A stretch of 37,950 nt of DNA from IMG/VR virus record IMGVR_UViG_3300026521_000471, positions 186,518-224,467 of that record. One strand, given 5' to 3'. Of this stretch, positions 1 to 37,950 are shown piece by piece; the first letter of the stretch is position 1, and every line of letters starts with the position of its first letter. This DNA comes from a virus. The notes under the pieces were generated by a model. It did no database searches and was not told the origin of the DNA. It saw only the letters and a list, made by a program, of their open reading frames with translations. Position numbers and translations under genes: made by a program.

Positions 1-14
1 ATAACAGCCGAGTA

Positions 15-1055
15 TTAGAATTCATCCCAACCATCAACAGCAGAAGATTGATTATATGATGTTACAGTAGATTCAAAGAAATTACCTTTAACATCACCAT
101 CACCTTCTGTATCGGCAATTTTTTCTAAATGCCCATAAGGATTTTTTTGATATTTTTCATCTAAATAAAGTTTTGGGGCACCAATAGCTTCTAATCGTTT
201 ATTTGCCATCCATTTTGTGTATCTATCTGTACTTTCTTCACTTATTCCCAAAATATCATTTCCAATAATATGGTTAGTCCATTGAATTTCTTGATTTGTT
301 GCAATTTCAGTCATTTCTAAAATTATACCAACATTATACATATCTGGAAATTCTTGCTTTATAGCATATATAATATTTTCAAATAATACACAATGCGTTA
401 ATTCATCACGATTAATATAACGAATTACATCCGATGATCCGGGCATTAAGTTTCTACTAGCTAAATTATAAAAAAAGTTAAAACCATTATAAAAATAAAG
501 CCCTTCTAATAAGTAATTAGCAATAAGAACTCTAAAATAATTTTCATCAGAAGGATCATCGATAAATTTTTGATAAATTTCAGCGATATATTTATTTCTT
601 GTTAATAACACATCATCGCTTCTCCAAAAATCATAAATTTTTTCTCTCTTATTTTTAGGTATTACTGTTTCTATTGTATATGCATATGATTGTGAATGGA
701 TTGCTTCTTGATATGTTTGTATGCTCAATACCAATCCAACTTCGGGAGCAGTTATCATATCACTAATATTTGGTAAATTATTTACTTGAATACTATCCAA
801 AAAAACTAAGAATGATAAAATACCATCATATGCTTTTTGTTCAGCTTTAGTAAGCTTCTTATAATCATTTGAATCAATACTCAAATCAACTTTTTCTGGA
901 ATCCAAAAATTAGCCATCATACTTCTATAAAGTTTATTCGCCCAAGTATATTTAACATCATTTAAATTAAATAAATTAGTTGGATCCCCTTTAATAATTG
1001 TTCTACTTTGAATACTATCATCACCTAATGGATTAAATAATTTTTTCTTTTCCAT
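15..1055 (-). CDS. nrdB: Class I ribonucleotide reductase, small (beta) subunit
   Basis: This is the radical-generating subunit that works with NrdA to reduce ribonucleoside diphosphates to deoxyribonucleotides in the cytoplasm. The 346-aa length is normal for the family. The di-iron ligands are visible in order: D87 (FLDSIQ), E117 and H120 (QEAIHSQSY), E184 (LLEGLYFY), and E218 and H221 (RDELTH). Y124 sits where E. coli Y122 carries the tyrosyl radical. The C-terminus (VDGWDEF) resembles the flexible tail that docks on NrdA. The start is supported by AGAAGGATAATAA just upstream. No nrdA lies in the window, but it could lie beyond the left edge. The divergent intergenic region has only weak -35 matches, so the standard promoter of this element is absent. 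Confidence is high. Confidence 0.95.
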   Translation of the reverse strand: MEKKKLFNPLGDDSIQSRTIIKGDPTNLFNLNDVKYTWANKLYRSMMANFWIPEKVDLSIDSNDYKKLTKAEQKAYDGILSFLVFLDSIQVNNLPNISDMITAPEVGLVLSIQTYQEAIHSQSYAYTIETVIPKNKREKIYDFWRSDDVLLTRNKYIAEIYQKFIDDPSDENYFRVLIANYLLEGLYFYNGFNFFYNLASRNLMPGSSDVIRYINRDELTHCVLFENIIYAIKQEFPDMYNVGIILEMTEIATNQEIQWTNHIIGNDILGISEESTDRYTKWMANKRLEAIGAPKLYLDEKYQKNPYGHLEKIADTEGDGDVKGNFFESTVTSYNQSSAVDGWDEF

Positions 1056-1148
1056 TTATTATCCTTCTGTTATTATTTTAATATTATTTTACATTTTTTC
1101 AATAATCTATTCAAAACTACTATAAATACTTTTAAAATAGGAGATAAT

Positions 1149-1652
1149 ATGAAAATAATAGATGAAATAGTTAAAAAACTTAATCCAGGTGGTATTAGTT
1201 ATTATGCTGATAGGAATAATACTTATGACCAAAAGACTATTACTGATACAACAGCTGAATTTGATAAATTTATTAAAAATGAAAAAAATTGGGGAGAATT
1301 AATTAGTGCTATATATAGTACACACTCTGATTTTAAATCGGGTAAATATGCTGTAGCACCGTCAAAGCAGAAAGGTGTATTTACTGTGATTAATACAAAA
1401 AATCCAAAAGAACCAGCTTTTGATGTTAAAGTTGAGGTTGTTAAAAATACATTAGTTATTAATAATCTTAAATCCAAATCTAAAGATACAAAAATAGAAT
1501 TAGGTACTATGGTTGAATCTACTCAACCAACAACAACACCTCAAGAATTTGTAGATAATATTATAGAAAATCTTAATAAAAATAAAAATTCTTTTAAATC
1601 TCCAAAAGCAGTTGTTGATTATTTAAAAAAAATAATTTCAGATTACAAATAA
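1149..1652 (+). CDS. Hypothetical protein, 167 aa
   Basis: I do not recognise a family. The protein is Lys/Asn-rich and soluble, with no signal peptide or membrane segment. An N-terminal part (about 1-115) with alternating hydrophobic beta-like stretches is followed by a Thr/Pro-rich linker (about 120-130) and a helical, basic C-terminus. The start has a good AGGAGAT site five bases upstream. A TATAAA sequence at 1121-1126 could be its -10, but the -35 is poor. It is divergent from nrdB and leads a two-gene plus-strand unit. Confidence 0.75.
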   Translation: MKIIDEIVKKLNPGGISYYADRNNTYDQKTITDTTAEFDKFIKNEKNWGELISAIYSTHSDFKSGKYAVAPSKQKGVFTVINTKNPKEPAFDVKVEVVKNTLVINNLKSKSKDTKIELGTMVESTQPTTTPQEFVDNIIENLNKNKNSFKSPKAVVDYLKKIISDYK

Positions 1653-1699
1653 ATTTAAGGTATTTTCTGATATAACTTTAAAAAATAAAGAGAGAAGTA

Positions 1700-1876
1700 A
1701 TGTCTAGTAATAATAAAAATAATACAGTAAATGAAAAAGAAGTATTAAGACAAAATATTCTAATGGATATTTATCTCTATGAAAAAGAGTTATTAGATAA
1801 TAATTTAAGAAATGAAGATAAACAATACATTAAAGAAAAAATTGAAGAAGCTGAAAATCTTTTTAAAAGTATTTAA
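1700..1876 (+). CDS. Small hypothetical protein, 58 aa
   Basis: This short reading frame starts at ATG 1700 after AAAGAGAGAAG and ends TAA at 1876. The product begins MSSNNKNNTVNEKEV and is charged and largely helical, with many Glu and Lys residues. It lies 47 bases after the previous plus gene and is probably co-transcribed. Its last four bases overlap the stop of the convergent minus gene (1873-2355). Function is unknown. Confidence 0.6.
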   Translation: MSSNNKNNTVNEKEVLRQNILMDIYLYEKELLDNNLRNEDKQYIKEKIEEAENLFKSI

Positions 1877-2355
1877 GATACAAAATATAAAGATGTTAAT
1901 TCATCAACAGCTATAATTATTGATGTATCAATTATATCTGAATCTATTTTTATTCTTATATTTAATTTAACATAATAAAGATTATTATCCCATACTGTCT
2001 CACTTTTAGAATAATCCAATTTTAATAAATTATTTTGAGAGTGAGAAAAAATATCTAAAATATCAGTTATGAATACCTTAGTTGGATCATCAAACTCAAT
2101 TCTTTCTTTTAAAAAATATATAAGTTTTTTGTCGATTAAAAAAGAAATCTTCCCACCAATTAAATTAGAAACTCTAGCATTAATTTGCTTACCATCTTTT
2201 AGAATAATTGGTGATAATCTTATCTTACTTAATTTAATATCAATATTAACATTTGCTAATTTCCAAGCAGACTGCCTAATAGAAAATATCATATCTCTAA
2301 TTAAGTCTTTAAATACCTGTGTCTTACAAGGAGTTTGTAAATCTGCAACTTTCAT
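1873..2355 (-). CDS. Hypothetical protein, 160 aa
   Basis: I do not recognise a family. The protein alternates beta-type hydrophobic stretches with charged residues, and has one Cys near the start and no membrane segment. The minus frame is preferred to the 105-residue plus-strand frame over the same bases, because it is longer, has a GAGTTAGG site before its ATG, and has TATAAT (complement of 2388-2393) upstream. Its stop overlaps the convergent gene at 1700-1876 by four bases. Confidence 0.65.
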   Translation of the reverse strand: MKVADLQTPCKTQVFKDLIRDMIFSIRQSAWKLANVNIDIKLSKIRLSPIILKDGKQINARVSNLIGGKISFLIDKKLIYFLKERIEFDDPTKVFITDILDIFSHSQNNLLKLDYSKSETVWDNNLYYVKLNIRIKIDSDIIDTSIIIAVDELTSLYFVS

Positions 2356-2733
2356 ACCTAACTCATTTTATTTTTATTTATATTAAAATTATAGAGTCTT
2401 GTTATTAAATATATGAAAGCTGAGGGAGGGGGAGTACACCTTATTAATTATTGTGCCGATAGGCACAAACGCAAGCAATTTTTTAAAAAATTATAATTTT
2501 TTTAAAGTTCTTATAAATTTAAAATTATTTTATACAAATTGCCCAATTAGTTACTTACGTTTGTACTCTTTTATTTATATAATTTTTTAGACCATTTTAA
2601 AACTTTCTGATAAAAATTATAATTTTTTAAAAAATAAAAAAGCGTAAGTAAAAAGTAGAGGATTATAAGTATTATAACTCTTTGAAACTATTACCCCACC
2701 ACCTTGCATAATGCATAATAAACTACTGTAAAT
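2356..2733. other. Intergenic region with stem-loop and inverted repeats
   Basis: No gene is evident in this 378-base stretch. It holds a perfect 7-bp GC-containing stem with a GATA loop (2451-2468, TTGTGCC/GGCACAA). It also has an inverted pair TTACTTACG (2551-2559) and CGTAAGTAA (2643-2651), and two copies of an AATTATAATTTTTT-like AT-rich segment. It could be a terminator or regulatory zone for the flanking minus genes, but the function is unassigned. Confidence 0.5.
2451..2468. repeat. Perfect stem-loop, 7-bp arms, GATA loop
   Basis: The arms TTGTGCC and GGCACAA flank a four-base loop. It is one of the few GC-rich structures in this region. There is no immediate T-run on either strand, so a standard intrinsic terminator is not clear. 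Confidence 0.6.
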
Positions 2734-3012
2734 TTAAAGGGTTTTATTAGATTCTTGAAGTTTTAAATTTCTTTCTATTTCTAATACAGATGTATGTTCT
2801 AATAACATTTGATAAACTTTTGTATAATCTTCAAGTTCTTTTTTACTATATAAAGTTTTAGAATTTGGAGATGTAACCAATGTTTTTAATGCTTTATAAA
2901 TTTTTAAGAGAGATTCATTACTCATAACTATGTTCTCATCAAGAAGCTTTCGTACCTCTATAACTCGACCACTCAAACAATGTGAAATAAATTGTATATC
3001 ATTTTTATACAT
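2734..3012 (-). CDS. Hypothetical protein, 92 aa
   Basis: I do not recognise a family. The product is mostly helical (for example FISHCLSGRVIEVRKLLDE), slightly reminiscent of a single ankyrin-like helix pair, but too short to assign. The start is supported by AAGAGAGGG ahead of ATG 3012. Upstream there is no copy of the standard TTGACT/TATAAT promoter of this element. It stands alone between two non-coding stretches. Confidence 0.65.
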   Translation of the reverse strand: MYKNDIQFISHCLSGRVIEVRKLLDENIVMSNESLLKIYKALKTLVTSPNSKTLYSKKELEDYTKVYQMLLEHTSVLEIERNLKLQESNKTL

Positions 3013-3304
3013 TTTAACCCTCTCTTATAATCACCATAATAATATTTATAAAGCTAAAATAATTGTTTGGTTTGTAACGTTTGAATCATCTTTTTTAAAA
3101 TTGGTTGAACTAATTTAAAAACCAGTTTAATTTTTTCTTTGCATTTTTTATATGGTTATGATTGTGTGTTCACTTTTAAATGTGCTGATGCGTTGACGGC
3201 AAAAAATTAGAAAGTATATCTTATGAATTTAGATGGATTTAAAAATATTTATCTTTTCAAGTATGTTAGAATTATTTAGAAGAGAGTTACTGAAATATTA
3301 AATC

Positions 3305-3343
3305 AGTTAAAGAAATATAGGAATAGTTAAAGAAATATAGGAA
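3305..3343. repeat. Tandem direct repeat, 2 x 19 bp
   Basis: AGTTAAAGAAATATAGGAA is present twice with a single base (T) between the copies, giving a 20-bp period. It lies just left of the 17-bp-periodic array and may belong to the same locus. Confidence 0.8.
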
Positions 3344-3421
3344 GGTAGGGTTCTCCCACACTACCTTAAACTCGGCTTAACTTTTCATCCAAAAAATAGC
3401 CTTTTTCAGGGAAACGGTCGG

Positions 3422-3549
3422 TCAAAAAACACGCTATCCGAAAAAACACACCCCCTAAAAAAACACGCTTTGTTAAAAAACATGACTCTTTTTTTTAACG
3501 ATCGGTCAAAAAACACGACCGATTTTGAGAAGGGTTATCAAAAAACACC
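3422..3549 (+). repeat. Iteron-like array: six AAAAAACAC motifs, 17-bp period
   Basis: The A-runs of the core start at 3424, 3441, 3458, 3475, 3508 and 3540. The first four are spaced exactly 17 bp and the last two about double that. The common form is TCAAAAAACACG. Copy 5 lies in the loop of a perfect 7-bp hairpin (ATCGGTC 3501-3507 with GACCGAT 3517-3523). Copy 6 is framed by AGGGT and ACCCT. Copy 4 forms GTTAAAAAA/TTTTTTAAC with 3491-3499. Helical-phase spacing suggests binding sites of an initiator or regulator; this is an inference. Confidence 0.65.
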
Positions 3550-3559
3550 CTCTCTTTTT

Positions 3560-3790
3560 TTACCAATATAACTCAGTAACTCTCTTTGCTATTTTGAATT
3601 GTTCCTCATATGGTAAGTTTGAAAACTCTGCCGCCAATTCTTCATCACCACCGTGGATACTAACATAATCTAATGAAGCATCTGCTAACATTTCCGTTGT
3701 TAAATTCTCACCATTGATAGCTGCCACCTCTTCCATATCACATGCAATTGTTTGAATTGTATTTGATAATAAACTTTGGTACTTACTCAT
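3560..3790 (-). CDS. Small acidic hypothetical protein, 76 aa
   Basis: The product is acidic and helical (for example GGDEELAAEFSNLPYEEQ), with no recognised domain. The start follows AAAGGGAGATATA. Its own promoter (3819-3847) has its -35 embedded in the last codons of the upstream gene. The iteron-like array begins just beyond its stop. Confidence 0.75.
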   Translation of the reverse strand: MSKYQSLLSNTIQTIACDMEEVAAINGENLTTEMLADASLDYVSIHGGDEELAAEFSNLPYEEQFKIAKRVTELYW

Positions 3791-3818
3791 TATATCTCCC
3801 TTTGATTAATTATAGTAT

Positions 3819-3847
3819 ATTATACCATAATTTTAATTAGTTGTCAA
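3819..3847 (-). promoter_or_regulatory. Sigma70-type promoter for 3560-3790
   Basis: Read on the minus strand it has TTGACA, a 17-bp spacer and TATAAT, which is a perfect consensus. The -35 box is formed by the final codons CTT GAC AAC TAA of the upstream gene. Confidence 0.9.
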
Positions 3848-4415
3848 GAGTTTCTAAGTATTTAGACATCTCTTTGAATTTATCTTCATAATCCATATAT
3901 GTATATTCCACGAATAAAACAATTTCGGCAAAACTATCTAAAATTTCTTGTACATCTTTCATATCGAGACCTAAAAGTGCATATGGTGAATGTTTGTGAG
4001 CGATAATGTTTCTAAGCTTGTTAAACATTTGTAATAAATGTTTATCATTATTTGGAATATCTAAGAGATTCAATAATTGAGACATTGTTAAATCTGATCT
4101 TTTTACTATTTTGAAATCATTAGCATCACATGCATATCTCATTAGTAAAATAGTAGTAAGTTTAGTATGAGTATTTAATACTAAATCATTAGCTATTAAT
4201 ATATCATAAGTTGCTTTATCAATTTTTCTAAGTATTGATTTTGGGGTATTTGGAGTTTGTGGCATCATTATATATTTAAAATTTTTTATTCCAGAACGAA
4301 CACACGTACTAAAATCTCCTGTAAAAATAGCTATATCTAAAGGCATTGATACACTATAAGATTTTATTCTTTCAATTAGTAAAAGTTGTTCCATACTATT
4401 CAATCTTTTTAACAT
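3837..4415 (-). CDS. Hypothetical protein with HEPN-like RNxxxH motif, 192 aa
   Basis: The protein is all-helical in appearance. It carries LRNIIAHKH at about residues 135-143, which matches the R-N-x-x-x-H signature of HEPN domains, a family that includes RNases of toxin-antitoxin, abortive infection and RNA-processing systems. The motif is followed by an amphipathic helix ending in a Tyr/Glu-rich C-terminus. HEPN assignment rests on this motif and the helical character alone, so it is tentative. There is no adjacent MNT nucleotidyltransferase, the usual partner of some HEPN toxins. It is a monocistronic unit with its own promoter at 4445-4473. Confidence 0.7.
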   Translation of the reverse strand: MLKRLNSMEQLLLIERIKSYSVSMPLDIAIFTGDFSTCVRSGIKNFKYIMMPQTPNTPKSILRKIDKATYDILIANDLVLNTHTKLTTILLMRYACDANDFKIVKRSDLTMSQLLNLLDIPNNDKHLLQMFNKLRNIIAHKHSPYALLGLDMKDVQEILDSFAEIVLFVEYTYMDYEDKFKEMSKYLETLDN

Positions 4416-4444
4416 TGTTTACCCCTTTGATTAATTATACCTAT

Positions 4445-4473
4445 ATTATAACATATTATAGTTAATATGTCAA
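4445..4473 (-). promoter_or_regulatory. Sigma70-type promoter for the HEPN-like gene
   Basis: It has TTGACA, 17 bp and TATAAT, preceded by TGT so that it is also extended -10. The -35 coincides with codons TTG ACA immediately before the TAT TAA end of the exonuclease gene. Confidence 0.9.
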
Positions 4474-5226
4474 TAGTTCCGGTTCTCTTTTTGCAATTTT
4501 CAATAATACTAATAGTGTATAATAACTATCATTACCCCCATTATGTAAATGAATTGGTTTTACCCCTATAATACTCTCTACTAAAGTTTTTAAATTGTGG
4601 GTCTTATTTTCTAATAGATATAATGGTGCAAATCGTTGAGTATCCAATACTGCTATATTATCAATATCAATATCACAACTGTATAAAAATGGTTTATCAT
4701 TACCAAAAGCATGTCCTACTAAAAAGTCTGTACCTTTGAAAAGTACTCCAACTATTACTTGTATTGCTTCTAATGGTAATATTTGAGATTCTCCATAATC
4801 GAAGTGGAATTTATTATCTGGTACAAATCGACCATTTTTAAATTGTTTAGTTTCTAATACTATAAAATGATATGCTTGGATTTTTTCATCTTCAAAAATA
4901 GTAATACCTACTTCTGTAAGTTGTCTTGTTGTTTCGTGGAATTCTAAATCCATAGAAAATAATTTTTTACCTTGGATTTTTTCATTTAATTCTGATAACA
5001 CTTCTGGGGCAGAACTAACTTTTTGTTCCCATTTGAGTTGATTTTTGATTCTTCTTTTTAACCGTTTGATAGGTTTATTATATTTTGCAAATTTTCTTAG
5101 TAATAATTTATCTTCTGGAGTATAAAGAGTATAATCAATAGTATGTAAATATTCGATTTTATTTTGTTCTTCTGGAGTGATATTTGATTGAAGTTCTTCT
5201 TCTAAAATTGTTAATTGAGTTTTCAT
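4462..5226 (-). CDS. DEDDh-type 3'-5' exonuclease-like protein, 254 aa
   Basis: Residues about 88-245 resemble an RNase H-fold DEDDh exonuclease of the fungal Gfd2/YDR514C-like type. ExoI is MDLEF (D93, E95), ExoII is GHAFGND (D177) and ExoIII is HNGGNDSYYT (H228, D233). All four acidic residues and the histidine are therefore present, and the enzyme is expected to be metal-dependent and active on DNA or RNA ends. The N-terminal 85 residues form a basic helical extension (KPIKRLKRRIKNQLKW) that could bind nucleic acid. It is a single-gene unit with its own promoter. The substrate cannot be predicted. Confidence 0.8.
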   Translation of the reverse strand: MKTQLTILEEELQSNITPEEQNKIEYLHTIDYTLYTPEDKLLLRKFAKYNKPIKRLKRRIKNQLKWEQKVSSAPEVLSELNEKIQGKKLFSMDLEFHETTRQLTEVGITIFEDEKIQAYHFIVLETKQFKNGRFVPDNKFHFDYGESQILPLEAIQVIVGVLFKGTDFLVGHAFGNDKPFLYSCDIDIDNIAVLDTQRFAPLYLLENKTHNLKTLVESIIGVKPIHLHNGGNDSYYTLLVLLKIAKREPELLTY

Positions 5227-5252
5227 TATATCCCTTTGATTAATTATAATAT

Positions 5253-5281
5253 ATTATACCATAAAAAGGGAAATAATACAA
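5253..5281 (-). promoter_or_regulatory. Promoter for the exonuclease-like gene
   Basis: It has TTGTAT, 17 bp and TATAAT on the minus strand. The -35 is the weakest of the family but the spacing is exact. It begins just after the stop of the GGDEF gene. Confidence 0.8.
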
Positions 5282-5285
5282 GCTT

Positions 5286-5864
5286 TTATATCCTCTCACA
5301 AGGATTTTTAGCTTTTAATTTTGTTAGTTTTTTATCTACTGTTTTAATGAGTTGTCTAGGATGAATATACCCTTTTGATCTCTCTGCTATAAATGAAGCT
5401 CCTTGTAACGAGCTAAGATCTTCTTTTACTTGTTTAAATGATTTGACAGTATCTCTTACAATAATTGCAAATTCATCGCCACCAATTCTATATACTTGGT
5501 CAATAGAGAATTTTTTTCTAAGTTGCTCTGCTACTGATATAATTAGATTATCTCCTGCTTCCATACCTTCTATTTTATTAATATTATGAAGGTTATTAAT
5601 ATCAATCAATACAAATGTAAATTGAGCATCTGTAAATTCATGTTCTTCAAATACTCTATCTAATTTATCATTGAAATCTTGTTTACCCATAAGACCTGTC
5701 ATTGAATCAAATTTATATTTTTTAACTAATCTTTCTAGGTATGTAATACGCTCTAAATAAAAACCAATTGCCTCACATGATTGAGGTTGGCCACATGGTG
5801 TATCTAAAGAAACTTCTCCATCTTTTGAAGAGAAAATGATTTTGTCCTTTTTTTGAGTTTTCAT
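5286..5864 (-). CDS. GGDEF-domain protein, 192 aa
   Basis: A single GGDEF domain (about residues 45-185) has the intact active-site motif RIGGDEFAIIV (GGDEF at 128-132), the metal-binding D88 in LIDINN, and the family opening SMTGLMGKQDF. The natural reading is diguanylate cyclase activity making c-di-GMP from GTP. The allosteric I-site RxxD upstream of GGDEF is replaced by FSID, so product inhibition is probably lost. There is no sensor domain and no membrane segment; the first 45 residues are short, with a CGQPQSC segment. The presence on a phage-like element is unusual. It could instead make another cyclic dinucleotide or only bind GTP. Start after AAAAGGAC. Confidence 0.88.
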   Translation of the reverse strand: MKTQKKDKIIFSSKDGEVSLDTPCGQPQSCEAIGFYLERITYLERLVKKYKFDSMTGLMGKQDFNDKLDRVFEEHEFTDAQFTFVLIDINNLHNINKIEGMEAGDNLIISVAEQLRKKFSIDQVYRIGGDEFAIIVRDTVKSFKQVKEDLSSLQGASFIAERSKGYIHPRQLIKTVDKKLTKLKAKNPCERI

Positions 5865-5892
5865 AAATGTCCTTTTATTTAATGTTACCTAT

Positions 5893-5921
5893 ATTATAAC
5901 ATATTTTGCATTAAAAGTCAA
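5893..5921 (-). promoter_or_regulatory. Promoter for the GGDEF gene
   Basis: It has TTGACT, 17 bp and TATAAT with TATGT before the -10. The transcribed leader begins ATAGGTAAC, a variant shared with the orphan promoter at 36221-36249. Confidence 0.9.
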
Positions 5922-5944
5922 GAGTTTTGGGGTAAATTTTGCAG

Positions 5945-5973
5945 AAAAAAATGAGAGGGGAAGAACCCTCTCT
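5945..5973 (-). terminator. Intrinsic terminator after the AAA+ gene
   Basis: On the minus strand GAGAGGG pairs with CCCTCTC (5953-5959 with 5966-5972) and is followed by ATTTTTTT. A second 7-bp hairpin (GAAGAGA/TCTCTTC, 5987-6003) precedes it. It closes the unit transcribed from 6968-6996. Confidence 0.75.
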
Positions 5974-6021
5974 AATTATGGCGATGGAAGAGATAATCTC
6001 TTCACATTTATATTATACAAT

Positions 6022-6936
6022 TTATGCATTTGTTAAAATGTATTTCGCTGCATCCTTCCACATTGGATTACCACTATATGAAAATGCTACTTTGATAAGT
6101 TTTTCAAATGTTCTCATATTGAGTTCTTTTGCTTCAAATTTATGTTCATCGATAAACTCTAGCACTTCTTCTTTTAGTGATAAATCATAATCCGGCAAAA
6201 TATGAGTTACAATAGCTTTCATTCTATCGATACGATCTTGGATACTCATTGTAACATCAACTGCAAGTGTTCTACCTCTTACAGCTTTATCAATTTTCGG
6301 TAAAGAGATATTTGAGATAAAAATCACTTGACCTTCAAAATCAAATGAACTTGGTAAACCATCATCAATAAAACCTTTTGATAACCAACTAATAGTTCTC
6401 TTTGCATATGAGTCCAGAGCACCTTTTAGAATGTTAAGTGATACAGGATCTTTCAATACACTATCACAATCATCAAAGATAACCACTTTATCTTTATTTT
6501 CATAAAGAGTTGCATACAATGCTTTTGGTGTTGCATAACCTTTGATAATAACATAATCAGCATCTTCTTCAAGATTATTTTTATCAAGGATTTCAAGAAC
6601 GGTATGAGATTTCCCTAAACCACTTTGTCCGCAGATAAGTAGTGAACTTGTAATGTTTGATAATGTCATATTTACAAATTGATCAAGGAAAGCAAAACGC
6701 TCATTAATATCAAATTCTGATTGTGCTTCTGTAAGTGGTGTAAGTGGTGTTTGAGAATTTGATTGAACTGCTTTATCCAATACAGTAATTGTTCTTGTTT
6801 CGATACTAGGTTTACAAATATGTCCACCTAAACTAAATGTACCATCTGCTTTGAGTTTACGAGTATGGACTTTTGCTCCTGTGTTTATTGTAAATTGAAC
6901 TTCGTTTTGTGAATGATCTACATAATTTAATACCAT
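6022..6936 (-). CDS. AAA+ ATPase, 304 aa
   Basis: Walker A is GQSGLGKS (103-110), Walker B is VVIFDDCDS (151-159) and a sensor-1 Asn lies in FISNISLP (about 209). Arg residues that could act as a finger follow in AVRGRTLAVD (about 219-222). A 90-residue N-terminal region, beta-rich at first, precedes the ATPase core. It acts presumably as a ring ATPase on protein or nucleic acid. The specific family is not recognised. A second AAA+ gene (14252-15340) has a similar overall architecture but little obvious identity. Start follows AAAAGGAATACTAACA. Confidence 0.85.
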   Translation of the reverse strand: MVLNYVDHSQNEVQFTINTGAKVHTRKLKADGTFSLGGHICKPSIETRTITVLDKAVQSNSQTPLTPLTEAQSEFDINERFAFLDQFVNMTLSNITSSLLICGQSGLGKSHTVLEILDKNNLEEDADYVIIKGYATPKALYATLYENKDKVVIFDDCDSVLKDPVSLNILKGALDSYAKRTISWLSKGFIDDGLPSSFDFEGQVIFISNISLPKIDKAVRGRTLAVDVTMSIQDRIDRMKAIVTHILPDYDLSLKEEVLEFIDEHKFEAKELNMRTFEKLIKVAFSYSGNPMWKDAAKYILTNA

Positions 6937-6967
6937 TGTTAGTATTCCTTTTCTTTAATTATGCCAT

Positions 6968-6996
6968 ATTATAACATAACTTGACTAAAAAGTCAA
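6968..6996 (-). promoter_or_regulatory. Promoter for the AAA+ gene at 6022-6936
   Basis: It has TTGACT, 17 bp and TATAAT, followed by the ATGGCATAATTAAAG leader. The -35 lies inside a small hairpin CTTGACT/AGTCAAG, as also at 28467-28495. Confidence 0.92.
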
Positions 6997-6999
6997 GTT

Positions 7000-7458
7000 T
7001 TACGCTAATTCTTCTTCAAAAAGAAGCTCATAAATCAATGCGCTAGTAAGAGATTTACCGTTTACAGTAATTCGGATATTAATGTTTTGCACATACAACA
7101 TAAGTTCGTTTCGTTTCCATGCTGCAATTTCTTCCTCTGTTGGTTCGCAGTTATCAACATTTACAAATTTATTTGTCCATAAGAATTCATCATCTGCATA
7201 TGTTCTCAATTCATCTTTTAATGAGTCTAAATCAAAATCTACTAACACCTCTTTTTCAAAGTACTCTTCTAGATTTACAAGCAGTTCTTCTCTTAGATTT
7301 TCTGGTTCTACATGCCATAACATTTTCTCATTAGACCAATGATTTACATGATCTAATTCACCTTCCAAATAATCATCTTGAAATACATCTACAAATGAAG
7401 AAATCTCTACTGTAAAAGTATCACTCACTAAATTTCTAATTTTTTGAATAGTTTCCAT
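7000..7458 (-). CDS. Acidic hypothetical protein, 152 aa
   Basis: No family is recognised. The protein is strongly acidic (many Glu/Asp across residues 20-115), with a beta-type C-terminus (INIRITVNGKSLTSALIYELLFEEELA). It could be a DNA-mimic or a small structural or regulatory protein; that is speculation from charge alone. It lies downstream of the 49-aa gene with 2 bases between them, so the two are translationally linked. Its ATG has no strong ribosome site other than GGGGGAATAAAA. Confidence 0.75.
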   Translation of the reverse strand: METIQKIRNLVSDTFTVEISSFVDVFQDDYLEGELDHVNHWSNEKMLWHVEPENLREELLVNLEEYFEKEVLVDFDLDSLKDELRTYADDEFLWTNKFVNVDNCEPTEEEIAAWKRNELMLYVQNINIRITVNGKSLTSALIYELLFEEELA

Positions 7459-7460
7459 TT

Positions 7461-7610
7461 TTATTCCCCCACTTTATTTTTTAACTCTTTGATTTTTGGT
7501 AAAACTTCTGATATATTTTGAGCTCCAACTTCCAACATAACCTGCATAATAATATCCGATAATTTAACAGTTGCTTCAGACCATTGATTTTCTAATTTTT
7601 TATTTGACAT
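7461..7610 (-). CDS. Small hypothetical protein, 49 aa
   Basis: This short frame begins at 7610 after AAAAGGTGTAAACA, the same leader used by many genes here, and ends TAA at 7461. The product starts MSNKKLENQWSEATVKL and is helical and soluble. It is the first gene of the unit driven from 7639-7667. Function is unknown. Confidence 0.7.
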   Translation of the reverse strand: MSNKKLENQWSEATVKLSDIIMQVMLEVGAQNISEVLPKIKELKNKVGE

Positions 7611-7638
7611 TGTTTACACCTTTTATTTAAATTACTAT

Positions 7639-7667
7639 ATTATACTATATTTTTAGAAATAAATCAA
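7639..7667 (-). promoter_or_regulatory. Promoter for 7610-7000 unit
   Basis: It has TTGATT, 17 bp and TATAAT. The TGA stop of the upstream SprT-like gene (7664-7666) lies inside the -35 box. Confidence 0.88.
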
Positions 7668-8215
7668 GCCGTTTCATACTCTTTTTGAGATAAAACCTCT
7701 TTACATTTATTACAGCGATAAGTAGCTGTGCCTCTTAGGATTTTATTATGTCTCACAGTAGATAAGTTATGAGTATCACAAGCACAATAATAAGTATGAG
7801 TGTTTTTTCTTTTTGATTCTAAAATTGTACTACCAGAAAATAGTGATGTTGAAGCTTTACCACTTATACCAAAATGTGAACAAACCGCCTTAAACTCTTT
7901 ACCATGTGGCATAACTCTCTTATACCCATTTCGACCTGTTGGGTATAAGTTTCTAACAACAGCATGGGCAAATTCATGAATCACTACCGCTGTTATATAA
8001 GTATCACCAAACTCTAAAAGTAACTCTTTGTTTAATTCAATGTAATTAATTGTTTCACCGTATGCAGACGATTGATAAAATTGACCTAATGCTCTAACAC
8101 TTTTTAATGTATAAACCACATCATAATCAAATTCTACATCCCATTCTTTTTTAGCATATTTAGCCAATTCATCTAGTTTCTTATCAACTTTTGTAGAGAG
8201 AGTTTTGAAATCCAT
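7664..8215 (-). CDS. SprT-like zinc metalloprotease, 183 aa
   Basis: The catalytic motif HEFAH spans residues 80-84, and a third ligand is probably H104 in MPHGKEFK, a family hallmark. A C-terminal zinc-ribbon follows with CAC (about 149-151) and CNKC (about 172-175). Length and layout fit the SprT/Spartan-like family, related to DNA-protein crosslink proteases. A role in clearing proteins from DNA is the family-based expectation, not shown here. It is a single-gene unit; the start follows AAAAGGTGTAAAAG. Confidence 0.88.
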   Translation of the reverse strand: MDFKTLSTKVDKKLDELAKYAKKEWDVEFDYDVVYTLKSVRALGQFYQSSAYGETINYIELNKELLLEFGDTYITAVVIHEFAHAVVRNLYPTGRNGYKRVMPHGKEFKAVCSHFGISGKASTSLFSGSTILESKRKNTHTYYCACDTHNLSTVRHNKILRGTATYRCNKCKEVLSQKEYETA

Positions 8216-8244
8216 CTTTTACACCTTTTCTTTAATTATGCCAT

Positions 8245-8273
8245 ATTATACCATAAAAATAAAAAAATATCAA
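8245..8273 (-). promoter_or_regulatory. Promoter for the SprT-like gene
   Basis: It has TTGATA, 17 bp and TATAAT. The TGA stop of the upstream small gene (8270-8272) is bases 2-4 of the -35 box. Confidence 0.9.
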
Positions 8274-8404
8274 ATTAAAAACATGATTTCTTTGTCTGTT
8301 AGTGGACGTCCTAATTGCTTGATAGTTTGTTCAATTAATAACTTATGAAATTTTTTATCGATCTCTTCTTTTGTTAATCTTTTATCTTTACAGCTTTTAG
8401 ACAT
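8270..8404 (-). CDS. Small hypothetical protein, 44 aa
   Basis: The product starts MSKSCKDKRLTKEEIDKKF and ends in PLTDKEIMFLI; it is basic and helical. ATG 8404 is preferred because AAAGGT stands eight bases before it. An in-frame upstream ATG at 8464, preceded by GGGGGGATAG, would add 20 residues beginning with a hydrophobic MILCLSIVVLIF segment and may also be used. A long RNA stem (8421-8519) lies just upstream and covers the alternative start. Confidence 0.65.
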   Translation of the reverse strand: MSKSCKDKRLTKEEIDKKFHKLLIEQTIKQLGRPLTDKEIMFLI

Positions 8405-8420
8405 TTTATTACCTTTATAA

Positions 8421-8519
8421 TTAGATTTAAAGATGAGGACTACTATCGATAAACATAAAATCATCTATCCCCCCATGATAAACAAAGTAAGTATTTTAAA
8501 TCCTCACCTTCAAATCTAA
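8421..8519 (-). promoter_or_regulatory. Long RNA stem between two genes of an operon
   Basis: The segments 8501-8519 and 8421-8439 can pair over 19 positions in the minus-strand transcript, with two G-U pairs and no mismatch. On the plus strand the same two positions would be A-C mismatches, which favours a minus-strand RNA. The 61-base apical region holds GGGGGG and the alternative start at 8464. It could control translation or stability of the downstream 44-aa gene. Confidence 0.6.
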
Positions 8520-8522
8520 TAG

Positions 8523-8744
8523 TTAAACTATTAGAAATGGTTGTGCATAAGTTCCATTAGAAATTCTTTTATAACTTAGGTCGGTTTCAAAAGCTCTAAT
8601 TTCATATGTATCATCATCTGTAAGCACCAATCTTACAGATGATTCCTTACCATAGACTTCCTCAGTTTCTGAATCAACCATACGAATTTTACTATCTATG
8701 GTTAATACTCTACCGTTAATATCTTTGATTTTTAAAGCAATCAT
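8523..8744 (-). CDS. Small hypothetical protein, 73 aa
   Basis: The product starts MIALKIKDINGRVLTID and looks all-beta, like a small barrel. A longer frame reaches 8780 but overlaps the upstream gene; ATG 8744 is preferred because GAGGAT stands nine bases before it and one base separates it from the upstream stop. A perfect 9-bp hairpin (CTAATAGTT/AACTATTAG) covers its stop codon. Function is unknown. Confidence 0.72.
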   Translation of the reverse strand: MIALKIKDINGRVLTIDSKIRMVDSETEEVYGKESSVRLVLTDDDTYEIRAFETDLSYKRISNGTYAQPFLIV

Positions 8745-8745
8745 T

Positions 8746-9267
8746 TTAATTATCCTCTTGCTCTTCACCAGTTTCATCACTTACAACTACCACACCTTCA
8801 CCATAAGTACTTTCAACAACCATTTTAATTGGTGCCATATCAGGCATTACAACTGGATAATCCTTTGGATAGTGTTCAAGTTTAGAGATAAGATCAGCAA
8901 CTGTAATAACTGATGGGATATGTTCTTGTATAAATTCTTTTAGCTCTTCTTGAAAATCTTCAAGTACACCTACTTCTCTCAAATCTGTTTCAAGCTGAAA
9001 ATCATAATCGGTATTATTGATATTAATTTCGCTCTCAAGCACAGTAACAATCATATCTTGAATAGTACCATAGATTAGTTCTTCTTCACCAACATTAACA
9101 CTATCGATAAATATTTGGAGTGAATTCATATTAATAGTAATTCCTTCATCCATTTGATACTCAACCATTGCTTCAAAAGTACAGCCAATTTTATGACCAT
9201 CTATTACACCTTCGATTTTATCACCTACCATAATACCATATGTTTGATACATAACTTCTGCATTCAT
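8746..9267 (-). CDS. Hypothetical phage-type protein, 173 aa
   Basis: The protein is acidic. Residues about 117-160 (ITVADLISKLEHYPKDYPVV) resemble a small domain common in phage and prophage proteins in which a helix of the form L-I-x-x-L is followed by P-x-D-x-x-V. The N-terminal part looks beta-rich. It belongs to the five-gene unit read from 9934-9962. Start after AAAGGTATAAAAA. No activity is suggested. Confidence 0.75.
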   Translation of the reverse strand: MNAEVMYQTYGIMVGDKIEGVIDGHKIGCTFEAMVEYQMDEGITINMNSLQIFIDSVNVGEEELIYGTIQDMIVTVLESEININNTDYDFQLETDLREVGVLEDFQEELKEFIQEHIPSVITVADLISKLEHYPKDYPVVMPDMAPIKMVVESTYGEGVVVVSDETGEEQEDN

Positions 9268-9270
9268 TTT

Positions 9271-9474
9271 TTATACCTTTGCTGTTTCTTTTTGAGCTAT
9301 CTCTTTAATAACTCTTAGATAACCATTTAGATTCAATAACATAAGCTCTTTGAGAGTGATTAGTCTCTCTCCTCTATTAAGTATAAGTTCTTCACCTTTT
9401 AGGAACTGTTGAGATGGTATTTCTACCAAATCATTAGCTTCATTTACTTTAACTAAAATATCTAAATGACTCAT
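9271..9474 (-). CDS. Small hypothetical protein, 67 aa
   Basis: The product starts MSHLDILVKVNEANDLVEI. It is a small alpha/beta protein with a helix in LKELMLLNLNGYLRVIKEI. It starts after AAGGTATAAAAA and lies 3 bases before the next gene of the operon. Function is unknown. Confidence 0.72.
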   Translation of the reverse strand: MSHLDILVKVNEANDLVEIPSQQFLKGEELILNRGERLITLKELMLLNLNGYLRVIKEIAQKETAKV

Positions 9475-9484
9475 TTTTTATACC

Positions 9485-9904
9485 TTATGCGTGGATGTCT
9501 AGTTGTGAAACTGTTTTGTATTCTTCACAACCGAATTTAGATTCTGCAATTTTTCTTGCTAGTAATGAACTTGTACTAGCTTCTCTTTGGAATGCTTGTA
9601 ATAAAACATCATTCTCATTTTTTAGTTCTTTAATACGCTCTTCTTGCTTTCTGATAGTTTTTAAATGTTTATCATTTGTCTGCTCATAACTAAAAAGAGC
9701 ATCATCTTGTGCTTTATATTTCATAAGCTTTTTGATTTCCTCTGATTGCTTTTTAACAACACCCATTAAAAACTCTGATGACTGTTCTTTTAACTCTTTA
9801 TTTTCAGCTTTTAGTACTGCTACCTCAGCTAATAAATCGTTATAATCTCTTTTGATATTTTCCCAATCAGTTTTTGCAATTTTAACATATTTTGAACTAA
9901 ACAT
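9485..9904 (-). CDS. Coiled-coil protein, 139 aa
   Basis: Most of the length (about 15-105) is predicted by eye to be coiled coil, with repeated Leu/Ile/Val heptads and Lys/Glu (LKAENKELKEQ, IRKQEERIKELKNENDVLL). ATG 9904 is preferred over an in-frame GTG at 9913 because AAAGGTG then sits at normal distance. It is the first gene of the operon continuing to 8270. A scaffolding or oligomerisation role is possible. Confidence 0.75.
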   Translation of the reverse strand: MFSSKYVKIAKTDWENIKRDYNDLLAEVAVLKAENKELKEQSSEFLMGVVKKQSEEIKKLMKYKAQDDALFSYEQTNDKHLKTIRKQEERIKELKNENDVLLQAFQREASTSSLLARKIAESKFGCEEYKTVSQLDIHA

Positions 9905-9933
9905 TTTATACACCTTTTCTTTAATTATGCCAT

Positions 9934-9962
9934 ATTATAACATATTTACGATCTTTTGTCAA
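9934..9962 (-). promoter_or_regulatory. Promoter for the 9904-8270 operon
   Basis: It has TTGACA, 17 bp and TATAAT with the ATGGCATAATTAAAG leader. The -35 lies in the codons GTT GAC AAA near the end of the upstream gene. Confidence 0.92.
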
Positions 9963-10248
9963 CCATTTTAGGTGTTTTACTTGACGAATTGAAAAAATTT
10001 CCTTGAGGTGTTTTTTCATAAAATTTAATATATTTGTATCCTTTGCGAGTAATACGATAAACATTATCAACTACTTCCACCAAACCTTTCTCTCTCATAG
10101 CTTGATAGGTCATACCTTTTTTCTCAACCGTTTTAACTTGTTTAGTAGTTATCTCTTCACCGTTATTCAACTTTACTAAACTATCCCAGTAGTAAGTAGT
10201 ACCACTCTTTGTAATAGGTCTTGTTAGGGAATATCGTTCTTTTCTCAT
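9946..10248 (-). CDS. Possible winged-helix protein, 100 aa
   Basis: Residues about 47-78 (MTYQAMREKGLVEVVDN then VYRITRKGYKYIKFYE) look like the recognition helix and wing of a small winged-helix domain, with the typical hydrophobic-R-x-T-x-K-G-x-x-Y/I wing pattern. The N-terminal part is beta-rich and basic. It may be a DNA-binding regulator, but the fold call is by eye only. It is a single-gene unit; start after AAAAAGGATACAAG. Confidence 0.72.
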   Translation of the reverse strand: MRKERYSLTRPITKSGTTYYWDSLVKLNNGEEITTKQVKTVEKKGMTYQAMREKGLVEVVDNVYRITRKGYKYIKFYEKTPQGNFFNSSSKTPKMVDKRS

Positions 10249-10277
10249 CTTGTATCCTTTTTATTTAAGTTAGATAT

Positions 10278-10306
10278 ATTATATCATAATTTAGTTTTTT
10301 TATCAA
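10278..10306 (-). promoter_or_regulatory. Promoter for 9946-10248
   Basis: It has TTGATA, 17 bp and TATAAT. The TGA stop of the upstream gene (10303-10305) is bases 2-4 of the -35 box. Confidence 0.88.
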
Positions 10307-10671
10307 GCATTTTCGAGGTTTTCTAATCGTTCTTGAAGTTTTTTAATTTCTTTTTGTAACCGTCTAGTTAGTTTTTTAGCAATTTTTTTATACTCTTTTT
10401 CCATATGATTTTGAGCTTCTTCTTTACTATAAAAATATCTATCTTTAACAGATTCATAATCTTTAATAATCTTACCTGTTTCTACATTTTCTAAGAGAAC
10501 AGCTTTTGCATATCTACCATCGTAAATACCTTTAAAAATATACTCTGTAACCTTCTTAGTTTTAGACGATTTAACAAAGTCCAATCCCGTATCATCCAAC
10601 TCAAATTCTGTCGGGTAATAAATATGATCACCTTCTACTAGATTCTTCTTTAATACGATATTAGATTCCAT
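10303..10671 (-). CDS. Hypothetical protein with C-terminal coiled coil, 122 aa
   Basis: The N-terminal 75 residues are beta-type, and residues about 78-122 form a basic-then-mixed coiled coil (KEYKKIAKKLTRRLQKEIKKL, split by Arg/Lys). It starts after TTAGGAGAAAAAT, 9 bases from the stop of the ATPase gene, in the same operon. Function is unknown; the basic helix could bind nucleic acid. Confidence 0.72.
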   Translation of the reverse strand: MESNIVLKKNLVEGDHIYYPTEFELDDTGLDFVKSSKTKKVTEYIFKGIYDGRYAKAVLLENVETGKIIKDYESVKDRYFYSKEEAQNHMEKEYKKIAKKLTRRLQKEIKKLQERLENLENA

Positions 10672-10680
10672 ATTTTTCTC

Positions 10681-11304
10681 CTAATTAAATTCTTCATATT
10701 CTAAAGTTGTTTCTTGATATGGTTCGTCCATATCAATAGTTTGATAATTACCTTCTTCTCTAAAAATATCGGGTGAGTGTGTACTAATTACAAATTTTGT
10801 TAATGGGCTAAAATTCATTATAATTCTAGGCCATTCTCTTGCAATTGCAATATGTAATGATGTTTCTGGTAAATCTAAAAAGTAATAATCTGGTTCTGAT
10901 AGAACTACCTTATATAGCATTACAAACATTCTAGTATATCCATTACCAACCATACGTAAAACACTTCTAAGAAGATTACTATCATTCAAAGCATCTTCAA
11001 CACTACCACCAACCCAACGTTTTAAATCATCTTGGAAGTCAAGCGAAAAATCAGATAATTGTTTACATACAATTTTCAGTTCTTGGTCTGTTGCATTTTC
11101 AATCAATTCTGGTGCTTCGTACAATGCCATAAGAGCATCATATACAACATATGAATAACCTTTAGATTCACACCAAGCTGCCATTTTCATTATGGTTAAT
11201 GTTTTACCGGTACCATTATATCCGATCAGATATGTTAAATCTTTATTAGTCCAAAGAAGTTTAGACTTAGGTAAATGTGATGGTAAGTTGAATAACACGT
11301 TCAT
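10681..11304 (-). CDS. Compact SMC/ABC-type ATPase, 207 aa
   Basis: Walker A is GYNGTGKT (28-35). Walker B is YYFLDLPETSLH (about 140-151), with the catalytic Glu and the ETSLH continuation typical of the AAA_15/AAA_21 class of ABC-type ATPases found in OLD, RecF-like and defence proteins. The switch His is in FVISTHSPD (H176). The usual LSGGQ signature is not clear; the region before Walker B reads MVGNGYTRMFVM. There is no long coiled-coil insertion and no fused nuclease. It may work with a neighbour (10303-10671 or 11321-11788). Activity on DNA is the family expectation. Confidence 0.85.
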   Translation of the reverse strand: MNVLFNLPSHLPKSKLLWTNKDLTYLIGYNGTGKTLTIMKMAAWCESKGYSYVVYDALMALYEAPELIENATDQELKIVCKQLSDFSLDFQDDLKRWVGGSVEDALNDSNLLRSVLRMVGNGYTRMFVMLYKVVLSEPDYYFLDLPETSLHIAIAREWPRIIMNFSPLTKFVISTHSPDIFREEGNYQTIDMDEPYQETTLEYEEFN

Positions 11305-11320
11305 AATTTTATCCTCTCTA

Positions 11321-11788
11321 TTAAAATACGAAGAGTGTTTTTAACTCTTCAGGTAAATATGAAGTATCACTATGATACTCAGCCATAAAAATTTTAGCTT
11401 CGGGATTAACAGCTTGGTATTTAACAACCTCTTCTACTATTTCTGAATAAGGGTTATTTTTCACATAATCCAAAAAAGTATCATCATCGTATGGTCCTCT
11501 TAATCCTAATAAGACTTTAATCTTATATGATGAAAGTGTATAAGCTCTTAAAATTTCCAAGTAATCAGGAATAATTTCTCTCATAGATTTATTGGTTCTC
11601 TCTTGAAACCAAATATTGAGCTGATATAAAATATTTTGCTCATCAGTTGCAGGTGAAAGAAAAGCACTAAGCATGAATTCAGCTAATTGATCTATCTCAC
11701 CATATTCAATAGTTTCTTGATTCTCTTTTAAAAATGAAAATAATTCTTCAAAAGAATCAAATATTTGAATATTATTTTTCATCTGCAT
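11321..11788 (-). CDS. Hypothetical protein with LFVF C-terminal tail, 155 aa
   Basis: No domain is recognised. The protein is helical and acidic. Its last 23 residues (AEYHSDTSYLPEELKTLFVF at the very end) match the end of the 247-aa protein at 19821-20564 (AEMSGDNSFLPQQLQDMFIF), so the two share a C-terminal module. The terminal L-F-V-F tail resembles peptides that dock on sliding clamps. The start overlaps the end of the upstream gene by 17 bases; an in-frame ATG at 11782 is an alternative. Confidence 0.75.
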   Translation of the reverse strand: MQMKNNIQIFDSFEELFSFLKENQETIEYGEIDQLAEFMLSAFLSPATDEQNILYQLNIWFQERTNKSMREIIPDYLEILRAYTLSSYKIKVLLGLRGPYDDDTFLDYVKNNPYSEIVEEVVKYQAVNPEAKIFMAEYHSDTSYLPEELKTLFVF

Positions 11789-11981
11789 ATTCCCAATTTA
11801 ACTCAATATCGTAACGATTAGGTCTTCTCGGTTCTACATCCTTACCATTGATTGCAACAACATATTCTTGACCATTAATAATCTCAATAGTAGCTGTATC
11901 ATTAAGAGCATGTAAAGCGCTAAAACATAAAACAAATGTTAAAAATAAACCCGCTAATGGATGTCTTTCAAAAAAATTCAT
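11772..11981 (-). CDS. Small membrane-anchored or secreted protein, 69 aa
   Basis: A hydrophobic segment (about 9-26, LAGLFLTFVLCFSALHAL) follows a short basic N-terminus, which fits a signal anchor or a signal peptide with possible cleavage after LHA. The remaining 43 residues are acidic. It leads the operon continuing through 11321-11788, the ABC-type ATPase and 10303-10671. Start after AAAAGGATCAAAA. Confidence 0.75.
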   Translation of the reverse strand: MNFFERHPLAGLFLTFVLCFSALHALNDTATIEIINGQEYVVAINGKDVEPRRPNRYDIELNWEYADEK

Positions 11982-12009
11982 TTTTGATCCTTTTCTTTAA
12001 TTATACCAT

Positions 12010-12038
12010 ATTATAACATATTCAAAGAAAAAAATCAA
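12010..12038 (-). promoter_or_regulatory. Promoter for the 11981-10303 operon
   Basis: It has TTGATT, 17 bp and TATAAT with TATGT before the -10 and the usual ATTAAAGAAAAGG leader. Confidence 0.9.
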
Positions 12039-12058
12039 GTTATTCTAGGGAATAACCC

Positions 12059-14185
12059 CTAAAATAACTCTTTATTTGTGTTTGTTAAAGTATAGAGTAC
12101 ATCCATCTGTTGAATATATTTAATGACTGCTGAGTCTTTAATATAATGCCCACATCCAACCAACATTTCATACTTTTCAAGACATACTAGAGTAAGTGAT
12201 GATAAATCTTCTTGGTGAGGTTTTAAATCCAAGACCATCATCATATATTTAGCATCTCTTCCAAGATCATGTTCTTGGTTATGTTTCACCGCTTGAGCTA
12301 AGTGATTAATTTCAGATGATTCATCAATGTTTTTTATAATTGAATTCAAAAGGGTAGCATCATTTAAAAGTTTCTGTACTAATGAATATTGGGTACTAGA
12401 TGTCGAACCAAAATAATACTCCATAGTCATACCACTTGCATCAAACTGCTCTTTAATATGATCAAAAAGATTAACAAGATTATGATCTTTTTTTCTCATA
12501 GCTTTTCTAAGACCAACAATAGGTTTATCACTATCAATAAGCTCTAATTTTATGGCTGCAGATACAATACTTTTTATATCTGTAACTTCTTCTTCATTAT
12601 AGTAAGTGTTAAATCTATCAAGTTCAACATAATATCCGTCGAGTTTTGTTAAATCTGCATCAACAGTTTTTAGTGGCCATCTATCAGTTTGATTCCAACC
12701 GTAATCAGAATATACAGGGATTTGAATTTCTTCATCCCCAGTATTTGAGACTTTTTTTGCTCTTCTAACTTTATCAAGAGTAGAAACCTTTATCATATCA
12801 GGATTACCCAATTTCTCACTTAATTCATCAAATGAAAGGGTAGTCTTGATAATATATGGTCTTAGACGACCATTATAATCGGTAATGAATTGCTTAACTC
12901 TTGCATCTATTGCTTTATCATCTGGAGTTGCATAAAATAACAATCCTTTTTTTGCACTAACAATATTTACATGCCAATAATAAGTCTCTGTTTGTGCATC
13001 CCAATTTCTCGATTTTGAGTATTCCTGCTTACGGAATTTACCATTGTAATTTTTTTCAAAATATCTATACTCAACAACATCATCAGCATCAAGTCTTAAT
13101 TCCGTTGATGAAACATCAATACCTCTCCATCTTGAATCACTACTTTCATCCACATATTTACGAATATCCGAATGATACCCAAAACTAGACATAATACTCT
13201 CATATTTCAATCTAGCTTCCCATTCAGTTGGAGCATCTTCGATAGCCTTTGCAATCATAGCAGGTAATTCTTCTAAAACCTTTTGAGCATATGAAAGAAT
13301 GTTATTAACCGTTGCTTCATCATAAGATAATGCTTCTCTACTTGGAGCAATATTTACATCACCAATATTAACTTCAAATAAAATACTCATTTCTAATAGT
13401 TCTTTAATCGCTCTACTAGATTGCTCATATTTAGTACCCATATCTCTAGTAGATATAGGATATGAAATTTGCCCTTGAATAACTCTAGCGTGATAATACC
13501 CGCTGCGCTGTTGCCCTACCATTTTCCATTTTGTACCTTCATAAAGATACTCTTCATCCGTCTGCCATTCAAAGTTAGAGTTACCTGAAATTGTAGGTTT
13601 TACTTTAAAATATTTGAGTTGGTTATTTACCTCTCTCGCAAAATATCCAATATCTTCTTCTTTGATAGCAACTTCGATTTCAATACCATTTTCTTCATCT
13701 GTTTCCTCTGAGTGAAACTTTGCAACTGAAGGAATTCTACTAGAATCTAAAAATGCAGAATAGATGGTTTTAGTTCCGCTGTAGTAACTAGTAATAGTAA
13801 ATGAATCAGATACACCAAAAGGTGATTTACTACCCAGTCCTAAACACCCAACTACATCATTGTTATTTGTTTTTGTTGATTCAAAAAATGTAGTATAAAC
13901 AGAATTGATCTCTTCATCTGAAAGACCTGGACCAAAATCACGAATTTTAAAAGTTGGATCAAGTGAATTTGGTAATTTGATATGAAATGGCTCATCTGAT
14001 TTACCAACCATAACATGAGCATCATATGCATTCGTAGATAGCTCTCTAATCATAGACCCTAGTGGATTTGAATAAAGATTTGAGCTCAAAATCTGGAATG
14101 CTTTTGCACTCGCTTTGATAGTAAATTCCTTTACATTTTGAGCTCCGCTTACTTGAACATCTTGGACTTCATTTGCTAAAATCAT
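12059..14185 (-). CDS. rIIA: T4 rIIA-like GHKL ATPase, 708 aa
   Basis: This is a homologue of phage T4 RIIA, the membrane-associated protein that with RIIB decides exclusion by lambda prophage. The GHKL ATP-binding fold is clear: an N-box MIRELSTNAYDAH (E48, N52, D55), the DxGxG box IRDFGPGLSD (D83, G85, G87) and the glycine-rich lid GCLGLGSKSPFG (113-124). The length is close to T4 RIIA (725 aa). The C-terminus ends NTNKELF, loosely like the LF tails of other proteins here. In T4 rIIA and rIIB are adjacent; here rIIB lies about 12 kb away on the other strand. It is a single-gene unit. Confidence 0.9.
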   Translation of the reverse strand: MILANEVQDVQVSGAQNVKEFTIKASAKAFQILSSNLYSNPLGSMIRELSTNAYDAHVMVGKSDEPFHIKLPNSLDPTFKIRDFGPGLSDEEINSVYTTFFESTKTNNNDVVGCLGLGSKSPFGVSDSFTITSYYSGTKTIYSAFLDSSRIPSVAKFHSEETDEENGIEIEVAIKEEDIGYFAREVNNQLKYFKVKPTISGNSNFEWQTDEEYLYEGTKWKMVGQQRSGYYHARVIQGQISYPISTRDMGTKYEQSSRAIKELLEMSILFEVNIGDVNIAPSREALSYDEATVNNILSYAQKVLEELPAMIAKAIEDAPTEWEARLKYESIMSSFGYHSDIRKYVDESSDSRWRGIDVSSTELRLDADDVVEYRYFEKNYNGKFRKQEYSKSRNWDAQTETYYWHVNIVSAKKGLLFYATPDDKAIDARVKQFITDYNGRLRPYIIKTTLSFDELSEKLGNPDMIKVSTLDKVRRAKKVSNTGDEEIQIPVYSDYGWNQTDRWPLKTVDADLTKLDGYYVELDRFNTYYNEEEVTDIKSIVSAAIKLELIDSDKPIVGLRKAMRKKDHNLVNLFDHIKEQFDASGMTMEYYFGSTSSTQYSLVQKLLNDATLLNSIIKNIDESSEINHLAQAVKHNQEHDLGRDAKYMMMVLDLKPHQEDLSSLTLVCLEKYEMLVGCGHYIKDSAVIKYIQQMDVLYTLTNTNKELF

Positions 14186-14213
14186 TTAATTTCCTTTTCT
14201 TTAATTATGCCAT

Positions 14214-14242
14214 ATTATAACATAATTGAAAAGAAAAGTCAA
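14214..14242 (-). promoter_or_regulatory. Promoter for rIIA
   Basis: It has TTGACT, 17 bp and TATAAT followed by ATGGCATAATTAAAG. The TTATG...CATAA dyad around the -10 is complete. Confidence 0.92.
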
Positions 14243-14251
14243 GTTTTCTCA

Positions 14252-15340
14252 CTAAAATGCAAGTAAACGTTTATAATCAATTTTAGCTTCTTTAATAGTT
14301 TCTGTAACAATGATAAAATTCCCATTATCAAACACTTTTACGGGTCCATCTTGAAGAGTAATATCATCATTATCTACATATGAATCGATACCTTTATATT
14401 TCTCATCAAATTTTTCTTTATCTTTAACAATATTTGAAATATAAAGATCATATGATTCCCATTTTGCATCATCTTTTAAAGGAATTTCACTATTATCAGC
14501 TTTATCAAGAACCTTTCTAACAAGTACAGTTTCAAACTCATCAGGTCTTTCAACATTAAGCGATTCAACAATTTCCGATAAAGTTTCATTATATCTGATA
14601 TGTTCTTCTACAATAGATTGAAGTACATCAAAGCTAAATGATGTTCTTGACTTGACATAATCCATAAGATCAGAAATAAAATCTTTGGATAATTTTTTAT
14701 CATAACAATATTCTTTTATTGCTTCAAGCTCCATTTTATCATACTCAAAACGGTAAAAAAATCGTCCTGGTCGATTAATGATAAAATTATCGAGTCTATA
14801 CATATCATTTTCAAGAACAACAAATAGAATTTTAGATTCAGTCATTGCACCAGTTGCACCATCAAACATCGTAAGCAACTTTTCTTGCAAATCATTATTA
14901 TCATCATCAGCTTTATAAGTTTTTGCAAATTCATCAAGAATCATGATACAATCACCAATTTTATTAACAAACGACATAAAATCATCTCCATAAAACGGCT
15001 CTTGCACAAGAATAACTGGGAGGTTTAACTTGCTTATAACTCTATTCCCCAAGACTTGAGATAGTAATGACTTCCCTGCACCTTTCTCTCCAACAAGGAT
15101 AACACCGGTATTTTTAGTTCTATCTTGATAAGTTCTAAGGATTTTTTTAGCTCTCTTTTTTGCATTACCATATACTTTTTTAGGAAGGATAAAATTATCA
15201 CCCTCTTTAGTTAAAAAATAACCCATGAACTTATTAAAACTTACTGAATAGATAGCCGGTTCAATTTTTGATTTTACTTGATCATCATTAAAATCAAAAA
15301 TTTGAACTGTATTCCCATTATGATTGTATTTAATTGACAT
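14252..15340 (-). CDS. AAA+ ATPase, 362 aa
   Basis: Walker A is GEKGAGKS (84-91), Walker B is CIMILDEFAK (131-140), and sensor 1 is FVVLEND (N179). INRPGRFFYRFEY (188-200) carries Arg residues placed like an arginine finger. About 75 N-terminal residues precede the core, and a C-terminal region of about 160 residues is unassigned. The P-G-R-F feature is shared with classic AAA proteins of the FtsH/Cdc48/clamp-loader type. The client is unknown. It is the last gene of the 15996-14252 operon, whose other members are small. Start after AAAGGAATCTAATA. Confidence 0.85.
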   Translation of the reverse strand: MSIKYNHNGNTVQIFDFNDDQVKSKIEPAIYSVSFNKFMGYFLTKEGDNFILPKKVYGNAKKRAKKILRTYQDRTKNTGVILVGEKGAGKSLLSQVLGNRVISKLNLPVILVQEPFYGDDFMSFVNKIGDCIMILDEFAKTYKADDDNNDLQEKLLTMFDGATGAMTESKILFVVLENDMYRLDNFIINRPGRFFYRFEYDKMELEAIKEYCYDKKLSKDFISDLMDYVKSRTSFSFDVLQSIVEEHIRYNETLSEIVESLNVERPDEFETVLVRKVLDKADNSEIPLKDDAKWESYDLYISNIVKDKEKFDEKYKGIDSYVDNDDITLQDGPVKVFDNGNFIIVTETIKEAKIDYKRLLAF

Positions 15341-15352
15341 TATTAGATTCCT

Positions 15353-15634
15353 TTATGATCTGATTGTTTTTAGAGAGCCTTCAAAAAGACTTTCAATATT
15401 GTTATTTTCTAATGACTCTTTAGGGATAGCCATCAACACATCTTCAAAAAACACAGAAATATTTGTAGCTTCATTCTGTTCATGGTATTCTTTTTGAATA
15501 AAACGGTAAATATCTTTTAACTCTCTTTGTCTACTAACTCTATCAATATACTGATAAAGAAAAATATTACGAGCAAAAAAATAAACGATAATAGCTCCTG
15601 CTGCAAATCCTAATACACCTACTATAAAAATCAT
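15353..15634 (-). CDS. Small membrane protein, 93 aa
   Basis: One N-terminal membrane helix (about 2-20, IFIVGVLGFAAGAIIVYFF) is followed by a charged cytoplasmic part with many Glu residues. Its ATG overlaps the TGA of the upstream gene (ATGA), so translation is coupled. It may anchor a complex with the AAA+ protein encoded 12 bases downstream; this is inference from gene order. Confidence 0.78.
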   Translation of the reverse strand: MIFIVGVLGFAAGAIIVYFFARNIFLYQYIDRVSRQRELKDIYRFIQKEYHEQNEATNISVFFEDVLMAIPKESLENNNIESLFEGSLKTIRS

Positions 15635-15864
15635 TTGTTTTCCTTTTGCATTTCTTCTAATGTATATTTGTATTCATGCACAGACAAAAAATCTTTCAAT
15701 GAGTCAAATGATGGTTCAACTTCATCAATTATTTCAACATCGATACATCCGTCATATTCATGGTATTTTTTTAAGGTTTTGTAAATAACCAAAGCGTCTA
15801 TACTATCACCCTTAAATACACAAGTGGTAACCCCATCATCTATTAAATTAACGATTTTTTGCAT
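15631..15864 (-). CDS. Small hypothetical protein, 77 aa
   Basis: The product starts MQKIVNLIDDGVTTCVF and appears alpha/beta. It ends in a Lys/Glu helix. It starts after GTTGAGGTTTAAGTT, four bases beyond the 42-aa gene, and overlaps the next gene by four bases. Function is unknown. Confidence 0.72.
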   Translation of the reverse strand: MQKIVNLIDDGVTTCVFKGDSIDALVIYKTLKKYHEYDGCIDVEIIDEVEPSFDSLKDFLSVHEYKYTLEEMQKENK

Positions 15865-15867
15865 AAC

Positions 15868-15996
15868 TTAAACCTCAACTTTGACACGTTTAAATTCAAG
15901 CTGCAATTTAACAGATTTTGGAGCAGTATAATTATAAGTTGGAGCCTCTCTACGAAGTTTATCTCTTTTAGAAGTTTTACCTCTTTTGAAATTCAT
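15868..15996 (-). CDS. Small basic protein, 42 aa
   Basis: The product starts MNFKRGKTSKRDKLRREAP and is very basic throughout, ending LEFKRVKVEV. It starts after AAAAGGATATGA and is the first gene of the operon. A ribosomal-protein-like or nucleic-acid-binding role fits the charge, but no family is recognised. Confidence 0.7.
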   Translation of the reverse strand: MNFKRGKTSKRDKLRREAPTYNYTAPKSVKLQLEFKRVKVEV

Positions 15997-16024
15997 TTCA
16001 TATCCTTTTCTTTATTTATGCCAT

Positions 16025-16053
16025 ATTATAACATAATTAGAAAGAAAAGTCAA
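16025..16053 (-). promoter_or_regulatory. Promoter for the 15996-14252 operon
   Basis: It has TTGACT, 17 bp and TATAAT with the ATGGCATAA continuation. It lies two bases from the stop of the upstream gene (16055). Confidence 0.92.
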
Positions 16054-16054
16054 A

Positions 16055-16375
16055 TCAATTTTCTATAATTTCTTCACCTATTTTCATACCCCCTGCTTTA
16101 AGAGCAAAAAACTCACAAGCTATCTTTGAAATATCTCTGACTGAAAGTGCAGTATCTACCCACGCAGTACTAATATGATCTTGCAATTCATCTTGAAGTA
16201 CCATGTAACTTACTAATACTTTATCGGGTTTTGAAACTTTCTCCCCCATAGGGATAATACAGTTATGTTTGCCATCTTCAACTAACCATAGTCCATTTGA
16301 AGGAAAACCAGTAAATTCCATACCAATTTCCTCAAATGTACCATCGGGTTTTTGCTCGTAGAGTTTTTTACTCAT
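16055..16375 (-). CDS. Hypothetical protein, 106 aa
   Basis: The product starts MSKKLYEQKPDGTFEEIGM. It has an N-terminal beta-rich half and a helical C-terminal half. ATG 16375 is chosen over an upstream in-frame TTG (16390) because GAGG stands nine bases before it. This ATG lies within the last codons of the preceding gene (TATGAGTAA), so translation is coupled. Function is unknown. Confidence 0.72.
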   Translation of the reverse strand: MSKKLYEQKPDGTFEEIGMEFTGFPSNGLWLVEDGKHNCIIPMGEKVSKPDKVLVSYMVLQDELQDHISTAWVDTALSVRDISKIACEFFALKAGGMKIGEEIIEN

Positions 16376-16814
16376 AGACCAATTCCTCAAATTTTGGCAC
16401 CGTTACATATGAAACTGAATGAACATCTCTAATCAGAGATTTAACACCATATTTAACACGGTTTTTAAACCAGTTGATATACTTTTCATCTTCAGGATCA
16501 ATTCCCCCAAAATAATGAGTACGTCTCATAGAGCTAAACATACGGTTTATATTGTAGCTATCTTGATTATCGAATAACCCTTCAACCTTTTCATAGATTT
16601 TATTTTGTAATGGTCTATAACCTAATTTACCTTCCATTACTCGCATTAGTGCTTCCATAGAATATTCTTCTAATCTATAAACTAATTTAGTGACAGCTTC
16701 AGCTTTGTTAAAGTCCGCATTCACACAAAATTCAAATGCAAGATATTCTAATCTCGATGTTAAATCCTCATGACTCATTGTTCTAACTTCTGGTCTAATT
16801 TCGATTGGTTTCAT
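16368..16814 (-). CDS. Hypothetical protein, 148 aa
   Basis: No family is recognised. The protein is helical and mixed-charge (for example MSHEDLTSRLEYLAFEFCVN), with a basic stretch NRMFSSMRRTHYF near residues 90-103. It starts after AAAAGGAAAAAAAT. Its upstream region has TATAAT (complement of 16843-16848) but no TTGA-type -35 at 17 bp, so it departs from the common promoter design. Confidence 0.75.
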   Translation of the reverse strand: MKPIEIRPEVRTMSHEDLTSRLEYLAFEFCVNADFNKAEAVTKLVYRLEEYSMEALMRVMEGKLGYRPLQNKIYEKVEGLFDNQDSYNINRMFSSMRRTHYFGGIDPEDEKYINWFKNRVKYGVKSLIRDVHSVSYVTVPKFEELVYE

Positions 16815-16842
16815 ATTTTTTTCCTTTTATTAATTATAATAT

Positions 16843-16848
16843 ATTATA
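16843..16848 (-). promoter_or_regulatory. -10-like box without a matching -35
   Basis: TATAATAT occurs at the expected distance before the 16368-16814 gene, but the hexamer 17 bp upstream reads ACCAAA. It may be weak or need an activator. Confidence 0.5.
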
Positions 16849-16871
16849 CTCTGGTTTCACTTAATTTTGGT

Positions 16872-17105
16872 TTAACTTATAACTGTAACATTAATAGCTT
16901 TTAACCCTTTATCTGCATTTTCATACTGCCATAAATCCGATGTTTCAATTCCAATAACATCAACATAATTATGATCATCACCCGTAACTGTAACCATCTC
17001 AATTTTAACTTTTGATTTAATAGTTTCTTTGAACCAGTTTACAACCTCTATTTCATCTCCAATTTTAATCTCACGATTATTAGAATCATAAATACCAATA
17101 AACAT
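16872..17105 (-). CDS. YopX-like small phage protein, 77 aa
   Basis: The opening MFIGIYDSNNREIKIGD resembles the YopX family found in phages and prophages, in which a Gly-hydrophobic-x-D-x-x-G/N-x-x-I/hydrophobic-x-x-G-D pattern begins a small beta-barrel. ATG 17105 is preferred over GTG 17114 because AGGGG then lies eight bases upstream. It is the first gene on the left side of the candidate origin, transcribed away from it. Function of the family is unknown. Confidence 0.7.
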   Translation of the reverse strand: MFIGIYDSNNREIKIGDEIEVVNWFKETIKSKVKIEMVTVTGDDHNYVDVIGIETSDLWQYENADKGLKAINVTVIS

Positions 17106-17135
17106 CTCTTCCACCCCTACATATTAAGTTCCTAT

Positions 17136-17164
17136 ATTATAACATATCTCGAAGAGAAAGTCAA
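17136..17164 (-). promoter_or_regulatory. Promoter for the YopX-like gene
   Basis: It has TTGACT, 17 bp and TATAAT with TATGT before the -10. It is the leftward promoter bordering the origin-like region. Confidence 0.9.
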
Positions 17165-17260
17165 GTCCTCCTCTTTTAATATTCTTTATATATTCTTTAG
17201 GCAAAGTACAAACGTTTTTTGCCGGTGTTTATAAGGTCTTAAAAGATGGTTATAGAAAAA

Positions 17261-17363
17261 AATCAATATTGGTTTGTGTTATAATCAATATTGGATTGTG
17301 GTAATAAGGCATTAAATCAATATTAGATTGTGTTACCGACTAAAAATCAATTTTATTTTGTGG
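17261..17363 (+). repeat. Iteron-like direct repeats upstream of rep1
   Basis: Four copies of AATCAATATTnGnTTGTG begin at 17261, 17283, 17315 and 17345 (spacings 22, 32 and 30 bp). The first two are nearly identical and the fourth is degenerate (AATCAATTTTATTTTGTG). They are candidate binding sites for the Rep_3 protein encoded immediately downstream. Confidence 0.75.
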
Positions 17364-17400
17364 TTGTGTATATCTTACTTTTTCAATATTAAAGCACTAA

Positions 17401-17425
17401 TAATATTGATTTTTAGTCAATATTA
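17401..17425. promoter_or_regulatory. Inverted repeat operator in the rep1 promoter
   Basis: TAATATTGA and TCAATATTA form perfect 9-bp arms around seven bases. The half-site TCAATATT is shared with the iterons. It lies where a -35 would be (the -10 TATAAT is 17442-17447). Autorepression by Rep is the usual role of such sites in iteron plasmids. Confidence 0.65.
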
Positions 17426-17467
17426 AACATAAATAAAAATGTATAATTTATAAAAAGGATACCACAA

Positions 17468-18628
17468 ATGAATATTGAAAAATTGGAAATTAATAAGCCT
17501 AGTGAATTGACCCAAGTTGTTTTTACACAACAAATAAAAAAAGAGCTTAATATTTATAAAATGTCGGCATTACAAATAGATCTTATAAATGTCATGTTTT
17601 ATAAGATACGAAAGGAAATTGGTAAGCATAAATTAGAAATAGATGAATCACAACCATCAACACTTTTTGAATTTACATTAAATGATTTTAATAATATGCT
17701 ACAGAAATATAACAATAATCAATATGGTGAAATTATTGAACAATTAGATTCATTATCCGATATAAAAATCATAATTAATAGTATTGGTAAAAATAAAGAT
17801 ATTGATGAAATGATCATTACTAGATTCATTCAAGAAATAAGAGTATCAAAGCATAGAAAAACCGAAAAGAAAAAGATTAAATTAGCAATTTCAAATACAA
17901 TTATAAAAAGATTTATAGATGTTAAAAAATATTTTTCAAAAATGTTTTTAACTATACAATTCTCTATGAAGTCTAAATATTCTAAATTGTTATATGAATT
18001 ATTAAAAGATTATGAAGGTATAAATACAAAACAATTTGAGTTGAATGTTTTAATGGACTTGATCAACGTTAGTGAAGATTCGCAGAGAGTATGGTCAATA
18101 TTCAACCAAAACATTCTCAAAAAGGCAGTTAAAGAAATCAATGAGAAATCGGATATAAAAGTTTCGTATGAACCTATTAAAGAAAGACCTGATAATGGCA
18201 GGTTACAAGTAACTAAAATTAAGTTTATAATAGAAGAGCAACAATGTGCTTTAATAGATAGTCAAGAGCCTGAAATGTCAATAGAAGAACAATTGCTTTA
18301 TAATAAAAAAAGGGCTATAGCAGAAGAAAGATTAGAAAAGGCAAAACAATTCCAAGAAATCAATAATGAAGAAGCATGGATTAAAAAGACTATTAAATCT
18401 ATTACAGATGATTATGTTGAATTACAGGATTTAATAGAAGAGTCTAAAGAAGTTTTAGATAATACAGATTTATCAAAATTCAATGATTTATTGTTAATAA
18501 AATATGGCGATTTAGTTGGTATGGTAGATTATAAATTATGTTATGTTTTTGATGATACACAAGCACCACTTACAAGTAATGCTTATGAAACTTATTTGGT
18601 TTTAGAAGAATTAAAATCTAATCCATAG
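17468..18628 (+). CDS. Rep_3-family replication initiator, 386 aa
   Basis: This is a RepA/RepB-type (Rep_3, RepE-like) initiator expected to bind iterons and open the origin. It has tandem winged-helix regions: WH1 at about 15-120 and WH2 at about 160-250, with the family segment KSKYSKLLYELLKDYEG (168-184) and a following NILKKAVKEINEKSDI (215-230). The C-terminal 130 residues are acidic and helical and have no clear counterpart in the short plasmid proteins. A second, divergent Rep_3 protein is at 24562-25743. Start follows AAAAAGGATACCACAA. The 3' end overlaps the convergent Nudix gene by 11 bases. Confidence 0.88.
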   Translation: MNIEKLEINKPSELTQVVFTQQIKKELNIYKMSALQIDLINVMFYKIRKEIGKHKLEIDESQPSTLFEFTLNDFNNMLQKYNNNQYGEIIEQLDSLSDIKIIINSIGKNKDIDEMIITRFIQEIRVSKHRKTEKKKIKLAISNTIIKRFIDVKKYFSKMFLTIQFSMKSKYSKLLYELLKDYEGINTKQFELNVLMDLINVSEDSQRVWSIFNQNILKKAVKEINEKSDIKVSYEPIKERPDNGRLQVTKIKFIIEEQQCALIDSQEPEMSIEEQLLYNKKRAIAEERLEKAKQFQEINNEEAWIKKTIKSITDDYVELQDLIEESKEVLDNTDLSKFNDLLLIKYGDLVGMVDYKLCYVFDDTQAPLTSNAYETYLVLEELKSNP

Positions 18629-19196
18629 AAGTATGATAAAGCATCCAGAATGTAACTAAAAACATAGTTATAGCATCAGTATGAATATCTGAATTAAAGA
18701 AATAATCGTTGATATCTTCATATCTAATATGGACTACATTTATATCTTCCTCTGCTAGTCCACCACCTTCAGAAACTTGCATATCATTTGTTACTTCTGC
18801 AATAAATGTATGGGATTCTGTACCAGCAGTACCTACTGAACTTTTTAATGTTTTGAGAAACTTGATATTATCCATTGGTACATCAAAACCACATTCTTCC
18901 AATATCTCTTCTTTAACAATTTGCTTTATATCTTTATTTTTATCAACAAGACCCGCACATGCTTCCGTTACTCTACCACCTTGTGAATCATCATTACATA
19001 AAACCGGAACTCTTACCTGTTCAACAACAATAATTTCACCCGATTCCATGTTATCTATAAGAACATGTACAGAATCATGAGACTTAATACGCTCCCATAC
19101 AAAAGGTTCTCCATCTCTCTCAGCTTTAACAAGTTCTGTTTTTACAAACTTCGGCGATTTATTTTCCACAATATCTTTTATTACAACAGTTTTCAT
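18618..19196 (-). CDS. Nudix hydrolase, NUDT14/ADP-ribose pyrophosphatase-like, 192 aa
   Basis: It probably cleaves nucleoside diphosphate sugars or ADP-ribose to nucleoside monophosphate and sugar phosphate. The Nudix box spans 82-104, and the preceding EACAGLVD (78-85) is the ExPAG-type element of the ADP-ribose/UDP-glucose group. The core reads KEEILEECGF, where the canonical R is E; the related animal NUDT14 also lacks that Arg, and the two metal-binding Glu (100, 101) are kept. GGGLAEEDI (144-152) also fits NUDT14-like enzymes. A link to NAD+/ADP-ribose metabolism is possible with the sirtuin 4.5 kb away. It is the last gene of the 19755-18618 operon. Confidence 0.85.
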   Translation of the reverse strand: MKTVVIKDIVENKSPKFVKTELVKAERDGEPFVWERIKSHDSVHVLIDNMESGEIIVVEQVRVPVLCNDDSQGGRVTEACAGLVDKNKDIKQIVKEEILEECGFDVPMDNIKFLKTLKSSVGTAGTESHTFIAEVTNDMQVSEGGGLAEEDINVVHIRYEDINDYFFNSDIHTDAITMFLVTFWMLYHTSMD

Positions 19197-19197
19197 A

Positions 19198-19446
19198 TTA
19201 ACCCTTTATCATTTCAGTTATTTTATTTGCTATCTCTCTAGCATCTTCATCGTCATCAAAAGCATAATCTAAATCTGCTAAATCTGATATAAGTCTTCTT
19301 AATTCAACGATTTCTTCTTTTGAAGCTTTATCACTCCAGTCCATAATATCTGTATAATCGATATTTACAACACCATCAAAACCTTGTGCTAAATCCATTA
19401 ATACACTACATACATCAGCAGGTATTCTATCAGTAACCATATTCAT
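19198..19446 (-). CDS. Small acidic protein, 82 aa, paralogue of 32606-32857
   Basis: The product is acidic, with MDLAQGFDG, IDYTDIMDW and ISDLADLDYAFDDDEDA. The protein at 32606-32857 has the same layout (LADLAQYG, IDYNDIINF, IADIAELDFDFEDDEV), so the two are paralogues. No function is recognised. It starts after GGGAGATTAAG, next to the stop of the 31-aa gene. Confidence 0.78.
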   Translation of the reverse strand: MNMVTDRIPADVCSVLMDLAQGFDGVVNIDYTDIMDWSDKASKEEIVELRRLISDLADLDYAFDDDEDAREIANKITEMIKG

Positions 19447-19447
19447 C

Positions 19448-19543
19448 TTAATCTCCCGTTGTCAAAGCTATCATCAAAAAGAAAAAAGCAAAAGCCATTT
19501 GGTCATAAACCACACATAAAAAAGCCAATACCCACCAAATCAT
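19448..19543 (-). CDS. Tiny membrane protein, 31 aa
   Basis: The product starts MIWWVLAFLCVVYDQ and continues with MAFAFFFLMIALTTGD, so almost the whole chain is hydrophobic and could form one long or two short membrane helices. Its ATG overlaps the TAA of the upstream gene by one base, and GGGAGAT near its end serves the next gene. Such coupling argues that it is a real gene. Confidence 0.6.
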   Translation of the reverse strand: MIWWVLAFLCVVYDQMAFAFFFLMIALTTGD

Positions 19544-19755
19544 TACGAAAGACCAATATCATTTTCATCAGCAATCATAACTACTACTGAGTATGATACT
19601 TCCATAATCTTACTAACCTTATCAGCTGGTGTAAATAACAAAGAGCTAGCAATATTTTTATAAAGAGTTTTTGGTGATAAACCATAAGGGTCTGTACTAA
19701 CAGCTTCTTCCAACATTAATTTTAAACTCTCTGGAATTTCGTTATAATCTTTCAT
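19543..19755 (-). CDS. Small hypothetical protein, 70 aa
   Basis: The product starts MKDYNEIPESLKLMLEEAV and is helical, with a hydrophobic segment near residues 50-64 (SYSVVVMIA). It leads the four-gene operon with the 31-aa membrane protein, the acidic paralogue and the Nudix gene. Start after AAAAGGATACTT. Function is unknown. Confidence 0.72.
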   Translation of the reverse strand: MKDYNEIPESLKLMLEEAVSTDPYGLSPKTLYKNIASSLLFTPADKVSKIMEVSYSVVVMIADENDIGLS

Positions 19756-19782
19756 AAGTATCCTTTTATTTAATTATGTCAT

Positions 19783-19811
19783 ATTATAACATAAAATAGG
19801 TAAAAAGTCAA
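19783..19811 (-). promoter_or_regulatory. Promoter for the 19755-18618 operon
   Basis: It has TTGACT, 17 bp and TATAAT. The spacer TTTTACCTATTTTATGT is identical to that at 30717-30745 and 32087-32115. Confidence 0.92.
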
Positions 19812-19820
19812 GTTATTTTG

Positions 19821-20564
19821 TTAAAATATAAACATATCTTGTAATTGTTGAGGTAAAAAGCTATTATCTCCACTCATCTCTGCAACTTTAATTTTTATAT
19901 TTGCATCATAATCTTTATGTTTTAAAATTCGGAGTTGTGCTCTACTTAATCCATCTGAATCTATAGCTAGGAACATATAGTCGGCAGTATAACCTAAACT
20001 ATTAAAAAAATTCATATTTAAATCAGCTTCATAAAAATTATTTTGTAATTCTTTAAGAGATGATAAAGAAGATCCAGTATGCATATCAGAAAGAATTTCA
20101 CCAAAAAATCCATAATGATTTTTAAACGTAGATATAATATGTTTCTCTAATCCATTTAAAAGCAAATCAAATGCAAACCGTTGATAATTACTCACCTTAT
20201 TTAATTTATCTGCTACATCATTAATGATTTCTTCATCTAATGCATCATTTTCTATAAACATCTTCATAGGATTTTTTAAACTATCGTCTTTATTTTGATA
20301 ATAATCAACTAGCAGAGAATATATAAAACTTTTTGAAATTTTAAAATGATGTTTTCTTTGTTGCAATTGTTCTATCTGCATGTCCCTTTCCTTTTTAGCT
20401 TGAGTAACAGCTTTATAACTTTCTATGATTTCATCATACTCATCAGGGTATAACTCTTCATTATTAATTTCAAAAGGTATTTCACACAATCCATCAGAAA
20501 AGAGAGGACAACCATCCCCACAATTTCCATTCATTCCAATAGACTCACAAGTATATGTAATCAT
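19821..20564 (-). CDS. Hypothetical protein with N-terminal Cys cluster, 247 aa
   Basis: The N-terminus holds five Cys in 22 residues, spaced CESIGMNGNCGDGC then C in SDGLCE, which suggests a metal site. The middle is helical and charged. The last residues (AEMSGDNSFLPQQLQDMFIF) match the end of the protein at 11321-11788, so both share a C-terminal module and a terminal F-I-F/F-V-F tail. It is a single-gene unit with a standard promoter and an upstream palindrome/G-run element. Activity is unknown. Confidence 0.75.
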   Translation of the reverse strand: MITYTCESIGMNGNCGDGCPLFSDGLCEIPFEINNEELYPDEYDEIIESYKAVTQAKKERDMQIEQLQQRKHHFKISKSFIYSLLVDYYQNKDDSLKNPMKMFIENDALDEEIINDVADKLNKVSNYQRFAFDLLLNGLEKHIISTFKNHYGFFGEILSDMHTGSSLSSLKELQNNFYEADLNMNFFNSLGYTADYMFLAIDSDGLSRAQLRILKHKDYDANIKIKVAEMSGDNSFLPQQLQDMFIF

Positions 20565-20591
20565 AATACACCTTTTCTTTAATTATGTCAT

Positions 20592-20620
20592 ATTATATCA
20601 TTATTTGAGTAAAAAGTCAA
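20592..20620 (-). promoter_or_regulatory. Promoter for 19821-20564
   Basis: It has TTGACT, 17 bp and TATAAT with an ATGACATAATTAAAG leader. The palindrome element at 20632-20666 lies just upstream. Confidence 0.92.
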
Positions 20621-20631
20621 GTTAATATGTT

Positions 20632-20666
20632 GGGGGATTCTAATTGATAATGATTATTATTATCAA
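20632..20666 (-). promoter_or_regulatory. Oriented palindrome plus G-run, copy 1
   Basis: GGGGG at 20632-20636 is followed by CTAA and the inverted repeat TTGATAAT...ATTATCAA (20644-20666). The 23-bp palindrome is the exact reverse complement of copy 3 at 23548-23570. The G-run side faces the promoter of the 19821-20564 gene. Confidence 0.75.
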
Positions 20667-20739
20667 TATTGATAAATGTATTTTAAGTTTAGTTTAAAAT
20701 AAGTTGGGTGTTAAATTTAAGTGGATTTTAATAAAAGGT

Positions 20740-20764
20740 GGAATTTCTCTTTAAAAGAAATTCC
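20740..20764 (-). terminator. Possible terminator hairpin
   Basis: Perfect 9-bp arms GGAATTTCT and AGAAATTCC enclose seven bases. On the minus strand it is followed by ACCTTTTATT, which is a poor U-tract, so termination is uncertain. Confidence 0.4.
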
Positions 20765-20854
20765 GGCGAAATAATAAAAATCATAACGAACTTTTTCTTT
20801 GTTTTGATTTATATTAATTTTATTTATGTAAGAAAATATTTTTTTATTAATTTT

Positions 20855-21121
20855 TTAATAAATCTTAGGGTTTATTACCGTTATTTCATATATTTTTGTT
20901 CTAATATTATAAGTTACACCCATAACAAAAGGTTTTTGGCGGAATTTTATATTTGGTAAAAAATGCACAATATCAAAAAAAATATCATTTGGAATGAGTC
21001 TATCAAATTCCCCATGCTTATATTTTAAAATTATAAAATCATCTTTAGATTTTTTTATTGCTGCATCTTTATAAAATCTAGAGAGTAATTTTTCAATATC
21101 TTCTTCTTTAACATTTTTCAA
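20855..21121 (-). CDS. Hypothetical protein, 88 aa
   Basis: The product starts MKNVKEEDIEKLLSRFY. It is basic, with an N-terminal helix and a beta-type C-terminus. Its ATG follows the stop of the 71-aa gene by one base, in the same unit. No family is recognised. Confidence 0.68.
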   Translation of the reverse strand: MKNVKEEDIEKLLSRFYKDAAIKKSKDDFIILKYKHGEFDRLIPNDIFFDIVHFLPNIKFRQKPFVMGVTYNIRTKIYEITVINPKIY

Positions 21122-21122
21122 A

Positions 21123-21338
21123 TTAAAAATCCTCTAAAAGCATTTTAACCGTATCCTCAAAACTTTCTTTAATCATTGATCGTCTAATCATCTCTGTTTT
21201 TATTGCAGCCAATAATTTTTCAGCCTTTAATCGTTCATCATGAGCATCATCAGTCCCATCAAAAACATGATCGAATAATCCTGCATCAGTTACATTATCT
21301 CCTACTTTTGTAAAAGGTCCTTTTCCAGTCATTTCCAT
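21123..21338 (-). CDS. Small hypothetical protein, 71 aa
   Basis: The product starts MEMTGKGPFTKVGDNVTDA, with an Asp-rich middle (HVFDGTDDAHDER) and a helical C-terminus. The start follows GGAGAAATTATT. It is the first gene of a two-gene unit. Function is unknown. Confidence 0.7.
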   Translation of the reverse strand: MEMTGKGPFTKVGDNVTDAGLFDHVFDGTDDAHDERLKAEKLLAAIKTEMIRRSMIKESFEDTVKMLLEDF

Positions 21339-21364
21339 AATAATTTCTCCATTCTTATTAATAT

Positions 21365-21393
21365 ATTATACCACAATTTACTAAATAAATCAA
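21365..21393 (-). promoter_or_regulatory. Promoter for the 21338-20855 unit
   Basis: It has TTGATT, 17 bp and TATAAT. It lies one base from the TAG stop of the large gene (21395). Confidence 0.88.
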
Positions 21394-21394
21394 G

Positions 21395-23410
21395 CTATTT
21401 AGTAGCTGTAGCATATTTCATTGCAGTTTTAAACTGTTTTTCATCTGTTAAGTCTAAATACCCTTTCCATTCCATTGCTCCAGGCATCATATCAATTCCT
21501 GCTGCAAAATCTGCAGGATTACCAGGTAAAGCTGAAATTCGACCCTGTGCAGTTTCAATACTAATTCCAGTCATGGTTAAAAATTTCTTAACTGAAATCG
21601 TAAATTTAACATCCTCTGACATTTTAAAGATTCTACTACCAAAATATTTATCTATAACTTTTTTTGCTTTAAGAGTTCTTGCAACCTGAGCTTCAGCAGA
21701 ACTTGTAGCTTGTGATAAAGCGTGATCTCTAATCATTTCATCTGCTAATTTATTATTTGTAACCAATTTAAGTGTTGGTACTTTAAGTTTAATATCTTTC
21801 TTAGATAATGCTATATCTTCATGCAAGGTATCAACATTAATTTTAAACTGTTTTGCTATTTCAGATCCAATATTCTTAAACGTTTCCGCAATTATTTCAT
21901 TAAAAGTATAATTGAATTTAACTGGAGCCTCAGTATATTTATCCCACCCAAAATCATTTAATAACATATTATTTAATTTAGCTTTTTGCATATCATAATT
22001 TTTCTTAATAGTTTGCAAAGTAAGAGTAATTACCGGATTGTCAAAATGTTTTATAATCGCGTCTAAAACATTATCTGGAGTAACACCTACTGTATAACCA
22101 GGTTTTAAACCATATTTAATACAATTATAAACATCTGTAAAAGCATCTTTAATTTTTGGAATTTGATCTTCATTAGGTTTGAATCCATATCGTAACCATA
22201 CATAACCACCCATACCAATATTTGCATGTAGCTCAACTTTTTTAATTCCAGCAGCTTTATATAATTTCAACATATCAGTAATTGCTGATTTAGATAAACC
22301 TGTCTTTTGAGCCGATGGTGGAACTTCAAATAGTGTGTGTTGTACCTTCTCAATCTCCCCATTATCACCAATAGTAAATGTTCTAGTAAAGTTTGTTTCC
22401 TCTTGAATATCTTGAAAACTTACTACTAGTTGATTACCAATCATTTTACTAGTTGTTAAAAATTCTCTATTTAATTCATTAGGAATAAACTTTGCAAAAT
22501 TTACAAGAATATCAGATACCATAACACTTACTACTTTCTTGATTTTTTTAGCTTTTTTCTCTGGATATTTACTTAAATCAATATCATTAATTGCAGCATG
22601 TAATTGATTCTCAACAATATCAGCTTTAGCCTCAACTTCTGGTGAAATTTTTGCTTCCTTAAATTTAATTTTTGAATATTCTTCAATATCAACTAAATCT
22701 ATATCTAACTCATGGGTTAATGTTTCTACTTCAGACATCTTTGAATCCAAAACATCATTATTTTTAGAAATTCGTTCATTTACAGTTTTGCTAATAATAT
22801 CAATTTCTTCAGTACTCATAGAACGTAATTTAGAATTTAAATCCGGTTCTAAATCATTTTGAGTATCCTCAGCAGGTATAACTTCCTCATCATTTTGGTT
22901 GATTTGTTGAGGTTTTACATCATTTTCAAAAACAAGTATTCTTGTTAGTTCTAATGTATCCCTACCCCTTAATCCCGGCTTTTCGTGTAATAAAGTTTTT
23001 GCAAACTTAATTATAACTTTTTTCTGATAATCGTTTAATTCACCATGCTTTGTTTTTGCAAAAGCTGTTCCTAAAACTGATGGTTTATAGCTATTAATCT
23101 TTGCATAACGTAATAGAGTTTCAAATAATAAATCGTATAATTTTTTCTTATGAGGTTTTAATGCAGCTATCGATTTTTTAGTCTTTAAAACTTTTCTTAA
23201 ACTATTGTATCTAGTAGTTATTTCTTTTAAGTTTTCACTTTCTTCAAATGCTTTTTTTACTTTAGGTCCGGTAGGTAGGGACTCATAATCTCTTAATTGA
23301 CATGTAAGAATTAACCTTAAAATATTAACAGGTTCTGAATATTTTTTAAATTTTGTACCGTCTACTGGAGTATAATTTTCTCTCTCAAGCAATTCTACTA
23401 TTCTTGCCAT
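21395..23410 (-). CDS. Large protein with GNAT-like core, 671 aa
   Basis: This is the largest unknown. At about residues 350-413 it carries a segment resembling the acetyl-CoA-binding part of GNAT folds as found in some phage virion-associated and polyvalent proteins: FEVPPSAQKTGLSKS, then IKKVELHANIGMGGYVW and LRYGF. The first 165 residues are basic and helical, 170-280 are acidic and possibly coiled coil, and the last 250 are unassigned. It could be a virion-carried effector or a structural protein; the sequence does not decide. ATG 23410 is preferred over 23416 because AAAGGA then has normal spacing. No standard promoter precedes it. A palindrome element (23472-23512) lies upstream. Confidence 0.78.
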   Translation of the reverse strand: MARIVELLERENYTPVDGTKFKKYSEPVNILRLILTCQLRDYESLPTGPKVKKAFEESENLKEITTRYNSLRKVLKTKKSIAALKPHKKKLYDLLFETLLRYAKINSYKPSVLGTAFAKTKHGELNDYQKKVIIKFAKTLLHEKPGLRGRDTLELTRILVFENDVKPQQINQNDEEVIPAEDTQNDLEPDLNSKLRSMSTEEIDIISKTVNERISKNNDVLDSKMSEVETLTHELDIDLVDIEEYSKIKFKEAKISPEVEAKADIVENQLHAAINDIDLSKYPEKKAKKIKKVVSVMVSDILVNFAKFIPNELNREFLTTSKMIGNQLVVSFQDIQEETNFTRTFTIGDNGEIEKVQHTLFEVPPSAQKTGLSKSAITDMLKLYKAAGIKKVELHANIGMGGYVWLRYGFKPNEDQIPKIKDAFTDVYNCIKYGLKPGYTVGVTPDNVLDAIIKHFDNPVITLTLQTIKKNYDMQKAKLNNMLLNDFGWDKYTEAPVKFNYTFNEIIAETFKNIGSEIAKQFKINVDTLHEDIALSKKDIKLKVPTLKLVTNNKLADEMIRDHALSQATSSAEAQVARTLKAKKVIDKYFGSRIFKMSEDVKFTISVKKFLTMTGISIETAQGRISALPGNPADFAAGIDMMPGAMEWKGYLDLTDEKQFKTAMKYATATK

Positions 23411-23471
23411 TTTCATTCCTTTATCTGTTTTAATCTATTTATTCAAAAAATAACTTTATTTTTAAAAAAAT

Positions 23472-23512
23472 GGGGGGTGCTAATTGATAATGATTATTAA
23501 AATCATTATCAA
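23472..23512 (-). promoter_or_regulatory. Oriented palindrome plus G-run, copy 2
   Basis: GGGGGG at 23472-23477 is followed by TGCTAA and a perfect palindrome TTGATAATGATT, five bases, AATCATTATCAA (23484-23512). This 29-bp palindrome is the exact reverse complement of copy 4 at 30663-30691. It points to the large minus gene. Confidence 0.8.
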
Positions 23513-23547
23513 ATAATTTTAAGATTAAATTAAGGGTCTAAATGATT

Positions 23548-23579
23548 TTGATAATAATAATCATTATCAATTTGACCCC
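23548..23579 (+). promoter_or_regulatory. Oriented palindrome plus C-run, copy 3
   Basis: TTGATAAT...ATTATCAA (23548-23570) is followed by TTTGACCCC (23571-23579). The C-run side points to sir2, about 80 bp before its promoter. Confidence 0.75.
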
Positions 23580-23655
23580 GACACCTCTTGAAATTCTAAA
23601 ATAACTTTTCTTATTTCGATTGCTAAGGTAGTTGAAAAAATTCCCTGATAAATCC

Positions 23656-23684
23656 TTGACTTATTTACTTTATTTTGATATAAT
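23656..23684 (+). promoter_or_regulatory. Promoter for sir2
   Basis: It has TTGACT, 17 bp and TATAAT, followed by AAATAAAAGG as leader. Confidence 0.9.
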
Positions 23685-23715
23685 ATATCTATAATAAATA
23701 AAAGGAAAATAAACT

Positions 23716-24561
23716 ATGGAGATGAATGTGATTAAAGCAATAGAGGAAGCAGAAGTAGTTATTATTACAGCAGGTGCTGGGATCGGGATTGATTCTGGCC
23801 TACCAGATTTTCGTGGAAATGAAGGAATGTGGAAAGCTTACCCACCACTAAAAAAGAAAAATATTGACTTTATGTCAATTGCTAATCCAAAACAATTTAA
23901 ACAATATCCTGAACTTGCTTGGGCTTTTTACGGTCATCGTTTTGACACTTATAAAGCGACAACTCCAAATATTGGTTTTGCAGCCTTGAAAGAGTTAGTT
24001 AAAGATAAAAAAGATTATTTCATTGTTACATCGAATGTTGATGGACAATTTCAGAAAGCCGGATTTGATAAAAATAAAGTATATGAAGTGCATGGAAGAA
24101 TCAATAAGTTTCAATGTACTGATTGTAATGCAGAACCTTGGGATGCACCGGAAGATACAAAGTTTGATGTGGATCCCAACACGTTTAAAATTAAAGGGGA
24201 ACTTCCAAAATGTCCTAAATGTGGTGCAATGGCTAGACCAAATATTATGATGTTTAATGATTTTGGATTTAATACGAAAGAAACTTCTGAACAAGAAAAA
24301 CGTTTCAATCAATTCATGCATAAGTATGACAAAAACGGTACAAAAATAGTAGTTATTGAAATTGGTGCTGGTACAGCAATACCAACTATTAGAAATATGG
24401 GTGAATTTATACAAGAAAAAATACCGGATGCGCAGCTTGTTAGAATTAATCCTAGAGAATCTCATGGTCCAATAGGTACAATATCAATTCCAAAAGGTGG
24501 CGTTGAAGCATTAGGTGAAATTCTACCTAAGAAAATAGCAGATCTATTTTTTGTGAAATAA
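23716..24561 (+). CDS. Sir2-family NAD+-dependent deacylase, 281 aa
   Basis: A stand-alone sirtuin that should remove acyl groups from lysines (or transfer ADP-ribose) using NAD+. The NAD+-binding motifs are TAGAGIGIDSGLPDFRG (18-34) and TSNVDGQFQ (105-113). The catalytic His is H126 in YEVHGRI. The zinc site is C134/C137 (CTDC) and C166/C169 (CPKC). A late motif IEIGAGTAIPTIR (214-226) replaces the usual V-G-T-S-x-x-V, marking a distinct subgroup. The length fits a complete enzyme. Start after AAAAGGAAAATAAACT. It ends exactly against the convergent rep2 stop. No fused defence domain is present, so it differs from DSR or pAgo-associated SIR2 proteins. Confidence 0.92.
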   Translation: MEMNVIKAIEEAEVVIITAGAGIGIDSGLPDFRGNEGMWKAYPPLKKKNIDFMSIANPKQFKQYPELAWAFYGHRFDTYKATTPNIGFAALKELVKDKKDYFIVTSNVDGQFQKAGFDKNKVYEVHGRINKFQCTDCNAEPWDAPEDTKFDVDPNTFKIKGELPKCPKCGAMARPNIMMFNDFGFNTKETSEQEKRFNQFMHKYDKNGTKIVVIEIGAGTAIPTIRNMGEFIQEKIPDAQLVRINPRESHGPIGTISIPKGGVEALGEILPKKIADLFFVK

Positions 24562-25743
24562 TTATCCCATTGTATAACTAATAGAGCAATTCTTTATATA
24601 TTCTGTGGTTTCTACAATATCATAGTGACCTTTTTTCATAAATGATTGGATCTTCATCCTAGTGTCTCTGGCACTAGTAGATACCTCAACACCTTTTTCT
24701 ATATCATAGAGCTTATAATTATTATTAACTGTTATAAATTGATTATCTTTACTATAATCTTGTAAAACCACTAAACCTTCGTGCTCATAGTTATTATATT
24801 TGATATTATTCAACCATTCTTGTAATAACACTTTAGCTTCATATTCATCTCTTAATTTAAAAGCTTCTTTTCGTAGCTTATGTTTGTATGCTTCAGGATT
24901 TTCTATAGCATCTTTTGTTTTGAATCTCGTTATTTCTTTAAACTTACGATTTATATCTCTTTCTACATAATATGCAACTTTTCTATTCATCAAAAATTCT
25001 TTACTAAAGTACGTATCTGGATCTTCAACTTCAGGTGCAACATGTGTTACTATTCTAACTTCAGCTGTTTGTACTCTATTTGTTTCAGCAACAGTTGATT
25101 TAATTTTATTATATTCAAAATATAAATTTGTTTTTTCATTTAACTCTTTAGAAACCCTCTTTAAAATATTGCTATTTAACCTTGACCAAGTAAGCTCTTT
25201 ATATTCCAAACCAAAATCGATCATTCGCACTAATTCTTCTATTGAATAAGTGCTTACAGTTCTATCTTTTTTATAGAATTTTTCATAAATTATTTTGCTA
25301 TATTTGCTTTTCAATCCATACTTATCAATTCTATACAACAATGCAAATAAATGCAGATTATTTCTCAATAACTTAACTAAAGTAGTATTTACAATAATAT
25401 TCAATCTTTTATTAATGTCATTATCAGTACTACTTATATTATATTGATAAACAAATGTTGCTTTAGACATAAGAACACTATTATCATTTTCATGGTATAT
25501 TGTTGCAACAGATTTTGAAAGCGATTCAAGTGTTTGCATGATAGTTTCAATACGCAATTCTAAAAAACCCAATGATGAAGATAATTCATGCATATTAGTA
25601 TCTATCACGTATCCTAATTGATTTCGATCAATACCTTCCGTAGCAAAAGCATCATCTCGTTCAACAATATTAATAAGTACATTAACTAAGTCAATTTCAG
25701 ATTTTGTAATATTCCAAAAGAGATGTTTAAATTTAGATTGCAA
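24562..25743 (-). CDS. Second Rep_3-type replication initiator, 393 aa
   Basis: This divergent relative of the 17468-18628 protein has a matching winged-helix region (about 135-215) with LKSKYSKIIYEKFYKKD, followed by NSNILKRVSKELNEKTN. The C-terminal part is again long and charged. No in-frame ATG with a ribosome site is visible. TTG 25743 is chosen because AAAGG stands eight bases before it; the frame could extend to a TTG at 25782, which has no ribosome site. No standard promoter and no obvious iterons were found beside it, but a 12-bp-arm inverted repeat (25793-25828) lies upstream. The stop abuts the sir2 stop with no gap. Confidence 0.82.
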   Translation of the reverse strand: MQSKFKHLFWNITKSEIDLVNVLINIVERDDAFATEGIDRNQLGYVIDTNMHELSSSLGFLELRIETIMQTLESLSKSVATIYHENDNSVLMSKATFVYQYNISSTDNDINKRLNIIVNTTLVKLLRNNLHLFALLYRIDKYGLKSKYSKIIYEKFYKKDRTVSTYSIEELVRMIDFGLEYKELTWSRLNSNILKRVSKELNEKTNLYFEYNKIKSTVAETNRVQTAEVRIVTHVAPEVEDPDTYFSKEFLMNRKVAYYVERDINRKFKEITRFKTKDAIENPEAYKHKLRKEAFKLRDEYEAKVLLQEWLNNIKYNNYEHEGLVVLQDYSKDNQFITVNNNYKLYDIEKGVEVSTSARDTRMKIQSFMKKGHYDIVETTEYIKNCSISYTMG

Positions 25744-25792
25744 CCATAAGACCTTTATAATTTTTAAATTATTTATACTCAATATTTTACAA

Positions 25793-25828
25793 AAAACTAA
25801 AAAATATTTTTTAAGTTTTTTTAGTTTT
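25793..25828. promoter_or_regulatory. Inverted repeat between rep2 and rIIB
   Basis: AAAACTAAAAAA (25793-25804) and TTTTTTAGTTTT (25817-25828) form perfect 12-bp arms around 12 bases. Lying in the divergent gap, it could be an operator for rep2 and/or rIIB. Confidence 0.6.
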
Positions 25829-25864
25829 GGGGTTATTTTTATATTCCTTTAAGTAAATTTGTGA

Positions 25865-25870
25865 TATAAT
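25865..25870 (+). promoter_or_regulatory. rIIB -10 box without a TTGA -35
   Basis: TATAAT lies 30 bases before the rIIB ATG. The sequence 17 bp upstream (TATTCC) is no match to TTGACT, so rIIB differs from the common promoter design. Confidence 0.55.
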
Positions 25871-25899
25871 ATTTCATATTAAAAATAAAAAGGAAAAAC

Positions 25900-27024
25900 A
25901 TGCTACCACACATCATTAATGGGAATGGGACAATCAGTATTATGTTGGATGGGACTATGAAACCTATCGATACAGCGCATAAAAATTATGAAGCCATTAA
26001 AGAGGCTCTTAAAAACCAAGAATGGGATTTAGTACCAGAATTAGTAAATATTGCTCAAGAAGTAGAAGATGCAATCAATGCAAGTGATATTGGTGAAAAT
26101 ACAGTTACTATTAAGGATGGAGAAGTACTATATAATGGTAGTCCTATCCATAATACACTAACTGATCGTATTATTTCAATGGCAAAAGAAGGCTTTGATA
26201 TTAGTCATATGGTTAAATTCTTAGAAAATCTTATGAAAAACCCTTCATATCGTGCTGTAAATGAACTTTATGATTTTCTTGAAGTCGGTGCAATTCCAAT
26301 TACTGAAAATGGAACATTTCTCGCTTACAAAAAAATCAGAAATGATTGGAAAGACATTTATACAGGGACGATTGATAACTCAATAGGTGCAGTTATTTCA
26401 ATGCCTCGTAATCAGGTAAATGAAGACTCTAATCAAACTTGTAGTACTGGGTTACATGTTTGTAGTTACGATTATCTTCCTTCATTTGGTTCAACTGGCG
26501 ATGATAGAGTTGTTATCTGCGAAATAAATCCGTCGGATGTTGTTTCTATCCCAAAAGATTATAACAATACTAAGATGCGATGTTGCGAATATAAAGTAAT
26601 CGGTGAAGTTGAAGATTATCAAGCTGAAAACACTTTAGCTAAACAATCAGTAGTCGAAACTTCAGATGTTACAGAAGGTAAAATCGATGGTACTGTTGAT
26701 ACTGTTGCTGAAGAAGCAAAGGCTATCGGAAAACAAATTACTGATGGATTAGACGATTGTACTATCGATGATGCATGGATCAGAGCAGTTCTAAATGATA
26801 AAGGTTTGCCAAATGAAACTATGAAATCATTTAATAGAAAAACTCTAAGAAATGATACAACAGGCATTGGTAAGATGATTGCACGATTAATCAAATCTGG
26901 TGATCTAGATAAATCTATTCTAGATGAGATCCTCGAAAAAGATACTTCTGAAGATGTATGTGGTCGTTGTGGTCATGATTTAGATGGAATGAGTGAATGT
27001 CCGAGTTGTGGATACTACAATTAA
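25900..27024 (+). CDS. rIIB: T4 rIIB-like protein with C-terminal zinc ribbon, 374 aa
   Basis: Residues about 65-240 align closely with T4 RIIB, including FLENLMKNPSYRAVNELYDF (107-126), MPRNQVNEDSNQTCSTGLHV (168-187), and DVVSIPKDYNNTKMR (213-227). RIIB acts with RIIA in T4 to block lambda-mediated exclusion; the biochemical role is unresolved. The N-terminal HTH-like part of T4 RIIB is not evident. A C-terminal extension of about 130 residues ends in a CxxC...CxxC zinc ribbon (C354, C357, C367, C370) that T4 RIIB lacks. Start after AAAAAGGAAAAAC. A terminator-like hairpin follows. Confidence 0.92.
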   Translation: MLPHIINGNGTISIMLDGTMKPIDTAHKNYEAIKEALKNQEWDLVPELVNIAQEVEDAINASDIGENTVTIKDGEVLYNGSPIHNTLTDRIISMAKEGFDISHMVKFLENLMKNPSYRAVNELYDFLEVGAIPITENGTFLAYKKIRNDWKDIYTGTIDNSIGAVISMPRNQVNEDSNQTCSTGLHVCSYDYLPSFGSTGDDRVVICEINPSDVVSIPKDYNNTKMRCCEYKVIGEVEDYQAENTLAKQSVVETSDVTEGKIDGTVDTVAEEAKAIGKQITDGLDDCTIDDAWIRAVLNDKGLPNETMKSFNRKTLRNDTTGIGKMIARLIKSGDLDKSILDEILEKDTSEDVCGRCGHDLDGMSECPSCGYYN

Positions 27025-27050
27025 ATCTACCTTAAAATAACTTCAAATTT

Positions 27051-27090
27051 TGGTCATAGATAATATTCTATGACCATTCTTCATTTTTTT
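27051..27090 (+). terminator. Terminator after rIIB
   Basis: A perfect 9-bp stem GGTCATAGA/TCTATGACC (27052-27060 with 27067-27075) is followed after eight bases by seven T. It separates rIIB from the sigma-like gene. Confidence 0.65.
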
Positions 27091-27100
27091 ACCTCTAAAC

Positions 27101-27129
27101 TTGACTTTTAATTTAAATTTTGATATAAT
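27101..27129 (+). promoter_or_regulatory. Promoter for the sigma-like gene
   Basis: It has TTGACT, 17 bp and TATAAT, followed by a TTTAAATTAAAGGAAC leader shared with the 28072-28461 gene. Confidence 0.9.
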
Positions 27130-27157
27130 ATAGTAATTTTAAATTAAAGGAACATTT

Positions 27158-28018
27158 ATGTCAGAAGTACAAATCCCATTATCCGAACAAGAATCTTTTA
27201 AATCGTTTGAAGAAGCCTATCATTCAGTTCAAGGAACAAGAACATCTATGGTTATGAAATTTAAATCATATACCGGTCCTAGCTATGGTATTGATGACTT
27301 ATTTTCTGTTGCAGATGAAGCAATCGTTAAAGCATGGAATGATTGGGATCCATCAATGTCAAAGTTTAATACATATGTTCAAAATCATATTCAATGGGGT
27401 ATTTGGAATTTTTTAAATGCTATGAATAGCACCTTTAAAACTAATGCAGTAACCACATATGAATTGACTCAAGAAGGTGACTCATATAAGGAGATAAAGG
27501 AGAGAGGTTTAACAAAATCTAAAGAATTCAATGATTTGCATGAGCTTGATGGGAGTGAACAGGCAAAAGATCGATTTAATAGAGATCTATTCAATGAGTA
27601 TGTTCGTTTTGAAACATCAAAAAGACGACCATTTAAACTTGCAACTGCATCAAATTTTCAAACTCAAGATGCCGATGATTTTGATATTATGGAAACTGCG
27701 GTAGGGACTCCATTTGCAGAAAAATCATGGATAGAAGATTTAAATATGACAGAAGCAGAAGTTGAACTTGAAATTACCAAATTAGATAGAGACAAGCGTA
27801 GAGTAGCAGAAGCATTACTAAATGGTGAAACTATATCTGATTTAGCAAAAGAGTTTGGAGTTTCAAAAATAGCATTTATGCAGATGTTTGCACCTGAAAC
27901 ATCCGGAACTAGAGGTAAAGCAAAAATATCAAGAAAACAAGCACGACTAGCTCATGCAAAAAAACAACGAGCTTTAAAACTTGCGCAAATAAATGAAAAA
28001 AGTGCCAATGAGGCTTGA
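27158..28018 (+). CDS. Sigma-70-like transcription factor, 286 aa
   Basis: Residues about 30-92 resemble sigma region 2: IDDLFSVADEAIVKAW (45-60), then DPSMSKFNTYVQNHI (64-78) and a following helix GIWNFLNAM. A helix-turn-helix at about 215-245 (VAEALLNGETISDLAKEFGV) could be a region 4-type domain. The protein is shorter and more divergent than host sigma factors, as is typical of phage or ECF-like factors. It could direct host RNA polymerase to late genes, but the standard promoters in this window look like ordinary sigma70 sites. Start after AAAGGAACATTT. Confidence 0.75.
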   Translation: MSEVQIPLSEQESFKSFEEAYHSVQGTRTSMVMKFKSYTGPSYGIDDLFSVADEAIVKAWNDWDPSMSKFNTYVQNHIQWGIWNFLNAMNSTFKTNAVTTYELTQEGDSYKEIKERGLTKSKEFNDLHELDGSEQAKDRFNRDLFNEYVRFETSKRRPFKLATASNFQTQDADDFDIMETAVGTPFAEKSWIEDLNMTEAEVELEITKLDRDKRRVAEALLNGETISDLAKEFGVSKIAFMQMFAPETSGTRGKAKISRKQARLAHAKKQRALKLAQINEKSANEA

Positions 28019-28043
28019 TTTATTTCCTAATTTTAGATATAAT
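28015..28043 (+). promoter_or_regulatory. Promoter for 28072-28461
   Basis: It has TTGATT, 17 bp and TATAAT. The TGA stop of the sigma-like gene (28016-28018) is bases 2-4 of the -35 box. Confidence 0.88.
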
Positions 28044-28071
28044 TATATATATTTAAATTAAAGGAACAATT

Positions 28072-28461
28072 ATGAAAGTTTGGACTGAAAATTATGGAGC
28101 TGATGCAGATGGTAACAGAGGTATTTTAACAACTTTTGCAGAGTTAGAGCCAGAGGATGATGAGGTAGTTATTGAAGAACTATATGAATCATTTATTGAA
28201 GATAGAGGCGATTTACCAAAAACGATGAATGTTTATATAGATGACTTTGAATTTGAAGTTGATACTGAAGATTATCGTGATCAATTAGTTGGGCGTTTAA
28301 TGGAAGATGAAGATACAGATTTAGAAGATAAATTCCTAGTTCTTTATTGGCTTAAAGAGAATGAGACTGATGATTATAAGAACGAACTCGATTTGGTAAC
28401 TGCTAAATTAACAGCAAAAGTAGCTGATACAACCGAACGATTGATTGAAGAATATCTCTAA
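28072..28461 (+). CDS. Acidic hypothetical protein, 129 aa
   Basis: The protein is strongly acidic (for example LEPEDDEVVIEELYESFIED and MEDEDTDLEDK) with a helical C-terminus. No family is recognised. It is a single-gene unit. Start after AAAGGAACAATT. A role as a DNA mimic is possible from charge but unsupported. Confidence 0.75.
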   Translation: MKVWTENYGADADGNRGILTTFAELEPEDDEVVIEELYESFIEDRGDLPKTMNVYIDDFEFEVDTEDYRDQLVGRLMEDEDTDLEDKFLVLYWLKENETDDYKNELDLVTAKLTAKVADTTERLIEEYL

Positions 28462-28466
28462 AAAGC

Positions 28467-28495
28467 TTGACTTTTTAGTCAAGTTATGTTATAAT
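28467..28495 (+). promoter_or_regulatory. Promoter for the DUF8033-like gene
   Basis: It has TTGACT, 17 bp and TATAAT with the ATGGCATAATTAA continuation. The -35 lies in a CTTGACT/AGTCAAG hairpin, as at 6968-6996. Confidence 0.92.
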
Positions 28496-28524
28496 ATGGC
28501 ATAATTAATCAAAAGGATAACAAA

Positions 28525-28800
28525 ATGGTAAAAGTTAAAGTTTCAAATATGGTAGGTAATAGTGGTAGAGAAGTAGCAAATCAATTTATCATCGAAACAG
28601 ATGAAGGTAGATTTTTTCAATCATACGAAACGATCATAGCATTTATTGCAAATGATGGTTCTGTTACACTAAACAATATTTATGATCATTCAACTACAAC
28701 TGGGAAATACAGAAATGCATTCTTAGGTGATAGTGGTGTTGCTGAAACAAGAAAAAAAGTTGCAAGTGGAGAATATAAACTTGCGGATTTAAATTCATAA
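28525..28800 (+). CDS. DUF8033-like protein, 91 aa
   Basis: The order VSNMVGNSGREVANQFII, TDEGRFFQSYETIIAFI, TTGKYRNAFLG and a final SGEYKLADLN matches a small family (DUF8033, as I recall it) widespread in phages and bacteria, whose function is unknown. The length is complete. Start after AAAAGGATAACAAA. It leads a two-gene unit. Confidence 0.85.
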   Translation: MVKVKVSNMVGNSGREVANQFIIETDEGRFFQSYETIIAFIANDGSVTLNNIYDHSTTTGKYRNAFLGDSGVAETRKKVASGEYKLADLNS

Positions 28801-28811
28801 GGATAGAGGTC

Positions 28812-29030
28812 ATGACAATTTTATTAACAGCATACAACCCTAACTTTAGTGATAAAGTTAAAGCTAATATTAGTGCTAAAGTTGAGCCTACTATGGTTTC
28901 AACCCATAGCGATAGTCAATCATTCGATTTGGAAGCTGCAGTAAATATTATTACTCATTTTGGAAATGATAATGATCAAGAGATTCTAGAAAATTTGAAT
29001 CAACAACATGTGGATTATATTGAATTTTAA
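28812..29030 (+). CDS. Small hypothetical protein, 72 aa
   Basis: The product starts MTILLTAYNPNFSDKVK and is mildly acidic, with no recognised domain. It starts after AAGGATAGAGGTC, 11 bases after the DUF8033-like gene, and is co-transcribed with it. Confidence 0.72.
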   Translation: MTILLTAYNPNFSDKVKANISAKVEPTMVSTHSDSQSFDLEAAVNIITHFGNDNDQEILENLNQQHVDYIEF

Positions 29031-29040
29031 TTCAAAATAC

Positions 29041-29069
29041 TTGACTTTATACCTAAATTAGGGTATAAT
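29041..29069 (+). promoter_or_regulatory. Promoter for 29101-29415
   Basis: It has TTGACT, 17 bp and TATAAT, followed by AAAAAGAAAAGG leader. Confidence 0.9.
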
Positions 29070-29100
29070 ATATTATATAAAAAGAAAAGGATAAAAACAA

Positions 29101-29415
29101 ATGCCATTAACAAAAGAAATCAAAATGGGAATTTACACTAAAGGTTCTGGGATTAGACTTATCGGTGAATTAGATTTAATCACTCAAGATGAAGGCCATA
29201 AAGATGAAGCGATTTATTTGGTTACAATGGCCATGATGAGAGACCCGAGAGAACCAATCGGTGAAAAAGAGATGAAAGAATACGAAAATGCTGTCAAATC
29301 TATGTTTAGAGATCATAGACATGATTATAAAGCTAAAGATCGTGCTGAAGCAGATAAATTCATTGAATATAATATAGGGTCTTGGGAAGAAGTAAGATCT
29401 CTATCTAAAATCTAA
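29101..29415 (+). CDS. Hypothetical protein, 104 aa
   Basis: The product starts MPLTKEIKMGIYTKGSGI. It is charged and helical in the second half (KAKDRAEADKFIEYN). No family is recognised. Start after AAAAGGATAAAAACAA. A strongly structured non-coding stretch follows its stop. Confidence 0.75.
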   Translation: MPLTKEIKMGIYTKGSGIRLIGELDLITQDEGHKDEAIYLVTMAMMRDPREPIGEKEMKEYENAVKSMFRDHRHDYKAKDRAEADKFIEYNIGSWEEVRSLSKI

Positions 29416-29502
29416 AACCCTTTGTGGACTTTTTGAGCCGGTAAGTCCCTTATAAAGAAACATGGCAATTCCTTTGTAAGAAACTCTATACACTATAACA
29501 CT

Positions 29503-29551
29503 TTGTGGAAAGAGATGGGAACATCTGGTGGAGGGGCTATCTCTTCCACAA
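29503..29551 (+). repeat. Hairpin with one bulge
   Basis: TTGTGGAAAGAGAT (29503-29516) pairs with ATCTCTTCCACAA (29539-29551) over 13 positions with a single bulged A. Confidence 0.75.
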
Positions 29552-29554
29552 TAG

Positions 29555-29611
29555 TAAGAATAGTGAAGATGAATTTGGGTGGTGTGCACTTTTTCATCTT
29601 CACTATTCTTA
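29555..29611 (+). repeat. Perfect 19-bp hairpin
   Basis: Arms 29555-29573 and 29593-29611 are perfect inverted repeats (core AAGAATAGTGAAGATGAA) around a 19-base loop containing GTGTGCAC. No T-run follows, so it is not a standard terminator. Its right arm ends just before the TATAAT at 29615. Confidence 0.85.
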
Positions 29612-29647
29612 TTGTATAATAAATAGTAGAAAACTATGGAGTTATAT

Positions 29648-30658
29648 ATGCCTCAATCAAAAACAATCAAAATACAAGTTTGGACAGATTTAAATTATTG
29701 TAGAGTAATTGGTATATGGTATCCTGAAGAACCAGAAGATGCTATTGATTTTAATGATGCACCATATCTGTTAGTATTATCTAGTATTTTTGAACCTCGT
29801 ACTGAAGTTATGGGTAATAATCCTATTGCACCAGGTCAACATCCAATACCTAAAGATTTTTTAGAAAAACAAATAAGACATATAAGTTATCTTTTTGCAA
29901 ATGATTTTGGTACTTTTCAACCATATTCAAAAGGGATAGCAAAAACATTTTTAGCTAAACAAACTGTATCATATAAAAAAGTAAAAGAGTTTGATATGAC
30001 CGTTACACCTGCATCTGGCTCTATATCATTAAAGGCATTTAGAGATAGTATTGACCAATATACAGAAGAAGAACAAGAAGCTATCCAAGTAATGACTATT
30101 GGTGAAAATCCTCAAGATGCTCATGCTAAAGATATTGAAGATTTTATACATATAGAAAAAAGCGATAACATTGAACAATATATCTCAATAACAAAACTTA
30201 CCCCAGTTTATGGTATAGATGATCCATATATTGTTAAAACAAGTCTCCCTGAAGATCCTGCATTTTCATCTCTTCCTCCAGGTACAGAAGATGCAGAAGC
30301 ATCACAAGAATTTATAGAAACCGTTGAAGCTGCAAAAACAGAAGATACAATCAATAGAGAGACTTTAATAACTTATGATACTTTGTCTGAAACACCTCAA
30401 CCCGTTCTTGATGAAAACGGTGAGCAAGTTCTTAATGAAAACGGTGAACCTGTTACCGAATTAAGAGAACCAACAAGAGAAGAAGTTTTAGAGGCTTTAT
30501 TAAAAGATAAAGAGGCTCAAATTGCAGCCCTTCAACCTCAACCAGTAAAGGAAAAATTACCTCAACCATTATCAGAAGCAGATCTATTCCCAGAGGAAGC
30601 TGCAGACCAATTAGAAAGAGAAACCCTCAATACAACATTCACACCAAAAGAGATGTAA
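29648..30658 (+). CDS. Hypothetical protein with Pro/Glu-rich C-terminus, 336 aa
   Basis: No family is recognised. The N-terminal 150 residues look like a folded alpha/beta region. The C-terminal third is low-complexity, acidic and Pro-rich, with an internal duplication VLDENGEQVLNENGEPV. ATG 29648 is preferred over the in-frame ATG at 29636 because GGAG stands six bases before it. A structural or scaffold role is possible, without evidence. Confidence 0.75.
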   Translation: MPQSKTIKIQVWTDLNYCRVIGIWYPEEPEDAIDFNDAPYLLVLSSIFEPRTEVMGNNPIAPGQHPIPKDFLEKQIRHISYLFANDFGTFQPYSKGIAKTFLAKQTVSYKKVKEFDMTVTPASGSISLKAFRDSIDQYTEEEQEAIQVMTIGENPQDAHAKDIEDFIHIEKSDNIEQYISITKLTPVYGIDDPYIVKTSLPEDPAFSSLPPGTEDAEASQEFIETVEAAKTEDTINRETLITYDTLSETPQPVLDENGEQVLNENGEPVTELREPTREEVLEALLKDKEAQIAALQPQPVKEKLPQPLSEADLFPEEAADQLERETLNTTFTPKEM

Positions 30659-30662
30659 TTTT

Positions 30663-30700
30663 TTGATAATGATTTTAATAATCATTATCAATTAGCCCCC
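30663..30700 (+). promoter_or_regulatory. Oriented palindrome plus C-run, copy 4
   Basis: A perfect palindrome TTGATAATGATT, five bases, AATCATTATCAA (30663-30691) is followed by TTAGCCCCC. The C-run faces the promoter at 30717-30745. It begins five bases after the previous stop. Confidence 0.8.
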
Positions 30701-30716
30701 ATTTAAATTAATAAAC

Positions 30717-30745
30717 TTGACTTTTTACCTATTTTATGTTATAAT
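30717..30745 (+). promoter_or_regulatory. Promoter for 30775-32090 unit
   Basis: It has TTGACT, 17 bp and TATAAT. A 66-bp segment (30713-30778), from before the -35 through the ATG, is identical to 32083-32148. Confidence 0.95.
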
Positions 30746-30774
30746 ATGGCATAATTAAAGAAAAGGTGTAAAAG

Positions 30775-31119
30775 ATGATTATCACAACAAATAATGATAT
30801 TAAAATCTACCAAATTTTTGAAGATATATATGATGGTATTGATAATTTTATGGATATAGAAAGTCGTAATGTTATTGAACTTACAAAAATTATTATTAAT
30901 AAAAACTCTCAGTTTAAGACACCAATATTTTTAGACAGTTATAGTAAAAGAATTGATAAATCATTTAAAAGAGAAACTGTGTGGTTTATTAAATGTGATA
31001 GTATAGTTTTTGATTGTAAAAGTGAAGAAATTGCAAATGCACTTTTTGACAAAATTGCCTTAGTTTTAGAATTTGGCGATGAACCTTTAAAAACTGTCGA
31101 TGACCTTTTTGTATTTTAG
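30775..31119 (+). CDS. Hypothetical protein with LFVF C-terminal tail, 114 aa
   Basis: The product starts MIITTNNDIKIYQIFEDI and looks alpha/beta. It ends PLKTVDDLFVF, a tail like those of the 155-aa (LKTLFVF) and 247-aa (LQDMFIF) proteins. It leads a unit with the coiled-coil gene and the RdgB-like gene. No domain is recognised. Confidence 0.75.
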   Translation: MIITTNNDIKIYQIFEDIYDGIDNFMDIESRNVIELTKIIINKNSQFKTPIFLDSYSKRIDKSFKRETVWFIKCDSIVFDCKSEEIANALFDKIALVLEFGDEPLKTVDDLFVF

Positions 31120-31128
31120 GAGTACATT

Positions 31129-31533
31129 ATGAAAATAACAAACAAAAAATTACTATCAGAAATAAACAAAGTTCTCCCTTACAGTTGTTCTGCAGCCGAA
31201 TCTAATAGTACTGATAGAGCTATATATGTTAGATGTAGTTCTTTACAGACAAAACAATTAGAGCAATTAAAAACAAAAATCCTAAATCATCTCAAATCTC
31301 TACCATATATGGATGAAAGTGTGGATATTATATCTAGAGTTACAATCACTCAAAAACCTGTTCTAGATGGTTTCTATGTATTTGTATGGGGTAATAAAGA
31401 GGATGAAAAAAGTTTTCTAACTGCAAAACTTACTTTAGAAACTGAATCGTTATTAGATATTAAAAAACAGGAATTAGCATTACGAGAAAAAATGCTTTCT
31501 ACCGTAGAAGCATTAGCTGCATTAAAGGACTAA
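31129..31533 (+). CDS. Hypothetical protein with C-terminal helix, 134 aa
   Basis: Residues 1-100 appear alpha/beta. The last 35 (LLDIKKQELALREKMLSTVE) form a charged helix or coiled coil. Start after AGGAGTACATT. It ends two bases before the next start. Function is unknown. Confidence 0.75.
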   Translation: MKITNKKLLSEINKVLPYSCSAAESNSTDRAIYVRCSSLQTKQLEQLKTKILNHLKSLPYMDESVDIISRVTITQKPVLDGFYVFVWGNKEDEKSFLTAKLTLETESLLDIKKQELALREKMLSTVEALAALKD

Positions 31534-31535
31534 AA

Positions 31536-32090
31536 ATGGATAATTTAATTTTAAAATCATCTAATAAATTTAAAATCGATGAATTTAAACGCATCATAGG
31601 TGATACTCTTATAATTGAAAATGGAGAAGATTTACCTGAAGTTGATGGTACTGCTGTTGAGGTTGTAATTTATAAATCAATTGCAGCAGGTAAAAATGTA
31701 ATTGTCGAAGATACAACACTCACTATTGAAGGTGAAGAGGTAGTCGACATCAAATGGAAAATTGAAGAATTGCAAAATAAATATTCACTAGTGCCAGCTA
31801 TTTGGAAAACTTATCTTGCTTATAATGATGGAGAAGAAATTCGAGTATATGAAGGTATAGTCAATGGTGTTATAATTCCAGATAGCAAAGATAAAGGATA
31901 CGGATTTGATCCTTATTTTTTACCTGATGGAAGTGATCGTACTCTTGCTAAACTTTTAGATGACGGTGAAAAGGACAAATATAGTGCTAGACAAAAAGCA
32001 TTGATCAATTTAGTTACTAATCATTTATTTGATAGAATACCAACAAAAACAGTCCCTGTTTGGTCAGGAAAATATCAAAATCAAACTTGA
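31536..32090 (+). CDS. RdgB/HAM1-like nucleoside triphosphate pyrophosphatase, 184 aa
   Basis: It probably hydrolyses non-canonical purine NTPs (ITP, dITP, XTP) to monophosphates, or a modified phage nucleotide. Family elements appear in order: LKSSNKFKIDEFK (6-18, the S-x-N-x-x-K opening), VEDTTL (57-62) and YGFDPYFLPDG (122-132). The conserved S-H-R is S150-A151-R152 here, and the acidic region between 62 and 110 is unlike typical HAM1. This suggests altered substrate choice. It is the last gene of its unit, and its TGA stop lies inside the next promoter. Confidence 0.85.
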   Translation: MDNLILKSSNKFKIDEFKRIIGDTLIIENGEDLPEVDGTAVEVVIYKSIAAGKNVIVEDTTLTIEGEEVVDIKWKIEELQNKYSLVPAIWKTYLAYNDGEEIRVYEGIVNGVIIPDSKDKGYGFDPYFLPDGSDRTLAKLLDDGEKDKYSARQKALINLVTNHLFDRIPTKTVPVWSGKYQNQT

Positions 32091-32115
32091 CTTTTTACCT
32101 ATTTTATGTTATAAT
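32087..32115 (+). promoter_or_regulatory. Promoter for the 32145-32857 unit
   Basis: It has TTGACT, 17 bp and TATAAT, identical through the ATG to 30717-30745. The TGA stop of the RdgB-like gene (32088-32090) is inside the -35 box. Confidence 0.95.
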
Positions 32116-32144
32116 ATGGCATAATTAAAGAAAAGGTGTAAAAG

Positions 32145-32396
32145 ATGAAAAAGCTAGTTATATCAGTTGTTACAGATGAAGGTAAAAAATATATCAAAAA
32201 AGGATTCTTAGGTTCAAAGACAGTTAGTACAGTTGAACTAGAAGATGCAACATTATATTCAAAACCTGATGATGTTGAATGGGTTTTAGCAAATTATGAA
32301 CTACCTTCTCCAGTTATTGAAGTAGTCGATATTCAAATTTCAAAATCATTGGAATCTGCAAAAGAAAAATATTTAGCATATGCCGAAATGCTTTAA
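32145..32396 (+). CDS. Small hypothetical protein, 83 aa
   Basis: The product starts MKKLVISVVTDEGKKYI and looks alpha/beta. It uses the standard AAAAGGTGTAAAAG leader. No family is recognised. First gene of a three-gene unit. Confidence 0.75.
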   Translation: MKKLVISVVTDEGKKYIKKGFLGSKTVSTVELEDATLYSKPDDVEWVLANYELPSPVIEVVDIQISKSLESAKEKYLAYAEML

Positions 32397-32406
32397 AGGA
32401 TAAAAG

Positions 32407-32613
32407 ATGAATTTAGAAGAAAGAATTAATAAAAGAGCAAAAGAGATAGAAGCCTCATTTCCGATGGATGTTGAAGCTGTTGCAATTGATGTTGAAGAAG
32501 ATGGCAACAACACTTATGTAAGTTGGATTGTTTTAGATAATAGTATCTATGATGTCACACATGCTCAAATTAGAAACTTCGATGAAAAATTAGAAGGGGT
32601 AGAAAATGAATAA
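32407..32613 (+). CDS. Small acidic protein, 68 aa
   Basis: The product starts MNLEERINKRAKEIEASF and contains VEAVAIDVEEDGNNTYVSW. It overlaps the start of the next gene by eight bases, so translation is coupled. Start after AAAGGATAAAAG. Function is unknown. Confidence 0.74.
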   Translation: MNLEERINKRAKEIEASFPMDVEAVAIDVEEDGNNTYVSWIVLDNSIYDVTHAQIRNFDEKLEGVENE

Positions 32614-32857
32614 TATATCTTCATTACCAGAAGAGGTAGATCATTTCTTAGCAGACTTAGCACAATATGGTTCAAATCCAGAAATAGACTATAATGATAT
32701 TATTAATTTTGCAAATGCAAATGATACAGATAGTATTCTATCAATAAAAGCTCATATTGCAGATATAGCAGAGTTAGATTTTGATTTTGAAGATGATGAA
32801 GTAATTATCTCTTTAGATGCAATAGCTTCTTTAGTAAAAAATACTGAAAACTCTTGA
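32606..32857 (+). CDS. Small acidic protein, 83 aa, paralogue of 19198-19446
   Basis: The layout LADLAQYG, IDYNDIINF and IADIAELDFDFEDDEV matches the 82-aa protein at 19198-19446 on the other strand. Its TGA stop lies inside the next promoter. Start after AGAAGGGGTAGAAA. No function is recognised. Confidence 0.78.
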   Translation: MNNISSLPEEVDHFLADLAQYGSNPEIDYNDIINFANANDTDSILSIKAHIADIAELDFDFEDDEVIISLDAIASLVKNTENS

Positions 32858-32882
32858 CTTTTTACTCAAATAATGTTATAAT
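32854..32882 (+). promoter_or_regulatory. Promoter for the 32912-33671 unit
   Basis: It has TTGACT, 17 bp and TATAAT; the spacer is identical to that at 33677-33705. The TGA stop (32855-32857) is inside the -35 box. Confidence 0.95.
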
Positions 32883-32911
32883 ATGGCATAATTAAAGAAA
32901 AGGTGTAAAAG

Positions 32912-33142
32912 ATGAAAAGATTCAAAGTGATTAAAGAATCGGAAAACTTTGGAAGAGAAGTTGTTTATGAAGCAGATAATAGAGAGGATGCAGAAACTTC
33001 TCTTATCGATTGTATAGCATGTACAATCTCAAACTTCGATGAGTATAGTTGTGATGATATTGATGAAATTCAATATCAAGGTTTTGAAGGTTATGGTAAT
33101 GGAATCATATACATAGAAGATGATGGTATCAAACCATTTTAA
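32912..33142 (+). CDS. Small acidic protein, 76 aa
   Basis: The product starts MKRFKVIKESENFGREVVY, with two Cys in SLIDCIACTI and one later. It uses the standard leader AAAAGGTGTAAAAG. No family is recognised. First of three co-transcribed genes. Confidence 0.74.
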   Translation: MKRFKVIKESENFGREVVYEADNREDAETSLIDCIACTISNFDEYSCDDIDEIQYQGFEGYGNGIIYIEDDGIKPF

Positions 33143-33158
33143 TAAGAAAGGGTAAAAA

Positions 33159-33473
33159 ATGTTAATTTTTTCTAAACAAGTCTTTGAAGTTGATTTTGAA
33201 ATTGAAGATACTTCTATTGAAGGAAAATACCAATATTCTACACAAACTGACAACTTTGTCGGGTATGAGTATAATACAGAGGTTGAACTAAATTCAGATA
33301 TTAAAGTTGAATCAGACATTGCAACAACCATCCTCGATAGTGATGATATTGAAAATATTATCGAGGAAATGGATATTGATTATGCAATGGACGAAATTCT
33401 TATCATATCTAAACAGGATATAGCAGATTATATCGGTGCAGATACAATTAAATCAATTAAAGTACAGGAGTAA
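33159..33473 (+). CDS. Acidic hypothetical protein, 104 aa
   Basis: The product starts MLIFSKQVFEVDFEIED and is strongly acidic. The plus frame is preferred over a 100-residue minus frame on the same bases, because it is flanked by co-directional genes and starts after AAAGGGTAAAAA. Function is unknown. Confidence 0.72.
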   Translation: MLIFSKQVFEVDFEIEDTSIEGKYQYSTQTDNFVGYEYNTEVELNSDIKVESDIATTILDSDDIENIIEEMDIDYAMDEILIISKQDIADYIGADTIKSIKVQE

Positions 33474-33476
33474 AAT

Positions 33477-33671
33477 ATGAATCCTAAAGCATTTAACATC
33501 ATCTTCTGGGGAATTTTCTCAATATCACTCATTTCTATCATAGTACAAATGGTAGTAGTAGGGTGGTTAGGTGTAACGGCAGTTAAAGAAGTTCAAGATA
33601 ACAATGGAAGTGTAGGACAAACTATCGGTAAATTTATCGGTGATGTTCAAAAAGGCATGAAAAGTAACTAA
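33477..33671 (+). CDS. Small membrane protein, 64 aa
   Basis: One membrane helix (about 8-30, IIFWGIFSISLISIIVQMVV then VGWLG) is followed by a short soluble tail KEVQDNNGSVGQTIGKFIG. It starts after ACAGGAGTAAAAT, three bases from the previous stop. It could be a holin-like or accessory membrane protein, with no firm evidence. Confidence 0.76.
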   Translation: MNPKAFNIIFWGIFSISLISIIVQMVVVGWLGVTAVKEVQDNNGSVGQTIGKFIGDVQKGMKSN

Positions 33672-33676
33672 ATTGC

Positions 33677-33705
33677 TTGACTTTTTACTCAAATAATGTT
33701 ATAAT
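33677..33705 (+). promoter_or_regulatory. Promoter for the 33735-34640 unit
   Basis: It has TTGACT, 17 bp and TATAAT with the ATGGCATAATTAAAG leader. The distance from -35 to ATG is 58 bases, as in the three preceding copies of this subtype. Confidence 0.95.
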
Positions 33706-33734
33706 ATGGCATAATTAAAGAAAAGGTGTAAAAA

Positions 33735-34010
33735 ATGAATATCGAAAGAGTAGTAAATACAATAGCAAACAATTTAGTTGACCAAGAGGTTTTAAATGAA
33801 GCATTAGAGGCTATCGAAAATGATGATATGGATAACCAATCATATTGGCAAGCAGCAGGCTCAATCGTTGAACCGGAATTAAATTCGGAAGATGAAGAAG
33901 AGTATTTTGAAATGTTGGAAAATGATCCTCAAAACTGGATAGGTTTTATCACTAGCATCGATGAAAGATTTCTTCCAATTGCTGAAAAAGTTGTAGAGTA
34001 CGGATATTAA
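33735..34010 (+). CDS. Acidic hypothetical protein, 91 aa
   Basis: The product starts MNIERVVNTIANNLVDQE and is strongly acidic, with LNSEDEEEYFEMLENDPQ in the middle. No family is recognised. First gene of a three-gene unit. Confidence 0.74.
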   Translation: MNIERVVNTIANNLVDQEVLNEALEAIENDDMDNQSYWQAAGSIVEPELNSEDEEEYFEMLENDPQNWIGFITSIDERFLPIAEKVVEYGY

Positions 34011-34011
34011 A

Positions 34012-34227
34012 ATGTTTTCTACAATCTGGAAAAAAATCACAAGTCCCTTATACAAAAAAGGGACTGTAAATTTTGGTAATGGTCAAATAGATGCATTACA
34101 AAATAAACTAACTAAAAGAGTTATTATCGATCTATCAAATGATACAATGAATCAACTCTTCAAAGAAAAAAAATCTTATGATACATTTTATAATGAAGAT
34201 GGGTATGGAATGGAAGGGATAAAATAA
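34012..34227 (+). CDS. Small hypothetical protein, 71 aa
   Basis: The product starts MFSTIWKKITSPLYKKG and is basic in the first third. An 8-bp hairpin AGTCCCTT/AAGGGACT lies inside its 5' coding region. It begins two bases after the previous stop and overlaps the next ATG by one base (TAATG), so translation is coupled to the membrane gene. Confidence 0.7.
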   Translation: MFSTIWKKITSPLYKKGTVNFGNGQIDALQNKLTKRVIIDLSNDTMNQLFKEKKSYDTFYNEDGYGMEGIK

Positions 34228-34640
34228 TGTTACCATTACTATTATTTATTTTAGGTGCTTCGTTAGGTGATACATATACATTAGGCGCAGTTATTGCTAA
34301 TGGTGCAAATGTAGTTTCGTATCTATATTTATTTTTAATCATTATTGTAGTCTTTATTGTTGGTCTATCAGGAACTTCATTAGGACTACAAATGTCAAGA
34401 GGTTCTTCTTCATTACAATCATTAATGATGGGTATGGCTGGTTCAGGTATAGGTGTTTTAACAGGTCTTTGGATTATTCTTAGAACAGTTATTATGTATA
34501 TACTTTTATACTATATATCAATGACAGACCATTTCATTACAGAGTTCAATCAGTTACCTGCTACAACTATTATGGCGATACTATTGTTCTTTATTCTTTA
34601 CTATACAAGAACTACAAAAGTATCAATTAAAAGATCTTGA
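34227..34640 (+). CDS. Multi-pass membrane protein, 137 aa
   Basis: Four hydrophobic segments are visible: about 2-15 with ALGDTY next, 32-55 (YLYLFLIIIVVFIVGLSG), 68-98 (MMGMAGSGIGVLTGLWII then VIMYILLYYI) and 110-125 (TIMAILLFFILYY). A GxxxG-rich segment lies near 70-80. Family is not recognised; a holin or immunity-type protein is possible. Its TGA stop lies inside the next promoter. Confidence 0.8.
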   Translation: MLPLLLFILGASLGDTYTLGAVIANGANVVSYLYLFLIIIVVFIVGLSGTSLGLQMSRGSSSLQSLMMGMAGSGIGVLTGLWIILRTVIMYILLYYISMTDHFITEFNQLPATTIMAILLFFILYYTRTTKVSIKRS

Positions 34641-34665
34641 CTTTATCCCCTTTTTATGGTATAAT
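34637..34665 (+). promoter_or_regulatory. Promoter for the LuxR-type HTH gene
   Basis: It has TTGACT, 17 bp and TATAAT. The TGA stop of the membrane gene (34638-34640) is inside the -35 box. Confidence 0.92.
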
Positions 34666-34698
34666 AATATATCATAAAAATAAAGGGAGATAATAAAA

Positions 34699-35004
34699 AT
34701 GAAAATTCAAAAAATAGAAGCTTACAAAACAACAGATGATAAAATCTTTGATAATATAGAAGATGCAGAAGATCATCAATATATCCTAGAACTACCAGCA
34801 AATGAAAATCAACATTTATCTAAAAGAGAACAAGAAGTATTTAACTATCTAACTAAAACCTCTTTAGAAAATAAAGAGATAGCAGAAAAACTTGGTGTTA
34901 CTCTTACTACTATCAAAGCACATAGCAAAAAAATCTATGAAAAAACAAATACAAAAAATCGTATAGAATTACTTATAAATCTTCAAAAAGAGTTGACTTA
35001 TTAA
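34699..35004 (+). CDS. LuxR-type HTH regulator, 101 aa
   Basis: Residues about 38-98 are a LuxR/GerE-type helix-turn-helix: LSKREQEVFNYLT, NKEIAEKLGVTLTTIKAH and SKKIYEKTNTKNRIEL. The N-terminal 35 residues are too short for a receiver domain, so it is a minimal DNA-binding protein. It may regulate genes on the element or in the host. Start after AAAGGGAGATAATAAA. The next promoter overlaps its last codons. Confidence 0.88.
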   Translation: MKIQKIEAYKTTDDKIFDNIEDAEDHQYILELPANENQHLSKREQEVFNYLTKTSLENKEIAEKLGVTLTTIKAHSKKIYEKTNTKNRIELLINLQKELTY

Positions 35005-35021
35005 TTATACTATGGTATAAT
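34993..35021 (+). promoter_or_regulatory. Promoter for 35054-35725
   Basis: It has TTGACT, 17 bp and TATAAT. The -35 is made by the codons TTG ACT just before the TAT TAA end of the LuxR-type gene. Confidence 0.92.
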
Positions 35022-35053
35022 ATAGTATATTTAAAGAGAAAAGGATTTAAAAA

Positions 35054-35725
35054 ATGTTTACATCAACACTAACTCATAACCAACTTATCAAAAGTGGATT
35101 AATCATAAATGGTAATTTTAGAGGATCTATCGCATCTAAAGAGTTAATAACATTATCAAAAAGAGCAGAATCATATGTTAAAAGTATTATGGGAGAAGAT
35201 CACTCTTTATCACCATTATATCTATTTGCCGATTCAAAACATAATGGTGAAATCCTTACTAAGATTTGGAGAGAGTTAGTAATTAATACAGAGTTTGACT
35301 CGACGGAAAATGTTGAAAAAATCTCAAGCAGTAAAGCATATAAAATATCTGTACCGGCATACTTCATTACAGAAGTAGTTATCAAAAAGAAAGGGTATGT
35401 TACAAAAGTAAATAATTTCATAAAACGATTTTATACAGCAATAAGTGTTTATGAATCTGCTCAAAAAACATTTGAAGAAAGAGAAGGAGTGAGACTAGAC
35501 TGTTATCCTCCTATACAAAGACAATCAAGTAGAGAACTATATGAATTGGTGGATGCATATATTACAAAATTGGTCTCACTTATTGAAGAAAAAACATTTG
35601 AAAACAAACTCAAAGAGTTTAACTTTGTAGATAGCATTTTAATAGACGGCAAATACCTTTCTTCAACGGCGGAAGGCAAACTATATTTTGTAGATAAAAA
35701 AGAGAAAACTATCGAAAAAGCTTGA
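35054..35725 (+). CDS. Hypothetical protein, 223 aa
   Basis: No family is recognised. The protein is mostly helical and basic, with a beta-type C-terminus (FVDSILIDGKYLSSTAEGKL). Start after AAAAGGATTTAAAAA. It is a single-gene unit. Confidence 0.78.
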   Translation: MFTSTLTHNQLIKSGLIINGNFRGSIASKELITLSKRAESYVKSIMGEDHSLSPLYLFADSKHNGEILTKIWRELVINTEFDSTENVEKISSSKAYKISVPAYFITEVVIKKKGYVTKVNNFIKRFYTAISVYESAQKTFEEREGVRLDCYPPIQRQSSRELYELVDAYITKLVSLIEEKTFENKLKEFNFVDSILIDGKYLSSTAEGKLYFVDKKEKTIEKA

Positions 35726-35750
35726 TTAATAAATCAAGCTGTGGTATAAT
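35722..35750 (+). promoter_or_regulatory. Promoter for 35780-36211
   Basis: It has TTGATT, 17 bp and TATAAT. The -35 lies in a GCTTGATT/AATCAAGC hairpin, and the upstream TGA stop (35723-35725) is inside the -35 box. Confidence 0.9.
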
Positions 35751-35779
35751 ATACTATAATTAATCAAAAGGGTAAAAAA

Positions 35780-36211
35780 ATGAATATCAAAAGTTTAATA
35801 GAAACACATAACATAGTTACAGAGAAGGAAATTACTTATAAATTACCTTCTTATGGTTGTGATGAAAATTTAAAAGTCGATAATAAACCACAATCATTAG
35901 AAAGTGATAGAGTTTTTGAAATTCTTTTTAGTTTTGGTGGAGGTATGGGTGGTGCAAATAACACTCATTTTGGTTCTGATTTATCAGTAGAGGACGACTG
36001 TATTGTTTATAGAAATATACTTACAAATGAAAAAATCACACTTTATAAAAGATGGATAGTTTCTATTGTTGAGAAGGATTTACACCTATTCAAATTTTCG
36101 GATAAAGTATTAGCTCTCTATACATTACCAGTTGATACTAATCCGAATCAAATTAAATGGATACAATTCAACAGTAATAGACCTGATGAAAATTGCATCT
36201 ATAAATTCTGA
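35780..36211 (+). CDS. Hypothetical protein, 143 aa
   Basis: The product starts MNIKSLIETHNIVTEKEI and has a Gly-rich loop FSFGGGMGGANNTHFG at about 50-65. It looks beta-rich. No family is recognised. Start after AAAAGGGTAAAAAA. It is the last gene of the plus block. Confidence 0.77.
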   Translation: MNIKSLIETHNIVTEKEITYKLPSYGCDENLKVDNKPQSLESDRVFEILFSFGGGMGGANNTHFGSDLSVEDDCIVYRNILTNEKITLYKRWIVSIVEKDLHLFKFSDKVLALYTLPVDTNPNQIKWIQFNSNRPDENCIYKF

Positions 36212-36220
36212 TATAGATGC

Positions 36221-36249
36221 TTGATTTATTTACTTTTTTATGTTATAAT
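36221..36249 (+). promoter_or_regulatory. Orphan promoter with no gene downstream
   Basis: It has TTGATT, 17 bp and TATAAT with TATGT before the -10 and an ATAGGTAAC start region like the GGDEF gene promoter. No ORF of useful length follows on the plus strand. Confidence 0.88.
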
Positions 36250-36255
36250 ATAGGT

Positions 36256-36330
36256 AACAAAAGGGAAGAGAAAGAGGAAGAAAAATTTCCCTAAGAAAAA
36301 ATAAAAATCCCTTATTTTAAAGGGGTTTTG
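36256..36330 (+). ncRNA. Candidate small RNA
   Basis: From the orphan promoter the transcript would begin near 36256 with a purine-rich stretch (GGGAAGAGAAAGAGG). It then holds a 6-bp stem (AGGGAA/TTCCCT) and a 10-bp stem AAAATCCCTT/AAGGGGTTTT (36304-36329, one G-U pair). The end is approximate because the terminator is not a textbook one. Its purine-rich part could pair with pyrimidine-rich RNA. Confidence 0.45.
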
Positions 36331-36527
36331 GAGGGGTAGAATGATATTTCTTGGATATGGGTAAAAAAGTAACAAAATTTTTGAATAAATCGAATTTTTT
36401 TGTTAGTTTAATAAGACTTTAAGGGAAGGTATGTTAAGTGTTAAAATGGTTTTTTTGCTTAAGGAGTGTTTAAGGTGTCATATCTGCCCGTGAAACCATA
36501 GGAATTAAGATTTTTACTTCCAAAAAC

Positions 36528-36645
36528 TTCCAAAAAAGATTAGTTTTTACCTCTATTTTACTCTGATTTTTAGTTCCAAAAAAGATTAGTTTTTACCTCT
36601 ATTTTACTCTGATTTTTAGTTCCAAAAAAGATTAGTTTTTACCTC
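36528..36645 (+). repeat. 46-bp tandem repeat, about 2.6 copies
   Basis: Units begin at 36528, 36574 and 36620, each starting TTCCAAAAAAGATTAG; the first two are identical and the third is cut after about 25 bases. A shorter TTCCAAAAA also precedes the array. The copies abut without spacers, so it is not a CRISPR array. Confidence 0.88.
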
Positions 36646-36681
36646 CTGATTTCTTCAAAAATACATCAATTAATATCTTAA

Positions 36682-36906
36682 TTAATAACTCATCACCCAA
36701 TTAGGACAATCTGTATCATGTTGAAATCCTACACATTCACATCCACCTTCTGGGATATATTCAACTCTAATTCTAACATAACCTTTATATTTTCCATTTT
36801 CATTTATTTCATTCGGATCTATTTCAAGAATACTCTCTTCAATATCTCTCTGAATATCATTAACATCATCACCATAATATTTTTTATATAATAAATCTTG
36901 ACTCAT
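36682..36906 (-). CDS. Small Cys-containing protein, 74 aa
   Basis: The product starts MSQDLLYKKYYGDDVND. Its C-terminus GGCECVGFQHDTDCPNW has three Cys and one His in a C-x-C...H-x-x-x-C pattern that may bind zinc. Start after AAGTAGGAAAAA. No family is recognised with confidence. Confidence 0.72.
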   Translation of the reverse strand: MSQDLLYKKYYGDDVNDIQRDIEESILEIDPNEINENGKYKGYVRIRVEYIPEGGCECVGFQHDTDCPNWVMSY

Positions 36907-36932
36907 TTTTTCCTACTTTCTTTATTTGATTT

Positions 36933-37337
36933 TTAATCTAAATCTTCATAATAAGATTTTGCTAAGTCATATGGTCTTACAAAACCTCTTACATCTACTG
37001 TATCAATAATACCCACCTCTTCTATAAAAATTAATTCATAAGAATCATCTTTAAAAGTAACTTCAATCATAGGTAGCTTTGTTCTATTGTTTCTTCTATG
37101 GAAAAAAATTACAGATTTATCACCTGTTTCAAAATTGAAGTATAAGGGTCTATTATATTGTTTTGTTTCCATCAATTCTTGAATTTCTAAAAATAAATCT
37201 GTATATAATTCATAGAAAGGATTATTCTCTGAAATATGTATTTTTGAATGTTTTGGGAATAAATGTACAGATCCTTTTATTCCTGTATTATTCTTATACA
37301 CACCATCATATATAAAAATAGTTGGTTGGTTTTTCAT
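36933..37337 (-). CDS. Hypothetical protein, 134 aa
   Basis: The product starts MKNQPTIFIYDGVYKNN and looks beta-rich. No family is recognised. Start after AAAGAGAGAAATAAA. It lies between the membrane-protein gene and the Cys-containing gene in the same direction. Confidence 0.74.
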   Translation of the reverse strand: MKNQPTIFIYDGVYKNNTGIKGSVHLFPKHSKIHISENNPFYELYTDLFLEIQELMETKQYNRPLYFNFETGDKSVIFFHRRNNRTKLPMIEVTFKDDSYELIFIEEVGIIDTVDVRGFVRPYDLAKSYYEDLD

Positions 37338-37350
37338 TTTATTTCTCTCT

Positions 37351-37521
37351 TTAAAAATTATATTGAAAAAATTCGATTAAACCCACTATAAAAAATGTAA
37401 GTGTGCTACATAAACCCATTACCAATATTGTTATTAATGAACTAATAATCATAGATTCAATTAATGCATCTACAATATTTACTTTTTTCCTACCATAAAA
37501 TTTCTTTGTCAATACAATCAT
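37351..37521 (-). CDS. Small membrane protein, 56 aa
   Basis: The product starts MIVLTKKFYGRKKVNIV, basic, and continues with a long hydrophobic stretch (about 22-50, MIISSLITILVMGLC then LTFFIVGLIEFF). One or two membrane helices fit. Start after GAGAGTTTAAT, ending TAA at 37351. Upstream TATAAT (near 37553-37558) lacks a good -35. Confidence 0.65.
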   Translation of the reverse strand: MIVLTKKFYGRKKVNIVDALIESMIISSLITILVMGLCSTLTFFIVGLIEFFQYNF

Positions 37522-37582
37522 ATTAAACTCTCATTTATTAATTATATTAATTATATCATAATAGTCTTTAACTAAGTTTAAA

Positions 37583-37950
37583 TTATGATTTTATATGATT
37601 TATTTTTCTAATTATGCTTCTTATATCACAATGATAAAACCCACTACAATTCCAACAATTATATTCTACTATTTTAATTTCATCTGTATTTTCAAAAGTA
37701 CATAAATCCATAACATAAATTTCCGCAGGATTATATTGAAGTCCAAAATATTCTGCTGCATTTTTAATATTATCAGGAACGAAAGAATCTGGATTTACTT
37801 TTCCATTTAGCATGTATCTTGAACATCCTAAGATTTCATTCTTATACATAAAAAATCTATATTCTTCTTTTATCTTTTTAATAGGAGAAACAATAACACT
37901 TTCCTCTCCGATACTTTCAATATTTCTATGAGGAGTTCTCATAAGATAAT
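37583..37950 (-). CDS. R2K-type ATP-grasp enzyme, C-terminal part (truncated by window)
   Basis: The C-terminus has VMDLCTF and IKIVEYNCWNCSGFYHCD, the acidic and E-x-N metal-binding segments of ATP-grasp proteins of the R2K (CDC123-related) clade found in phages and bacteria. These enzymes are predicted to ligate amino acids or peptides to protein or RNA targets; no activity is shown here. An ATG at 37942 would give 119 residues, but the frame stays open to the window edge and the family is usually about twice as long, so the gene is almost certainly cut by the window. Confidence 0.8.
   Translation of the reverse strand, partial: YLMRTPHRNIESIGEESVIVSPIKKIKEEYRFFMYKNEILGCSRYMLNGKVNPDSFVPDNIKNAAEYFGLQYNPAEIYVMDLCTFENTDEIKIVEYNCWNCSGFYHCDIRSIIRKINHIKS

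Follow-up and report, generated by a model that had tools for sequence, protein, structure and literature searches.

A same-direction array of nine-base sites beside the putative early-promoter block of a jumbo phage, tentatively read as a DNA-binding platform

Six same-direction copies of a nine-base word, AAAAAACAC or a close variant of it, form a real array in a non-coding gap of this phage genome. We tentatively read this array, with a probability of about 45%, as a platform of six (perhaps seven) 9-bp sites for one sequence-specific DNA-binding protein, most likely a product of the phage itself. Several molecules of the protein would line up at a pitch of 16.6 bp in the gap just outside the early-promoter block. 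We infer protein binding, with DNA rather than RNA as the target, and an effect of that binding: the bound protein would control either transcription out of the early block, toward a gene for a 92-aa protein and nrdB, or the initiation of replication.

The window, meaning the whole stretch of DNA that was analysed, comprises the final 37,950 bases of a 224,467-base virus record and has a G+C content of 28.7%. Judged by its gene content, the contig is a jumbo phage. It carries rIIA and rIIB, as well as genes for a tail-fibre attachment protein, GroEL, aspartyl-tRNA synthetase, the small chain of ribonucleotide reductase and tRNAs. The tRNA genes number about 22, and a tmRNA gene (tag ANTKLYIPQTARVAA) is also present (L013:1437-1818 and L007/L008). 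Contig position ~185 kb and window position ~25 kb are both switch points of GC skew and gene orientation.

Five of the six copies, all on the plus strand, are exact AAAAAACAC words: copy 1 (3424-3432), copy 2 (3441-3449), copy 3 (3458-3466), copy 5 (3508-3516) and copy 6 (3540-3548). Copy 4 (3475-3483) is AAAAAACAT and differs in its final base. Copy 1 is immediately preceded by AACGGTCGGTC, and copy 5 by AACGATCGGTC. The start-to-start steps were 17, 17, 17, 33 and 32 bp. The first-pass annotation had reported four copies at exact 17-bp steps, which we confirmed, and two more at about double that distance; the wider steps are 33 and 32 bp, and not 34. The copies share a common register with a best fit of 16.6 bp, a fit that 25 of 20,000 random spacings attained. 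A degenerate copy, AAAAAATAG, was read directly on the plus strand 33 bp ahead of copy 1 (3391-3399), in the same register.

The clustering of the word is unique. AAAAAACAC is the sole 9-mer in the entire 224-kb contig with five non-overlapping copies in 130 bp, and five of its 11 occurrences (both strands of the 224 kb) are in the array. A five-copy 9-mer cluster appeared in none of 150 order-2 Markov versions of the window. The variable columns among copies 1-3 all fell within the 8-bp spacer (P = 0.0004): the core is identical in the tandem copies, whereas the spacers match at just 2-4 of 8 positions. This contrast suggests that the 9-mer is under selection, and it argues against a tandem repeat in decay. 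The 16.6-bp pitch showed no helical phasing (resultant 0.49, p = 0.44).

The surrounding non-coding gap measures 547 bp (3013-3559) and is the longest of the window by a crude ORF call. It is flanked by a 92-aa ORF (2734-3012) and a 76-aa ORF (3560-3790), both on the minus strand. The array was first described at 3422-3549, but the feature is larger, including the gap, three A+T-rich 20-bp direct repeats of the AGTTAAAGAAATATAGGAAT type (3285-3343, plus strand) and a perfect 14-bp inverted repeat bracketing the region. The left arm of the inverted repeat, AAGAGAGTTACTGA, is at 3280-3293 (plus strand), and the right arm at 3573-3586 (minus strand) overlaps the final codons of the 76-aa ORF. This ORF gave no family match and is the leftmost gene with an early-type promoter, a perfect TTGACA-17-TATAAT with TG ahead of the -10 (3819-3847, minus strand), which reads through the ORF toward the array. 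On the other side of the 92-aa ORF, an A+T-only perfect inverted repeat of 24 nt (2478-2635), with 110 bp between its arms, lies in a 378-bp gap; few perfect inverted repeats in the contig are longer.

Matches to an extended -10 sigma-70 promoter numbered 29 in the contig, and 25 of these were found within window positions 3847-36221. This 32-kb block is presumably the early block. Its promoters are mostly near-identical (TTGACTTTTT...TATGTTATAATATGGCATAATTAAAGAAAAGG). They read leftward from 21393 downwards and rightward from 23656 upwards, thus diverging from a centre at 21.4-23.7 kb. The array is located just outside the leftmost gene of the block. Three further elements were seen in gaps of the window. 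An inverted pair of GATAATGATTATT-like stretches, resembling Fur boxes, is at the centre of the divergent promoters (23482-23572). A 19-bp perfect stem with a 19-nt loop (29555-29611) precedes the ORF at 29636. At the right edge of the block, 46-bp direct repeats in ~2.6 copies (36528-36665) lie in the gap 36212-36681, and the promoter match at 36221, ahead of these repeats, feeds no clear ORF.

Three hairpins span 3472-3555, and this stretch folded better than its shuffles (z -3.2 and -4.1 for the two strands). Hairpin 1 (GTTAAAAAA...TTTTTTAAC, 3472-3499) holds copy 4 in its A+T stem. Hairpin 2 (ATCGGTC-AAAAAACAC-GACCGAT, 3501-3524) has a perfect 7-bp stem with copy 5 as its loop. Hairpin 3 (GAGAAGGGT...ACCCTCTC, 3527-3555) contains one bulge, has copy 6 in its loop region, and precedes a T run on the plus strand; by eye it looks like a terminator. 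The description of copies as loops of perfect hairpins therefore applies to copy 5 only; copy 6 occupies the loop of a hairpin with a bulge, copy 4 belongs to a stem, and copies 1-3 are unstructured. The stretch of copies 1-3 folded no better than shuffles (z +0.7 and +0.4 for the two strands), so hairpin formation is not inherent in the repeat itself. Recognition of these copies would be by sequence.

The main rival to a DNA platform is a role of the array as RNA, which we consider possible but rather doubtful. The promoter at 3847 would read leftward through the 76-aa gene and yield an early 3' untranslated region or a separate RNA, closed by the 14-bp inverted repeat. Its minus-strand GUGUUUUUU motifs would bind a host or phage RNA-binding protein and act as a sponge or a stabiliser. 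Consistent with this, the promoter is perfect, no clear terminator lies between it and the array, the three hairpins beat shuffles on both strands, and the 331-nt minus-strand RNA of the region folded better than all shuffles (z -5.3). Moreover, the pitch in an RNA requires no helical phase, so the lack of phasing, unusual for cooperative binding on one face of the helix, counts against the DNA platform and not against the RNA. However, the plus strand reached nearly the same score (z -4.6), as inverted repeats in DNA predict. The 14-bp inverted repeat raised the score of the full stretch on both strands, and the interior without it reached only about z -2. In a ranking by regression of 2766 windows of 320 bases, covering both strands of the contig, the region came 18th, with tRNA clusters making up many of the higher ranks. 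Given this rank and the score of the interior, structure alone is not strong evidence for an RNA gene. The copies are also found in differing structural contexts (loop, stem, unstructured), and the window had no Rfam 15 match at the curated gathering score, the best at the array region being 27.7 bits compared with the 56 needed. A transcription-termination zone, whose hairpins and T/A runs would halt transcription where the early block ends, is quite unlikely. The gap adjoins the last early gene, and the T run after hairpin 3 (plus strand) suits such a zone, as does an 8-bp stem with T7 behind it (minus strand). A consensus scan for loops of 3-8 only, on the other hand, returned a single terminator-like site (minus strand, 3357-3340), where shuffles gave 0.9, and termination leaves six 9-mers in register unexplained. 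Equally improbable is a functionless tandem repeat in decay. Degenerate A-rich repeats of similar appearance occur in unrelated genomes, but decay should spread across the unit, whereas here the core is intact next to near-random spacers, and the register is kept across the wider steps. We give very little credence to a repeat RNA in a toxin-antitoxin-like pair, as in type III systems or AbiF, with the 192-aa protein encoded nearby (3837-4415, minus strand). By direct reading this protein has an RNIIAH motif, it weakly matched Csx1/Csm6 HEPN profiles (E = 0.0017), and it is possibly a HEPN-like phage RNase; its AlphaFold model, made with no alignment, had a mean pLDDT of 36 and could not be used. 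Some phages do carry HEPN toxins with repeated RNA motifs (PMC12373285). In those systems, though, the RNA is ahead of the toxin gene and co-transcribed with it (PMC12373285). The array is instead downstream of the HEPN-like gene, behind the 76-aa gene with its own promoter, and no Rfam antitoxin RNA matched.

A second origin, for instance for a second Rep_3 protein, had also been proposed for this site, and we regard it as possible but do not favour it. The phage encodes two such proteins. Rep_3 protein 1 (Rep3_N and Rep3_C; 17468-18628, plus strand) is directly preceded by four 22-bp iterons of the AAATCAATATTGGTTTGTGTTA type (17260-17365, plus strand), which differ in sequence from the array and likely constitute a classical origin in a jumbo phage. 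Rep_3 protein 2 (Rep3_C match; 24562-25782, minus strand) is a paralogue of protein 1 (24% identity, E = 1e-15). No iterons were found beside its gene, and the Rep3_N profile had no match in the contig beyond protein 1. The array is near no rep gene, as the first-pass annotation stated, the distances being ~14 kb and, for the rep 2 gene, ~21 kb. It is unlikely that Rep_3 protein 2 binds the array as a second replication origin or as a control site; as this is a special case of the DNA platform, the probabilities of the two overlap, and those of all readings do not sum to one. The paralogue without local iterons would fit, and the 20-bp A+T-rich repeats and the 24-nt A+T inverted repeat at 2478-2635 lie close to the array, where a DNA unwinding element might be expected. 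In addition, a pattern scan of genomes revealed, among its listed matches, arrays with an A6CA[C/T] core directly before Rep_3 genes in five other replicon lineages (Sphingobacterium, Paraglaciecola, Chryseobacterium, a proteobacterial MAG and a small viral contig); having been picked for this core, they prove that such iterons exist, not how frequent they are. All five comparison arrays, however, repeat a full 21-22-bp unit, have a two-helical-turn pitch and abut rep. In the literature, iterons measure 17 to 22 bp, and Rep no longer binds cooperatively once two of them are shifted by half a helical turn (PMC4980987). The array shares with Rep_3 iteron origins its direct repeats in one orientation, but conservation covers 9 of 17 positions only rather than an entire 17-22-bp unit, the pitch is 16.6 bp rather than near two turns (21-23 bp), and no rep gene adjoins it. 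Based on the conserved unit, the pitch and the rep distance, we did not class the array as an iteron origin of the Rep_3 type. An origin is further disfavoured by the GC skew, which has no switch at the array and reaches its minimum ~21 kb away, at Rep_3 protein 2 and rIIB. No exact DnaA box was found near the array, and one-mismatch sites occurred there at background density only; A+T-rich repeats and an A+T inverted repeat are present. The array may still serve as a binding array for a Rep_3-type protein. Comparison by eye of the second winged-helix region in Rep 1, Rep 2 and the Reps of the A6CA[C/T] replicons gave no shared signature predictive of the site. We see little chance of a division of labour in which one Rep_3 initiator uses local classical iterons and the other works through a compact array far from its gene, made of 9-bp sites with a 16.6-bp pitch and bordering the early region. 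If true, this would be an initiator array of unusual geometry, apart from its gene.

Two other candidates were rejected. A phage attachment site with arm-type sites would call for a tyrosine integrase (PF00589), and none was found in the record, which may be incomplete. A mobile element bounded by the inverted repeat was dismissed because its flanks, read directly, have no target-site duplication.

Relatives were sought at several levels. The DNA of the array region had none in phages or plasmids. At the protein level, Rep 1 had no relatives in plasmids or phages, Rep 2 none in phages or virus contigs, and none were found for the 76-aa and 192-aa proteins. The ribonucleotide reductase query matched ten distant virus records; no other window protein matched in the stretches around these hits, and the 76-aa protein was absent from the whole records. 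A strict three-copy pattern of the array did not occur in virus contigs. The two-copy pattern occurred in six, only one of which (L024) had additional copies; its spacers are C-rich, and no gene was seen in common with the phage. A loose three-copy pattern retrieved mostly exact tandem repeats, both in virus contigs and among the matches listed for genomes. Literature on the nine-letter word itself yielded unrelated primers only. The Bacteroidales MAG RGIG9171 (L035, L036, L039 and other JAGBJI01 loci) carries at least about two dozen dispersed A6CATATG arrays with a 22-bp period, which look like a dispersed intergenic element.

Several lines of evidence argue for the DNA platform. The conserved core, variable spacers, fixed register and single orientation of the copies suit the binding platform for a regulator that was suggested at the outset, and the word is clustered nowhere else in the contig in this way. 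The array occupies the longest gap of the window, at the edge of a block with most of the promoter matches, and A6CA[C/T] arrays elsewhere act as initiator sites, or stand where such sites are expected. Against the platform, the hairpins around copies 4-6 are not accounted for by DNA binding alone, and phages and plasmids provided no relative for testing conservation. The pattern itself is clean and statistically firm; the platform is putative. As far as we are aware, little is known of how replication starts in jumbo phages with plasmid-type initiators, or of how their early transcription is ordered. In this phage, two Rep_3 proteins occur together with a single classical iteron set, a compact array and a block of stereotyped early-type promoters with sharp boundaries. 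The phage is therefore a clean test case for whether the second initiator, or another phage protein, acts far from its gene.

The array region resembles known systems in part. Like GOLLD, ROOL and OLE, which are large structured non-coding RNAs of phages or bacteria, it is a non-coding region in a phage, with a closing long-range stem and several hairpins. It differs from them in its size of ~310 nt, in matching no Rfam family, and in a fold signal that is alike on both strands. With the RNAs of AbiF and type III toxin-antitoxin systems it shares repeats near the gene of a HEPN-like protein. Those RNAs precede the toxin gene, whereas here the order is reversed, an extra gene and promoter intervene, and Rfam gave no match. 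The iterons of Rep_3 plasmids (RepE/pi/TrfA-type) are likewise short direct repeats that all point the same way, sit in a non-coding gap and have A+T-rich repeats nearby. They differ in their full 21-22-bp unit and pitch, compared with 9 bp at 16.6 bp in the array. Plasmid Rep_3 iterons also adjoin rep, whereas the array does not, and Rep 1 of the phage has a separate, classical set.
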